Source: Lysobacterales bacterium (lineage in GTDB: Bacteria; Pseudomonadota; Gammaproteobacteria; Xanthomonadales; SZUA-36). From it: DNA of 45,452 nucleotides. Each line of letters starts with the position of its first letter. Positions within the stretch are counted from its first letter, which is position 1. A program made the translations under genes and the position numbers. Positions 1 to 45,452 of the stretch are shown in pieces. The notes below the pieces were generated by a model that saw nothing but the letters and a program-made list of their open reading frames with translations, ran no database searches and was not told the origin of the DNA. The stretch lies in NCBI GenBank assembly GCA_021648125.1, contig JAKITK010000021.1:1-45452 (forward strand), in the 5' to 3' direction.

Positions 1-280
1 TCCATTGCCAGTCTTTATTAAGAATATGCCGCCAGTAGAACTGCAATCCCAGGCGGTCAATTTTAACCGTGCTCCAGGAATGACTGTCGACTAAAGCGGC
101 AAAATAGTCTTTTAAGTTATCCACTGTCAGGTCTTCTGGAAGACAATCAAAATGCGCAACCACGCGAGGTACAGCACGTGAATAAGCATCAATGGTTTTT
201 TCAGCTTTACCCTGTAACTTAAGACATTTCAACAGTTGCTGGTAGTGTTTTTCAAAGCGCTCTTTCTCTATTTTATTCAT
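1..280 (-). CDS. Tyrosine recombinase/integrase, N-terminal part (cut by window edge)
   Basis: The first 93 residues read MNKIEKERFEKHYQQLL then a core-binding (SAM-like) domain with KTIDAYSRAV and the stretch SHSWSTVKIDRLGLQFYWRH. This wording matches the tyrosine recombinases that travel beside IS91-family transposases rather than IntI integron integrases. The catalytic R-H-R-Y domain lies outside the window. The start is supported by AGAGGAA about 8 nt upstream of ATG at 280. It is divergent from the attC site and DUF4238 cassette that follow, which superficially mimics an integron intI layout. The family call comes from memory of related proteins; the IS boundary is not visible. Confidence 0.75.
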   Translation of the reverse strand, partial: MNKIEKERFEKHYQQLLKCLKLQGKAEKTIDAYSRAVPRVVAHFDCLPEDLTVDNLKDYFAALVDSHSWSTVKIDRLGLQFYWRHILNKDWQW

Positions 281-368
281 GCTACAATTTCCTCTAAATA
301 TCACCCGGAATTGGGTTTGGAAATTATACGTATCTTGATGCATGGGGTTTCTGCCGCAACGCGGCTTC

Positions 369-461
369 GTTCAACAAATCGTTTCACTGGACGCGTTTAG
401 ACTTGGGGCTCGATTTCGCGAAAAGTTTAATCATGCGCGCCAGTGAACTCAACCGTTAAGC
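369..461 (+). other. Integron attC recombination site
   Basis: The left core GTTCAAC (369-375) fits RYYYAAC and the right core GTTAAGC (455-461) fits GTTRRRY. Inside them TTCACTGG-A-CGCG pairs with CGCGCCAGTGAA, leaving one extrahelical A on the left arm as in true attC sites. The spacers between outer and inner arms do not pair, also typical. The total of 93 bp is within the attC range. Orientation puts a lost cassette to the left and a new cassette beginning at 455, which agrees with the plus-strand gene at 493. A small hairpin (GCCGC-AAC-GCGGC, 353-365) lies just upstream. Confidence 0.8.
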
Positions 462-492
462 ATAAAAAGAAAGAACGTAGACACAATGAAGA

Positions 493-643
493 ATGGCAAC
501 AAATAAAAATCAGCACTTTGTCCCACGATGTTATCTTAAAGCGTTTTCGAAAGATGGCGAAGGTTTGGCTATAAACCTGTTTAATATCGGCAGGAAAAGG
601 TTGATTCAAAATGCACCACTAAAACATCAATGTTCAAAAAATC
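493..643 (+). pseudogene. DUF4238 gene, 5' fragment (integron cassette gene)
   Basis: The translation begins MATNKNQHFVPRCYLKAFS, the characteristic start of DUF4238 proteins (NQHxVPRxYLxxF). That family is normally 250 residues or more, but here the homology stops after about 50 residues. The frame then runs into duplicated DNA and antisense cytochrome sequence, so the nominal open frame to 822 is an artefact. The ATG lies 32 nt after the attC cleavage point, a normal position for a cassette gene. DUF4238 function is unknown. Confidence 0.7.
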
Positions 644-805
644 ATGACAGGGCAGGCAGGTATCAATCTGTTAAAGCGTTTTCGAAAGATGGCGAAGGTT
701 TGGCTATAAATCTGTTTAATATCGGCAGGAGAAGGTTGATTCAAAATGCACCACTAAAACATCAATGTTCAAAAAATCATGACAGGACAGGCAGGTATCA
801 ATCTG
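536..805. repeat. Two tandem copies of a 135-bp unit
   Basis: Positions 536-670 and 671-805 are near-identical tandem copies, differing at only a few bases such as aaacctg/aaatctg, aggaaaagg/aggagaagg and agggcagg/aggacagg. The unit spans the junction between the truncated DUF4238 sequence and the antisense cytochrome remnant, so the duplication happened after these two were joined. 135 is a multiple of 3, so the plus frame stays open. Confidence 0.9.
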
Positions 806-853
806 TTCTTGACAAATCATGACAGGACAGGCAGGTATCAATCTGTTCTTGAC
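774..853. repeat. Two tandem copies of a 40-bp unit
   Basis: Positions 774-813 and 814-853 are identical 40-mers beginning aaatcatgacaggacagg. On the minus strand each encodes a heme-binding motif, EQIDTCLSCHD. Forty is not a multiple of three, so the duplication shifts the cytochrome frame. Confidence 0.9.
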
Positions 854-1128
854 GACTGGCAACATCCTTACCACGGCCGAATGTGGCCAGGGCCGGAAAT
901 CCTTTACCCCCGTGTGCCCGGGATACATGGAAACTGCCCGGTCCACGGCATGACTCACAACCCTGTGAAGGTACCGGTGAATCTGGAGAGTTCAGTTTGC
1001 CATGAGCACTGGCTGCCATCGCGCGTGCATGGTTTCGCCGGAATGGCAGCTAAGGCACACTTTGCTGCCCTCTAGGGTGTAGCTGGGTGAGTGAACATTT
1101 CCCAGGCAAGTAAACTCGGGCAATGGTC
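774..1128 (-). pseudogene. Multiheme c-type cytochrome remnant (DmsE-like)
   Basis: Minus-strand translation in several frames gives cytochrome segments in the right order: KVCLSCHSGE (CXXCH at 1043-1057), then SAHGK, GCESC-R-GPG (945-959, the heme His replaced by Arg), GGKGFPALATFG, and EQIDTCLSCHD (819-833, repeated at 779-793). A further copy of the last motif (CLPCHD) is at 644-658. The layout SAHG / CESCHGPG / TFG / CLSCH is that of decaheme DmsE-type cytochromes of anaerobic respiration. The frame shifts between 1057 and 959 and again between 833 and 793, and the His ligand is lost in one motif. It is therefore dead. Confidence 0.7.
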
Positions 1129-1163
1129 GAACCTTTGGCTAACTTTGCCCTGCAAGTGATCGA

Positions 1164-1191
1164 AGAGGATCCCTAAATCTAGGGCGCCTCT
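1164..1191. repeat. Imperfect palindrome, possible IS end or terminator
   Basis: AGAGGATCCCTA and TAGGGCGCCTCT form a 12-bp stem interrupted by a two-base mismatch, with a 4-nt loop. There is no T tract on either side. It closes the degraded region and could be a residual mobile-element end; no family is assigned. Confidence 0.4.
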
Positions 1192-1271
1192 GATCTATGC
1201 ATGAATAAAACACAGGCTAGCTATACTAAATGCGCTAAAATCCACCATTAACCTAATTTTGGAGCCCCAGA

Positions 1272-2159
1272 ATGTCAGTTCGCCTATTACCTTTAGTATT
1301 TACTGCTGCCCTGCTGCTTAGTGCTTGTTCCAAGCAGACTAAAACTATCGAGCTACCCGCTAATTACCGGGTGAGCTCAAGTGATTTGAAGCTCACACTA
1401 GAAATTGTTAGCAAGCTTGAACAGCAACTACCCAGCGAAGATATTTTGGTGGTTTTTGATATTGATAACACCTTACTGGCTATGAACACCCAGCTGGGTT
1501 CTGACCAGTGGTATGACTGGCAAAGCGCCATGCAGAAGGCAGATAAATGCGACCCTAGGTTGGTACGCAATCGCTTGGCAAGTCAGGGCGCACTGTTCTT
1601 TTCCGGCTCTATGCGCCCAACTCAAAATGATGCCGCAGCGGTCGTAAAAAAACTACAGCAACAAGGCACTACGGTAATGGCAGCGACTGCCAGAGGCTGG
1701 ACTTTTGTGTTGCCAACTATGCGTGAACTACGCCGTAATCAAATGGATTTCAGAGCCACAGCACCAGGTCCTGTGAATGGCTATGGGGAGTTTCAAGCAG
1801 CAAGCGCTGTACGCCCACTGCTATACAAAGATGGGGTGTATATGCTTGCCGGTCAGCATAAAGGTGATATGTTAATTGAATTGCTGAATAAAATCGGCGG
1901 CACGCTTCCAAAAGCAATAGTGGTAATTGATGATAAAGACTACAACCTCGCTGCTTATGAAGAAACTGCCAAGCGTTTGAACCTAAACTTATACTCTATT
2001 TATTACACTGGAGTGAGTGATTGGGTAGCCAGTTTTAACCCAGAAAAAGTTACCGCAGACTGGCAGCAAGCCCGCCCAGCACTGGAACAACTACAGGCGA
2101 TTTTTGGCAACGATAACTTTAAACTCCCCACAATTGACAGCAAGCTTGAATGCGAATAA
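1272..2159 (+). CDS. HAD-superfamily (DUF2608-like) lipoprotein
   Basis: A 295-residue protein with a lipoprotein signal ending LSAC, with Cys19 as the lipidated residue. HAD motif I is present as VVFDIDNTLLAM (DxDxT nucleophile), followed by an ATARGW segment fitting motif II and a late acidic motif VIDDKDYN. It is probably a periplasmic, membrane-anchored phosphatase-like enzyme; the substrate is unknown. The start is supported by GGAG 9 nt upstream. It overlaps the next gene by 10 nt, so the two are probably co-translated and may act on a common phosphorylated substrate (inference). Confidence 0.8.
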   Translation: MSVRLLPLVFTAALLLSACSKQTKTIELPANYRVSSSDLKLTLEIVSKLEQQLPSEDILVVFDIDNTLLAMNTQLGSDQWYDWQSAMQKADKCDPRLVRNRLASQGALFFSGSMRPTQNDAAAVVKKLQQQGTTVMAATARGWTFVLPTMRELRRNQMDFRATAPGPVNGYGEFQAASAVRPLLYKDGVYMLAGQHKGDMLIELLNKIGGTLPKAIVVIDDKDYNLAAYEETAKRLNLNLYSIYYTGVSDWVASFNPEKVTADWQQARPALEQLQAIFGNDNFKLPTIDSKLECE

Positions 2160-3313
2160 GTCTGGCACTGTTATTTCTGTTGAGTTGCCCGTCACTGGTA
2201 TTGACGGAAAGCCGTGAATTAAAAATAGCGACTTACAATGTCGCCAGTGGCTTGCGAAACGCAGGTGATTTAGAGCAAAAGCTTAGTCAAAAAAACGATC
2301 CAAAACTGATAAAAATAGCCGCAATCATTCAGCATGTTCGGGCTGATATTTTGTTGTTAAATGAATTTGACTACCAGGCTGGAGCGCAACTGGGCAAACT
2401 ATTTCAACAAAACTATTTGTCCCAAGCACAGCTCGGACAAGCGGCAATAGACTACCCATATACTTACAGCAGCTCAGTAAATACTGGCATCAATAGCGGC
2501 CTTGATCTTAATGGTGATGGTAAAACCAATGGTCCGGCTGATGCCTGGGGCTTTGGTTTTTTCCCCGGTCAATATGGGATGCAGGTATTGTCCCGTTACC
2601 CCATCGACACCGCCGCAGTTCGCGGCTTTCAAAAACTAAAATGGGCCAGCATGCCGCAAGCCTTACAACCCATTGACCCAAGCACCAATAAGCCTTGGTA
2701 CTCAACTGAAGTCTGGAACAAATTACGCCTGTCCTCCAAGTCTCACTGGGATATTCCGATAACTATTGCTGGTAAAACTCTGCATTTTTTGGTCATGCAC
2801 CCTACCCCACCGGTCTTTGATGGCCCCGAAGACCGCAATGGCCGCCGTAACCATGATGAAATTCGTTTATTTGCCGATTATATCGAACCAAACAAGTCCG
2901 GCTGGATCATTGACGATAAGGGTCAGGCTGGTGGTCTGAAGGAAAACAGTCTATTTGTAATCGCCGGAGACTTAAATGCCGACCCCGTTGATGGGGATAG
3001 CACAAGGCAGGCTATTGCGCAATTACTTCAGCACCCGGCAATTAATAATAACTGTAGCCCGCAAAGTTCGGGGGCGGTGCTTGATAGTGATAAAAAAGCG
3101 GGCGTAAATCTCAGCCACAAGGGTAATCCGGCCACAGACACTGGGCAATTTAACCCGGCTAAAGTTGGGAATTTACGCCTAGATTATGTGCTTCCGGCGA
3201 AACAGATTATGCTTCATCGCTGTGGCGTATTCTGGCCTAGCGCCGGGCAGGAAGGCGCGGACTGGGTCGGCGCATCCGACCATCATCTGGTGTGGGTCGA
3301 TATTACTCTGTAG
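2150..3313 (+). CDS. Secreted endonuclease/exonuclease/phosphatase (EEP) family protein
   Basis: 387 residues with a signal peptide (MRISLALLFLLSCPSLVLT). The EEP fold landmarks appear in order: IATYNVASG, DILLLNEFD with the metal-binding Glu, FLVMHPTPP, VIAGDLNADP with the catalytic Asp-Asn pair, LDYVLP, and a terminal SDHHLVWVDI with the catalytic Asp-His. It is likely an exported phosphodiesterase or phosphomonoesterase. The start overlaps the upstream HAD lipoprotein gene, pointing to translational coupling. Substrate unknown. Confidence 0.85.
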   Translation: MRISLALLFLLSCPSLVLTESRELKIATYNVASGLRNAGDLEQKLSQKNDPKLIKIAAIIQHVRADILLLNEFDYQAGAQLGKLFQQNYLSQAQLGQAAIDYPYTYSSSVNTGINSGLDLNGDGKTNGPADAWGFGFFPGQYGMQVLSRYPIDTAAVRGFQKLKWASMPQALQPIDPSTNKPWYSTEVWNKLRLSSKSHWDIPITIAGKTLHFLVMHPTPPVFDGPEDRNGRRNHDEIRLFADYIEPNKSGWIIDDKGQAGGLKENSLFVIAGDLNADPVDGDSTRQAIAQLLQHPAINNNCSPQSSGAVLDSDKKAGVNLSHKGNPATDTGQFNPAKVGNLRLDYVLPAKQIMLHRCGVFWPSAGQEGADWVGASDHHLVWVDITL

Positions 3314-3343
3314 CGTTTACGCCACAATCTTGCATGGCTGATC

Positions 3344-5362
3344 TCATTTAATCCCGAATTCCAAATTTCTCAGTTTAGTTATCTGGTCGCGAACTGTACC
3401 GGCTTCTTCAAACTCCAAATTTTCGGCGTGCCGGTACATTCTTTCTTCCAGTTCGGCGACCGCTTTTGCCAATTGTAGCGGATCGCTAACATCATAATCC
3501 AGTTGTGATTCTGCTACTAAGCGCTGCTCGCGTTTCCAGGTATCTTCGGCATGGGCACTTTCCATGATGTCATCAACAAGCTTAACGATGCTTGTAGGGG
3601 TAATGCCATGTTTGAGATTGTGTTCAATTTGTTTTTCCCGGCGTCGGTCGGTTTCAGCGATCGCCCGCTGCATCGAACCGGTGATTTTATCGGCATATAA
3701 AATGGCTCTGCCTTTGACATTCCGAGCAACTCGGCCAATGGTTTGAATCAAAGCGGATTCAGAGCGTAAAAAACCTTCTTTATCGGCATCCAAAATCGCT
3801 ACCAATGATACCTCGGGCATATCTAAACCTTCGCGGAGTAAATTAATGCCAATTAACACATCAAACTCTCCACGCCGGAGGTCGCGGATAATTTCCACCC
3901 GTTCGACAGTATCGATGTCAGAGTGAAGGTAACGAACCTTTACCCCATGCTCACCAAGATATTCAGTTAAGTCTTCCGCCATGCGCTTGGTTAAGGTGGT
4001 AACTAAGATCCGCTCACCCTCAGCTGCACGGATATTAATTTCAGATAACAAATCATCGACCTGAGTCGCAATCGGACGAATTTCTATTTCAGGATCAATT
4101 AATCCCGTTGGGCGGACAACCTGTTCTACCACACGCTCGCCAGAAAGCTCAATTTCATAAGGCCTGGGAGTAGCTGAAACATAAATAGCCTGCGGTGCTC
4201 TTTCTACCCATTCTTCAAACTTTAAGGGTCTATTGTCCAGCGCGGAGGGTAGCCTGAAACCATACATCACCAGGTTTTCCTTGCGCGAACGATCGCCTTT
4301 ATACATCCCGCCAATCTGCGGAACTGCGACATGGCTTTCATCAACAACCAATAAAGCATCATCGGCGAGATAGTCATAAAGCGTCGGCGGTGCTTCGCCC
4401 GGCGCTCTGCCGGTTAAATGCCGGGAGTAGTTTTCAATACCATTGCAATAGCCCAACTCCATCATCATTTCAAGATCATAACGGGTGCGCTGTTCCAGCC
4501 GCTGCAGTTCTACCAGCTTATTGAGTTCGCGTAATTGTTCAAGACGCACACCCAGTTCTTCACTGATGGTATGGGTGGCATCCAGAACCACTTGACGAGG
4601 GGTTACATAGTGAGATTTAGGGTAAATAGTTATCGAGTCAATGCGTTCAATTAACTCACCGGTGAGGGGATCGAAAGCGGTCACATTCTCGACAACTTCA
4701 TCAAACAACTCTACCCGAATAGCCCGGGTTTCCTCATCGCCCGGGAAAATATCAATAACATCACCGCGCACTCGATAAGTTCCACGGCGCAGTTCAAAAT
4801 CATTGCGTGCGTATTGCATTTCCGCCAAACGCCTGAGCACCTGGCGTTGTTCCAGTGGCGCTCCACGGGTTAACGGCAGCACCATGCTTATATACTGTGT
4901 GGGGTCTCCCAGACCATAAATTGCCGAAACCGTTGCCACAATAATGACATCCCGGCGTTCCAACAATGAGCGGGTGGCTGACAAGCGCATTTGTTCGATA
5001 TGCTCATTAATAGAGGCGTCTTTTTCTATGTAAGTGTCGCTGGAGGGCACATAGGCTTCCGGCTGATAGTAGTCATAGTATGAAACAAAGTATTCCACTG
5101 CGTTTTTGGGGAAGTAACTCTTAAATTCACCATAAAGCTGGGCAGCTAGGGTTTTGTTCGGCGCCATTACCAAAGTGGGCCGCTGGACTTGCTCAATGAC
5201 ATTGGCGATTGTGTAGGTTTTTCCCGAGCCGGTCACACCCAATAGGGTTTGATGCTTGGCACCGGCTTTAAGACCACCCACAAGCCCCTTGATCGCCGCT
5301 GGCTGATCACCGGCGGGCTGGTATTTCGAAACCAACTCGAATGGATGTTTCATCTTAGGCAT
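3344..5362 (-). CDS. uvrB: Excinuclease ABC subunit B
   Basis: 672 residues, the usual UvrB length. It shows the N-terminal [17 protein letters not shown], Walker [15 protein letters not shown], the beta-hairpin [22 protein letters not shown], the DESH box [11 protein letters not shown], helicase motif [11 protein letters not shown], and a C-terminal UVR domain ([19 protein letters not shown]) for UvrC binding. It is the damage-verifying helicase of nucleotide excision repair. Starts at 5362 and 5353 are both possible; neither has a strong ribosome-binding site. It lies 17 nt downstream of trxC on the same strand. Confidence 0.98.
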
Positions 5363-5379
5363 TAGTATTTACCCAGCGC

Positions 5380-5814
5380 TTAGAGTTGCGCTTGAATCCA
5401 GTTAACAATTTGTGCAGACTGCATGGCACCCGCCTTGCGGGCAATTTCTTTACCCTTGCGAAAAAGAATAAGTGTGGGGATACTGCGAACATTGAATTTC
5501 GCGCCAATGGCTTGTTCATCTTCGGTGTTTAATTTGGCGAAACGCACCCGTGGCTCCAGTTTATTCGCCGCATCACTATACCAAGGTGCCATGGTCATAC
5601 AAGGCCCGCACCAAGGCGCCCAAAAATCGACCACTACGGGAATATCATTGCGATTAATATGTTGCATGAAATTTCCGGCATTCAAATCTATGGGTTTACC
5701 GGGGAATACCGATTTCCCACATTTTCCGCAACTAGGACCCGCGCCTATCTTGTTTGCAGGAATTCGATTTATGGTATTGCAGTTCGGGCAAACCACATGC
5801 ACGGGCTGGGTCAT
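5380..5814 (-). CDS. trxC: Thioredoxin 2
   Basis: 144 residues. The N-terminal zinc module has two CXXC pairs (VCPNCN and SCGKCGK), followed by a thioredoxin domain with active site WAPWCGPC and the cis-Pro loop RSIPTLILF. This arrangement defines TrxC as opposed to TrxA. It is a cytoplasmic disulfide reductase, oxidative-stress linked in enterobacteria. AGGAGAATTGTA precedes the ATG. It is probably co-transcribed with uvrB. Confidence 0.95.
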   Translation of the reverse strand: MTQPVHVVCPNCNTINRIPANKIGAGPSCGKCGKSVFPGKPIDLNAGNFMQHINRNDIPVVVDFWAPWCGPCMTMAPWYSDAANKLEPRVRFAKLNTEDEQAIGAKFNVRSIPTLILFRKGKEIARKAGAMQSAQIVNWIQAQL

Positions 5815-5986
5815 TACAATTCTCCTAAAGAAACCAATGTTTTATTCAAAAGTGACGATCTTAGACAGGCAAATACTACCAGAAGTTGATACACTTAATT
5901 AATATTAATCGAAGCTTGCTTTATCTTCAGATAAGCCATTAAAAAAACCGACTTAGCTCCAGCAGATAAATTTATTTACCGATATT

Positions 5987-7180
5987 ATGAACATACAAAC
6001 TTCACACCGCGTAGCCCAAGTTAAACCTTCAGCAACTCTCGCCGTGGCAGCTAAAGCCACGGAGTTAAAAGCCTTGGGAAAAAACATCATATCGCTGGGA
6101 ACCGGTGAGCCGGATTTCGATACACCTGAACACATCAAACAGGCGGCCTATGCTGCCATTGCACGGGGTGACACCAAATATACCGCGGTTGGCGGAACCG
6201 TCGAATTACGCCAAGCTGTGGTGAATAAATTCAAATCCGAAAACCGGCTTGAGTTCAACATAAATGAAATTCTGATTTCCGCCGGCGCCAAGCAATGCCT
6301 GTATAACCTCATGCAGGCTATCATTAACATCGGCGATGAAGTTATAGTGCCGGCACCCTACTGGGTTTCCTACCCAGACATGGTGAAGTTAGCGGATGGC
6401 TTTCCCGTTATTATTAATACCACTCTTGAGCAATCCTTTAAAATCAATGCGCGGCAACTTGAAGGCGCTATTACGGATAAAACCCGCCTGCTGATTATCA
6501 ACTCACCAAGCAACCCCACGGGCAAGGTCTACAGCCGAGAAGAACTTCTGGCACTGGGCGAGGTTATCCGCCAGCATCCGCGTATAGCTGTGGTTAGCGA
6601 TGATATATACGAACATATCTATTGGGGAGAACACCAATACCTGACATTACTCAATGTTTGCCCGGATTTGCGTGACCAAGTGATTACCCTGAACGGTGTT
6701 TCCAAGGCCTATTCCATGACCGGTTGGCGCATTGGCTACGCCGCCGGCCCTGAGCACATTATTAAAGAAATGCGTAAAGTACAGGGTCAGAGCACCTCTA
6801 ATCCCTGTTCTATCTCCCAAGCCGCAGCAGTAGCTGCCCTGAATGGCCCACAGGACTATATCCAGATGATGCGCGAGGCTTTTAAAAATCGCCACGACCG
6901 AGTGATTCCTGCTCTGAATAAATTACCCGGGGTAAGCTGTGAGCCGGCTGATGGCGCCTTCTATGCCCTACCTTGTTTTAGTCAGGCAATCGAGAACTTA
7001 CCCGGTATTAGTGATGATGTGGAGTTGGCAGGTTGGTTGCTGGAAAATGCCGATGTTGCGATGGTGCCAGGAAGCGCTTTTGGCGCACCCGGATTCCTCC
7101 GCCTTTCTTATGCGACCAGCATGGAAGATTTGGAAACCGCGATTGCGCGAATAGACAGCGCCTTAAAAAATGCGCTCTAG
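5987..7180 (+). CDS. aspC: Pyridoxal-phosphate aspartate aminotransferase (class I, subgroup Ib-like)
   Basis: 397 residues. Landmarks are SLGTGEPDFDTPEH, the aromatic PAPYWVSYPDMVKLADG, the NSPSNPTGKVYS loop, VVSDDIYEHIYW with the PLP-binding Asp and Tyr, the Schiff-base lysine in NGVSKAYSMTGWRIGYA, and the C-terminal FLRLSYATS with the carboxylate-binding Arg. It transfers the amino group between aspartate and 2-oxoglutarate; subgroup Ib enzymes may also accept prephenate. The gene is divergent from trxC across 172 nt that must hold both promoters. Confidence 0.93.
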   Translation: MNIQTSHRVAQVKPSATLAVAAKATELKALGKNIISLGTGEPDFDTPEHIKQAAYAAIARGDTKYTAVGGTVELRQAVVNKFKSENRLEFNINEILISAGAKQCLYNLMQAIINIGDEVIVPAPYWVSYPDMVKLADGFPVIINTTLEQSFKINARQLEGAITDKTRLLIINSPSNPTGKVYSREELLALGEVIRQHPRIAVVSDDIYEHIYWGEHQYLTLLNVCPDLRDQVITLNGVSKAYSMTGWRIGYAAGPEHIIKEMRKVQGQSTSNPCSISQAAAVAALNGPQDYIQMMREAFKNRHDRVIPALNKLPGVSCEPADGAFYALPCFSQAIENLPGISDDVELAGWLLENADVAMVPGSAFGAPGFLRLSYATSMEDLETAIARIDSALKNAL

Positions 7181-7316
7181 CTGTTAATTAAGACCCGCTC
7201 CAGCTACACAGGTACCCATTGCCTTATTTTGCCGACTTAAACCCCGGCAAATCACCTACAAGCATTGGTGGCATTTGCCTCTGGCTCTGCAGTACCTGCT
7301 ACTGCCAAAATAAGTC

Positions 7317-7865
7317 ATGGATCTGCAGCGGACTAAAAATACATTCAGCGGCTTCACTCTGCTGGAACTCATGGTAAGCATAAGTATTATGGCTATCACC
7401 TTGAGTTTAGGCATTCCCAGCTTCGGCGAATTCATCCAAAATCAACGCCTACGCAGCGAAAACCAACGCCTGCACATAGACTTATTATTCGCCCGTTCAA
7501 TGGCTGTAAATCAGGGTCAGCAAGTTATTATTTGCGCTTCAGCCGGAGGCAATAGCTGTGCCGACACTGGCAACTGGGGTCAAGGCTGGATGATATTTAT
7601 TGACAGTAATAACGACCGTGAATATCAACAGCAGGAACAGCGCCTGCGGATAGCAGCCGCGATGGACTCCCTGCAGGCAAGGTCTTCTATTTATCGCCGT
7701 AAAATTCGCTTTTATCCTGACGGCAGTGCCGCGGGCTCAGCCGCAAAGATTACAATTTGTGATTTCCGTGGCAGAAATTACGCACGCGAGTTAGTCATTG
7801 CCAATAGCGGTAGAGTCCGACAGATTAAGCGGGTAGCTGAAGGTATTAGCCTAAATTGTGGTTGA
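7317..7865 (+). CDS. Minor type IV pseudopilin, FimT/GspH family
   Basis: 182 residues with a prepilin leader cleaved in SG-FTLLELMVSISIMAI; the conserved Glu at +5 of the mature protein is present. A Cys-containing globular domain follows, typical of GspH/FimT (ICASAGGNSCAD, ITICDFRGR). It is probably an assembly-priming minor pilin that may bind DNA, as FimT does in other species. It stands alone, with no other pilin genes near. A hairpin (GGCAAAT/ATTTGCC, 7246-7279) lies between aspC and this gene. Confidence 0.85.
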   Translation: MDLQRTKNTFSGFTLLELMVSISIMAITLSLGIPSFGEFIQNQRLRSENQRLHIDLLFARSMAVNQGQQVIICASAGGNSCADTGNWGQGWMIFIDSNNDREYQQQEQRLRIAAAMDSLQARSSIYRRKIRFYPDGSAAGSAAKITICDFRGRNYARELVIANSGRVRQIKRVAEGISLNCG

Positions 7866-7900
7866 TTCCTGCGAATGCTTAAAAAATACTATATTATTGC

Positions 7901-7929
7901 TTGACGCGATGCCCTTAAACGGGGACAAT
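7901..7929 (+). promoter_or_regulatory. tRNA-Asn promoter
   Basis: TTGACG (7901-7906), a 17-nt spacer and GACAAT (7924-7929), followed by a GC-rich discriminator, TCGCGCC, typical of stable-RNA promoters under stringent control. Confidence 0.65.
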
Positions 7930-7974
7930 ATCGCGCCTTGGAGAGAGTTCGCGTCAGCGTTTCTTTTTAAGTAT

Positions 7975-8051
7975 TCCCCAGTAGCTCAGCTGGTTAGAGC
8001 GGGTGACTGTTAATCACTAGGTCGGCAGTTCGAATCTGTCCTGGGGAGCCA
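7975..8051 (+). tRNA. tRNA-Asn(GTT)
   Basis: Acceptor TCCCCAG (7975-7981) pairs with CTGGGGA (8041-8047), then G and an encoded CCA. The D arm is AGCTCAGCTGGTTAGAGC, the anticodon loop CTGTTAA has GTT at 8009-8011, and the T loop is TTCGAAT. It is a complete, canonical molecule of 77 nt including CCA. Confidence 0.97.
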
Positions 8052-8066
8052 TATTAGCAATACATA

Positions 8067-8103
8067 ACAGAGACTTAGCGAAATTGCTTTGTCTCTGTTT
8101 TTG
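8067..8103 (+). terminator. Intrinsic terminator of tRNA-Asn
   Basis: ACAGAGAC (8067-8074) pairs with GTCTCTGT (8091-8098), with an inner AGC/GCT pair, followed by a T-rich tail. Confidence 0.85.
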
Positions 8104-8109
8104 TTTGTG

Positions 8110-8400
8110 TTGCCGATTCAGTAGTAAATTCAACACTAAACTGGATAACATCAACAACAGACCTCATACGGAATCACACTAGCACCCTATGCGGAACTCC
8201 TTTTTTCAGACTGCAAAGCAAGAAACGCAAGAACTAAGGGAGCTTCAACCTGCCCCTGTCTTGGTTTTATTGTTTTTGGTTTGAATCAGTATCGGAAGGT
8301 AGATGACTAATTTAGCTGGGTAATAACGAGGACTTTAGCCCTCCGAAGTAATCGGAGGGGTAATATCGAGCGAGTATTTCACGAGCACAAAAAGATCAAA
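8110..8400. other. Intergenic, no gene seen
   Basis: No coding signal was found. A perfect 8-bp hairpin CCCTCCGA/TCGGAGGG (8339-8359) lies just beyond the 3' end of the DUF885 gene. It has no T tract, so it may be an RNA-stabilising 3' structure rather than a terminator. Confidence 0.5.
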
Positions 8401-10266
8401 TTATTGCGCAAGCTTAGTGGCAATATATTCATCAACATATTGAGTTAATACATCTAAAGGCAGCGGGCCGTTTTTTAGCACTACTTGATGAAAATCACGA
8501 ATATCAAATTTATCATTTAACGCCATTTTTGCTTTTTCCCGCAGCTCTAAAATTTTCATCATGCCTATTTTATAAGCCGTTGCTTGAGATGCCATTACGA
8601 TATGGCGCTCAACCATTTTTACTGCATCATTTTTGGCGTTTGGTGTGTTATTAACATAGTAATCGATGCCTTGCTCACGGCTCCATTTCATTGCATGAAT
8701 GCCTGTGTCTACCACCAAACGGCAGGCACGCCATAATTCCATCGCCAGGCGACCAAAATCTGAATAGGGATCACTATACATACCTATTTCTTTAGGTAGT
8801 TTTTCAGAATAAAGTCCCCAGCCTTCGGTGTAAGCGGTAAAACGGGAATACTTTCGAAACTTGGGAATTCCCTCCAGCTCCAGCGCAATTGCTAGTTGCA
8901 TATGGTGACCAGGGAGGCCTTCGTGATAGGCTAGCGCTTCCATTTGGTAAGTTGGCATATTACGCATTCGGTATAAATTAGCATAGTAAATACCTGGGCG
9001 GGTACCATCCATAGAGGGCGTTTGGTAAAATGCTTTGCCAGCCGATTTCTCTCTAAATGCTTCAACAGCTTTAACCGTTAGTTCAGCTTTTGGCTTCACA
9101 ATAAAAAGCTCATCTAAATGCGTTTTCATGGTATCAATATAAGCTGTGGCTTCGGTCAGGTACTTTCCTCTACCTTCTTCGGAATCAGTATAATAAAACT
9201 GATCATCATCACGCATAAAGCCGAAAAACTCGTTCAAATCACCATCAAAGCCAACTGACTGTTTAATCAATTCCATTTCTGCATGAATTCTGGCAACTTC
9301 AGCTAAACCTGTTTGATGGATCTCCTCGGCAGTCATTTCTGTGGTTGTAGTACGCGCAAGAGCGTTATTGTAAAAAGCCTGGCCATCAGGTAGTTTCCAC
9401 ACGCCATCTTGTGTATCTGCTTTTGTTGCAACAAGCTTCACCGCAGTAATCAGGTTTTCATAGCCCGGTTTAACACTTTCTTCCAAGGCAGTAACCGCTC
9501 GACTAATTAATTCTTCTTTTTCTGTCGCATCCAGATCTAACAGCTTAACTTTTCTACTAAAATCCGCCAGCAAAGGACTGTCCTCTCCAGCATCAAAGGG
9601 GGCTCCTGTGATAATATTTTCACTATCACTAATAACATAGGGATAAACAAATTTTGGCGCAATAATGCCTTTCTCAGCGCGGATATTTAAGTTCTCTATT
9701 AGCTGATCAAACAGTGCTGGAATTGCATTTAACCGAGAGATATAGTCTTCGGCATCATTACGCTCTTGAATTTTATGTTGATTAATGAGTAACGCTGGTG
9801 CCGCAGAATGGAGGCCACGCATTTGATTCAACGGGTAGTTATGAAAACGCCATTTAAAATCAGCAATTTTCTGTTGTAGGTTTTGTTTCATTAAGTCCAA
9901 GCTAACTTTTGTTTGCGGGTCGAGTTTGCTGGCATCAATCGAATTTACTGTAACCAGGTTATCCTTGGCAATTTGCAAACCTTCTTGCGCCCACTCTTCA
10001 GATAAATTGTCCCACTTGCCCTGATCATCTTTTATTCCAAGAAAGGACTGAAACATAGGACTGCGTTTAACGCCTTGCATAAATATCGTTTCAAACAATT
10101 CATTGGCTTTTTCTGTTTCAGAAATAGTCTCAGTAATGACTTCAGTCACTAGCTCGGCAGCCGGTTGCTCTTGAACAGTCTCGTTTACCGCTTCATTTTC
10201 TTCGCTGCAGCCACTTGTGATAACGAGAAAGCTAAGAATAAAAAGACTTTTGAATAACTTATGCAT
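8401..10266 (-). CDS. DUF885 family lipoprotein (putative metallopeptidase-like)
   Basis: The start at 10266 gives 621 residues with signal MHKLFKSLFILSFLVITSGC, whose Cys is the lipidation site, and AGGGGT a few nt upstream. The longer open frame to 10332 would bury this signal. The DUF885 signature is clear: MEALAYHEGLPGHHMQ (HExxxxGHH, resembling a zinc-peptidase site) and YTEGWGLYSEKL with a second Glu. An acidic linker (EENEAVNETVQEQPAAE) follows the Cys. It is probably a membrane-anchored periplasmic peptidase; the substrate is unknown. Confidence 0.88.
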   Translation of the reverse strand: MHKLFKSLFILSFLVITSGCSEENEAVNETVQEQPAAELVTEVITETISETEKANELFETIFMQGVKRSPMFQSFLGIKDDQGKWDNLSEEWAQEGLQIAKDNLVTVNSIDASKLDPQTKVSLDLMKQNLQQKIADFKWRFHNYPLNQMRGLHSAAPALLINQHKIQERNDAEDYISRLNAIPALFDQLIENLNIRAEKGIIAPKFVYPYVISDSENIITGAPFDAGEDSPLLADFSRKVKLLDLDATEKEELISRAVTALEESVKPGYENLITAVKLVATKADTQDGVWKLPDGQAFYNNALARTTTTEMTAEEIHQTGLAEVARIHAEMELIKQSVGFDGDLNEFFGFMRDDDQFYYTDSEEGRGKYLTEATAYIDTMKTHLDELFIVKPKAELTVKAVEAFREKSAGKAFYQTPSMDGTRPGIYYANLYRMRNMPTYQMEALAYHEGLPGHHMQLAIALELEGIPKFRKYSRFTAYTEGWGLYSEKLPKEIGMYSDPYSDFGRLAMELWRACRLVVDTGIHAMKWSREQGIDYYVNNTPNAKNDAVKMVERHIVMASQATAYKIGMMKILELREKAKMALNDKFDIRDFHQVVLKNGPLPLDVLTQYVDEYIATKLAQ

Positions 10267-10704
10267 AAGAACCCCTAGTATTTGATAGTTATAAGATGAA
10301 TGTTGGATAAATTTTGCCGTTGATGCTAACACGAATAGGGTCGCTCTGGTGTTCGAGACATTGAAGGAAATGGTATAAGTAGGTCTAGGTTGACCATTGC
10401 GGGTTAGCCGACAATACCGGAGGCCTCTCCAATTAGCTCACTTACTTTATAGGTTCTACATTTTATATTTTCTCTCTCGGCTTAGGTCGGCATTGGGACT
10501 TTGGTATCTCACTAAGGCCTTTATTTTCTCCAATTTTCTGCAACAGGCCCTTTTAGTAGGCACATTTCCAAGCTCAAATTTCATCGGGGGTTTGCACAAG
10601 CAGGTGATTGTTTTGGGGGGGGAAGCCCGCCCTATCTTATTGTTTTTATTTGATACTTACCCTTATTTGTTACTAAATGAGCGCTTGTATGTACAGTACA
10701 ACAA
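10267..10704. other. Intergenic, no supported gene
   Basis: A plus-strand frame (10397-10885) runs antisense into the DUF1566 gene, has no ribosome-binding site and no recognisable domain, so I do not call it. A run of eight G (10615-10622) is notable. Possible mobile-element debris is present but not identifiable. Confidence 0.5.
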
Positions 10705-11223
10705 TCAGTCTGCAGTGCGAACCAGGCGCACAAGAACATTAAAGCCACTATTGTCGGGGATATCTGTTCCGTGGCTGAAATTTATATTCCAGCCATTACT
10801 ATCATTAAAATTAATCGGTGAGGACGACCAAAATAGGTCACTCCGAGTATTTGGGAAGGCTATTTCATTGATGGCAGGTCGATAACAGTTAATTGCAGCA
10901 ATACTCCGTAACTCTTCAATATTTGGAAGGCGCCAATCGGCATGTCCAGCGAACCCGGTTGTTGAGTTAATGGCTGCAGGGATAGCCAAGGCATTCCCGA
11001 TACCATGCGTGCTGGCAACCCCAATCTCGCAGTTCCCTCCAGATAGGCCTTCGCTACACCTTTTCCACATCAGCCCGGTGCCCATATCTGTTACTACTTC
11101 AGACACACTATCTATTTGGTAGCGGTGATCTGGCCACTCATCAGTTATATAGTCTTCGCAAATTCTTGCTGCAAACAAATTTGGTGATATAAGTAGTGTT
11201 AATAAAAATAATTTTAATTTCAT
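10705..11223 (-). CDS. Exported DUF1566 (Lcl C-terminal) domain protein
   Basis: 172 residues with signal peptide MKLKLFLLTLLISPNLFAA. The DUF1566 core is visible: DMGTGLMWKRCSEG, GHADWRLPNIEELRSI, FPNTRSDLFWSSSP and a final LVRLVR. Four or more Cys suggest disulfides. The domain resembles C-type-lectin/formylglycine-enzyme-like surface modules and is common in surface proteins, without a firm function. It is a paralogue of the next gene, 149 nt away on the same strand. Confidence 0.85.
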   Translation of the reverse strand: MKLKLFLLTLLISPNLFAARICEDYITDEWPDHRYQIDSVSEVVTDMGTGLMWKRCSEGLSGGNCEIGVASTHGIGNALAIPAAINSTTGFAGHADWRLPNIEELRSIAAINCYRPAINEIAFPNTRSDLFWSSSPINFNDSNGWNINFSHGTDIPDNSGFNVLVRLVRTAD

Positions 11224-11372
11224 GGTTATTCCCGATTCGACCTACAGGCAGCCTTAAACCTATAGTATTGTTTGTTATCACTTTTTACAAAAATACTGAA
11301 AATTGCATAGAAACTTTGCAGTATAAATAAATAGACTTAACTCAGCAGACAAGCAATTATCCCTGTTACAGC

Positions 11373-12152
11373 TCATTGATCAGAGCGTACTAACCTGACA
11401 AGTCGCGAGGAATTACGCATGTTAATAGTATCATCGCCGAGAAAAAAGCTTACCGAGCGTGCAAAGTCTTCAAATTCAGCCATCGGTGAGGACGACCAAT
11501 AAATGCCAGAGGATGTATTTGGAAAGTAGTTTATATCTATAGCTGGAGTTGTTGTACCTTTATTGACAATTGAGCTTAACTCTATAATTGTTGGTAAGCG
11601 CCAATCAGCAAACCCACAGAAGTTATTATCATTGGAATTGGTGACCAGCTCATTCCAGGATGGGTCAAAGTAGGTACCATTGCGTGCAGGGTGGTCACGA
11701 CCTATTGCAGTTATACCCCCCCATTGGTAGGTGTTAATTCTATTGTGAATTCCAGCTGCGTTGGTCTTGACCTCCCAGACGAGGCCAGTAACATTATCTT
11801 GTACACAAGACCAGTTGGTAGCTGTTGAACCCAGTTGGTTACCGTTAATGTCTAATTTGGTAAAACTAAATCCGGCATGGCCATCAGCATTGCTGTTTGT
11901 TGCCGCGTTGGCATCTCGCCCTTGATGACAGTCCTGGTCAGCGGCTATATCACTTATGCAGGTTGAACTGTTGCCTGTCAAAATATTTCCGGCCCAAATT
12001 ATGCCGGTATCGTTAAGATTAAATCTAACTATCGGTATTGGAATTTCCTCAAAACCATTAACAAATATTTCATTATTAGCAGCCGCAAGGTTATGAAAAG
12101 GTAAAATCAGTATGATGACCGAAATTTTATATTTTATAATTCGCAATTCCAT
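11373..12152 (-). CDS. Exported DUF1566 domain protein with N-terminal FVNGFE motif
   Basis: 259 residues with a signal-like N terminus (ISVIILILPFHNLAAA). Next comes IFVNGFEEIP, the short F-x-x-x-FE motif seen in many secreted gammaproteobacterial proteins. The DUF1566 core follows: NVTGLVWEVKT, GFADWRLPTIIELSSI, FPNTSSGIYWSSSP, SRLVRLVRS. It is longer than its neighbour by an insert before the core. Probably cell-surface or extracellular; role unknown. Confidence 0.82.
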   Translation of the reverse strand: MELRIIKYKISVIILILPFHNLAAANNEIFVNGFEEIPIPIVRFNLNDTGIIWAGNILTGNSSTCISDIAADQDCHQGRDANAATNSNADGHAGFSFTKLDINGNQLGSTATNWSCVQDNVTGLVWEVKTNAAGIHNRINTYQWGGITAIGRDHPARNGTYFDPSWNELVTNSNDNNFCGFADWRLPTIIELSSIVNKGTTTPAIDINYFPNTSSGIYWSSSPMAEFEDFARSVSFFLGDDTINMRNSSRLVRLVRSDQ

Positions 12153-12632
12153 TTTTTCTTTTAATCCTGACTATATAGTATGGATCGACCTGAGCAACTA
12201 AAAATTGACGGTAGACGATGGGAGCATCAATGCGTAGGGAGTTATCTTGAGTAAAAATGTAACAAACCACAGACTAACACTTAATAGGTATATTTCCAAT
12301 AAGCAATCTTGCCTATCTTAGGTGTATATAATATGTTCGATTTTATAGCAAGTCAAATACATTCAGCGTCACTGTAGTAACACATAATACATTTGGTTTC
12401 AGCAAACAATGTAACGGACAGAATGGCTACAGGAGAGCTTACTATTGCGATTCAAAAAAGCCTGCAGTATCTATCCCCAAGCAACAGGTGGCCCAAGTAT
12501 CGGCTGTAATGTTATCTAGAGCCCATCTAAACAACTGCATGCCTTGATTGTATCTACCTGAAAACATTCATCTTCTCAAAAAAGAGTAAATAAAGCTTGC
12601 TTTTCGGTATATTTGTAAATATTATTGCAAAT
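12153..12632. other. Intergenic, probable promoter region
   Basis: Divergent promoters for the DUF1566 gene and the DUF6502 gene must lie here. A consensus -10, TATAAT, is at 12327-12332 on the plus strand but without a well-placed -35. A 29-codon frame beginning at 12424 (MATGELTIAIQKS) was seen but cannot be supported as a gene. Confidence 0.4.
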
Positions 12633-13484
12633 ATGAAAACGACTCCATCAAACTCAAGTACAACTAAAGCTGCAATCGCGAATGCCGTGGTGAAAATATT
12701 TCGCCCCATGGTACGCATCCTGTTACGCAATGGCATTGCGTATAAAACCGCTGCTGAGTGGTTACGCTGGACTTATGCAGAAGTCGCTCGTGAAGAGTTC
12801 AAGCTTCCAGGACGAATAGAGAGCAAATCCAGAATTGCCATATTAACGGGACTCTCTCGAGTTGAAGTTGATCGACTTCTGAAATCCCCGCATCCGCATG
12901 AGACTACTTCGGTTGATCAGTATCACCGTGCCTCACGAGTTCTAGATGGTTGGGTCCATGACTCTGAATACAGCGACAGCAATGGTGAACCATTAAATCT
13001 TCCATTCGATGGCCCTGCCCCATCGTTTAGTAGCCTAGTTGAGAGCTATTCAGGTGGCGTGCCACCACGGTCAATCAAGGATGAGTTAGAGCATGTGAAG
13101 AGCATAGAAGTATCTGCAAGCGGTAGTATAAGTCTCAAGAGCGCATATTTTGTGACCAATAACGATGAAAGCACGCTCTACCAGTTTGGAATTTTAGGTT
13201 CTGCTACTAAATCGTTGATGGAAACCATAGACCACAATATATATCAAAGTAGTGGCCCTGATGAAACCCGCTTACAACTCATTGCGAGTAACGACAACAT
13301 ACCAGTCGAAATTCTTGATGATATCAAGAAGAAACTCCAGGGATATGGTCGAAAATGCGTTGTCGATGCTGATGACTATATGTTTGAGAAAACCAGTAAG
13401 AAGCCTGTGCAAGGCGCTGTAAGGCGTGCAGGTATAAGTGTGTATTATTTTGAAGACGATGATGTATCCGTAGAAGAAAGTTAA
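12633..13484 (+). CDS. DUF6502 family protein
   Basis: 283 residues from ATG 12633; a TTG at 12597 would add 12 unlikely residues. The N-terminal segment VVKIFRPMVRILLRNGIAYKTAAEWLRWTYAEVA is the DUF6502 hallmark, followed by a helix-turn-helix-like SRIAILTGLSRVEVDRLLKS. This suggests a DNA-binding or regulatory role, which is not established for the family. The C-terminal part is acidic (YFEDDDVSVEES). The next gene, for an exported protein, starts 48 nt downstream and may be co-transcribed. Confidence 0.75.
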   Translation: MKTTPSNSSTTKAAIANAVVKIFRPMVRILLRNGIAYKTAAEWLRWTYAEVAREEFKLPGRIESKSRIAILTGLSRVEVDRLLKSPHPHETTSVDQYHRASRVLDGWVHDSEYSDSNGEPLNLPFDGPAPSFSSLVESYSGGVPPRSIKDELEHVKSIEVSASGSISLKSAYFVTNNDESTLYQFGILGSATKSLMETIDHNIYQSSGPDETRLQLIASNDNIPVEILDDIKKKLQGYGRKCVVDADDYMFEKTSKKPVQGAVRRAGISVYYFEDDDVSVEES

Positions 13485-13531
13485 ACGAAAAAGGGTAGTT
13501 TTAACTAACCCGTAATTTAAGGAGTACCAAT

Positions 13532-14806
13532 ATGAAGACCCCATACAGAAAGAATTTTATTATGAAAAAAACAGCCTTAGTGATGTCATTATTACTGTTG
13601 CTGTTCATGTTTGTATCCATGCCAGTTCAAGCAATCACTATCACCAAAAGTTTCACCGGATTTTGGTCACAGCCTGATCATGAAAGCCAGGGTTTTGACT
13701 TCCAGGTTATCAACCAAAACGGTGGAGTCACTCAGGCGATTGTATATTGGTATACATTCGACACCGCTGGCAACCCAATGTGGTTAGCAGGAATTGGTGA
13801 TGTGGTAGATGATAAAGTTCTCTTGGACATGTTCACTGTAACCGGTGTTACTAACCTTCAGGAAAATGACCCACAAACCCGCAATGAAGTTATTTTAGCC
13901 ACCGCGGAATTTACCTTCGATGATTGCCAGAGCGGTACCGTCGATATATCTCCGGTACCTACTACTGGCACAGCGAACACACCTGCTACCGCGAACACAC
14001 CGAACTCAATTAGTGGCACAGGTGGTTTTGTTCGAATTCAGCGGCTGACATCGGTCCAAGGCGACAATTGTAGTGGTGGGATTTCAGATAACACCACCCC
14101 AGGCGAAAGTAGTTATGAAATAGAACAGTTCATGACCAACACCAATGTTTATACTGGTGGGAACGCTCGTGCAAAATTCAAGCAGAGCACTTCAAGTTCT
14201 AAATTTGAAGTTGAAGTTGAAGGTATACCAGTAGGCATGTATGACCTCAGTGTTGATGGTGAAATTCGTGGACAGATCGAGGTAATGATTACTGGGAACA
14301 GCACTGAAGGTGAGATTGAATTTGAATCTCCAGCCGGTGAAGGCGAGTTATTACTAGATTTTGATCCACGCGGAAAAGCAATTGAAGTATTGGAAGACAG
14401 CACGGTGTTATTTGGTATGGTGTTTGCGCCTGTAGACCCTGCGATTAATGACCCAGTAGCAAATGGTGCCCCACCTTTTGCCGATGGCTTGGAGACCGAG
14501 TCAAATTTAAATAATGCGGGTTTAATCGCATCTGCCAGAGGTAGTGCTAAGTTGGAGCAAGGTTTGACCAAGGTTGAGTTTGAAGTCGAAATTGAAGATT
14601 TACCCATAGGCAACTACGGTCTTTTCGTGGGTGGCGAGTTAGTAGGTAGCATCCCTGTTACTAACGGACAAGGTGGTGCTGAAGGAAAGTTACAGTTTAG
14701 CTTTCCAGCAAATGCCGGTGTCTCAGCGCTTGATTTTGATCCTCGCGGCAAGCTTATCGAAATTCGTCAAGGTGATGCTGGTGTAATTTTGGATGTAAAT
14801 TTCTGA
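13532..14806 (+). CDS. Exported protein with two internal beta-rich repeats
   Basis: 424 residues with signal peptide ending MPVQA. GGAG is 7 nt upstream of ATG 13532; an inner ATG at 13562 also fits a shorter signal. Residues about 35-180 form an N-terminal module (GFWSQPDHESQGFDFQV, IVYWYTFDTAGNPMWLAG) found in secreted proteins of related bacteria. Two copies of a ~90-residue repeat follow. Each holds a KFEVEVEGIPVGMYDL / VEFEVEIEDLPIGNYGL segment and closes with LDFDPRGK. Short PTTGTANTPATANTPN repeats link the parts. The function is unknown; a structural surface role is plausible. Confidence 0.75.
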   Translation: MKTPYRKNFIMKKTALVMSLLLLLFMFVSMPVQAITITKSFTGFWSQPDHESQGFDFQVINQNGGVTQAIVYWYTFDTAGNPMWLAGIGDVVDDKVLLDMFTVTGVTNLQENDPQTRNEVILATAEFTFDDCQSGTVDISPVPTTGTANTPATANTPNSISGTGGFVRIQRLTSVQGDNCSGGISDNTTPGESSYEIEQFMTNTNVYTGGNARAKFKQSTSSSKFEVEVEGIPVGMYDLSVDGEIRGQIEVMITGNSTEGEIEFESPAGEGELLLDFDPRGKAIEVLEDSTVLFGMVFAPVDPAINDPVANGAPPFADGLETESNLNNAGLIASARGSAKLEQGLTKVEFEVEIEDLPIGNYGLFVGGELVGSIPVTNGQGGAEGKLQFSFPANAGVSALDFDPRGKLIEIRQGDAGVILDVNF

Positions 14807-14882
14807 ACCGATATATAATGGAATAATAACTCCCCCAGTCTGATTAAAACAGTACAAGGATGTACTGCCAGACAACTCTCTT

Positions 14883-14915
14883 ACCAGCGTAGCTCCCACT
14901 GCGCTGGTTTTTTTT
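14883..14915 (+). terminator. Intrinsic terminator
   Basis: ACCAGCG (14883-14889) pairs with CGCTGGT (14902-14908), followed directly by a run of T to 14915. It ends the transcript of the exported repeat protein. Confidence 0.9.
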
Positions 14916-15064
14916 GCCTAAAAAGTATGCCGGGGCTGCCCTGTGATAGGTCTTAGCGGCCACCCTACCCTTACAAATAAGTTAGTATTAGAGCATCTGG
15001 AGGCTGAGCTCAAAAAACTCAGGGTAGCTCACACGAAATATTCAATTCATGGAGATAGTGGTTT

Positions 15065-16684
15065 ATGCAGTACCTATGGAAATTTATTTTACTTAGTTTG
15101 TTGCTATCGGAATTTGCACGGGCAAATGCCCTACCTGAAAAACAGGAGCAATGGATAGAAGATCGCCTGAGTTCTGGTGAACTTATAGGGATGGTAATAG
15201 CCGGCATAAAAGGCGACACTGTAGAGCTGTACACCTACGGTAAAATGTCTGTAAAAGACCCGCGTCCACCTGGGGCTGATAGTCAGTTCGAAATTGGTTC
15301 AATAACTAAAGTATTTACTAATCTTTTACTAGCTGAAATGGTGGCCAAGGGCACGCTTTTCTACGATGCTAAGTTAGCCGAATTATTACCCGGTATTGAA
15401 TTTACAAACCCCGCTGTGGGCCAAATTACTCTGCAAGAATTAGGTACTCACACATCAGGTTTACCACGCTTGCCAGCAAACTTAAAGATGAGTAATCCTG
15501 CAGACCCTTATCAGGACTATAGCGCGAAAGATTTACTTGATGCGATCAAAACTACACGCCCAGATCAAGAACTTCAGAAAGTAATATCTTATTCAAATTT
15601 TGGCGTTGGGCTGCTTGGCTACTTGTTGGGACAGGCAGATAACAGTACTTATTTCGAGGCTCTAGAAAAACATATTCTAAAGCCTTTAGGCATGACTACT
15701 ATAACAACCGCCGACACAAAATTATTGTTGCCTGGTCATAGTGCTGGAGAAATTGTAGCCAACTGGCATTCTGATTCTTTAGCTGGAGCTGGTGCACTGC
15801 GTAGTAATGCCAGCCAATTAGCACGATTGTTTGTACCCTGGTTATCCCAGAACCCAAATAAGTTAGTACACAATACTAGTGCTGATTTAGAAATTGTTAC
15901 CACCAGTGACAACCAGCCATCAGTAAGTCGAGCGTGGATGGTACTTGGCAACAACGAGAATAAAATTTATTGGCACAATGGGGGCACAGGTGGATTTAGT
16001 AGTTTCGCAGGCTTTAATCCATCCGCCAATGAAGGCTGGATTGTGTTATCTAACAGCAGCTACAATATTACCGACTTCGGCATCAGCTTGTTTACCGATC
16101 CACCAACACAGGCCTCTGCATCGCCAACCACAGTGAATCAGGATTTCAGCGACTACTTTGGATTTTTTGCAATTAGTCCAGATTTCGTACTGAGTGTGTT
16201 TGCGCGGCAAGACAAGCTGTATGTACAAGCAACAGGGCAAGCGCCATTACAGATAGCAGTCAGTGGAGAAGATGAATTCACCCTGTTGTCAGTGGATGCT
16301 CAATTAGTCTTCAAGCGCAATGCTGCTGGCACTGTTATTCAAGCTGTTTTGCATCAGAACGGACAGATAATGCCAGCACCTAGAGTAGCCGAAGATACCA
16401 GTATTCAACGCCTTACAGAAATCAAAGTCGATGAAGTGATACTGAATACTTATACCGGTAGCTTTGAACTTGCACCTGGCGCAGTTTTCCAAGTGAAGCT
16501 TGAAAAGGGGCAATTAATGGTAAAGCTTAGTGGTCAAACATGGCTGCCTGTCTTTGCTTATGACAAAGACAAATTCTTTTATAAGGCAGTGGATGCACAA
16601 CTAACTTTCAACAGAGAAGAAAGTAAAGTAGTAAGCTTAACATTACATCAAAACGGAGCAAATCAAACTGCGCCGAAGCATTGA
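15065..16684 (+). CDS. Secreted serine hydrolase, beta-lactamase/class C family, with two C-terminal DUF3471-like domains
   Basis: 539 residues with signal peptide MQYLWKFILLSLLLSEFARA. Catalytic motifs are SITK (Ser79-Lys82), the YSN triad in ISYSNFGVGLLGYLLG, and HNGGTGGFSS replacing the KTG box. The rest is two tandem ~95-residue lipocalin-like modules with shared motifs, YFGFFAIS/YTGSFELA, VDAQLVF/VDAQLTF and LHQNG, which correspond to DUF3471. Such proteins are usually esterases or D-aminopeptidases rather than antibiotic-resistance enzymes. The start is the Met preceding the signal peptide; no strong ribosome-binding site is seen. Confidence 0.85.
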   Translation: MQYLWKFILLSLLLSEFARANALPEKQEQWIEDRLSSGELIGMVIAGIKGDTVELYTYGKMSVKDPRPPGADSQFEIGSITKVFTNLLLAEMVAKGTLFYDAKLAELLPGIEFTNPAVGQITLQELGTHTSGLPRLPANLKMSNPADPYQDYSAKDLLDAIKTTRPDQELQKVISYSNFGVGLLGYLLGQADNSTYFEALEKHILKPLGMTTITTADTKLLLPGHSAGEIVANWHSDSLAGAGALRSNASQLARLFVPWLSQNPNKLVHNTSADLEIVTTSDNQPSVSRAWMVLGNNENKIYWHNGGTGGFSSFAGFNPSANEGWIVLSNSSYNITDFGISLFTDPPTQASASPTTVNQDFSDYFGFFAISPDFVLSVFARQDKLYVQATGQAPLQIAVSGEDEFTLLSVDAQLVFKRNAAGTVIQAVLHQNGQIMPAPRVAEDTSIQRLTEIKVDEVILNTYTGSFELAPGAVFQVKLEKGQLMVKLSGQTWLPVFAYDKDKFFYKAVDAQLTFNREESKVVSLTLHQNGANQTAPKH

Positions 16685-16872
16685 TTCACCAAGACTGGTT
16701 CTAGTTACTTATGCACGCTTACCAAAGAGAATTCTGCCGCCTACATATTCCGGTTAATTTGATGCCGGTACAAGGTATATAAGAACCGCCCTGCACTGGG
16801 TCTTTAGTGTCCTAGAGTATTACTTGACCAACAAACCTTGCGCCTTAAGTTTTTAATGATATTCTAGGCAAT

Positions 16873-17478
16873 ATGAAGCACCCAGCCATTTTTGAAAGCA
16901 TATTTGGTGACGCTTGGAATGAATTACCTGCCGTCATCCGTAAACATTATGCCAACCGTCCATATTCAAATGACACAGTGATTGTAGTTGGCAATCTTGA
17001 TGTAATGTGTGCAGGAATATTTAAACTGCTATCCCCACTTATGAAGCTTATGGGGCAAATACCTGTTAACAATGAAAAAAATGTTCCTGTTAGGGTTCAT
17101 TTTCAAAGTGACAAAAATACCGAGGCATATCATTTTAATCGAGTTTTTAATTTCAAAAATGCCAAACCCTATACTTTCCAGTCCCGCATGGTCCACATTA
17201 AAGACAATGAAGTTGTCGAAATTATGCGTTTCGGCTTCAGTTGGAAAATGCGCTATCTTTGGGATGGACAAAAGGTAGTACTCAAGCATCGTGGTTACGC
17301 CTTGCATCTTTTCGGTTATTTTATCCCTTTACCTTTAACCTTCATAATAGGCAAAGGATATGGCGAAGAAACTGCTATTGATGACAACAGTTTTGACATG
17401 CTCACTCAGATAACTCACCCTTGGTGGGGAAAAACACATGAATACAAGGGCCGTTTTCATGTGGAGAAGGAGCTTTGA
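16873..17478 (+). CDS. DUF4166 domain protein
   Basis: 201 residues. The DUF4166 landmarks are visible: an N-terminal GDAWNELPAVIRKHY, GIFKLLSPLMKLMGQIP, VRVHF, FNRVFNF and GFSWKMRYLWDGQKVVLKHRGY. DUF4166 domains are often fused to or adjacent to saccharopine-dehydrogenase-like NAD(P)-binding proteins. Here the stop overlaps the TTG start of such a gene (TTGA), which is broken. The function is unknown; the partner's loss may leave it non-functional. Confidence 0.82.
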   Translation: MKHPAIFESIFGDAWNELPAVIRKHYANRPYSNDTVIVVGNLDVMCAGIFKLLSPLMKLMGQIPVNNEKNVPVRVHFQSDKNTEAYHFNRVFNFKNAKPYTFQSRMVHIKDNEVVEIMRFGFSWKMRYLWDGQKVVLKHRGYALHLFGYFIPLPLTFIIGKGYGEETAIDDNSFDMLTQITHPWWGKTHEYKGRFHVEKEL

Positions 17479-17627
17479 GTAAACGGGTTTTAATTATTGG
17501 CGGATATGGAAACTTTGGCAGCGTTATCACCACTATGCTTGCACTGGAAGGCAACATTCAAGTTATTATCGCCGGAAGATCATTACAAAAAGCTGAACAA
17601 CTTGCCGCAGAACTAAAAGCCAGAGGA
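17475..17627 (+). pseudogene. Saccharopine-dehydrogenase-like protein, N-terminal fragment
   Basis: Starts with TTG overlapping the DUF4166 stop, with GGAG upstream. The Rossmann start VLIIGGYGNFGSVI and IIAGRSLQKAEQLAAELKA are intact, but after about 50 residues the frame enters IS3-transposase sequence, so roughly 300 residues are lost. The open frame to 17819 is therefore chimeric. An intact relative sits at 19160-20248 with the same GGYG and IAGRS motifs. Confidence 0.75.
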
Positions 17628-17766
17628 GGTCGATATCTGAAAAAAAGCCGCAGCGTACTTTGTCAGAGAACTCATGTGAAGTACGCATTTGTCCAACAGC
17701 CGCATCGCCATTATCCGATCACACGGCTGTGTGAAGTGTTGGCAATATTTACCAGCGGCTACCAAA
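17622..17766 (+). mobile_element. IS3-family insertion sequence remnant (orfA end / orfB start)
   Basis: One frame reads EEVDI-stop-KKAAAYFVRELM-stop, the C terminus of an IS3 OrfA with an in-frame TGA. It contains an A7G slippery stretch suited to programmed frameshifting. The overlapping ATGTGA leads into VKYAFVQQPHRHYPITRLCEVLAIFTSGYQ, the classic start of IS3 OrfB. The rest of the transposase is missing. It interrupts the saccharopine-dehydrogenase-like gene. Confidence 0.8.
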
Positions 17767-17830
17767 GATACGCCTACCCTACCCTGCATTGCTCTTTCCT
17801 ATGGTTTATACTTACCTGACCGACAGTTTC

Positions 17831-17868
17831 CCATCCTGATAGTCTAAATAATTACTTATCTAGGATGG
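17831..17868. repeat. Stem-loop
   Basis: CCATCCT (17831-17837) pairs with AGGATGG (17862-17868), with further partial pairing inside. It lies between the IS remnant and the next lipoprotein gene; possibly a weak terminator. Confidence 0.4.
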
Positions 17869-17937
17869 CCTCTTAAATAAAAGACTTGGCAAGTCTATTA
17901 CATCCAGTAACCCCATAATAATCCAGAGATAAATAAA

Positions 17938-18219
17938 ATGAAAAATGTACTTTTAACGATATTTGCAACGCTTATTCTCAGCAGTTGCGCCAGTAGCACG
18001 CCAAAAACCAAACAATCCAGTGTAGATTTTGATAACGCAGTGACACAAGATGGTGAGAAGCTGATTTGCGTTTCAGAAAAAATGACTGGGACTCGTATTA
18101 AGACAAAAACATGTATGACTAGGGCTGAAAAAGAAGCCGCACGGAAAGATTCAGAAGAATTTGTTAACCGTCTTAAACGCACACCTGAGTTAAGGGGTAG
18201 CGAACCACCTAGACAATGA
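17938..18219 (+). CDS. Small lipoprotein of unknown function
   Basis: 93 residues with lipobox LSSC after MKNVLLTIFATLI. The mature part has the conserved-looking pattern KLICVSEKMTGTRIKTKTCMTRAEKEAA, with two Cys about 20 residues apart that could form a disulfide. Small proteins with a C-x-TGSR-x-C-x-TRAE pattern recur in proteobacteria without an assigned role. AGAGATAA lies just upstream of the ATG. Confidence 0.7.
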   Translation: MKNVLLTIFATLILSSCASSTPKTKQSSVDFDNAVTQDGEKLICVSEKMTGTRIKTKTCMTRAEKEAARKDSEEFVNRLKRTPELRGSEPPRQ

Positions 18220-18302
18220 TTATCGGATATATGGGGTTGTCCTATACTAGATCTCTCCGCTGCAGTGGTCGTACTCAAGGCTTGAGCGATTAGGTGAAAA
18301 CA

Positions 18303-18971
18303 ATGCCACGACTGAGTAAGAAATTCATCCTCTTGTTGCTAGCAGTCGTGTCATCCGCTCTTCTAAGTAATGTTGTTTCTGCCCATGGCAATTCTGAAAG
18401 GGATGCTAATAAACGCCAGCAGTGGTATTTGAGCACCACCGTATCGGTATACGATAGTATTAATGAAACTACCTATACCGCTGTCAACCCAGTAGTTATT
18501 GGTAAGTTAGCGGCCGCTAAAACCGGTAAAGATAAATACGATATCAAACCATCTACCTCCTTAGCTAATAACAAAGCGGCGCTGGTATTTGTGCAACAAG
18601 ACTGGGGTGATCATTCCGGTGAATACCTGACCGACTTCCGTAGCACTCGCTATCGCAATGATAATTGGTTATTTACTGTTATCAGTTCGATAAATGATGC
18701 GGAAGTAACCTTAAACTGGAGTAGTCCTAATGTACTCACAACCCAGTTCCAGGATAATATGACGACCGATAAAGAAAAACCTACCCTCGATAGTCGTACT
18801 CTGAAGCGCCTTAGTTTAATCGATTTATCGACAGGTGAAGTTGTTAAAGCGCTGGCTATAGATGGCAGATTGAATAATCACAAGTTTAACATGGCATATG
18901 GCGAACAGCAGCGTGAATTCCGCTGGGTGCTCGGGCCGGTTAGAAGCAAACACCTTAAAACAAGCCGGTAA
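18303..18971 (+). CDS. Exported protein of unknown function
   Basis: 222 residues from ATG 18303, preceded by AGGTGA at good spacing; a GTG at 18294 would add three residues. The signal peptide ends SNVVSA-HG. The mature protein is polar with alternating beta-like segments (WYLSTTVSVYDSINETTYTAVNPVVIG, GEYLTDFRSTRYRNDNWLFTVI) and no motif that I recognise. It ends 12 nt before the dispersed repeat that bounds the following island. Confidence 0.65.
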   Translation: MPRLSKKFILLLLAVVSSALLSNVVSAHGNSERDANKRQQWYLSTTVSVYDSINETTYTAVNPVVIGKLAAAKTGKDKYDIKPSTSLANNKAALVFVQQDWGDHSGEYLTDFRSTRYRNDNWLFTVISSINDAEVTLNWSSPNVLTTQFQDNMTTDKEKPTLDSRTLKRLSLIDLSTGEVVKALAIDGRLNNHKFNMAYGEQQREFRWVLGPVRSKHLKTSR

Positions 18972-18982
18972 CATGAATTTAC

Positions 18983-19123
18983 AACTATCCGACTTAACTG
19001 TGAATAATCTCGCACGAATATTCACCAATCGCCTTCATGCCCTATCCACCGCTTTCACCTAACACAATTAATAGTCACAGTAATTATAGTTTTCGACCTA
19101 TCCTATGAATGGGGTACAGTTCT
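18983..19123 (+). repeat. Dispersed ~145-bp repeat, copy 1
   Basis: Matches 26939-27087 along its length in the same orientation. It begins aactatccgact, contains a 26-bp imperfect palindrome (19000-19025, gtgaataa...ttattcac type), and ends in a shared block, cctatgaatggggtacagtt(ct). Read in reverse, that end is AGAACTGTACCCC, reminiscent of IS3-family terminal repeats (inference). Identity stops abruptly after the ct. Confidence 0.85.
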
Positions 19124-19159
19124 CATGTTTGATGTTTGAAAATATGCCTCTAGGTAAAT

Positions 19160-20248
19160 TTAGAGTGGTGAAACCTCGAAATTCACTTTAACACCGTTCT
19201 GCTCAAGAGTTTTGATGACACTTTGCGGATCATTTGTGTTTTCCGGTAGATAAACGCCTGCAGCTCTCGGGGCCTGGCCATCAAGGCCAAGTGTCTCGCT
19301 AAGCTGAATATAGGCACCCACAGCTGTCAAATGTGTCTGGCCTTCGGGGTCTAGAATTGTTGCGCGTATAGTTTCCTCTTTACCAGTAGCGCCCTTTCCT
19401 TTTACTAAGATAACGACCTCATGGGAAGCACCAGCACCGGGGTTATGCAACATTGAGTGCCTGAATTTTGTAAAGCTCGGCCCGCTAATGAGCCCCCAAA
19501 TGCCAGACTTAACCAAAAGCGCCATGACTCTAGTGGTGCTTACACTATCATAGGCAATGCGCGAGGACACGGTTTCTGCCCCTGTATAAAGCGCCAAAGT
19601 TTCCTGGCTTGGCTCATCAAATCTATAGGCTTTTCCGCTATAACCGCCCGGAAATGTGGTCTGCAACGGTTCGCTCATAGGCTTGACGGTTTTCCATCTT
19701 CCATTTTTCAACACACGGAATGGTATGCCTAAGCGGTCGGCATATTCCACCGAATTTGGCCCGGCTTTATCGGCAAGTCTGTATAAAATGGCAGTATCTA
19801 TCTCTTCAACAACACCCAGTTCCGTCGTAGCCTTTTTGGCGACAATGGCGCAAACGCCTGCCATCCATGACGAGGACAGCACTACGGGGGCTGTTATGTC
19901 AAGAACGCTGGCCAACAAAGAGGCGCTATGCAGCCGTACCGTCCAGCGGGTGATATCAATATAGGGAATTCCCCTCGTGATGGCAGCCCGCATCAAGGCA
20001 TCGTCCGGGTCATTCACTGCGCAGATTACCGCGCCAACCTCAGTATTTACATTCGCTAGCGGATCAATATCTGAAACGTCTAAAGCGATACCACTGGCAT
20101 TTTTAATCTTGGCTGCCGCTTCGCTCGCCTTGTTTATCGATCTGCCAGCAATGATGATCGGAATACCGACATTTTGCTTGCGCGTGACTTGTGCGATTTG
20201 CAGGCCGACAACACCGTATCCACCGACAACTAAAATCGGTTTTTTCAT
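19160..20248 (-). CDS. Saccharopine-dehydrogenase-like NAD(P)-binding protein
   Basis: 362 residues from ATG 20248, so that the Rossmann motif MKKPILVVGGYGVVG sits at the N terminus. An alternative ATG at 20320 is only about a dozen nt from the predicted transcription start. Motifs: IIIAGRSINKA, IALDVSD, GAVICAVNDPDDALMRAAI, and GIPYIDITRW, as in the saccharopine dehydrogenase/trans-acting enoyl-reductase superfamily. The real reaction is unknown; it is not lysine metabolism by context. A MerR gene lies directly upstream, with a MerR-type operator between the two. Confidence 0.82.
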   Translation of the reverse strand: MKKPILVVGGYGVVGLQIAQVTRKQNVGIPIIIAGRSINKASEAAAKIKNASGIALDVSDIDPLANVNTEVGAVICAVNDPDDALMRAAITRGIPYIDITRWTVRLHSASLLASVLDITAPVVLSSSWMAGVCAIVAKKATTELGVVEEIDTAILYRLADKAGPNSVEYADRLGIPFRVLKNGRWKTVKPMSEPLQTTFPGGYSGKAYRFDEPSQETLALYTGAETVSSRIAYDSVSTTRVMALLVKSGIWGLISGPSFTKFRHSMLHNPGAGASHEVVILVKGKGATGKEETIRATILDPEGQTHLTAVGAYIQLSETLGLDGQAPRAAGVYLPENTNDPQSVIKTLEQNGVKVNFEVSPL

Positions 20249-20338
20249 ATTTAAAATACTTTCCCGGTTTTTTGGCCTACCAACAATTCCTAAAACATTT
20301 TTGACCATGATTGCTCTCATAGTGTGGATGATTTAGCA

Positions 20339-20369
20339 AGCTTAACCCTTACCTTAAGGGGAGAGTAAA
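20339..20369 (-). promoter_or_regulatory. MerR-type promoter/operator with 19-bp spacer
   Basis: On the minus strand, -35 TTTACT (20364-20369) and -10 TAAGCT (20339-20344) are separated by exactly 19 nt. The spacer contains the dyad CCCTTA-AGG-TAAGGG (20346-20360). Over-long 19-20 bp spacers with a central dyad are the hallmark of MerR-activated promoters. It drives the saccharopine-dehydrogenase-like gene. Confidence 0.75.
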
Positions 20370-20378
20370 GTGGTTATT

Positions 20379-20717
20379 TTATGGTTTCATCTGAGAGCAG
20401 CATTGATCAATTTTGATCACTTTCAATTTTAATGAATCAATTTGATGTAGCAAGTCGGCTTTCACTTCATTTAAAAAGGTTTTTATTTTAATCCAATCAA
20501 CTTTTCCATTTTTATATGCAATCACCCCTTCCAATTTAGCCAAAGTTATTCCAAGTTGGGTGGCCTCTTTAATTAAGATAAGTAACTCAATGTCTGAGTC
20601 ATCATAAAACCGATATTTCCCAACACGACGAGGTTCTTTTATCAACTTCTTTTTTTCATAAAATCGGATTGCCTTTATGGACAAGTTGGTTTTTTTTGAA
20701 GCCTCACCTATATACAT
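20379..20717 (-). CDS. MerR-family transcriptional regulator
   Basis: 112 residues. The winged HTH reads YIGEASKKTNLSIKAIRFYEKKKLIKEPRR, then YRFYDDSDIELLILIKEATQLGITLAKL and a C-terminal coiled helix ending DQCCSQMKP. The Cys pair could sense thiols or metal, but the protein is too short to assign a class. It is probably an activator of the downstream gene through the operator at 20339-20369. Base composition is AT-rich like the following operon. Confidence 0.88.
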   Translation of the reverse strand: MYIGEASKKTNLSIKAIRFYEKKKLIKEPRRVGKYRFYDDSDIELLILIKEATQLGITLAKLEGVIAYKNGKVDWIKIKTFLNEVKADLLHQIDSLKLKVIKIDQCCSQMKP

Positions 20718-21283
20718 TATTTTTTCTACCTATGGAGTGTTAAAGCATTTACTACGCTGCTTCATACAGTGGATAGAAACAAGCATTCTCAACGCTGCTA
20801 CCTAAATTCGTAGGTTCATAACGGCATATAGCACAAGTTTTGATTCCACTGTTGAAACAATATCATGCACCCTATACCCGCCCTGAACCTACATATCCAA
20901 GTGTTAATTATAGCGGGATTTTTATTGTAGATGATCAAAAATAACCATAAAACATGCACTTCTTACCAGCCCCCCTGCCACCTCTAGGCAGCACATCAAT
21001 ACCCTAGCACCAAGCAAATTACATGCTGTGTTACTTGAGACAGCCTGGCCAGAATCGGCACTCAAGCACTCATTGTCTGGTTTTTGAGTCAATCGCCTCC
21101 TCATCCTGAGGCAATCACTGACTTTTTTTCGTGGGAAAATCGGGAATGCCTTTATGAGGTTCCTAGCCACGATCTGGCACAATTTATGGATCCGGTTCCT
21201 ATAATGACCGAGAATTTTCAGGAGCTTTCAGGTACCGGGATAGCAGTAATAAAAGCAGCAACATAAAATTACATGTATCATTC
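20718..21283. other. Intergenic region between merR and the lipid-type operon
   Basis: No convincing gene; a 60-residue frame at 21084-21266 lacks a start context and homology. A stem, GCCTC/GAGGC, followed by a T7 run lies near 21092-21129 and could be a weak terminator. TATACT at 21287-21292 is the best -10 for the operon, without a clear -35. Confidence 0.4.
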
Positions 21284-21394
21284 ATGTATACTTTAGTCAA
21301 CGACAATATTTTCAGCATGGGTGGCCAGCGGATAGTAGTGAAAATCATTATTGTCCTAGTGTTATATCTCCACCAATCAATACAGGGGCTGATT

Positions 21395-21724
21395 GTGACA
21401 TTTAACTTATATTTACTACTGCTAGCATTACCATATTTAGGCTTTACAACCTATGATGTATGGATGCATAAACATGATAGAGATGTCCCTCAAATTGAAA
21501 AAATACTGCATGGTATAACCCTACCCAGTATTTTAGTATTTCTGGTTTTTTCGATCATGAATAACACCATGGTTGCCAGTATAGGTTTAATAATAGCTTT
21601 TCCTTGCATGCTAGCAGATGAACTTATTTACCATAAACATTTACATATTAAAGAAAAGAAAATACACATGCTGGCTGGCCTTTCATTGCTTATTTATATT
21701 CTAGCTTGGCTATGGATGATTTAA
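21395..21724 (+). CDS. Small polytopic membrane protein, first gene of the lipid-type operon
   Basis: 109 residues from GTG 21395, which has AGGGG 6 nt upstream. The open frame extends back to ATG 21284 (146 residues), but that ATG overlaps the likely -10, TATACT. There are three to four hydrophobic helices (LYLLLLALPYLGF, ITLPSILVFLVFSI, MVASIGLIIAFPCML, MLAGLSLLIYILAWLWM) and a polar motif, YDVWMHKHDRDVPQIEK, after the first. No family name is known to me. Its 3' end overlaps the Lgt-like gene. Confidence 0.7.
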   Translation: MTFNLYLLLLALPYLGFTTYDVWMHKHDRDVPQIEKILHGITLPSILVFLVFSIMNNTMVASIGLIIAFPCMLADELIYHKHLHIKEKKIHMLAGLSLLIYILAWLWMI

Positions 21725-22461
21725 TATTAGACACAACTGGGTTTTCTATAAGTCCAATATATTTGGTCTCCATTTCATTGGCTTTCTTATTAGTTTTTGT
21801 GTTCCCACTAACCAAAGACTTCACGACTAAGAAAGAAAAAAATCAATACTTCTATCTTCAAGGCATCACCTTTATGGGAGCAATATTCGGTGCCAAATTG
21901 GCAGTATTAATGGGCGATGCGCTATGGCCAATTAAACCATTTTATCATTGGTTTGAGTTAATATTTACAGGCAAATCCATCGTTGGTGCATTATTATTCG
22001 GGTTCTTGTTCGCAGAGGCTGCCAAGCCGCTAATGGGGTATAAAAGATTACCAAATGACAGATTTGCTATCATTCTACCTTTCTCGATTGCAATTGGTAG
22101 AGTGGGTTGTTGGTTTAGTGGCTGCTGCCTGGGTCTGAAAAACACTACTGCCCTTTCACTAAAACATATAGATGGAATAAGTCGTTACCCTATAGCACCA
22201 ATCGAGATTATGTTTCACCTAATTACAGGTCTATTATTGGTTTCATTTTTTAGAAAGAAAATCTACCAAGGACAACTTTTTGCAATATTTATTATTATGT
22301 ATGGTACTTTCAGGTTCTTCTCTGAATTTATCCGTGTCACAGAAAAAGTATTTTGGGGATATTCAGCTTACCAGCTTTTTGCTATTGCACTAGTAATCGC
22401 AGGTTTGACATCTTTTATAGCCAGAAGACACAAAACCCTTGGAGAAAGTTATGCAAACTAA
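21712..22461 (+). CDS. Lgt-like (prolipoprotein diacylglyceryl transferase family) membrane protein
   Basis: 249 residues from ATG 21712 (TTG 21706 also possible), overlapping the previous stop. Multiple membrane helices surround GKSIVGALLFG, IGRVGCWFSGCCLG, YPIAPIEIMFHLITG and FRFFSEFIR, the order seen in Lgt. True Lgt has a His in the GMSFHGG loop and GRxGNFxNxE; here the His is replaced and the second motif is GRVGC...GCC. It is therefore a paralogue of the GCxxxGCCxG type, probably handling a glycerolipid but unlikely to be the housekeeping lipoprotein enzyme (inference). Confidence 0.8.
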   Translation: MDDLILDTTGFSISPIYLVSISLAFLLVFVFPLTKDFTTKKEKNQYFYLQGITFMGAIFGAKLAVLMGDALWPIKPFYHWFELIFTGKSIVGALLFGFLFAEAAKPLMGYKRLPNDRFAIILPFSIAIGRVGCWFSGCCLGLKNTTALSLKHIDGISRYPIAPIEIMFHLITGLLLVSFFRKKIYQGQLFAIFIIMYGTFRFFSEFIRVTEKVFWGYSAYQLFAIALVIAGLTSFIARRHKTLGESYAN

Positions 22462-22633
22462 CCACGATGAAGAAAATAGAAACGCTAAAGAAGAAGAAAG
22501 TAGAAACGCTAAAGAAGAAGAAAGTAGTGATACATCGAGAAGCTGTTGGGAAATGGCGTTCCTTGCTTTATGGATTTTCATTGGTGTAGTTGTATTCGTT
22601 TTTAGTGCGTGCTTTATTATTTTCAATGTATGA
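22451..22633 (+). CDS. Single-pass small membrane protein with duplicated acidic motif
   Basis: 60 residues from ATG 22451, with GGAGAAAG 2 nt upstream of it, overlapping the end of the Lgt-like gene. The cytoplasmic-type N terminus contains RNAKEEES twice, encoded by a perfect 24-bp tandem repeat (22477-22524). One hydrophobic helix follows (WEMAFLALWIFIGVVVFVFSACFIIF). It could be a small accessory subunit; no homologue is recognised. Confidence 0.55.
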   Translation: MQTNHDEENRNAKEEESRNAKEEESSDTSRSCWEMAFLALWIFIGVVVFVFSACFIIFNV

Positions 22634-22642
22634 GCCCATATT

Positions 22643-23353
22643 TTGATTCCCTTCATCAAAAATAATTTACACAAAGATATTTGCAGGGTTCCTGAGGTTC
22701 ATGCCTGTGTGCTTAATTTATATCTAAACGGGGAAGAATACCCCCACAAAGTTAATGATTATTTTCCAACCAGTGCTGTTGATAACCCAGAGTTATTAGC
22801 AACCATGAAAAGACATATGGATGATGAAGACAAACATGTTCTAATTTATCGGAAACTCATTAATAAATTAGACCAACCCATTATTGAGTTACCCATGGAT
22901 GATGTTTACAATCATGTAATTAAAAATTATACGCCGGTAAGCTTTCATATTCTTGATGACGATTCTGCAGATATAAAGACCGAAAAACTTGCCAGTTTTA
23001 TGGCGCATTTACATTTTCTTGAGTTACGCATTACTACCTCTTTACAGTTTCATGGCGAAGCCTGCCAGCACTCTCCCATTGATTATTCTGAAAAAGCCGT
23101 GTCACTGGTATTGGCTGATGAAAAAACCCATGTTGAATACACCAAAAATGCCGTGTTTGATCTACTACCCAGACAACGCGCTCTGGAAATGTTAGCAATC
23201 CATCGTGAGGCCGAGCATAAAGCCAATTTGCAATTCTCCTACCAACAGTTAAGAAAACTAGTAACCATCTACTCACATAAATTCCCAAAGTCCAGGAGAT
23301 GGATTTATAAACTTTCCAGTAGTTTACTGGAATGGAACCTAAAGCGTGGGTAA
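22643..23353 (+). CDS. Ferritin-like diiron protein
   Basis: 236 residues from TTG 22643, the only plausible start before internal Met codons. The ligand set of a four-helix diiron protein is visible: GEE (Glu31/32), E62xxH65 in MDDEDKHVLIY, Glu127 in FLELRITTS, and E160xxH163 in ADEKTHVEY. This resembles ferritin-like oxidases/oxygenases rather than storage ferritins. Its stop overlaps the GTG of the radical SAM gene, so the two are translationally coupled. It could supply redox chemistry on a lipid or protect or feed the radical SAM enzyme; the function is inferred only. Confidence 0.72.
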   Translation: MIPFIKNNLHKDICRVPEVHACVLNLYLNGEEYPHKVNDYFPTSAVDNPELLATMKRHMDDEDKHVLIYRKLINKLDQPIIELPMDDVYNHVIKNYTPVSFHILDDDSADIKTEKLASFMAHLHFLELRITTSLQFHGEACQHSPIDYSEKAVSLVLADEKTHVEYTKNAVFDLLPRQRALEMLAIHREAEHKANLQFSYQQLRKLVTIYSHKFPKSRRWIYKLSSSLLEWNLKRG

Positions 23354-24893
23354 CATTACTATCAAAAATTACCCAGATAAGAGTCATTTAGAAAGCATTA
23401 GCAAGAATTTAAAATCCTATTCTGACAAACAAGCAAAGGCAGTATTTTCACTAAGCACCAGTGATATCCTTTACAAAACAACAATCAGTGTTTGTGAAAA
23501 ATGCTTAAAACACTCAAAAGCTGCTGTATTTGAGAATAATAATAAAGTATGGATAAAGTCTATATGTAGCGAGCATGGATCATTCACCAACCTATTGGAG
23601 AATGACTCGGAATTTTATCGGCTTTCGAATAAAGATATTTGGGGTAACCGTTACACAAAAACAAATGAATTCTTTATTCCAGAATACAGCTCTTGCTGTA
23701 ACGATGATTCAAAAAGCTCCTGTATCACAAAATCTGATAACTTTACCAATCAGTTATCTAATAAAACCTGCACCGTTTTGGTTGAGATCACCAACGCATG
23801 TAATTTATCTTGCCGGGTATGCTATGCCGATGCTTCTGGCGATAAAATTTTGCCCTTTGTAGAATTTAAAGAGTACATAGGTAAATTAATTCAAGAAAAA
23901 TCCTTTATTGACTCAGTCCAAGTAACGGGAGGTGAAGCGACCATACACCCACAGTTTTGGGAAATGATTGAATGGCTTTATGAGAACAAACAAATCGGCA
24001 TAATATACATCCCAACCAACGGATTAGAATTTTCGAAACAAAGCATCGCCATAAAACTAAAAAAGATGCGGGAAAAAATTCTGGTGTTATTACAATTTGA
24101 TGGCGAACAAAAAGCAACAAACCAATCACTAAGAAGGGCTGATGTGCTCAAAGCCCGTGAAAAAACTATCAAGCTGTTGGCAAAATATAAAGTTTGCATG
24201 CAGTTAACAATGACCGTGGCACATAATCTGAGCGAAAAAGAAATCAGTTGGGTAATGCAACAAGGATTAAAGTACAAACATATACGCTTAATAGGCTTTT
24301 TACCCACATTTTATACTGGAAGGTACCAGCTGAAAAAGGATGGTAAGAACAGACCAACTTTATCAACAATAGTTCATGGATTAGTAAGGGCTTTGCCAAA
24401 AAAGTTAAAACCAGCTGACTTTACACCGATCCCTTGTTCACATCCAAATTGTGGCTGGACTACACTTTTTGCTAGAAGATTTGGTTTGCTTTTTAATATC
24501 ACCCAAAAAATCGACCTAAATGAGGTGATGAATGAGGTGGCATACAAAACCAAACTTGATAAAGACGAAATTCATGCAGTTATGGGTACAGGAAAAGCCC
24601 CTTTCCTCAGCAAGTTGATTACTGAAATTGCTAAAATATTCATCCGCCCGCAAGATATTTTTGGTGTCGCAATAAAACCATTTATGGATCAATATAACTA
24701 TGATATGGATAGAGTTTCCAATTGTTGTCATCACATATTAAAAACCAATGGAGACCTCGTGTCATTTTGTGAATACAACACACAGATTAGAATGAATGAC
24801 TCATGGAAAGACAAACAAGATATTTATGGAGCACATAAAAAAATAGCGCTTAGCGTTAACAGTAAATCCATAACAGAGCAATCTAAATGCTAG
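23346..24893 (+). CDS. Radical SAM protein, tetraether-synthase (Tes/COG1964)-like
   Basis: 515 residues from GTG 23346. The N-terminal metal-binding module has C50xxC53 ... C74xxH77 (SVCEKCLK, SICSEHGSF), as in COG1964 proteins. The SAM cluster motif CX3CX2C is C152/C156/C159 (ACNLSCRVCYA), followed by VTGGEATIHP and IPTNGLEF. The C-terminal half has PCSHPNC and a Cys-rich NCCHH...FCEYN, possible extra Fe-S ligands. Known members of this family (archaeal Tes) join hydrocarbon tails of membrane lipids. Here the substrate is unknown, but the Lgt-like and hydroxylase neighbours favour a lipid. It overlaps the next gene by 7 nt. Confidence 0.85.
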   Translation: MGNITIKNYPDKSHLESISKNLKSYSDKQAKAVFSLSTSDILYKTTISVCEKCLKHSKAAVFENNNKVWIKSICSEHGSFTNLLENDSEFYRLSNKDIWGNRYTKTNEFFIPEYSSCCNDDSKSSCITKSDNFTNQLSNKTCTVLVEITNACNLSCRVCYADASGDKILPFVEFKEYIGKLIQEKSFIDSVQVTGGEATIHPQFWEMIEWLYENKQIGIIYIPTNGLEFSKQSIAIKLKKMREKILVLLQFDGEQKATNQSLRRADVLKAREKTIKLLAKYKVCMQLTMTVAHNLSEKEISWVMQQGLKYKHIRLIGFLPTFYTGRYQLKKDGKNRPTLSTIVHGLVRALPKKLKPADFTPIPCSHPNCGWTTLFARRFGLLFNITQKIDLNEVMNEVAYKTKLDKDEIHAVMGTGKAPFLSKLITEIAKIFIRPQDIFGVAIKPFMDQYNYDMDRVSNCCHHILKTNGDLVSFCEYNTQIRMNDSWKDKQDIYGAHKKIALSVNSKSITEQSKC

Positions 24894-25636
24894 ACGGATA
24901 TATATTACAACTCTCATTAAGCCTACTAATAGGGGCCGTAATAACTTTTGCTATAGTGCTAGGGCTTGAAGAATGGAAGGTTAAATCTTCAAAGGATATA
25001 AAAAAACAAAAGTTTATTTCAATTAGCACTGTGATCCCAAATATTTTGCTGTATTTTCTGGTTACTCCATATTGGGGATTGGTTTATTTAAACTTGGAAA
25101 ACTATGCTTTGTTTCAAATATACAGCCTGTTCTGGGCAGTACCATTAGCATTAATTATGTGTGATTTTAGTTATTACTGGGAACATCGCGCAGCACATAA
25201 ATTCACATTACTCTGGAAGTTATACCACGGCACCCACCACACTGGAATAGATTTCAATATTCCTTTGGCATACCGAGTAAATGGTCTGAATTTATTAATC
25301 GCCCCTATCTTTTATCTACCCTGGGTTTTGATAGGAATTGAACCAATTTTAATTATTGGTATGCAGCTTTTCGTGTTTCATTTTCAAGGCTGGCTACATA
25401 CCAACTTAATCGGTGAAATGACCAAATTTGATAGATGGTTTAACTCTCCTGCCAATCATCGCATGCATCACAGTGCCGATATCAAACATAAGGATGTAAA
25501 CTTTGCGGCTATATTTATGCTGTGGGACAAAATATTTGGGACTTACATAAAACCAGAAAAAAATCTTCATTATGGGATTAATGGAATAGCCGAGGACAAT
25601 TCATACATTAAAGTTTATACCAGCCCTTGGAAATAA
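24887..25636 (+). CDS. Fatty acid hydroxylase / sterol desaturase family protein
   Basis: 249 residues; its ATG overlaps the radical SAM stop (ATGCTAG). It is an integral membrane protein with the non-heme diiron His boxes HRAAH (100-104), HGTHH (114-118), H171 in WLHTNL and NHRMHH (190-195). The family comprises O2-dependent C-H oxidising enzymes of sterols, fatty acids and alkylglycerols. As the last gene of the operon it probably hydroxylates or desaturates the same lipid handled by the upstream enzymes (inference). A 10-bp tandem repeat starts 4 nt after the stop. Confidence 0.88.
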   Translation: MLDGYILQLSLSLLIGAVITFAIVLGLEEWKVKSSKDIKKQKFISISTVIPNILLYFLVTPYWGLVYLNLENYALFQIYSLFWAVPLALIMCDFSYYWEHRAAHKFTLLWKLYHGTHHTGIDFNIPLAYRVNGLNLLIAPIFYLPWVLIGIEPILIIGMQLFVFHFQGWLHTNLIGEMTKFDRWFNSPANHRMHHSADIKHKDVNFAAIFMLWDKIFGTYIKPEKNLHYGINGIAEDNSYIKVYTSPWK

Positions 25637-25640
25637 TGCC

Positions 25641-25700
25641 TGTGCTTATGTTTGCTTATGTTTGCTTATGTTTGCTTATGTTTGCTTATGTTTGCTTATG
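25641..25700. repeat. Six tandem decamers
   Basis: One variant, TGTGCTTATG, followed by five perfect TTTGCTTATG units. It lies between convergent genes (hydroxylase and GH5). The 10-bp period is close to one DNA helical turn. A truncated, altered unit and catgtttgatatttg follow. Confidence 0.95.
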
Positions 25701-25728
25701 TTTTCATGTTTGATATTTGCTACTCTGA

Positions 25729-26835
25729 CTACTCAAAACTGTCAGTAAATAAACATTCCTTATAAACCGTGGTATTTGCAGTTACCTCCTCAGAGTAACC
25801 ACTAGGTACGGCTGTGAAGGCATCGCTGTCAGAATCAACCACCTCTGAAGCACAGTCTGGATAAGTGCCGCCAGCATATATAGTCGCCAATTTTGAAGTG
25901 TTGCTGATGCCATTAGCATCATTTATTAGTTTACTACCCCACGCGGTAAGGGAATTAACATCCCAGTTGTTAACAATATCAATGGCTCCATAAGTCGCAT
26001 CATTACCACTCCACGACCAGCCAATATACCCATAACCAAAAGACTCGGCTAAAGACATAATTGCAGTTTCATCTACATCAAATTGTTTATGTGTTGCAGC
26101 AAATTCTCCTACCACCAAAGCCAAGCCATTATCATTAAAAGCTGACATGTAATTATTTACGGAATCATAGTTATCATAAACCTCATACATATGAACACTA
26201 AAAATTATATTAGCATCAGGATCACTATTAAAAACACGAGCTGCATTATCACGCATAATGTTTTGCCAGTCTTGTCCCCAGTTTGCGGCATCAACCATAA
26301 GTGCATGAGATAAACCCGCATTGCGTAATGAGATAATTGCCGATTTATGTTCATCAATCCATAGATCCTTCGGTACACCATTACCAAAGGGCTCATTGCC
26401 AATATTAATAATAATATAATCTTCTTGACCAATTAACACATCTTTGATCTCGATCCAATAGTTTACTGCTGATGCTAAGGTTGCCGCGCTGGTATCTTCG
26501 CCATAGCCAGTAGTATCATGTACCTCAAGAACAGCAATCAATTTATTATCTTTGGCTTTTTGAATTATATTGGCTACATCAGTTGCCAATGTTTTCTCCC
26601 AACGGTGTCCGTTAGACAACACAACACGCACGGTATTAGCACCTTTGCTGGCGATACCCGCAAAGGCATTATTAAGCGTGCTATTAAACCAGGCATGGGG
26701 GTGATTAATACCACGCATAATAAACTCATTGCCATTGCCTTCATAAAGCTTGCCACCATTCACTGAAAATCCGGCACTTGTTGTAATACTAAAAAATAGG
26801 CTACTAGCAATAACAGTGGTTATAAGTTTATTCAT
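25729..26835 (-). CDS. Secreted glycoside hydrolase family 5 (mannanase/cellulase-like)
   Basis: 368 residues with signal peptide MNKLITTVIASSLFFSITTSA. GH5 landmarks: FIMRGINHPHAWF, NTVRVVLSNG, acid/base Glu148 in INIGNEPFG, HMYEVY, nucleophile Glu244 in VVGEFAA and the C-terminal aromatic IGWSWSG. The RGINHPHAW start resembles GH5_8 beta-mannanases. After the barrel comes a ~60-residue tail with two Cys ending in CLFTDSFE, the same short F-x-x-FE type motif as in the DUF1566 protein at 11373. It probably degrades plant or algal mannan. Confidence 0.87.
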   Translation of the reverse strand: MNKLITTVIASSLFFSITTSAGFSVNGGKLYEGNGNEFIMRGINHPHAWFNSTLNNAFAGIASKGANTVRVVLSNGHRWEKTLATDVANIIQKAKDNKLIAVLEVHDTTGYGEDTSAATLASAVNYWIEIKDVLIGQEDYIIINIGNEPFGNGVPKDLWIDEHKSAIISLRNAGLSHALMVDAANWGQDWQNIMRDNAARVFNSDPDANIIFSVHMYEVYDNYDSVNNYMSAFNDNGLALVVGEFAATHKQFDVDETAIMSLAESFGYGYIGWSWSGNDATYGAIDIVNNWDVNSLTAWGSKLINDANGISNTSKLATIYAGGTYPDCASEVVDSDSDAFTAVPSGYSEEVTANTTVYKECLFTDSFE

Positions 26836-26938
26836 TAAACAGTTCTGCTCTAATCAATTGGGCAGTTTAACCTGTCACTCCTATAAGAGACAACAACCTT
26901 CAACAAGACTAGGGGCAGGCCTTGTATCTTGCATTTGT

Positions 26939-27087
26939 AACTATCCGACTGCACTGTGAATAATCTCGCGCGAATATTCACCAATCCCCTCCGTGCTCTA
27001 TCCACCGCTTTCATATGCTAAATAAACACAATCAATAGCCGCAGCAATTACAGTTTTCGACCTGCCCTATGAATGGGGTACAGTTCT
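26939..27087 (+). repeat. Dispersed ~145-bp repeat, copy 2
   Basis: Direct copy of 18983-19123, with an 8-bp insertion relative to copy 1 and scattered substitutions. The internal imperfect palindrome is at 26956-26981 and the conserved right end is gaatggggtacagttct. Both copies point the same way and flank the island carrying merR, the lipid-type operon and the GH5 gene. Confidence 0.85.
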
Positions 27088-27207
27088 TACCGCCTCAAAC
27101 TGGTTTTAACAAACTGGTTTTAAATTACCTGGGTAATCACTCATCAATCAGTTAAACTGGTGATTGTACATTTTCACTCCCGATTATAACTGCCACTGAG
27201 TTTTTCA

Positions 27208-28107
27208 ATGCCAATTAACCCCATTAAATACCTGCTCATCCTCTTGTCTTTAAGCTTCATTGGCGGTTGTACAAGCTCACTTGAGGGTCGGCAAAGCGGC
27301 GTTATTCGGGCCGAAGCTCTGGCTGAAATTAGTGGCCTGGCGGCGTCAAACTATGCTCCCGGAAACTGGTGGGTACATAATGACGGACATCACGGCAGCC
27401 GGGTGTTTTTAATTTCTGAAGATGGCAGTGTGGATAGACGCGTTGAGTTAAGCGGAGTCGACAATAACGACTGGGAAGACATGGCGGCTTTTCAATATCA
27501 ACAGCAAGCCTGGTTGCTTATCGGCGATATTGGTGATAATTTTTCCAAGCGTCAAAGTATCCAACTGCATTTTCTGCCAGAACCTGAAACTACGCTTTCC
27601 AGCGCAGCCATTAAGCACAGCCTGCAATTAACTTACCCGGATGGCCCTCGCGACAGCGAGTCTGTGGCGGTTGATCCTGTGGACAATACTATTTACCTGT
27701 TGAGTAAGCGCGACCACCCAGCGCGTCTGTATCGAATTTCTGTTGCACAAGCTTTCGCTCGGCAATCAGCTGAGCTGGAGTTTGTTGGTGAGGTGGATTC
27801 CATACCCGCCCACAGTGAGGCTGATATTATTGCTGATCCTGAGCACGGCCAGTGGTCGGACCAGGCCACCGCCATGGACATCTCGGCGGATGGCTCACTA
27901 ATTGCCTTGCAGACTTATAAAATGACGATGCTTTTTAAGCGCGCAGCAGGAATGAGCGTATTAGACGCACTCAACGGCAAAGCCATGACTTATAACACTG
28001 ACCCGTTGGCACAGGAAGAAGCCATTGCCTTTAGCCGGGATGGAAAGTATTTATTGATCGCTACAGAAAAGCTACCCGCACCGTTATTGCGATTGGAGAT
28101 AAACTAA
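27208..28107 (+). CDS. Lipoprotein with beta-propeller-like repeats
   Basis: 299 residues with lipobox FIGGC. The mature domain has EISGLAAS, WWVHNDG, VDNNDWEDMAAF, LLIGDIGDN and SESVAVDPVDNTIYLLSKRD. This recurrent pattern is seen in exported proteins predicted as beta-propellers in many bacteria; no enzymatic activity is assigned. It is convergent with ligA, separated by 23 nt. Confidence 0.75.
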   Translation: MPINPIKYLLILLSLSFIGGCTSSLEGRQSGVIRAEALAEISGLAASNYAPGNWWVHNDGHHGSRVFLISEDGSVDRRVELSGVDNNDWEDMAAFQYQQQAWLLIGDIGDNFSKRQSIQLHFLPEPETTLSSAAIKHSLQLTYPDGPRDSESVAVDPVDNTIYLLSKRDHPARLYRISVAQAFARQSAELEFVGEVDSIPAHSEADIIADPEHGQWSDQATAMDISADGSLIALQTYKMTMLFKRAAGMSVLDALNGKAMTYNTDPLAQEEAIAFSRDGKYLLIATEKLPAPLLRLEIN

Positions 28108-28130
28108 GCTTTAGTCCTCGTTTTAGAGCC

Positions 28131-30970
<2,840 letters not shown>

Positions 30971-31161
30971 GCTTTATTCCTAGTTCTTAACATTGCCCCA
31001 ACCCCCAGATAGAGGCACGATATGATGTGTATGGTATTGGTTTCACAGTGAAATAAAAAATATGAGTCGCACCCGCTGGTTCGGCGGTTGTTTTTTGTTT
31101 TGCTGTGGAATCAATAGCATGTGCAGCATCCGTATTTATATCTGAGGATTGGGGCATTGGT

Positions 31162-34100
31162 TTATGCAGAGTCCTGAGCATATCGGGTGGCTTCTTCGAT
31201 GTCGACAGAAACCAGTCGTGATACACCCGCTTCACGCATGGTTACACCACATAATTGATACGCCATTTCCATGGTGACTTTATTATGGGATACAAACAGA
31301 AACTGAACCTTTTCTGACATTTCCCGAACCAGTGTGGAAAAACGCGCTACATTGGCATCATCTAATGGTGCATCAACTTCATCCAACAAGCAAAACGGTG
31401 CTGGGTTCAAGCGGAAAATCGCAAACACCAGCGCAACGGCGGTCAATGCTTTTTCGCCACCAGATAACAGATAGATCGAGCTGATCCGCTTACCAGGTGG
31501 GCGTGCCATAATGCTCACACCAGCGGTTAACAAGTCATCGCCAGTAAGCTCAAGATAGGCATGTCCACCACCGAATAACCGCGGAAACAACTCTTGTATA
31601 CCCTTATTAACCTGCTCAAAAGTTTCTTTGAATTTACTGCGGGTCTTACGATCAATTTTTGCAATCGCCGACTCTAGCGTAGTCAAGGCTGATGTCAGGT
31701 CTTCATGCTGTGCATCAAGATACTCTTTGCGTTCACTCTCTTCTTCGTATTCTTCAATCGCGGCCAGATTAACAGGCTCGATGCGTTGAATTTTGTGCTG
31801 AAGCTTATCAAGCTCTGCCTGCATTGCCTCTACATCGACTTCTTCATCGAGAGCCGCTGCGAGGGTTTTGGCATCTTCATCTTTTTCATTCAATCGCTCC
31901 GCCAGAGAACGCGCTTTGATTTGTAGTTCTTGCAAATGCAAGCGTTGGTTCTCGAGTTGCTGGCGAATTTCCTCCGCTTCCCGAACGGCTTGCTGACGCA
32001 CACCATCCTGGGTTTTATACTCGTTTTCTAGGCCCTGTAATGTACCCCGGGCCGCGGCCATATTCTGTTCAATCTTCACCCGCTGTTGCAGCAGTACATC
32101 CATTGCCAGTTTATGTTCATCATTCGGGTGTTGGTCTTTGGCTACCTGCTCACTGAGCTGCACAAAGCGTTGCTGCATTTGGCCCAACTGGTTATCCATA
32201 CGCGAAAGTGACTGGCTGAGCGAATCTAGGCTGGCACGGCGAGACTCAACTTTTAGCGCAGCCGCATGACGGGCATCCCGTGCCTTATTCAGGCTTTCCC
32301 GTGCAGTGTCCCGTTGACTGATAACCTCAACCTTTTCAAGCTCGAGTTTTTCGCGGATGGACTGCACTTCCGCCATCCGATTGATAATTTCTTCAAGCGC
32401 TTTGCGTTCGGTTTTGACGGATTTTTCATCATCCTCTATTCGCTGTTCAAGGTCGACAAACTCTTTGCGGTCCCGTTGTTGGCGGTCTGCGAGCTCGCTG
32501 ATTTGGCGCTGTAAGCCTTCTACTTTGCCCGCTGCCTGAGTTTGTTGTCGATATTGACTATTGGTATCTGCCTGTGCCTGATGGTGGCGGTTTTCGAGCT
32601 CCTGCTGTTTCTCGCGCTTTTCGGATAACTGCTGTTGTAGGCCGAGCACATTCGCATCAAGGCTTTCCAGCTCCTGGCTAAGGTCACGAAGCTCCTGCTC
32701 CCGATCCAGCACTGAGCCTTCCGGACTGCGTTGCACCCGCACCCAGCCCTCACCCAACCACTCTGCATCTTCAGTAATCACGCTCTCGCCCGCTTTAAGA
32801 CTGGCTTGTTTTTGCACTGCAACTGCCAGATCGGTTGCGGTATACACTTGATTGAGCAACTGCAATATGGCATCCGGCGCTTGAGTCACTGCTGCCAGCG
32901 TGCCCTTGTTTATAGCTATTTTTCCACTTGCGGGGTTCAATAATGCCAAACTGCCCTGCAGCAAACTACTGAGATCGTGGTCCTGTGGCGATTCCAGCAA
33001 AGCATCCAGCCAGGGATGCAATACCTGCTCAACTGCAGGCCGCCAGCGATCTTCCACTGCAATAGTTTCTAGTAGCGTTTTCGCTTCTTCTAAACCTTGG
33101 CGCTGTAACCACTCGCGGGTATTTACGCTTTCTTCAAGTACAGACTCCTGTAAAACCTGCAGTGAAGATAAACGCCCTCGCTGAGTAGCTTGCAGCCTTT
33201 GCTTATCTCCCAGTTCGGCCTGTGATTGTTGAATTAACTCACGACCTTGGGTAATTTGTTGCTGTAATTTATCGAGCTGTTTCTGTGCCTGGCTCAGCGA
33301 TTTAGTTGCATTATCAGACTGAGTTTGTGCGCTATTCAAACCCGTCGAAAGGTCATCTCCGGCGAGCTCACCACTTTGAGTTTTTAGCGCATCCAGTCGT
33401 TTACTGGTCTGTGACATGCGTTGATCAAGGTGCTCAATGCCCGCGCGTTTGAGCTCGGCATGACCGCTGATTTCTGCAGCCTCCTGCCGATGGATTTCAA
33501 ATTTTTCCTGCCATGCACGAGCATTGCCATCTTTTATCGCTACGGCCTCATGGATTTCAGTCTGTTGTTGGTCTGTGGCTTTCAGCACCGGTTCAAGTTG
33601 CGCCAACGCACTGGTCAGTTCCTCAACCTGGCTGCGGTCGAGGACGATATGTTTTTCCAGGTCTTTCAGGCCATTGCGGGTTTCTTCATATTCTTGTTTG
33701 CGTCGGGTCTGCATTTCTTTTTCATGCTGAATCGTTTGTTCTAAGCGCGCAATTTCGCCGCCGATCTCATATAAACCACCTTGTACCTTACTATGAGCTT
33801 CGCTTGCGTGAGTTTGTTTTTCGCGAATGCCTTCTAGCTCGGCTTCTGCCGCCCGCTGATCAGCTACTCTGGATTCCATCGAGGTTTCCACCGTTTTTAA
33901 TTCTGCAGCTTTGTGTTCTGCTTGGGCATTCAACTCGCGCCAACCTAATGCCAACAAAGAAGACTCCAGTAGTCGTGATTCCTGTTTGTATATTTTCCAC
34001 CGCGCGGCGGCCCGTGACTGTCGTTTCAGGCGGTCGATATGTTTTCCAATCTCTTCGCGCAGGTCGTTAAGGCGGTCGAGATTGTCGCGGGTACGCGCAA

Positions 34101-34650
34101 TGCGGTTTTCGGTATCTCTGCGGCGCTCTTTGTATTTTGAAATGCCTGCAGCTTCTTCCAGATGACCACGAACTTCTTCTGGCTTGGCCTCAATAATCTG
34201 AGAAATCATGCCCTGCTCGATAATCGAGTAGCTGCGCGGGCCTAAACCTGTGCCTAGAAATACATTGGTAATATCTTTTTTCCGACACCGACCGCCGTTT
34301 AAATAATAATTCGATACCCCATCACGACTGACCTGGCGTTTAACTGATATTTCGCTGTATTCTGCGTATTCACCACCGATATGGCCATCGGCATTGTCAA
34401 AAATTAACTCAACGGTTGCCGTGCCAACAGGTTTTCTGGTACTGGAGCCATTAAAAATGACATCAGCCATCGATTCTCCACGCAATACCTTGGCAGAACC
34501 TTCGCCCATAACCCAGCGAACCGCATCAATAATATTAGATTTACCACAGCCATTCGGACCGACAACACCGGTCAAATTAGTGGGTACAAGAAGTGTCGTG
34601 GGATCAACAAATGATTTAAATCCCGCCATTTTTATAGCTGTTAGTCGCAT
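31162..34650 (-). CDS. smc: Chromosome partition protein SMC
   Basis: 1162 residues. Walker A GPNGCGKSNIIDAVRWV near the N terminus, two long coiled coils, a hinge at roughly 510-640, and the C-terminal head with signature LLSGGEKALTAVALVFAIF and Walker B FCLLDEVDAPLDDANV. It is the ATPase of the SMC-ScpAB condensin. The scpA-scpB genes lie only 1.5 kb upstream on the opposite strand, so all three subunits are local. Confidence 0.98.
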   Translation of the reverse strand: MRLTAIKMAGFKSFVDPTTLLVPTNLTGVVGPNGCGKSNIIDAVRWVMGEGSAKVLRGESMADVIFNGSSTRKPVGTATVELIFDNADGHIGGEYAEYSEISVKRQVSRDGVSNYYLNGGRCRKKDITNVFLGTGLGPRSYSIIEQGMISQIIEAKPEEVRGHLEEAAGISKYKERRRDTENRIARTRDNLDRLNDLREEIGKHIDRLKRQSRAAARWKIYKQESRLLESSLLALGWRELNAQAEHKAAELKTVETSMESRVADQRAAEAELEGIREKQTHASEAHSKVQGGLYEIGGEIARLEQTIQHEKEMQTRRKQEYEETRNGLKDLEKHIVLDRSQVEELTSALAQLEPVLKATDQQQTEIHEAVAIKDGNARAWQEKFEIHRQEAAEISGHAELKRAGIEHLDQRMSQTSKRLDALKTQSGELAGDDLSTGLNSAQTQSDNATKSLSQAQKQLDKLQQQITQGRELIQQSQAELGDKQRLQATQRGRLSSLQVLQESVLEESVNTREWLQRQGLEEAKTLLETIAVEDRWRPAVEQVLHPWLDALLESPQDHDLSSLLQGSLALLNPASGKIAINKGTLAAVTQAPDAILQLLNQVYTATDLAVAVQKQASLKAGESVITEDAEWLGEGWVRVQRSPEGSVLDREQELRDLSQELESLDANVLGLQQQLSEKREKQQELENRHHQAQADTNSQYRQQTQAAGKVEGLQRQISELADRQQRDRKEFVDLEQRIEDDEKSVKTERKALEEIINRMAEVQSIREKLELEKVEVISQRDTARESLNKARDARHAAALKVESRRASLDSLSQSLSRMDNQLGQMQQRFVQLSEQVAKDQHPNDEHKLAMDVLLQQRVKIEQNMAAARGTLQGLENEYKTQDGVRQQAVREAEEIRQQLENQRLHLQELQIKARSLAERLNEKDEDAKTLAAALDEEVDVEAMQAELDKLQHKIQRIEPVNLAAIEEYEEESERKEYLDAQHEDLTSALTTLESAIAKIDRKTRSKFKETFEQVNKGIQELFPRLFGGGHAYLELTGDDLLTAGVSIMARPPGKRISSIYLLSGGEKALTAVALVFAIFRLNPAPFCLLDEVDAPLDDANVARFSTLVREMSEKVQFLFVSHNKVTMEMAYQLCGVTMREAGVSRLVSVDIEEATRYAQDSA

Positions 34651-34747
34651 TTAATCTTAAACTACATCCATTACGCCGGATAATCCGGTCTTTTATTCAT
34701 TATTATTGGGCAAAAGCCCAAGCAAAAACCCATACTTGGAGAGCCCT

Positions 34748-35161
34748 ATGAGCAGCAACCCCCTTGGTCAAAACCCAACAACACCATCCCGAGATTTGGA
34801 AGTTTTCCCCAATCCGCAAACTTCCCGTGATTATACCATCAGGATAACCGTTCCTGAGTTCACATGTTTGTGTCCAAAGACCGGTCAACCGGACTTTGCC
34901 GAATTATTGCTGGAATATATACCCGATCAACTGTGTGTGGAACTAAAAGCCCTAAAAATGTATGTCTGGTCATACCGTGATGAAGGCACTTTCCACGAAG
35001 ACATTACCAATAAAATACTTGATGACCTGGTAACTGCTACTGCACCACGGTTTATGCGACTTAGCGCTGACTTCAATGTCCGTGGAGGCATCTATACTAG
35101 CGTAGTAGCCGAGCATCGTGCAGATGGTTGGGTCGCAGCAGATCAGGTCAAGCTGCCCTGA
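34748..35161 (+). CDS. queF: NADPH-dependent preQ0 reductase, short (type I) form
   Basis: 137 residues from ATG 34748, with GGAGAG just upstream. Active-site Cys in [13 protein letters not shown] and the QueF motif [18 protein letters not shown] with the substrate-binding Glu, plus FHED. It reduces 7-cyano-7-deazaguanine to preQ1 in queuosine synthesis. This is the unimodular Bacillus-type form, not the ~280-residue E. coli type. A short hairpin, TTGGGC-AAAA-GCCCAA (34706-34721), lies in the leader; I cannot fit it to a preQ1 riboswitch. Confidence 0.95.
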
Positions 35162-35236
35162 AAAAAGCACTCAATAACTGCTATAATCACTAATCCTGAT
35201 AGAATATTTTCATCAACCAAAAAATAGGAATACATC

Positions 35237-35773
35237 ATGAAAAAAACTCAATTCGTTGCTTTTTTCGCACTCTCATTTTTATTTCTCAGCACATCAGCAC
35301 TTGCGGGCTGGGATGCCAACCTTGAAGAAAAGGCTCGCGGTACAATAACAAGTTTCCAGAAGACCGACTCTAGCCTAGAAAGTTTTTTTGACAAGGCTTA
35401 TGCCTATGCTGTGTTCCCTAAAATTGGCAAAGGTGGCTTGGGTATCGGTGGCGCGCATGGTACCGGGGTTGTATTTAAGGGCGGTAAAGCCGTAGGTAAG
35501 TCCAAAATGACGCAGTTAACCATAGGCTTTCAGGCTGGTGGACAGGCGTATAAGCAGATTATTTTCTTCCAGAATAAAAAAGCCTATGATGCTTTTGTAG
35601 GTACAAATTATGAGTTTTCAGCAAATGTATCTGCCGTTGCACTCAAGTTAGGTGCTGCAGCACAAGCAGCCTACAGTAATGGCGTTGCGATTTTCACCCT
35701 GGTAACCGGCGGGTTGATGTATGAAGCCTCTCTCGGTGGGCAACAGTACAGATTCCATGAGCGTGATCTGTAA
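35237..35773 (+). CDS. Exported SYLF (YSC84-like) lipid-binding protein
   Basis: 178 residues with signal peptide MKKTQFVAFFALSFLFLSTSALA. The SYLF domain shows AYAYAVFPKIGKGGLGIGGAHGTGVVF, the repeated glycine pattern, and GLMYEASLGGQQYRF at the end. SYLF domains bind phosphoinositides in eukaryotes; the bacterial periplasmic role is unsettled. A strong terminator follows. Confidence 0.9.
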   Translation: MKKTQFVAFFALSFLFLSTSALAGWDANLEEKARGTITSFQKTDSSLESFFDKAYAYAVFPKIGKGGLGIGGAHGTGVVFKGGKAVGKSKMTQLTIGFQAGGQAYKQIIFFQNKKAYDAFVGTNYEFSANVSAVALKLGAAAQAAYSNGVAIFTLVTGGLMYEASLGGQQYRFHERDL

Positions 35774-35790
35774 GCTTTACTAGATACTAC

Positions 35791-35820
35791 AAAAAAAGGT
35801 CGCTTTCGCGACCTTTTTTT
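35791..35820. terminator. Bidirectional intrinsic terminator
   Basis: A7-GGTCGC-TTTC-GCGACC-T7: a perfect GC stem with A and T tracts extending the pairing, able to end both the SYLF and the convergent bolA transcripts. Confidence 0.95.
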
Positions 35821-35852
35821 GTAGCCTTCTTTTATGACTCATATTTTTCAAC

Positions 35853-36125
35853 CTAGCCAGGCAAACGCGCATCAATATTCAAGGCATGAATATCGGCCTG
35901 CATCATTTCTCCGAGAGACCGGTAAACCAAGCGGTGACGCGCTATAGGCGATTTTCCCGTAAAAGCTGCACTGCTAATGATCATTTTAAAATGACCTAGA
36001 CCAGTCTTCGCACCAGCATGACCGGCATGTCTGGCGCTATCGTCAATAATTTCCAGTAAGTCAGGCTCCAGTGATGCAATCAGGCGTTCACGCATTTTCT
36101 CAATTCGGTTTTCATTTAGAGACAT
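35853..36125 (-). CDS. bolA: BolA family protein
   Basis: 90 residues from ATG 36125, with AAGGAG upstream (TTG 36128 gives one more residue). BolA/IbaG-type fold: LEPDLLEIIDDSARHAGHAG, GHFKMIISSAAFTGKSPIARHRLVYRSL, with the conserved His ligands used to share [2Fe-2S] clusters with monothiol glutaredoxins. Divergent from scpA. Confidence 0.88.
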   Translation of the reverse strand: MSLNENRIEKMRERLIASLEPDLLEIIDDSARHAGHAGAKTGLGHFKMIISSAAFTGKSPIARHRLVYRSLGEMMQADIHALNIDARLPG

Positions 36126-36168
36126 CAATTACTCCTTCATTTGATTGACAGCATGTTAAACTTTAGCG

Positions 36169-37035
36169 ATGCCAGATAGCAACACAAATAAGCCAGCGAT
36201 GGTAGTGGAAGAGCCACAAACTAAGGAAATTAGCGGTGCGGTCGCCCATCAGGTGCAAATCCCATTTGCTGTGGTACAGGGCTCGGCGATTACCGAACTA
36301 CCCCAGGACTTGTATATTCCTCCGGATGCGCTTGAAGTGATTCTTGATGCTTTTGAGGGGCCCTTAGATCTTCTGCTCTACCTCATTCGCCGTCAAAATC
36401 TAGATATTCTTGATATACCGGTCGCCGAAATCACCCTGCAGTATGTCGCCTACATTGAAATGCTTCAAGAAATCCGCTTCGAACTGGCGGCAGAATATTT
36501 GGTAATGGCAGCGATACTTGCCGAAATAAAATCACGCATGTTACTACCGCGTGCGGTTAGTGATGAAGGTGAGGTTGATGATCCACGCGCAGAACTGATT
36601 CGCCGTTTACAGGAATATGAACAATTCAAACAGGCGGCAGCAGACATCGATGAACTGCCGCGAAATGAGCGCGACTTTGCCCTTGCCGGTGCCTGGGTAG
36701 AGGATCGCAATATTATCCGTATTCCTCCGGAGGTTGATTTAAAAGAACTGCTGACCGCCCTAGCCGATGTCCTCAACCGTGCAGACTTATTTAATCGCCA
36801 TCAAATACAGAGAGAACCACTTTCTGTTCGCGAACGCATGACTCGCATTATCACTACCCTGCGGGAAACACCGTATACCGAATTTCACAATTTATTTACC
36901 AGCGATGAAGGCCGCATGGGTGTGGTGGTAACTTTCCTTGCATTGTTAGAACTACTGAAAGAACAACTCGCGGAAATTGTTCAAAATGAGCCACTGGGAA
37001 TAATTTATGTAAAATCTCTGGCAGCCACCGAATGA
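36169..37035 (+). CDS. scpA: Segregation and condensation protein A
   Basis: 288 residues. After a ~45-residue variable N terminus comes the kleisin start, LDAFEGPLDLLLYLIRRQNLDILDIPVAEITLQYV, then YLVMAAILAEIKSRMLLPR and a C-terminal winged-helix segment (FLALLELLKEQ). It bridges the SMC heads. scpB follows 9 nt downstream. Confidence 0.95.
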   Translation: MPDSNTNKPAMVVEEPQTKEISGAVAHQVQIPFAVVQGSAITELPQDLYIPPDALEVILDAFEGPLDLLLYLIRRQNLDILDIPVAEITLQYVAYIEMLQEIRFELAAEYLVMAAILAEIKSRMLLPRAVSDEGEVDDPRAELIRRLQEYEQFKQAAADIDELPRNERDFALAGAWVEDRNIIRIPPEVDLKELLTALADVLNRADLFNRHQIQREPLSVRERMTRIITTLRETPYTEFHNLFTSDEGRMGVVVTFLALLELLKEQLAEIVQNEPLGIIYVKSLAATE

Positions 37036-37044
37036 GCAGCAATA

Positions 37045-37821
37045 ATGAGCACTGATAAAATCACTAATATTGACATCAATACCTTGAAGAACATTCTTGA
37101 GGCTTCCCTGCTAGCTGCAAACCAGCCTCTTTCCCTGGTGCAAATAAGTGCCCTGTTCAGCGATACCGAGCGTCCATCAAACGATGAGATACACCAGGCT
37201 TTGGAACTATTAGCAGAGGAGTGTGAAAACCGGGGAATCGAACTGGTAGAAGTCGCTTCCGGCTGGCGCCTGCAAATACGCCAGACGATGCATTTGTGGA
37301 TTTCCCGAATGTGGACTGAAAAACCACAACGCTATTCCCGCGCCTTACTGGAAACCCTAGCATTGATTGCCTACCGGCAACCGATTACCCGTGGCGAAAT
37401 TGAGGACGTCCGTGGGGTTTCCGTTTCCAGTAGTATTATCCGCACGATGCAGGAGCGCGATTGGATTCGCGTAATTGGTCATCGTGATGTTCCCGGAAAA
37501 CCGGCTTTACTAGGCACTACCCGCGCCTTTCTCGACTATTTCAACCTCAAAAGTTTGGATGATCTGCCGAATCTTGCAGAAATACAGGAAATGGTTAATA
37601 CCGAACCCGAGCTTGATCTTGAGGGCGTAGAACGGGAGAAACAACGGCAGCGACAGGAAGATGAAACCGCTGCCCTTGAAGCCCTAACGGCTGAAGGCTC
37701 AGCACCCGTAGAGGATAAGCCTAAGGAAGATGAAGATGAAGATGAAGATGAAGCTGAAATGGAAGCCACAACTAAAACCATCGCTGATAGCGTAGAACCT
37801 GAGTCGATAAACAATGAATAA
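37045..37821 (+). CDS. scpB: Segregation and condensation protein B
   Basis: 258 residues with two winged-helix domains, including LETLALIAYRQPITRGEIEDVRGVSVSSSIIRTMQERDWI and GKPALLGTTRAFLDYFNL. The C-terminal tail is highly acidic (KEDEDEDEDEAE) and encoded by a GAAGAT hexanucleotide repeat (37726-37749), a possible site of length variation. Its stop overlaps rluB. Confidence 0.95.
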   Translation: MSTDKITNIDINTLKNILEASLLAANQPLSLVQISALFSDTERPSNDEIHQALELLAEECENRGIELVEVASGWRLQIRQTMHLWISRMWTEKPQRYSRALLETLALIAYRQPITRGEIEDVRGVSVSSSIIRTMQERDWIRVIGHRDVPGKPALLGTTRAFLDYFNLKSLDDLPNLAEIQEMVNTEPELDLEGVEREKQRQRQEDETAALEALTAEGSAPVEDKPKEDEDEDEDEAEMEATTKTIADSVEPESINNE

Positions 37822-38749
37822 ACCCCCTTCAAAAACGGATAAAAAAACGGACAAAAACCCCGCAACTGAAGAGATTATCCCGGGCGAACGCTTGCAAAAG
37901 GTTATGGCAAATGCCGGGCTCGGTTCCCGCCGGGGACTGGATAAAGAAATAGATGCCGGCCATGTCAGTGTAAATGGGAAAGTCGCCATACTTGGGGCAA
38001 AGGTCAACTTGAGGGACAAAATCACATACCATGAAAATGACTGGGAGGTCGCGGCCCAATCAGCGCCTGAGCGCACTCTGATTTACAATAAGCCGCTTGG
38101 CGAAATCACCAGTCGTTCTGATCCTCAAGGCCGACCCACCGTGTTCGAGCGACTGCCAAAGCTAGAAAATGCCCGCTGGATCGCAGTTGGTAGACTCGAC
38201 ATCAATACCACCGGGCTGATGTTGTTGACCACTGATGGTGAGTTGGCGCATAAGATGATGCATCCTTCGAGCAAGATCGACCGCGAATATGCCTGCCGAA
38301 TTCATGGTGAAGTGAGTGATGAGGTTATGCAAACCCTCCGCGATGGCGTAGAACTGGACGACGGTCCGGCGCGTTTTTCCGACATCCAGAGAGCCGGTCA
38401 TAGCGGCGAAAACTACTGGTTTCATGTGGTCATCATGGAAGGTCGTAATCGCGAGGTGCGTCGCCTGTGGGCAAGCCAGGGCCTTGAAGTCAGCCGCCTT
38501 AAACGGGTGCGTTACGGACCGGTATTCCTACCCAGCAAACTCAAACGCGGAATGTTCACCGATATTACCCTACGCGATCACAACCTGCTTCGGGAGGAAG
38601 TTAAATTAACTGCCAGAGCACATAGCATCAATCTGAAACCCATCGGTACTCACTCTCAGGCTGCTAAAGCAAAATGGCAAAAAAAACCTGGCAAGAAAAA
38701 AACCCAACCGCGCGCGCAACGGCGTTTTGTCAGTCGCCGCTTTAAGTAA
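37814..38749 (+). CDS. rluB: 23S rRNA pseudouridine synthase B
   Basis: 311 residues. An N-terminal S4 RNA-binding domain (GERLQKVMANAGLGSRRGLDKEIDAGHVSVNG), the catalytic motif VGRLDINTTGLMLLTTDGELAHKMMHPSS with the nucleophilic Asp, and MEGRNREVRRLW. The basic C-terminal tail (KKPGKKKTQPRAQRR) is typical. It modifies U2605 of 23S rRNA in E. coli. Overlaps scpB by 8 nt. Confidence 0.95.
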   Translation: MNKPPSKTDKKTDKNPATEEIIPGERLQKVMANAGLGSRRGLDKEIDAGHVSVNGKVAILGAKVNLRDKITYHENDWEVAAQSAPERTLIYNKPLGEITSRSDPQGRPTVFERLPKLENARWIAVGRLDINTTGLMLLTTDGELAHKMMHPSSKIDREYACRIHGEVSDEVMQTLRDGVELDDGPARFSDIQRAGHSGENYWFHVVIMEGRNREVRRLWASQGLEVSRLKRVRYGPVFLPSKLKRGMFTDITLRDHNLLREEVKLTARAHSINLKPIGTHSQAAKAKWQKKPGKKKTQPRAQRRFVSRRFK

Positions 38750-38753
38750 GCTG

Positions 38754-38933
38754 GTGCAGAAACATCACTGGATTCTTCTCCTATTATTAGCATTGGCCGC
38801 AGGCAGCTACGCAAGCGGCTTTATCGTGGGGTCTGTCGGCTTGCTGACTTTAGGGCTGCTATTGGAAGGGGCTTTCTGGATACGCTTGTTACGGCGTAAA
38901 TCTAAACCTACCAGTTCATTCAAAGGGCGCTAA
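38754..38933 (+). CDS. Small membrane protein
   Basis: About 59 residues from GTG 38754, or 68 from TTG 38727 overlapping rluB. Two hydrophobic helices (WILLLLLALAAGSYASGFIVG, LLTLGLLLEGAFWI) and a basic tail (RLLRRKSKPTSS). No family recognised; the position directly after rluB suggests co-transcription. Confidence 0.5.
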   Translation: MQKHHWILLLLLALAAGSYASGFIVGSVGLLTLGLLLEGAFWIRLLRRKSKPTSSFKGR

Positions 38934-38961
38934 ATAGCCCGCCTTACTGGATCTGCAGTGA

Positions 38962-39705
38962 TTAAATTGTTACTGTCGGCTCTGCCTGCAAATACTGAAT
39001 AAAACGCTGCGGTAAACTATTAGACTCCGGGGTTTCAACCACGCTCGAGAGCACTTCATTTAATCCCCTTGCATCCTTTGTATAGTATTCCTGATAACGG
39101 GTCAGGCGCTCAATCAGTATTTTCCTGTTGACCTCAGGATGAAACTGAAACGCCCAGAACGGTTTGTCGGTAAGCCTGAACGCATGTAGGCACTTTGTGG
39201 TGCTCGCCAGTAGTGTGCAACCTGCGGGTAGCTGCACGGCACTTTGCTGATGCACAGAGACCACTTTAAATTGATCCGGCAACCCGGTAAAAATAGGGTC
39301 AGTGGCTGCCGCTGCTGACAATGTCAGTGGAATAGTCCCGGTTTCTTGGCAATCGGAATTATCGGTAATAGCTCCATCCAGCGCGAGTACTGCAAGCTGA
39401 AAGCCATAACAGGATGCGAAAACCGGAAAAGATACGGCCGCACAATACTTCAATAAAGCGACTGCTGGTGTTACAAAAGCGTATTTTTCCGGTTCTAAAA
39501 CATTGGCTTCACTCGCACCACCGACCAGCAATGCAGAATAACCTTGCAGAATTTCAGCGCTAAACTCTGTATGCTGGTAAATGTTGAAAACATCCAGCTG
39601 CGCCTCCGCAAGCCCACAGTGTTGCAAAAAACACTGGTACTCCTCTGCGCATACTTCGGGGTTATGCCGGATTTGTAGTAGCAAGTATTTTTTTTCGGCT
39701 GGCAA
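38962..39705 (-). CDS. Class I glutamine amidotransferase-like protein
   Basis: 247 residues. The GATase triad is visible: nucleophile in VFASCYGFQLAVLALDG and the His/Glu of FQFHPEVN. Stand-alone proteins of this kind are often annotated as GMP-synthase-like glutaminases; the acceptor partner is unknown. It is 2 nt downstream of the deaminase gene, suggesting a joint role in nitrogen or purine salvage (inference). Confidence 0.82.
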   Translation of the reverse strand: MPAEKKYLLLQIRHNPEVCAEEYQCFLQHCGLAEAQLDVFNIYQHTEFSAEILQGYSALLVGGASEANVLEPEKYAFVTPAVALLKYCAAVSFPVFASCYGFQLAVLALDGAITDNSDCQETGTIPLTLSAAAATDPIFTGLPDQFKVVSVHQQSAVQLPAGCTLLASTTKCLHAFRLTDKPFWAFQFHPEVNRKILIERLTRYQEYYTKDARGLNEVLSSVVETPESNSLPQRFIQYLQAEPTVTI

Positions 39706-39707
39706 AG

Positions 39708-40262
39708 CTAGTAAACCTCGCCGCGGGAGTCCGCATAACTTGCCAACACCTGTGCCGCCTCAATACGCAATAAACCGGTAACCACCTCAATACCACGATG
39801 TTCCAGCGCAGCCTCCCAGTCCTGTGGTTTCGGGCCTTCATCAAAACCAACAGCCTCTGCATCCGCTTTACCAGCCCCACATAAAACTCGGCTTACACCA
39901 GACCACGGGATTGCTCCGAAACACATGGCACAGGGCTCACAGCTACTAACCAGTTGAAAATCGCCCTTATCAGAGAGCCGGTAACAATCGAGGTTCTGTT
40001 GAGCCATGGAGATAGCAACCATTTCTGCATGCGCACAAGATAGATTCCGGCTAGTGACCAAATTAACCCCAGCGGCAACGATAATATTATCAGCACGGTT
40101 AACCACTAAGGCTGCGAAAGGACCACCACCCTGCTCGGTATTGGTTTGCGAGAGCTTAATTGCCAAGCGCATCTGCGCTTGATCATTGAGAGGACCCGAT
40201 GAAATACCATCCAGGGTATTCACTAACCAGTCCGGCAGTTGAAAATAGAACGACTGCTTCAT
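39708..40262 (-). CDS. Nucleoside/guanine deaminase-like zinc enzyme
   Basis: 184 residues of the cytidine deaminase fold. Zinc site: HAE in LSCAHAEMVAISMAQ and the Cys pair in SSCEPCAMCFGAIPWSGV. GGGPFAALVV resembles guanine deaminases of the GuaD type more than tRNA adenosine deaminase TadA. The start overlaps the rlmB stop by 4 nt, so it belongs to an rnr-rlmB-deaminase-amidotransferase operon. Confidence 0.85.
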   Translation of the reverse strand: MKQSFYFQLPDWLVNTLDGISSGPLNDQAQMRLAIKLSQTNTEQGGGPFAALVVNRADNIIVAAGVNLVTSRNLSCAHAEMVAISMAQQNLDCYRLSDKGDFQLVSSCEPCAMCFGAIPWSGVSRVLCGAGKADAEAVGFDEGPKPQDWEAALEHRGIEVVTGLLRIEAAQVLASYADSRGEVY

Positions 40263-41023
40263 GCCTGACCCCGCTGACGCAAGGCCTCAAATAAACATAC
40301 CCCGGTAGCCACTGACACATTCAAACTACTAACTGAACCCTGCATCGGCAAGCTAAAAGTAAAATCACAGAGTTCTTCTGTGAGCCTTCGCATACCACGG
40401 CCTTCGCTGCCCATTACTATCCCCAGGCCACCTTTCAAATCGACTGAATAAATATCAGTAGATGCGTTATCGCTGGTGCCTGCTAGCCAAATACCGCGGT
40501 CTTTGAGTTGGCGTAAAACCCGGGCCAGATTGGTGACTTCAATCAGTGGAATAAGCTCTGCTGCACCTGCCGCTGCTCGCCGTGCAACCGGAGTCAGCCC
40601 GCTGGACTTATCTTTGGGATAGATAACCGCAGCAACACCTGCCGCTTCTGCAGTACGCAGGCAGGCACCTAGGTTGTGTGGATCCTGTACCCCATCAAGT
40701 ATTAATATCAATGGTGCCGGGCCGGCATTATCCAATACTTGGGCGAGTTGTTTTTCGGAAAAAACATTGTTGGCATCAAACCAGGCAATAATGTCCTGAT
40801 GACGGTTATCGTCCGCCAACCTATCGAGATGTGTCCGACTATGCTGGCTTAACTTAAGCCCTTGAGACTTCGCTTCGTCGATCAACTCGATAACTCGCGG
40901 GTTTTTAGTCTCGCTAGTGGTCAGTATTTCGATCAGTTGTCCAGGCCGTTGACGCAAAGCTGAGGCAACCGAATGAATACCGATCAGCAATGCGCCTGCG
41001 GGCTTTTTATTTTTTGTCGGCAT
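40259..41023 (-). CDS. rlmB: 23S rRNA (guanosine-2'-O-)-methyltransferase
   Basis: 254 residues. An N-terminal substrate-binding domain, then a SPOUT methyltransferase with DGVQDPHNLGACLRTAEAAGV, IVMGSEGRGMRRLTEELCD and SLNVSVATGVCLFEALRQ. It methylates G2251 of 23S rRNA in E. coli. It overlaps the 3' end of rnr by 17 nt, the usual gammaproteobacterial pair. Confidence 0.95.
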   Translation of the reverse strand: MPTKNKKPAGALLIGIHSVASALRQRPGQLIEILTTSETKNPRVIELIDEAKSQGLKLSQHSRTHLDRLADDNRHQDIIAWFDANNVFSEKQLAQVLDNAGPAPLILILDGVQDPHNLGACLRTAEAAGVAAVIYPKDKSSGLTPVARRAAAGAAELIPLIEVTNLARVLRQLKDRGIWLAGTSDNASTDIYSVDLKGGLGIVMGSEGRGMRRLTEELCDFTFSLPMQGSVSSLNVSVATGVCLFEALRQRGQA

Positions 41024-43181
41024 GAGTGGTTTTTCCGTTCTTTGCTAGAGCAAAGTCAATCTTGCGCTCCTCCATATCCACATTCAATACTTCAACCATC
41101 AAGGTATCGGCTAGACGGTAGACTTTGCCTCCACGCTTACCTGTCAAACGGTGATGTATGGGGTCAAAGCTGTAATAGTCGTTCGGCAGTGCGGTAACAT
41201 GCAAAAGCCCGCTGACATGGCTGTCACGCAGTTCCACAAACAAACCAAAAGCGGTCACTCCGGTCACTTGTGCACTAAAGCTTTCACCGATGTGCTGCTC
41301 CAGCCAGCCGCATTTAAGTCGCTGGTCAACATCACGGGACGCTTCTTCGGCGCGTCTTTCAAGCATCGAGCATTTAACCCCGAGGTCTTTCATTGCCTGG
41401 TTGCCGGTGTTGTCGGGTTGTCGATCTAAAATATGCCCGATGGCGCGATGTACCTGCAAATCAGGATAACGACGAATAGGCGAGGTGAAATGCCCGTAGG
41501 CGTCCAGAGCCAGGCCGAAGTGGCCCAGATTTTCAGGCACATAGACTGCCATACTCATTGAGCGCAGTAACACCGCCTCAATTAACTCACGATCCGGTCT
41601 ATCGGCGATCTGCTTTACGATGGCCGCGAGGTCAGCCGGTGTAGGTTGCTTTTTCCAAGTGACTGGTAAACCCTGAGCACGCAGGAATTCTTCCAGTTTT
41701 TGCAGTTTTAACGGCGGTGGTGGTTCATGTACCCGATACAATGCCGGGACTTTGTTTTTTTGCAGAAAACGCGCGGCTTCAACATTGGCTGATATCATGC
41801 ATTCTTCAATAATTTTATGCGCATCATTGCGGCTATAGGGAACAATATCGGAAATTTCACCACCCGGACCAAACAGAAACTGTACTTCAGTAGAGTTAAA
41901 ATCAATGGCGCCGCGTTTAACTCGCTGCGCATGCAATGCATGAAACAACTGGTAAAGGTCATCCAGCATGACTGCTACTTCCGGCATTGATTGGCGGTCG
42001 GCATTGGCAGGTTTATCGCTTGCCGAGACCATTTCCCAAGCTTGATCGTAGGTGAGCCTGGCATGGGAATGAATCAACGCACGGTAAAACCGCGAGCGTT
42101 TTACCTTGCCACCTTGGTCAATTTGCATATCGCAGACCATCGACAAGCGGTCGACCTGCGGCTTTAATGAGCACATGCCGTTTGACAAGGCTTCGGGCAG
42201 CATCGGTAAAACCCGGTTGGGGAAATATACTGAAGTACCGCGATCCAAGGCTTCCTTATCGAGTGCTGAACCTGGGGTAACATAAGCCGATACATCCGCT
42301 ATCGCTACAACTAGTTGCCAGCCGTTAGCATTCGGCTGACAGAACACGGCATCATCAAAATCCCGAGCATCGGCACCGTCAATGGTGACCAGTAATTGTT
42401 TGCGTAAATCCTTACGCCCACGAAAAACTTCCGCGCTGCTATGGTCGATTTCATTACCAAAAGCTTCGGCCTCGGCCAGCACTTGCTTTGGAAACTCTAT
42501 CGGCAAATCAAAATTCCGAATCGCGATTTCAACTGCCATACCGGGTGCACCGCTACGGCCGAGTATCTCGGTAATATGGCCAATGAGTGGTTGCCGATAT
42601 CCCGGCTGCTTGTCTATTTCTACTACCACCACCTGTCCCGGCCTGGCTGCAAGTGTTTGGTCCAACGGCACCAGTACATCCTGAGTAATACGCACATTAT
42701 CCGGCTCGACCATGGCCACCCCGCCGCGCTCGATAAAACGACCGACAATATGTTTATTGGCGCGTTCGAGTATTTCTACTACTGTGCCTTCTTTACGCCC
42801 CCGTTGATCAACTCCGATGACATTGGCCAGCACCCTGTCTCGGTGTAATACCCGGCGCATCTCCCGGGAAGATAAAAACAGATCTTCACCACCTTCATCT
42901 GGAATAACGAAGCCAAAACCATCGGTATGTGCCTGTACCCGACCACTGACTAAATCCATATTGCGGACAAGGCCATAGGCGCCCCGGCGATTTTCTATCA
43001 ATTGCCCATCCCGCACCATTGCGCGTAGCCGGCGGCGAATAGCCTCACGCTCTTCGCTCTCGTTGAGATCGTACAATTGTGCAATCTGGCGGCGTTTAAG
43101 CGGCTTTCCTGCGGCTTCCAGATCGGTAATAATCTGCTCCCGGGACGGGATTGCTACATTAAAATGACCAGTCTTAGACAT
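41007..43181 (-). CDS. rnr: Ribonuclease R
   Basis: 724 residues, shorter than E. coli RNase R (813), mainly at the C-terminal basic tail. HTH and cold-shock domains, the RNB catalytic centre (TIDGADARDFDDAVF with its Asp cluster), SPIRRYPDLQVHR, and the S1 domain (FGLFVELRDSHVSGLLHV). A 3'-5' exoribonuclease for structured RNA. A consensus TATAAT lies about 55 nt upstream of the ATG. Confidence 0.96.
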   Translation of the reverse strand: MSKTGHFNVAIPSREQIITDLEAAGKPLKRRQIAQLYDLNESEEREAIRRRLRAMVRDGQLIENRRGAYGLVRNMDLVSGRVQAHTDGFGFVIPDEGGEDLFLSSREMRRVLHRDRVLANVIGVDQRGRKEGTVVEILERANKHIVGRFIERGGVAMVEPDNVRITQDVLVPLDQTLAARPGQVVVVEIDKQPGYRQPLIGHITEILGRSGAPGMAVEIAIRNFDLPIEFPKQVLAEAEAFGNEIDHSSAEVFRGRKDLRKQLLVTIDGADARDFDDAVFCQPNANGWQLVVAIADVSAYVTPGSALDKEALDRGTSVYFPNRVLPMLPEALSNGMCSLKPQVDRLSMVCDMQIDQGGKVKRSRFYRALIHSHARLTYDQAWEMVSASDKPANADRQSMPEVAVMLDDLYQLFHALHAQRVKRGAIDFNSTEVQFLFGPGGEISDIVPYSRNDAHKIIEECMISANVEAARFLQKNKVPALYRVHEPPPPLKLQKLEEFLRAQGLPVTWKKQPTPADLAAIVKQIADRPDRELIEAVLLRSMSMAVYVPENLGHFGLALDAYGHFTSPIRRYPDLQVHRAIGHILDRQPDNTGNQAMKDLGVKCSMLERRAEEASRDVDQRLKCGWLEQHIGESFSAQVTGVTAFGLFVELRDSHVSGLLHVTALPNDYYSFDPIHHRLTGKRGGKVYRLADTLMVEVLNVDMEERKIDFALAKNGKTTHADKK

Positions 43182-43235
43182 AATTATTGTGACCCCGCAA
43201 TGGGGGTATTCAGTGTTTTATTTTCCATACAGACA

Positions 43236-43241
43236 ATTATA
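43236..43241 (-). promoter_or_regulatory. Probable -10 element of rnr
   Basis: A perfect TATAAT on the minus strand 55 nt upstream of the rnr start; the -35 is poor. Confidence 0.45.
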
Positions 43242-43298
43242 CTCGTTGCCCTTAAAGCTTACCGGCATTTGTCCCCCTAAGATACTAGCAATTGGGTA

Positions 43299-43327
43299 TT
43301 GACAAGCCCCTGCAGGACAGGTAAATT
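43299..43327 (+). promoter_or_regulatory. tRNA-Leu promoter
   Basis: Perfect -35 TTGACA (43299-43304), a 17-nt spacer and -10 TAAATT (43322-43327). It predicts transcription starting at about 43334, exactly at the first leader stem. Confidence 0.7.
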
Positions 43328-43334
43328 GATCCCC

Positions 43335-43396
43335 GGATCGAGGTTTCCCCCCTTTTCCTCGATCCACCTTGCCGGGACTACCCCCCTTGTCCCGGC
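43335..43396 (+). ncRNA. Two tandem stem-loops with C6 loops in the tRNA-Leu leader
   Basis: GGATCGAGG (43335-43343) pairs perfectly with CCTCGATCC (43357-43365) around TTTCCCCCCTTTT. GCCGGGAC (43371-43378) pairs perfectly with GTCCCGGC (43389-43396) around TACCCCCCTT. Both loops expose six C. They lie between the promoter and the mature tRNA 5' end. They may guide RNase processing or act as a leader-derived small RNA; this role is inferred. Confidence 0.6.
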
Positions 43397-43400
43397 ATTT

Positions 43401-43487
<87 letters not shown>

Positions 43488-43501
43488 CACTTGATTCTAA
43501 A

Positions 43502-43525
43502 GCCCTGTTAATTCAGGGCTTTTTT
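43502..43525 (+). terminator. Intrinsic terminator of tRNA-Leu
   Basis: GCCCTG (43502-43507) pairs with CAGGGC (43514-43519) and is followed by T6. Confidence 0.9.
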
Positions 43526-43833
43526 CTATATGTGCGTTACTACTTTACTCTTGAAAGGCCCCTGCTGTCGCTAGTTATACGCATCGGCAACTTCAGTGCG
43601 AACTACTTGAGTAAAGGTTTAATTCAGCACCTAATTACTGATTAAACTTGACCGCTTTACATCATATTATGCAATTTGGGAGTGGAATTGATAGCGTCCC
43701 AAACAAAACATCTAATCTTCGATGTAGTTGCGAAACAAATACTACAAAGTCTTAATCGAAATTCTATTCTCAGGACTGCTTACGCCGTTCCGGGAAGACG
43801 CCACCTAGATGAGCAGCTGCACCAAATAAAGAT
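43526..43833. other. Intergenic, no gene seen
   Basis: An open frame at 43676-43975 has no ribosome-binding site and reads through the purA-side terminator, so it is not called. No repeats or RNA genes are recognised. Confidence 0.5.
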
Positions 43834-43859
43834 AAAAAAAAGCCAGTCAATGACTGGCT
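43834..43859 (-). terminator. Intrinsic terminator for leftward transcription
   Basis: AGCCAGTCA (43841-43849) pairs with TGACTGGCT (43851-43859); on the minus strand it is followed by a T7 run (43834-43840). It lies about 240 nt past the purA stop, leaving a long 3' UTR or room for a small RNA. Confidence 0.88.
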
Positions 43860-44097
43860 CCCCCTTTACCCTCTTTTTTCAGCTCAGATTCTCTCAATGT
43901 CCTGCTAAGAAACTAGACTCAGCTACCAGAGTTGAAGCTGATGCGGGGTATAATAACAACAGCGAATGGAATTAAATAGAGTCATTAGACTATAGTTCGT
44001 GTAGGATATTTCCTACAAACGACAGCCCTTCATAAAAGCACTAGACAGGACTATTTGCTGCTATTGAGTCTGACAGATTTTGTAAGGTTCATACCGT

Positions 44098-45399
<1,302 letters not shown>

Positions 45400-45412
45400 C
45401 TAAGGTAAAAAC

Positions 45413-45452
45413 CTAACGCAAAAAACTGAGTAATACTGCACCCGCGAGCATG
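45413..45452 (-). CDS. DUF2065 (YjeT-like) protein, C-terminal end (cut by window edge)
   Basis: The last residues before TAG read MLAGAVLLSFLR, matching the hydrophobic C terminus of DUF2065 proteins that often precede purA. Only about 12 residues are visible, so the call leans on gene order. Confidence 0.4.
   Translation of the reverse strand, partial: MLAGAVLLSFLR

Follow-up and report, generated by a model that had tools for sequence, protein, structure and literature searches.

Pairing of a divergent Lgt-like protein with a Tes-like radical SAM protein in a bacterial module that may modify membrane lipids or lipid-anchored proteins

A six-gene operon in AT-rich DNA

We analyzed a 45,452-nucleotide stretch of DNA from a Lysobacterales bacterium (hereafter, the window), in which a preliminary description made from the sequence had noticed six closely packed genes of membrane-lipid type. 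All six genes, designated A to F, were confirmed on the forward strand (Table 1). The A/B, B/C, D/E, and E/F junctions overlap, and C and D are spaced by 9 nt. The AT-richness of the operon against its flanks was also borne out: GC content is 0.357–0.374 across 1-kb intervals from 21.0 to 26.0 kb, compared with 0.39–0.48 in the 4 kb on the left and 0.43–0.54 beyond 26.5 kb.

Table 1. Genes of the operon, with the position of the conserved Cys codon of C
Feature	Position in the window	Strand	Start codon
A: 109-aa four-helix membrane protein	21395..21724	+	GTG start within a longer ATG ORF beginning at 21284
B: divergent Lgt-like membrane protein	21706..22461	+	TTG start at 21706; in-frame ATG at 21712 equally likely
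C: one-helix microprotein	22439..22633	+	TTG at 22439 or ATG at 22451
Conserved C-terminal Cys codon of C	22610..22612	+	
D: ferritin-like diiron-type protein	22643..23353	+	TTG
E: Tes-like radical SAM protein	23346..24893	+	GTG
F: fatty-acid-hydroxylase-superfamily (His-box) membrane protein	24887..25636	+	ATG

E resembles tetraether synthase but is distinct from it

E comprises the Pfam families PF23545 and PF04055, and the nearest solved structure in a PDB search was tetraether synthase (Tes; 7tol, E-value 3e-34), which links two tails of archaeal membrane lipids through a C-C bond. The first reading of E as Tes-like holds to this extent, but E is not Tes: its score against the NCBIfam model NF045702 (158.6 bits) falls short of the equivalog cutoff (450 bits), and the residues corresponding to Met439 and Tyr459 of Tes are replaced. 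No protein encoded in the window's own genome exceeded the NF045702 cutoff, which was exceeded in 3 of 14 control genomes. The top NCBIfam score of E was obtained with the radical SAM (seleno)protein TrsS (NF045646, 191.2 bits), again under the equivalog cutoff (490 bits), and lower scores were seen with the peptide maturases AlbA (48 bits) and SkfB (40 bits), together with a match to 6efn (E-value 7e-8).

According to the accessible part of PMC9433317, a rubredoxin-type iron motif and a radical SAM motif are features of Tes. E of the window has both, the Tes-type CX2C-X20-CX2H motif in its N-terminal part (C50, C53, C74, and H77) and CX3CX2C (C152, C156, and C159). Among the rows of group I, the group of E proteins from operons like that of the window, CX2C-X20-CX2H is intact in 19 of 22; L050 and L066 deviate at the His, and L068 is a cut sequence. 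The motif formed in Tes by the [Fe4S4] ligands C73-C77-C80 and a His was not found in E of the window. In its place, CC-x7-C is present in the window and CC-x(4-5)-C in most rows of group I, and another cluster could be bound there. The column of Met439, the labile ligand, which the same part of PMC9433317 gives as conserved across 1000 archaeal homologues, holds Lys in all group I rows. The column of Tyr459 holds Ile464 in the window and Ile, Leu, Met, or Thr within group I; since the Tes variants Y459F and Y459L retain activity (PMC9433317, accessible part), this replacement does not exclude the chemistry.

In a quick tree, with Tes represented by a fragment whose branch was long and with 15 of 50 group II and 8 of 9 group IV loci sampled, E grouped with the mostly Verrucomicrobial clade II and the TrsS-like clade IV, not with archaeal Tes (99% SH-aLRT). 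A single exclusive clade of all Lgt-associated E proteins was rejected (AU p about 1e-95, 49 rows versus 13, for a grouping picked after the tree was seen).

B belongs to a separate Lgt-like clan

B had been described as Lgt-like, and PF01790 (LGT) indeed detects it at 76.2 bits (cutoff 24.9). Its scores stay under both Lgt equivalog cutoffs (TIGR00544, 43.0 versus 118.9 bits; NF000778, 47.2 versus 334 bits). B of the window retains equivalents of Lgt R143, R239, E243, and R246, and differs from E. coli Lgt by substitution of H103 with V, N146 with C, and E151 with C. When 14 Lgt-like rows were aligned with nine canonical Lgts, the equivalents of Arg143 and Arg239 were retained in all 14, those of Glu243 and Arg246 in groups I and II, and His103 and Glu151 in none. 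In E. coli Lgt, as described in the accessible part of PMC4728403, the active site faces the periplasm; Arg143 and Arg239 are essential and position the diacylglyceryl ester for attack by Cys; and His103 and Glu151 are likewise essential, every substitution tried there being inactive. Because His103 and Glu151 are missing, Lgt-type transfer by B is not assured, and the initial suggestion that it acts as an Lgt on phosphatidylglycerol cannot be assumed. Judged by its sequence, B is not a true Lgt.

All 18 host genomes carry a stronger Lgt-family match (156–279 bits) beside the divergent one (63–116 bits), and in the window's own genome the stronger lgt lies at another place. In a tree of 46 sampled partners, including 15 of the 41 from group II, and 10 canonical Lgts, the Lgt-like partners of E occupy one side of a branch with 99% support. 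They divide into three groups that match those of the E proteins, group III with a support of only 61%.

B and E form the core of a wider module

Co-occurrence in other genomes, which the preliminary description had proposed as a check, was found: A, B, D, and E recur with their order unchanged. A pattern scan that kept the best 80 of 122 relatives, and which defines the known spread of the operon, placed it in Gammaproteobacteria, Planctomycetota, Verrucomicrobiota, and Myxococcota. The order in group I is A-B-(C)-D-E, often followed by F. On the same strand and within 4 kb of E, D is present at 19 of the 22 group I loci, B at 16, A at 15, and F at 12, with duplicates (L031 = L053, L005 = L051, L033 = L069, and L034 = L054) counted once. 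Three of the six group I loci without B are on short contigs; for the other three, a group I B was located at a different place in the same genome. Three Myxococcota genomes have no A, F is missing from several loci having room for it, and L063 has no D within 1.6 kb upstream of E.

When D was searched for in 398 genomes from the window's phylum and in 288 from the phylum to which the L061 host belongs, each search matched the query genome alone, indicating that the operon is rare. This rarity is all that favors a chance gathering of genes with no shared function, an explanation made scarcely credible by the gene overlaps, the order conserved over four phyla, and the joint retention of parts that have been split.

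The pairing of B and E extends to group II (41/50 loci) and group III (13/16), in addition to group I (16/22), and spans at least seven bacterial phyla, as named in record titles. In eight of the nine group II misses, the sequence extends no more than 1.25 kb past E on the downstream side, where B is found in the other loci. B and E are the core of a wider module that comprises three Tes-like clades and one separate Lgt-like clan. At the nine loci of the TrsS-like clade IV, by contrast, neither an Lgt-like gene nor a gene for a Cys-tailed protein of the kind described below was found near E (0/9 for each), and seven have a methyltransferase-like neighbor, recognized by eye, instead. These neighborhoods, together with the score of E below the TrsS cutoff, make it quite improbable that E shares a non-lipid chemistry with clade IV while B and C serve as a membrane anchor complex, even though TrsS is its top NCBIfam match and E groups with clades IV and II rather than with Tes.

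C represents a class of Cys-tailed small membrane proteins

The description of C as a one-helix protein was correct, but it overlooked the conserved Cys near the C-terminus and the conserved role of C as a partner. C of the window matched no Pfam family above the cutoff, and its juxtamembrane Cys is the seventh residue from the C-terminus (VFSAC-FIIFNV). A typical C partner is a small membrane protein with a terminal helix followed by the Cys and a short tail of 1–15 residues; Lys and Arg are commoner on the N-side of the helix than past the Cys in 72 of 88 C proteins. The strict lipobox [LVI][ASTVI][GAS]C occurs in 0/19, 5/56, and 2/13 C proteins of groups I, II, and III, respectively, and FSAC of the window does not match it. 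In group II, C proteins can be as long as 217 aa and some contain zinc-ribbon-like parts; several Cys-tailed genes are present at some group II loci.

A Cys-tailed protein is encoded within 2 kb of E or B, on the same strand, at 18/18 usable loci of group I, 37/50 of group II, and 9/16 of group III, as well as at 6 of 8 further loci; it was not found at 13, 7, and 2 loci of the last three sets. The group I count uses 18 of 22 loci and omits L051, L063, and L068, where the contig is short or stops at E, and L062, where E stands by itself and no Cys-tailed protein was found near it; with these four as misses, it becomes 18/22. A looser threshold applied to L062, L063, and L068 gave no candidate C and one 40-aa match on the other strand of L063. 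One of two candidate matches at L055, far downstream, was discarded, and the candidate at L168, which overlaps B in a different frame, is tentative. Two of the eight further loci came from a genome search for group II E, which was found in 3 of 240 genomes, the query genome among them. The other six belong to group III, and four of these had already shown a candidate C when a shorter stretch of each locus was used, within a set of 13 short loci of which 7 had a candidate. No B was present in the 9 kb of L192. Similarity clusters of C proteins were not used because the low-complexity filter was off.

Background matches were few: 0, 0, 1, and 2 beyond the vicinity of E and B in 345, 711, 293, and 121 kb of strand for groups I to IV, one on the opposite strand near E or B across all groups, and none in 162 kb of strand surrounding 23 other Lgt-family genes. 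In two Myxococcota genomes with B apart from E, the Cys-tailed protein is encoded directly downstream of the group I B; in a third, B adjoins D, away from E.

Small, precursor-like proteins adjoining a radical SAM enzyme, and the matches of E to AlbA, SkfB, and 6efn, would also fit a RiPP-like pathway, in which E would introduce a link at the Cys of C, and handling or export of the product, not its lipidation, would fall to B. We regard this as improbable, given that E scores much higher against Tes and TrsS, and that the C proteins are membrane helices which in group II can be long and carry zinc-ribbon-like parts.

Accessory proteins A, D, and F

The assignment of D as a ferritin-like diiron protein is upheld by E31, E62xxH65, E127, and E160xxH163, which are invariant in 17 sequences. 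D of the window matched no Pfam family above the cutoff, and Foldseek alone gave no match with an E-value below 0.001; its AF2 model (pLDDT 95.3) matched diiron oxygenases, with a Z-score of 16.0 and 2.9 Å across 188 residues against 8fhc. F is a His-box hydroxylase, as first proposed (PF04116, 85.8 bits; cutoff 31), and scores 63 bits against the OlsE equivalog, short of its cutoff of 475. A, described as a small polytopic protein, has four predicted helices (AF2 pLDDT 96), and its conserved residues D21, H25, R29, E35, H39, D75, H80, E87, and H91 resemble a metal site. For A, no Pfam family scored above the cutoff, the PDB gave no significant sequence match, and fold searches returned only weak hits of the kind that helix bundles commonly give (best Z 8.8). 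A PHROGs search with A, C, D, and E matched solely radical SAM families, for E.

Proposed function

We tentatively favor the view that B, E, and C are the core of a module for modifying a membrane lipid or lipoprotein, which D, A, and F extend; this reading falls a little short of probable. B, E, and C are associated genes, and the chemical steps that we infer for them, including the lipid substrate and the Cys as acceptor, would be as follows. B would bind a phospholipid via its retained arginines and pass the diacylglyceryl part to, or present the lipid at, the Cys that ends the helix of C. Through 5'-deoxyadenosyl radicals, E would then activate an unactivated C-H of the lipid tail, and the outcome could be coupling, desaturation, or sulfur insertion. 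D and F, and perhaps A, would oxidize the same lipid. Several points tell against this module: the Cys context is mostly not a lipobox; E has neither Met439 nor an N-terminal cluster motif identical to that of Tes; B is without His103 and Glu151; the Cys-tailed protein, A, and F are patchy; and the Lgt-associated E proteins are not monophyletic. In addition, the active site of Lgt is periplasmic whereas D and E look cytosolic, so their access to a shared lipid is unexplained.

The preliminary description had proposed that an unusual membrane lipid is produced or altered by the operon. A link to lipids is still the best general reading, but the wider B–E module and the conserved C had been overlooked, and with these in hand a free lipid competes with a lipid-modified membrane protein. 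For a free lipid, B would be a phospholipid-binding or head-group enzyme, E would act on the tails, D, F, and A would be oxidizing, and C would be a subunit or anchor. Tes as the top PDB match of E, the fatty-acid hydroxylase family of F, and the resemblance of the D fold to aldehyde-deformylating oxygenase all agree with this. So does the proposal, unconfirmed in function, that bacterial Tes homologues, counted in hundreds of genomes, couple tails to make membrane-spanning lipids (PMC8941075 and PMC11868695, accessible parts). Unaccounted for are the recurring Cys at the helix end of C in three Lgt-associated clades, the several Cys-tailed genes at some group II loci, and the Cys-tailed protein adjoining B where E is apart, and we consider the free-lipid product on balance unlikely.

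A more specific form of the module reading is a second bacterial route of protein lipidation, in which Lgt-like enzymes of the separate clan would lipidate the Cys of tail-helix proteins and Tes-like E would modify or couple the tails. We hold this to be rather doubtful. Its products would be lipid-anchored microproteins, possibly membrane-spanning or cross-linked, and the six-gene operon would be an oxygen-using elaboration of the core. Plasmalogen and furan fatty acid pathways were set aside. Iso-branched chains are not claimed as a common substrate; the sole hint is at the family level, iso-C15:0 in relatives within Pleioneaceae (PMC11849500, accessible part).

The module may represent an undescribed route by which membrane lipids or lipid-anchored proteins are modified. 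We found no description of an Lgt or diacylglyceryl-transferase combined with a radical SAM enzyme in a literature that was mostly without subscription papers and without bioRxiv preprints, and none of C-terminal-lipobox proteins of the C kind among the titles and abstract openings searched. With this module, several Tes-like clades gain a specific genetic partner in the Lgt-like protein from a separate clan, and a specific candidate substrate in the Cys-tailed membrane protein. Their function could be approached in the cultured Pleionea sediminis, Lysobacter dokdonensis, and Brevibacillus massiliensis. Caution is also advised, in that a Tes homologue in a genome does not equate to tetraether production.

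Comparison with known systems

B shares with Lgt (prolipoprotein diacylglyceryl transferase, PF01790), which attaches lipids to proteins, the fold family, Arg143, and Arg239, to which groups I and II add Glu243 and Arg246; it lacks His103 and Glu151, has Cys for Asn146, and lies below the equivalog cutoffs. The C proteins recall bacterial lipobox signal peptides in having a helix with a positive N side and a Cys at the far end; their Cys is instead near the C-terminus of the protein and mostly off consensus. The predicted fold of D and its E...ExxH...E...ExxH set are common to aldehyde-deformylating oxygenase and MiaE (Z 16.0 and 15.8), whereas sequence identity is 8–16% in the rows shown. E and the TrsS-like clade IV (NF045646) have in common a C-terminal KPFMD...CC...C pattern, and differ in that clade IV neighborhoods are devoid of Lgt-like and Cys-tailed genes. 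With Tes (also GDGT-MAS; 7tol, NF045702), E shares the rubredoxin-type CX2C-X20-CX2H motif, CX3CX2C, and C-terminal cysteines at Tes positions 455, 456, and 470; unlike Tes, it is encoded alongside Lgt-like and Cys-tailed proteins.

Anatomy and distribution of the operon

The preliminary description of this region proposed an unrecognised six-gene membrane-lipid-type operon around a radical SAM enzyme resembling the archaeal tetraether synthase (Tes). On the window sequence, genes A–F do share one strand, overlapping at four junctions and separated by 9 nt at the fifth, and the operon is AT-rich as claimed, forming a stretch of 36–37% GC against 39–54% GC in the window. Among the window proteins, Pfam matched B, which resembles prolipoprotein diacylglyceryl transferase (Lgt), to PF01790, the radical SAM protein E to PF23545 and PF04055, and the His-box hydroxylase-family protein F to PF04116. 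No Pfam model passed its cut-off for A (a four-helix membrane protein), C (a Cys-tailed one-helix microprotein) or D (a ferritin-like diiron-type protein). A search of the window's genome gave no second relative of E at an E-value of 0.001, and located an lgt on a different contig that scores higher than B (255 versus 76 bits). Upstream lies a MerR-family gene, possibly the operon's regulator. Downstream, a GH5 cellulase-family gene points towards the operon, and the 20 order loci compared showed no relative.

Coordinates of the operon, its neighbours and the tandem forms of A
Feature	Sequence	Positions	Strand
Six-gene operon A–F	window	21395-25636	+
MerR-family regulator gene	window	20379-20717	-
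GH5 cellulase-family gene	window	25729-26835	-
A, tandem double	L056	2574-3419	
A, tandem double	L057	5284-6135	

A relative of E was detected at 1e-20 in 25 of 250 genomes of the window's order. Five of the order's genomes, besides the window's own, encode a protein near 50% identical to E, and the order A, B, D, E is kept in these five loci as far as their contigs reach. In a pattern scan, the alignment of E was run against 84,980 species genomes and the best 80 of 122 relatives were kept; among these, 20 were 39–56% identical to E, and the next 32% and below. These 20 of the best 80, together with the window and locus L032, constitute group I (n = 22), whose hosts, as drawn from the best 80 of 122 relatives, are Gammaproteobacteria, Planctomycetota, Verrucomicrobiota and Myxococcota. 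On E's own strand and no more than 4 kb away, D is present in 19 of the 22 loci, B in 16, A in 15 and F in 12. The co-occurrence by which the operon was to be checked was found: the families recur together in group I, with the A-B-D-E order kept. Three of the six loci without B (L051, L063 and L068) lie at the end of a contig or on a short one. The other three are all from Myxococcota, in which the parts are split rather than lost: in one genome B adjoins D at L168 and E stands separately at L062, and in two others a group I B lies elsewhere than E (L163 and L165). Of 11 genomes tested for A, these three lack it and the remaining 8 have it. A occurs as a tandem double of 281–283 aa in two Planctomycetes, and as two adjacent genes in two Verrucomicrobia and a Phycisphaera (L058, L059 and L061).

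The operon is rare: searches for D in 398 genomes of the window's phylum and in 288 of a second phylum each recovered the query genome alone. Pleionea sediminis and Lysobacter dokdonensis are cultured hosts of the operon, and Brevibacillus massiliensis is a cultured host of the two-gene form. E and B of the window are closest to proteins of the Oceanospirillales species Pleionea sediminis (61% and 67%, respectively) and less similar to those of their own order (contigs titled Rhodanobacteraceae and Lysobacterales), and E was not found in three sampled genomes of the window's genus. This pattern and the low GC content suggest that the window's lineage may have gained the operon horizontally.

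An Lgt-like partner in other groups of E proteins

The remaining pattern-scan loci (from the best 80 of 122 relatives) and weaker order-genome matches fell into group II (50 loci, mainly Verrucomicrobiota), group III (16 loci from several phyla, Brevibacillus included) and group IV (9 loci from the window's own family and order, resembling the TrsS radical SAM (seleno)protein family). A quick tree built from 63 E proteins separated every group from the other grouped rows by a branch. Up to 4 kb from E and on its strand, an Lgt-like gene is present at 41/50 loci of group II, 13/16 of group III and 0/9 of group IV. Of the nine group II loci lacking it, eight end within 1.25 kb downstream of E. 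In seven of the nine group IV loci (L035–L043), the neighbours of E are a methyltransferase-like gene, identified by eye, and a conserved gene of ~264 aa.

When 46 sampled Lgt-like partners were placed in a tree with 10 canonical Lgts, a branch with 99% SH-aLRT support set the partners apart; they repeated the E groups, with 61% support for group III. Every host genome searched (18/18) contains a stronger Lgt-family match besides the divergent one. The Lgt-associated E proteins do not form a single clade that excludes all others; therefore, the partnership was lost or gained more than once.

One genome, G003, contains both the operon type (group I, L032) and the pair type (group III, L045) plus a stronger Lgt; its operon has two C-type genes. 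Genomes G644, G645 and G646 (of L064, L065 and L067), one Proteobacteria-labelled MAG and two from Myxococcota, gave 9, 9 and 7 Lgt-family matches, and two fetched Lgt-family genes of G645 and G646 adjoin further Tes-like radical SAM genes (L164 and L166).

Cys-tailed membrane proteins encoded beside B and E

In 17 of the 18 group I loci that could be used, the slot between B and D (or immediately upstream of D if B lies elsewhere) encodes a small protein that has a hydrophobic helix close to its C-terminus and a Cys in the last 2–10 residues. Outside this slot, the same loci contain two such ORFs, corresponding to 0.001 expected per slot. We also applied a looser rule without requiring homology to C (38–260 aa, Cys 2–16 from the end, 19 hydrophobic residues preceding, same strand, within 2 kb of E or B). 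Such proteins were found in 18/18 group I, 37/50 group II (56 proteins in total, no locus with more than four), 9/16 group III and 0/9 group IV loci, and in 6 of 8 further loci. Under this rule the nearby opposite strand gave one ORF across all groups, and the background elsewhere was 0, 0, 1 and 2 matches in 345, 711, 293 and 121 kb of strand for groups I–IV. The surroundings of 23 other Lgt-family genes, 162 kb of strand, contained none. In two Myxococcota genomes where a group I B is apart from E, a Cys-tailed protein is encoded directly 3' of B, at a slightly lower threshold. Five group II loci (L083, L091, L099, L104 and L105) encode three or four each.

Gly precedes the Cys in 43 of the 56 group II proteins, and Phe is at –3 in 30. 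Lys and Arg are richer on the N side of the helix than in the tail in 72 of 88 Cys-tailed proteins. They resemble a lipobox moved to a C-terminal signal, although the strict motif is present in only 7 of 88, and in 0 of 19 from group I. At least two CxxC pairs, zinc-ribbon-like, occur in the N-terminal part of 16 of the 88, all groups together. C might instead be a peptide precursor matured by E, a reading we regard as improbable.

A possible route from B and C to E

The best solved-structure match of E is a lipid-tail enzyme, B's family, by homology, carries diacylglyceryl from phospholipid to Cys, and C offers a Cys at the membrane surface. The simplest joint reading of these three features, which we favour tentatively, is that B loads lipid on C, or presents lipid there, and E then would act on the tail of that lipid. 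D and F may be oxygen-dependent tailoring enzymes. The predicted model of D is confident, with aldehyde-deformylating oxygenase (Z 16.0) and MiaE (Z 15.8) closest, and 17 aligned rows retain the full set of diiron residues. A, possibly a metal-binding membrane subunit, gave a confident four-helix model without a convincing match among solved structures; its conserved Asp, Glu and His residues are placed, from the helix limits, at helix ends on one side. The directly supported layer comprises the association among the genes, the residue comparisons and the folds predicted for A and D.

That the operon makes an unusual free membrane lipid, as first proposed, is a less likely alternative. Bacterial Tes homologues have been reported and proposed without proof to form branched tetraethers (PMC8941075 and PMC11868695). 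The paper on the Tes structure does not use the term "Lgt" in its main text, and a search covering mainly open-access papers turned up no description of the Cys-tailed proteins or of Tes-like enzymes partnered by an Lgt-like protein.

Comparison with Lgt, TrsS and Tes

B keeps Arg143, Arg239, Glu243 and Arg246 of Lgt, whereas His103, Asn146 and Glu151 are gone; Glu243 and Arg246 are variable in the group III partners. In E. coli Lgt (PMC4728403), the ester that the acceptor Cys attacks sits in a pocket made by the arginines, Glu151 is the residue binding lipid at the first site, and no tested change was tolerated at His103 or Glu151. E scored 191 of 490 bits with the NCBIfam model for TrsS and 158 of 450 bits with that for Tes. 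Compared with Tes (motifs and residues as in PMC9433317), E of the window keeps the iron motif, the radical SAM motif and the cysteines at Tes positions 455, 456 and 470, whereas Met439 is replaced by Lys and Tyr459 by Ile (Ile, Leu, Met or Thr across group I); according to the same source, Tyr459 variants of Tes retain activity.
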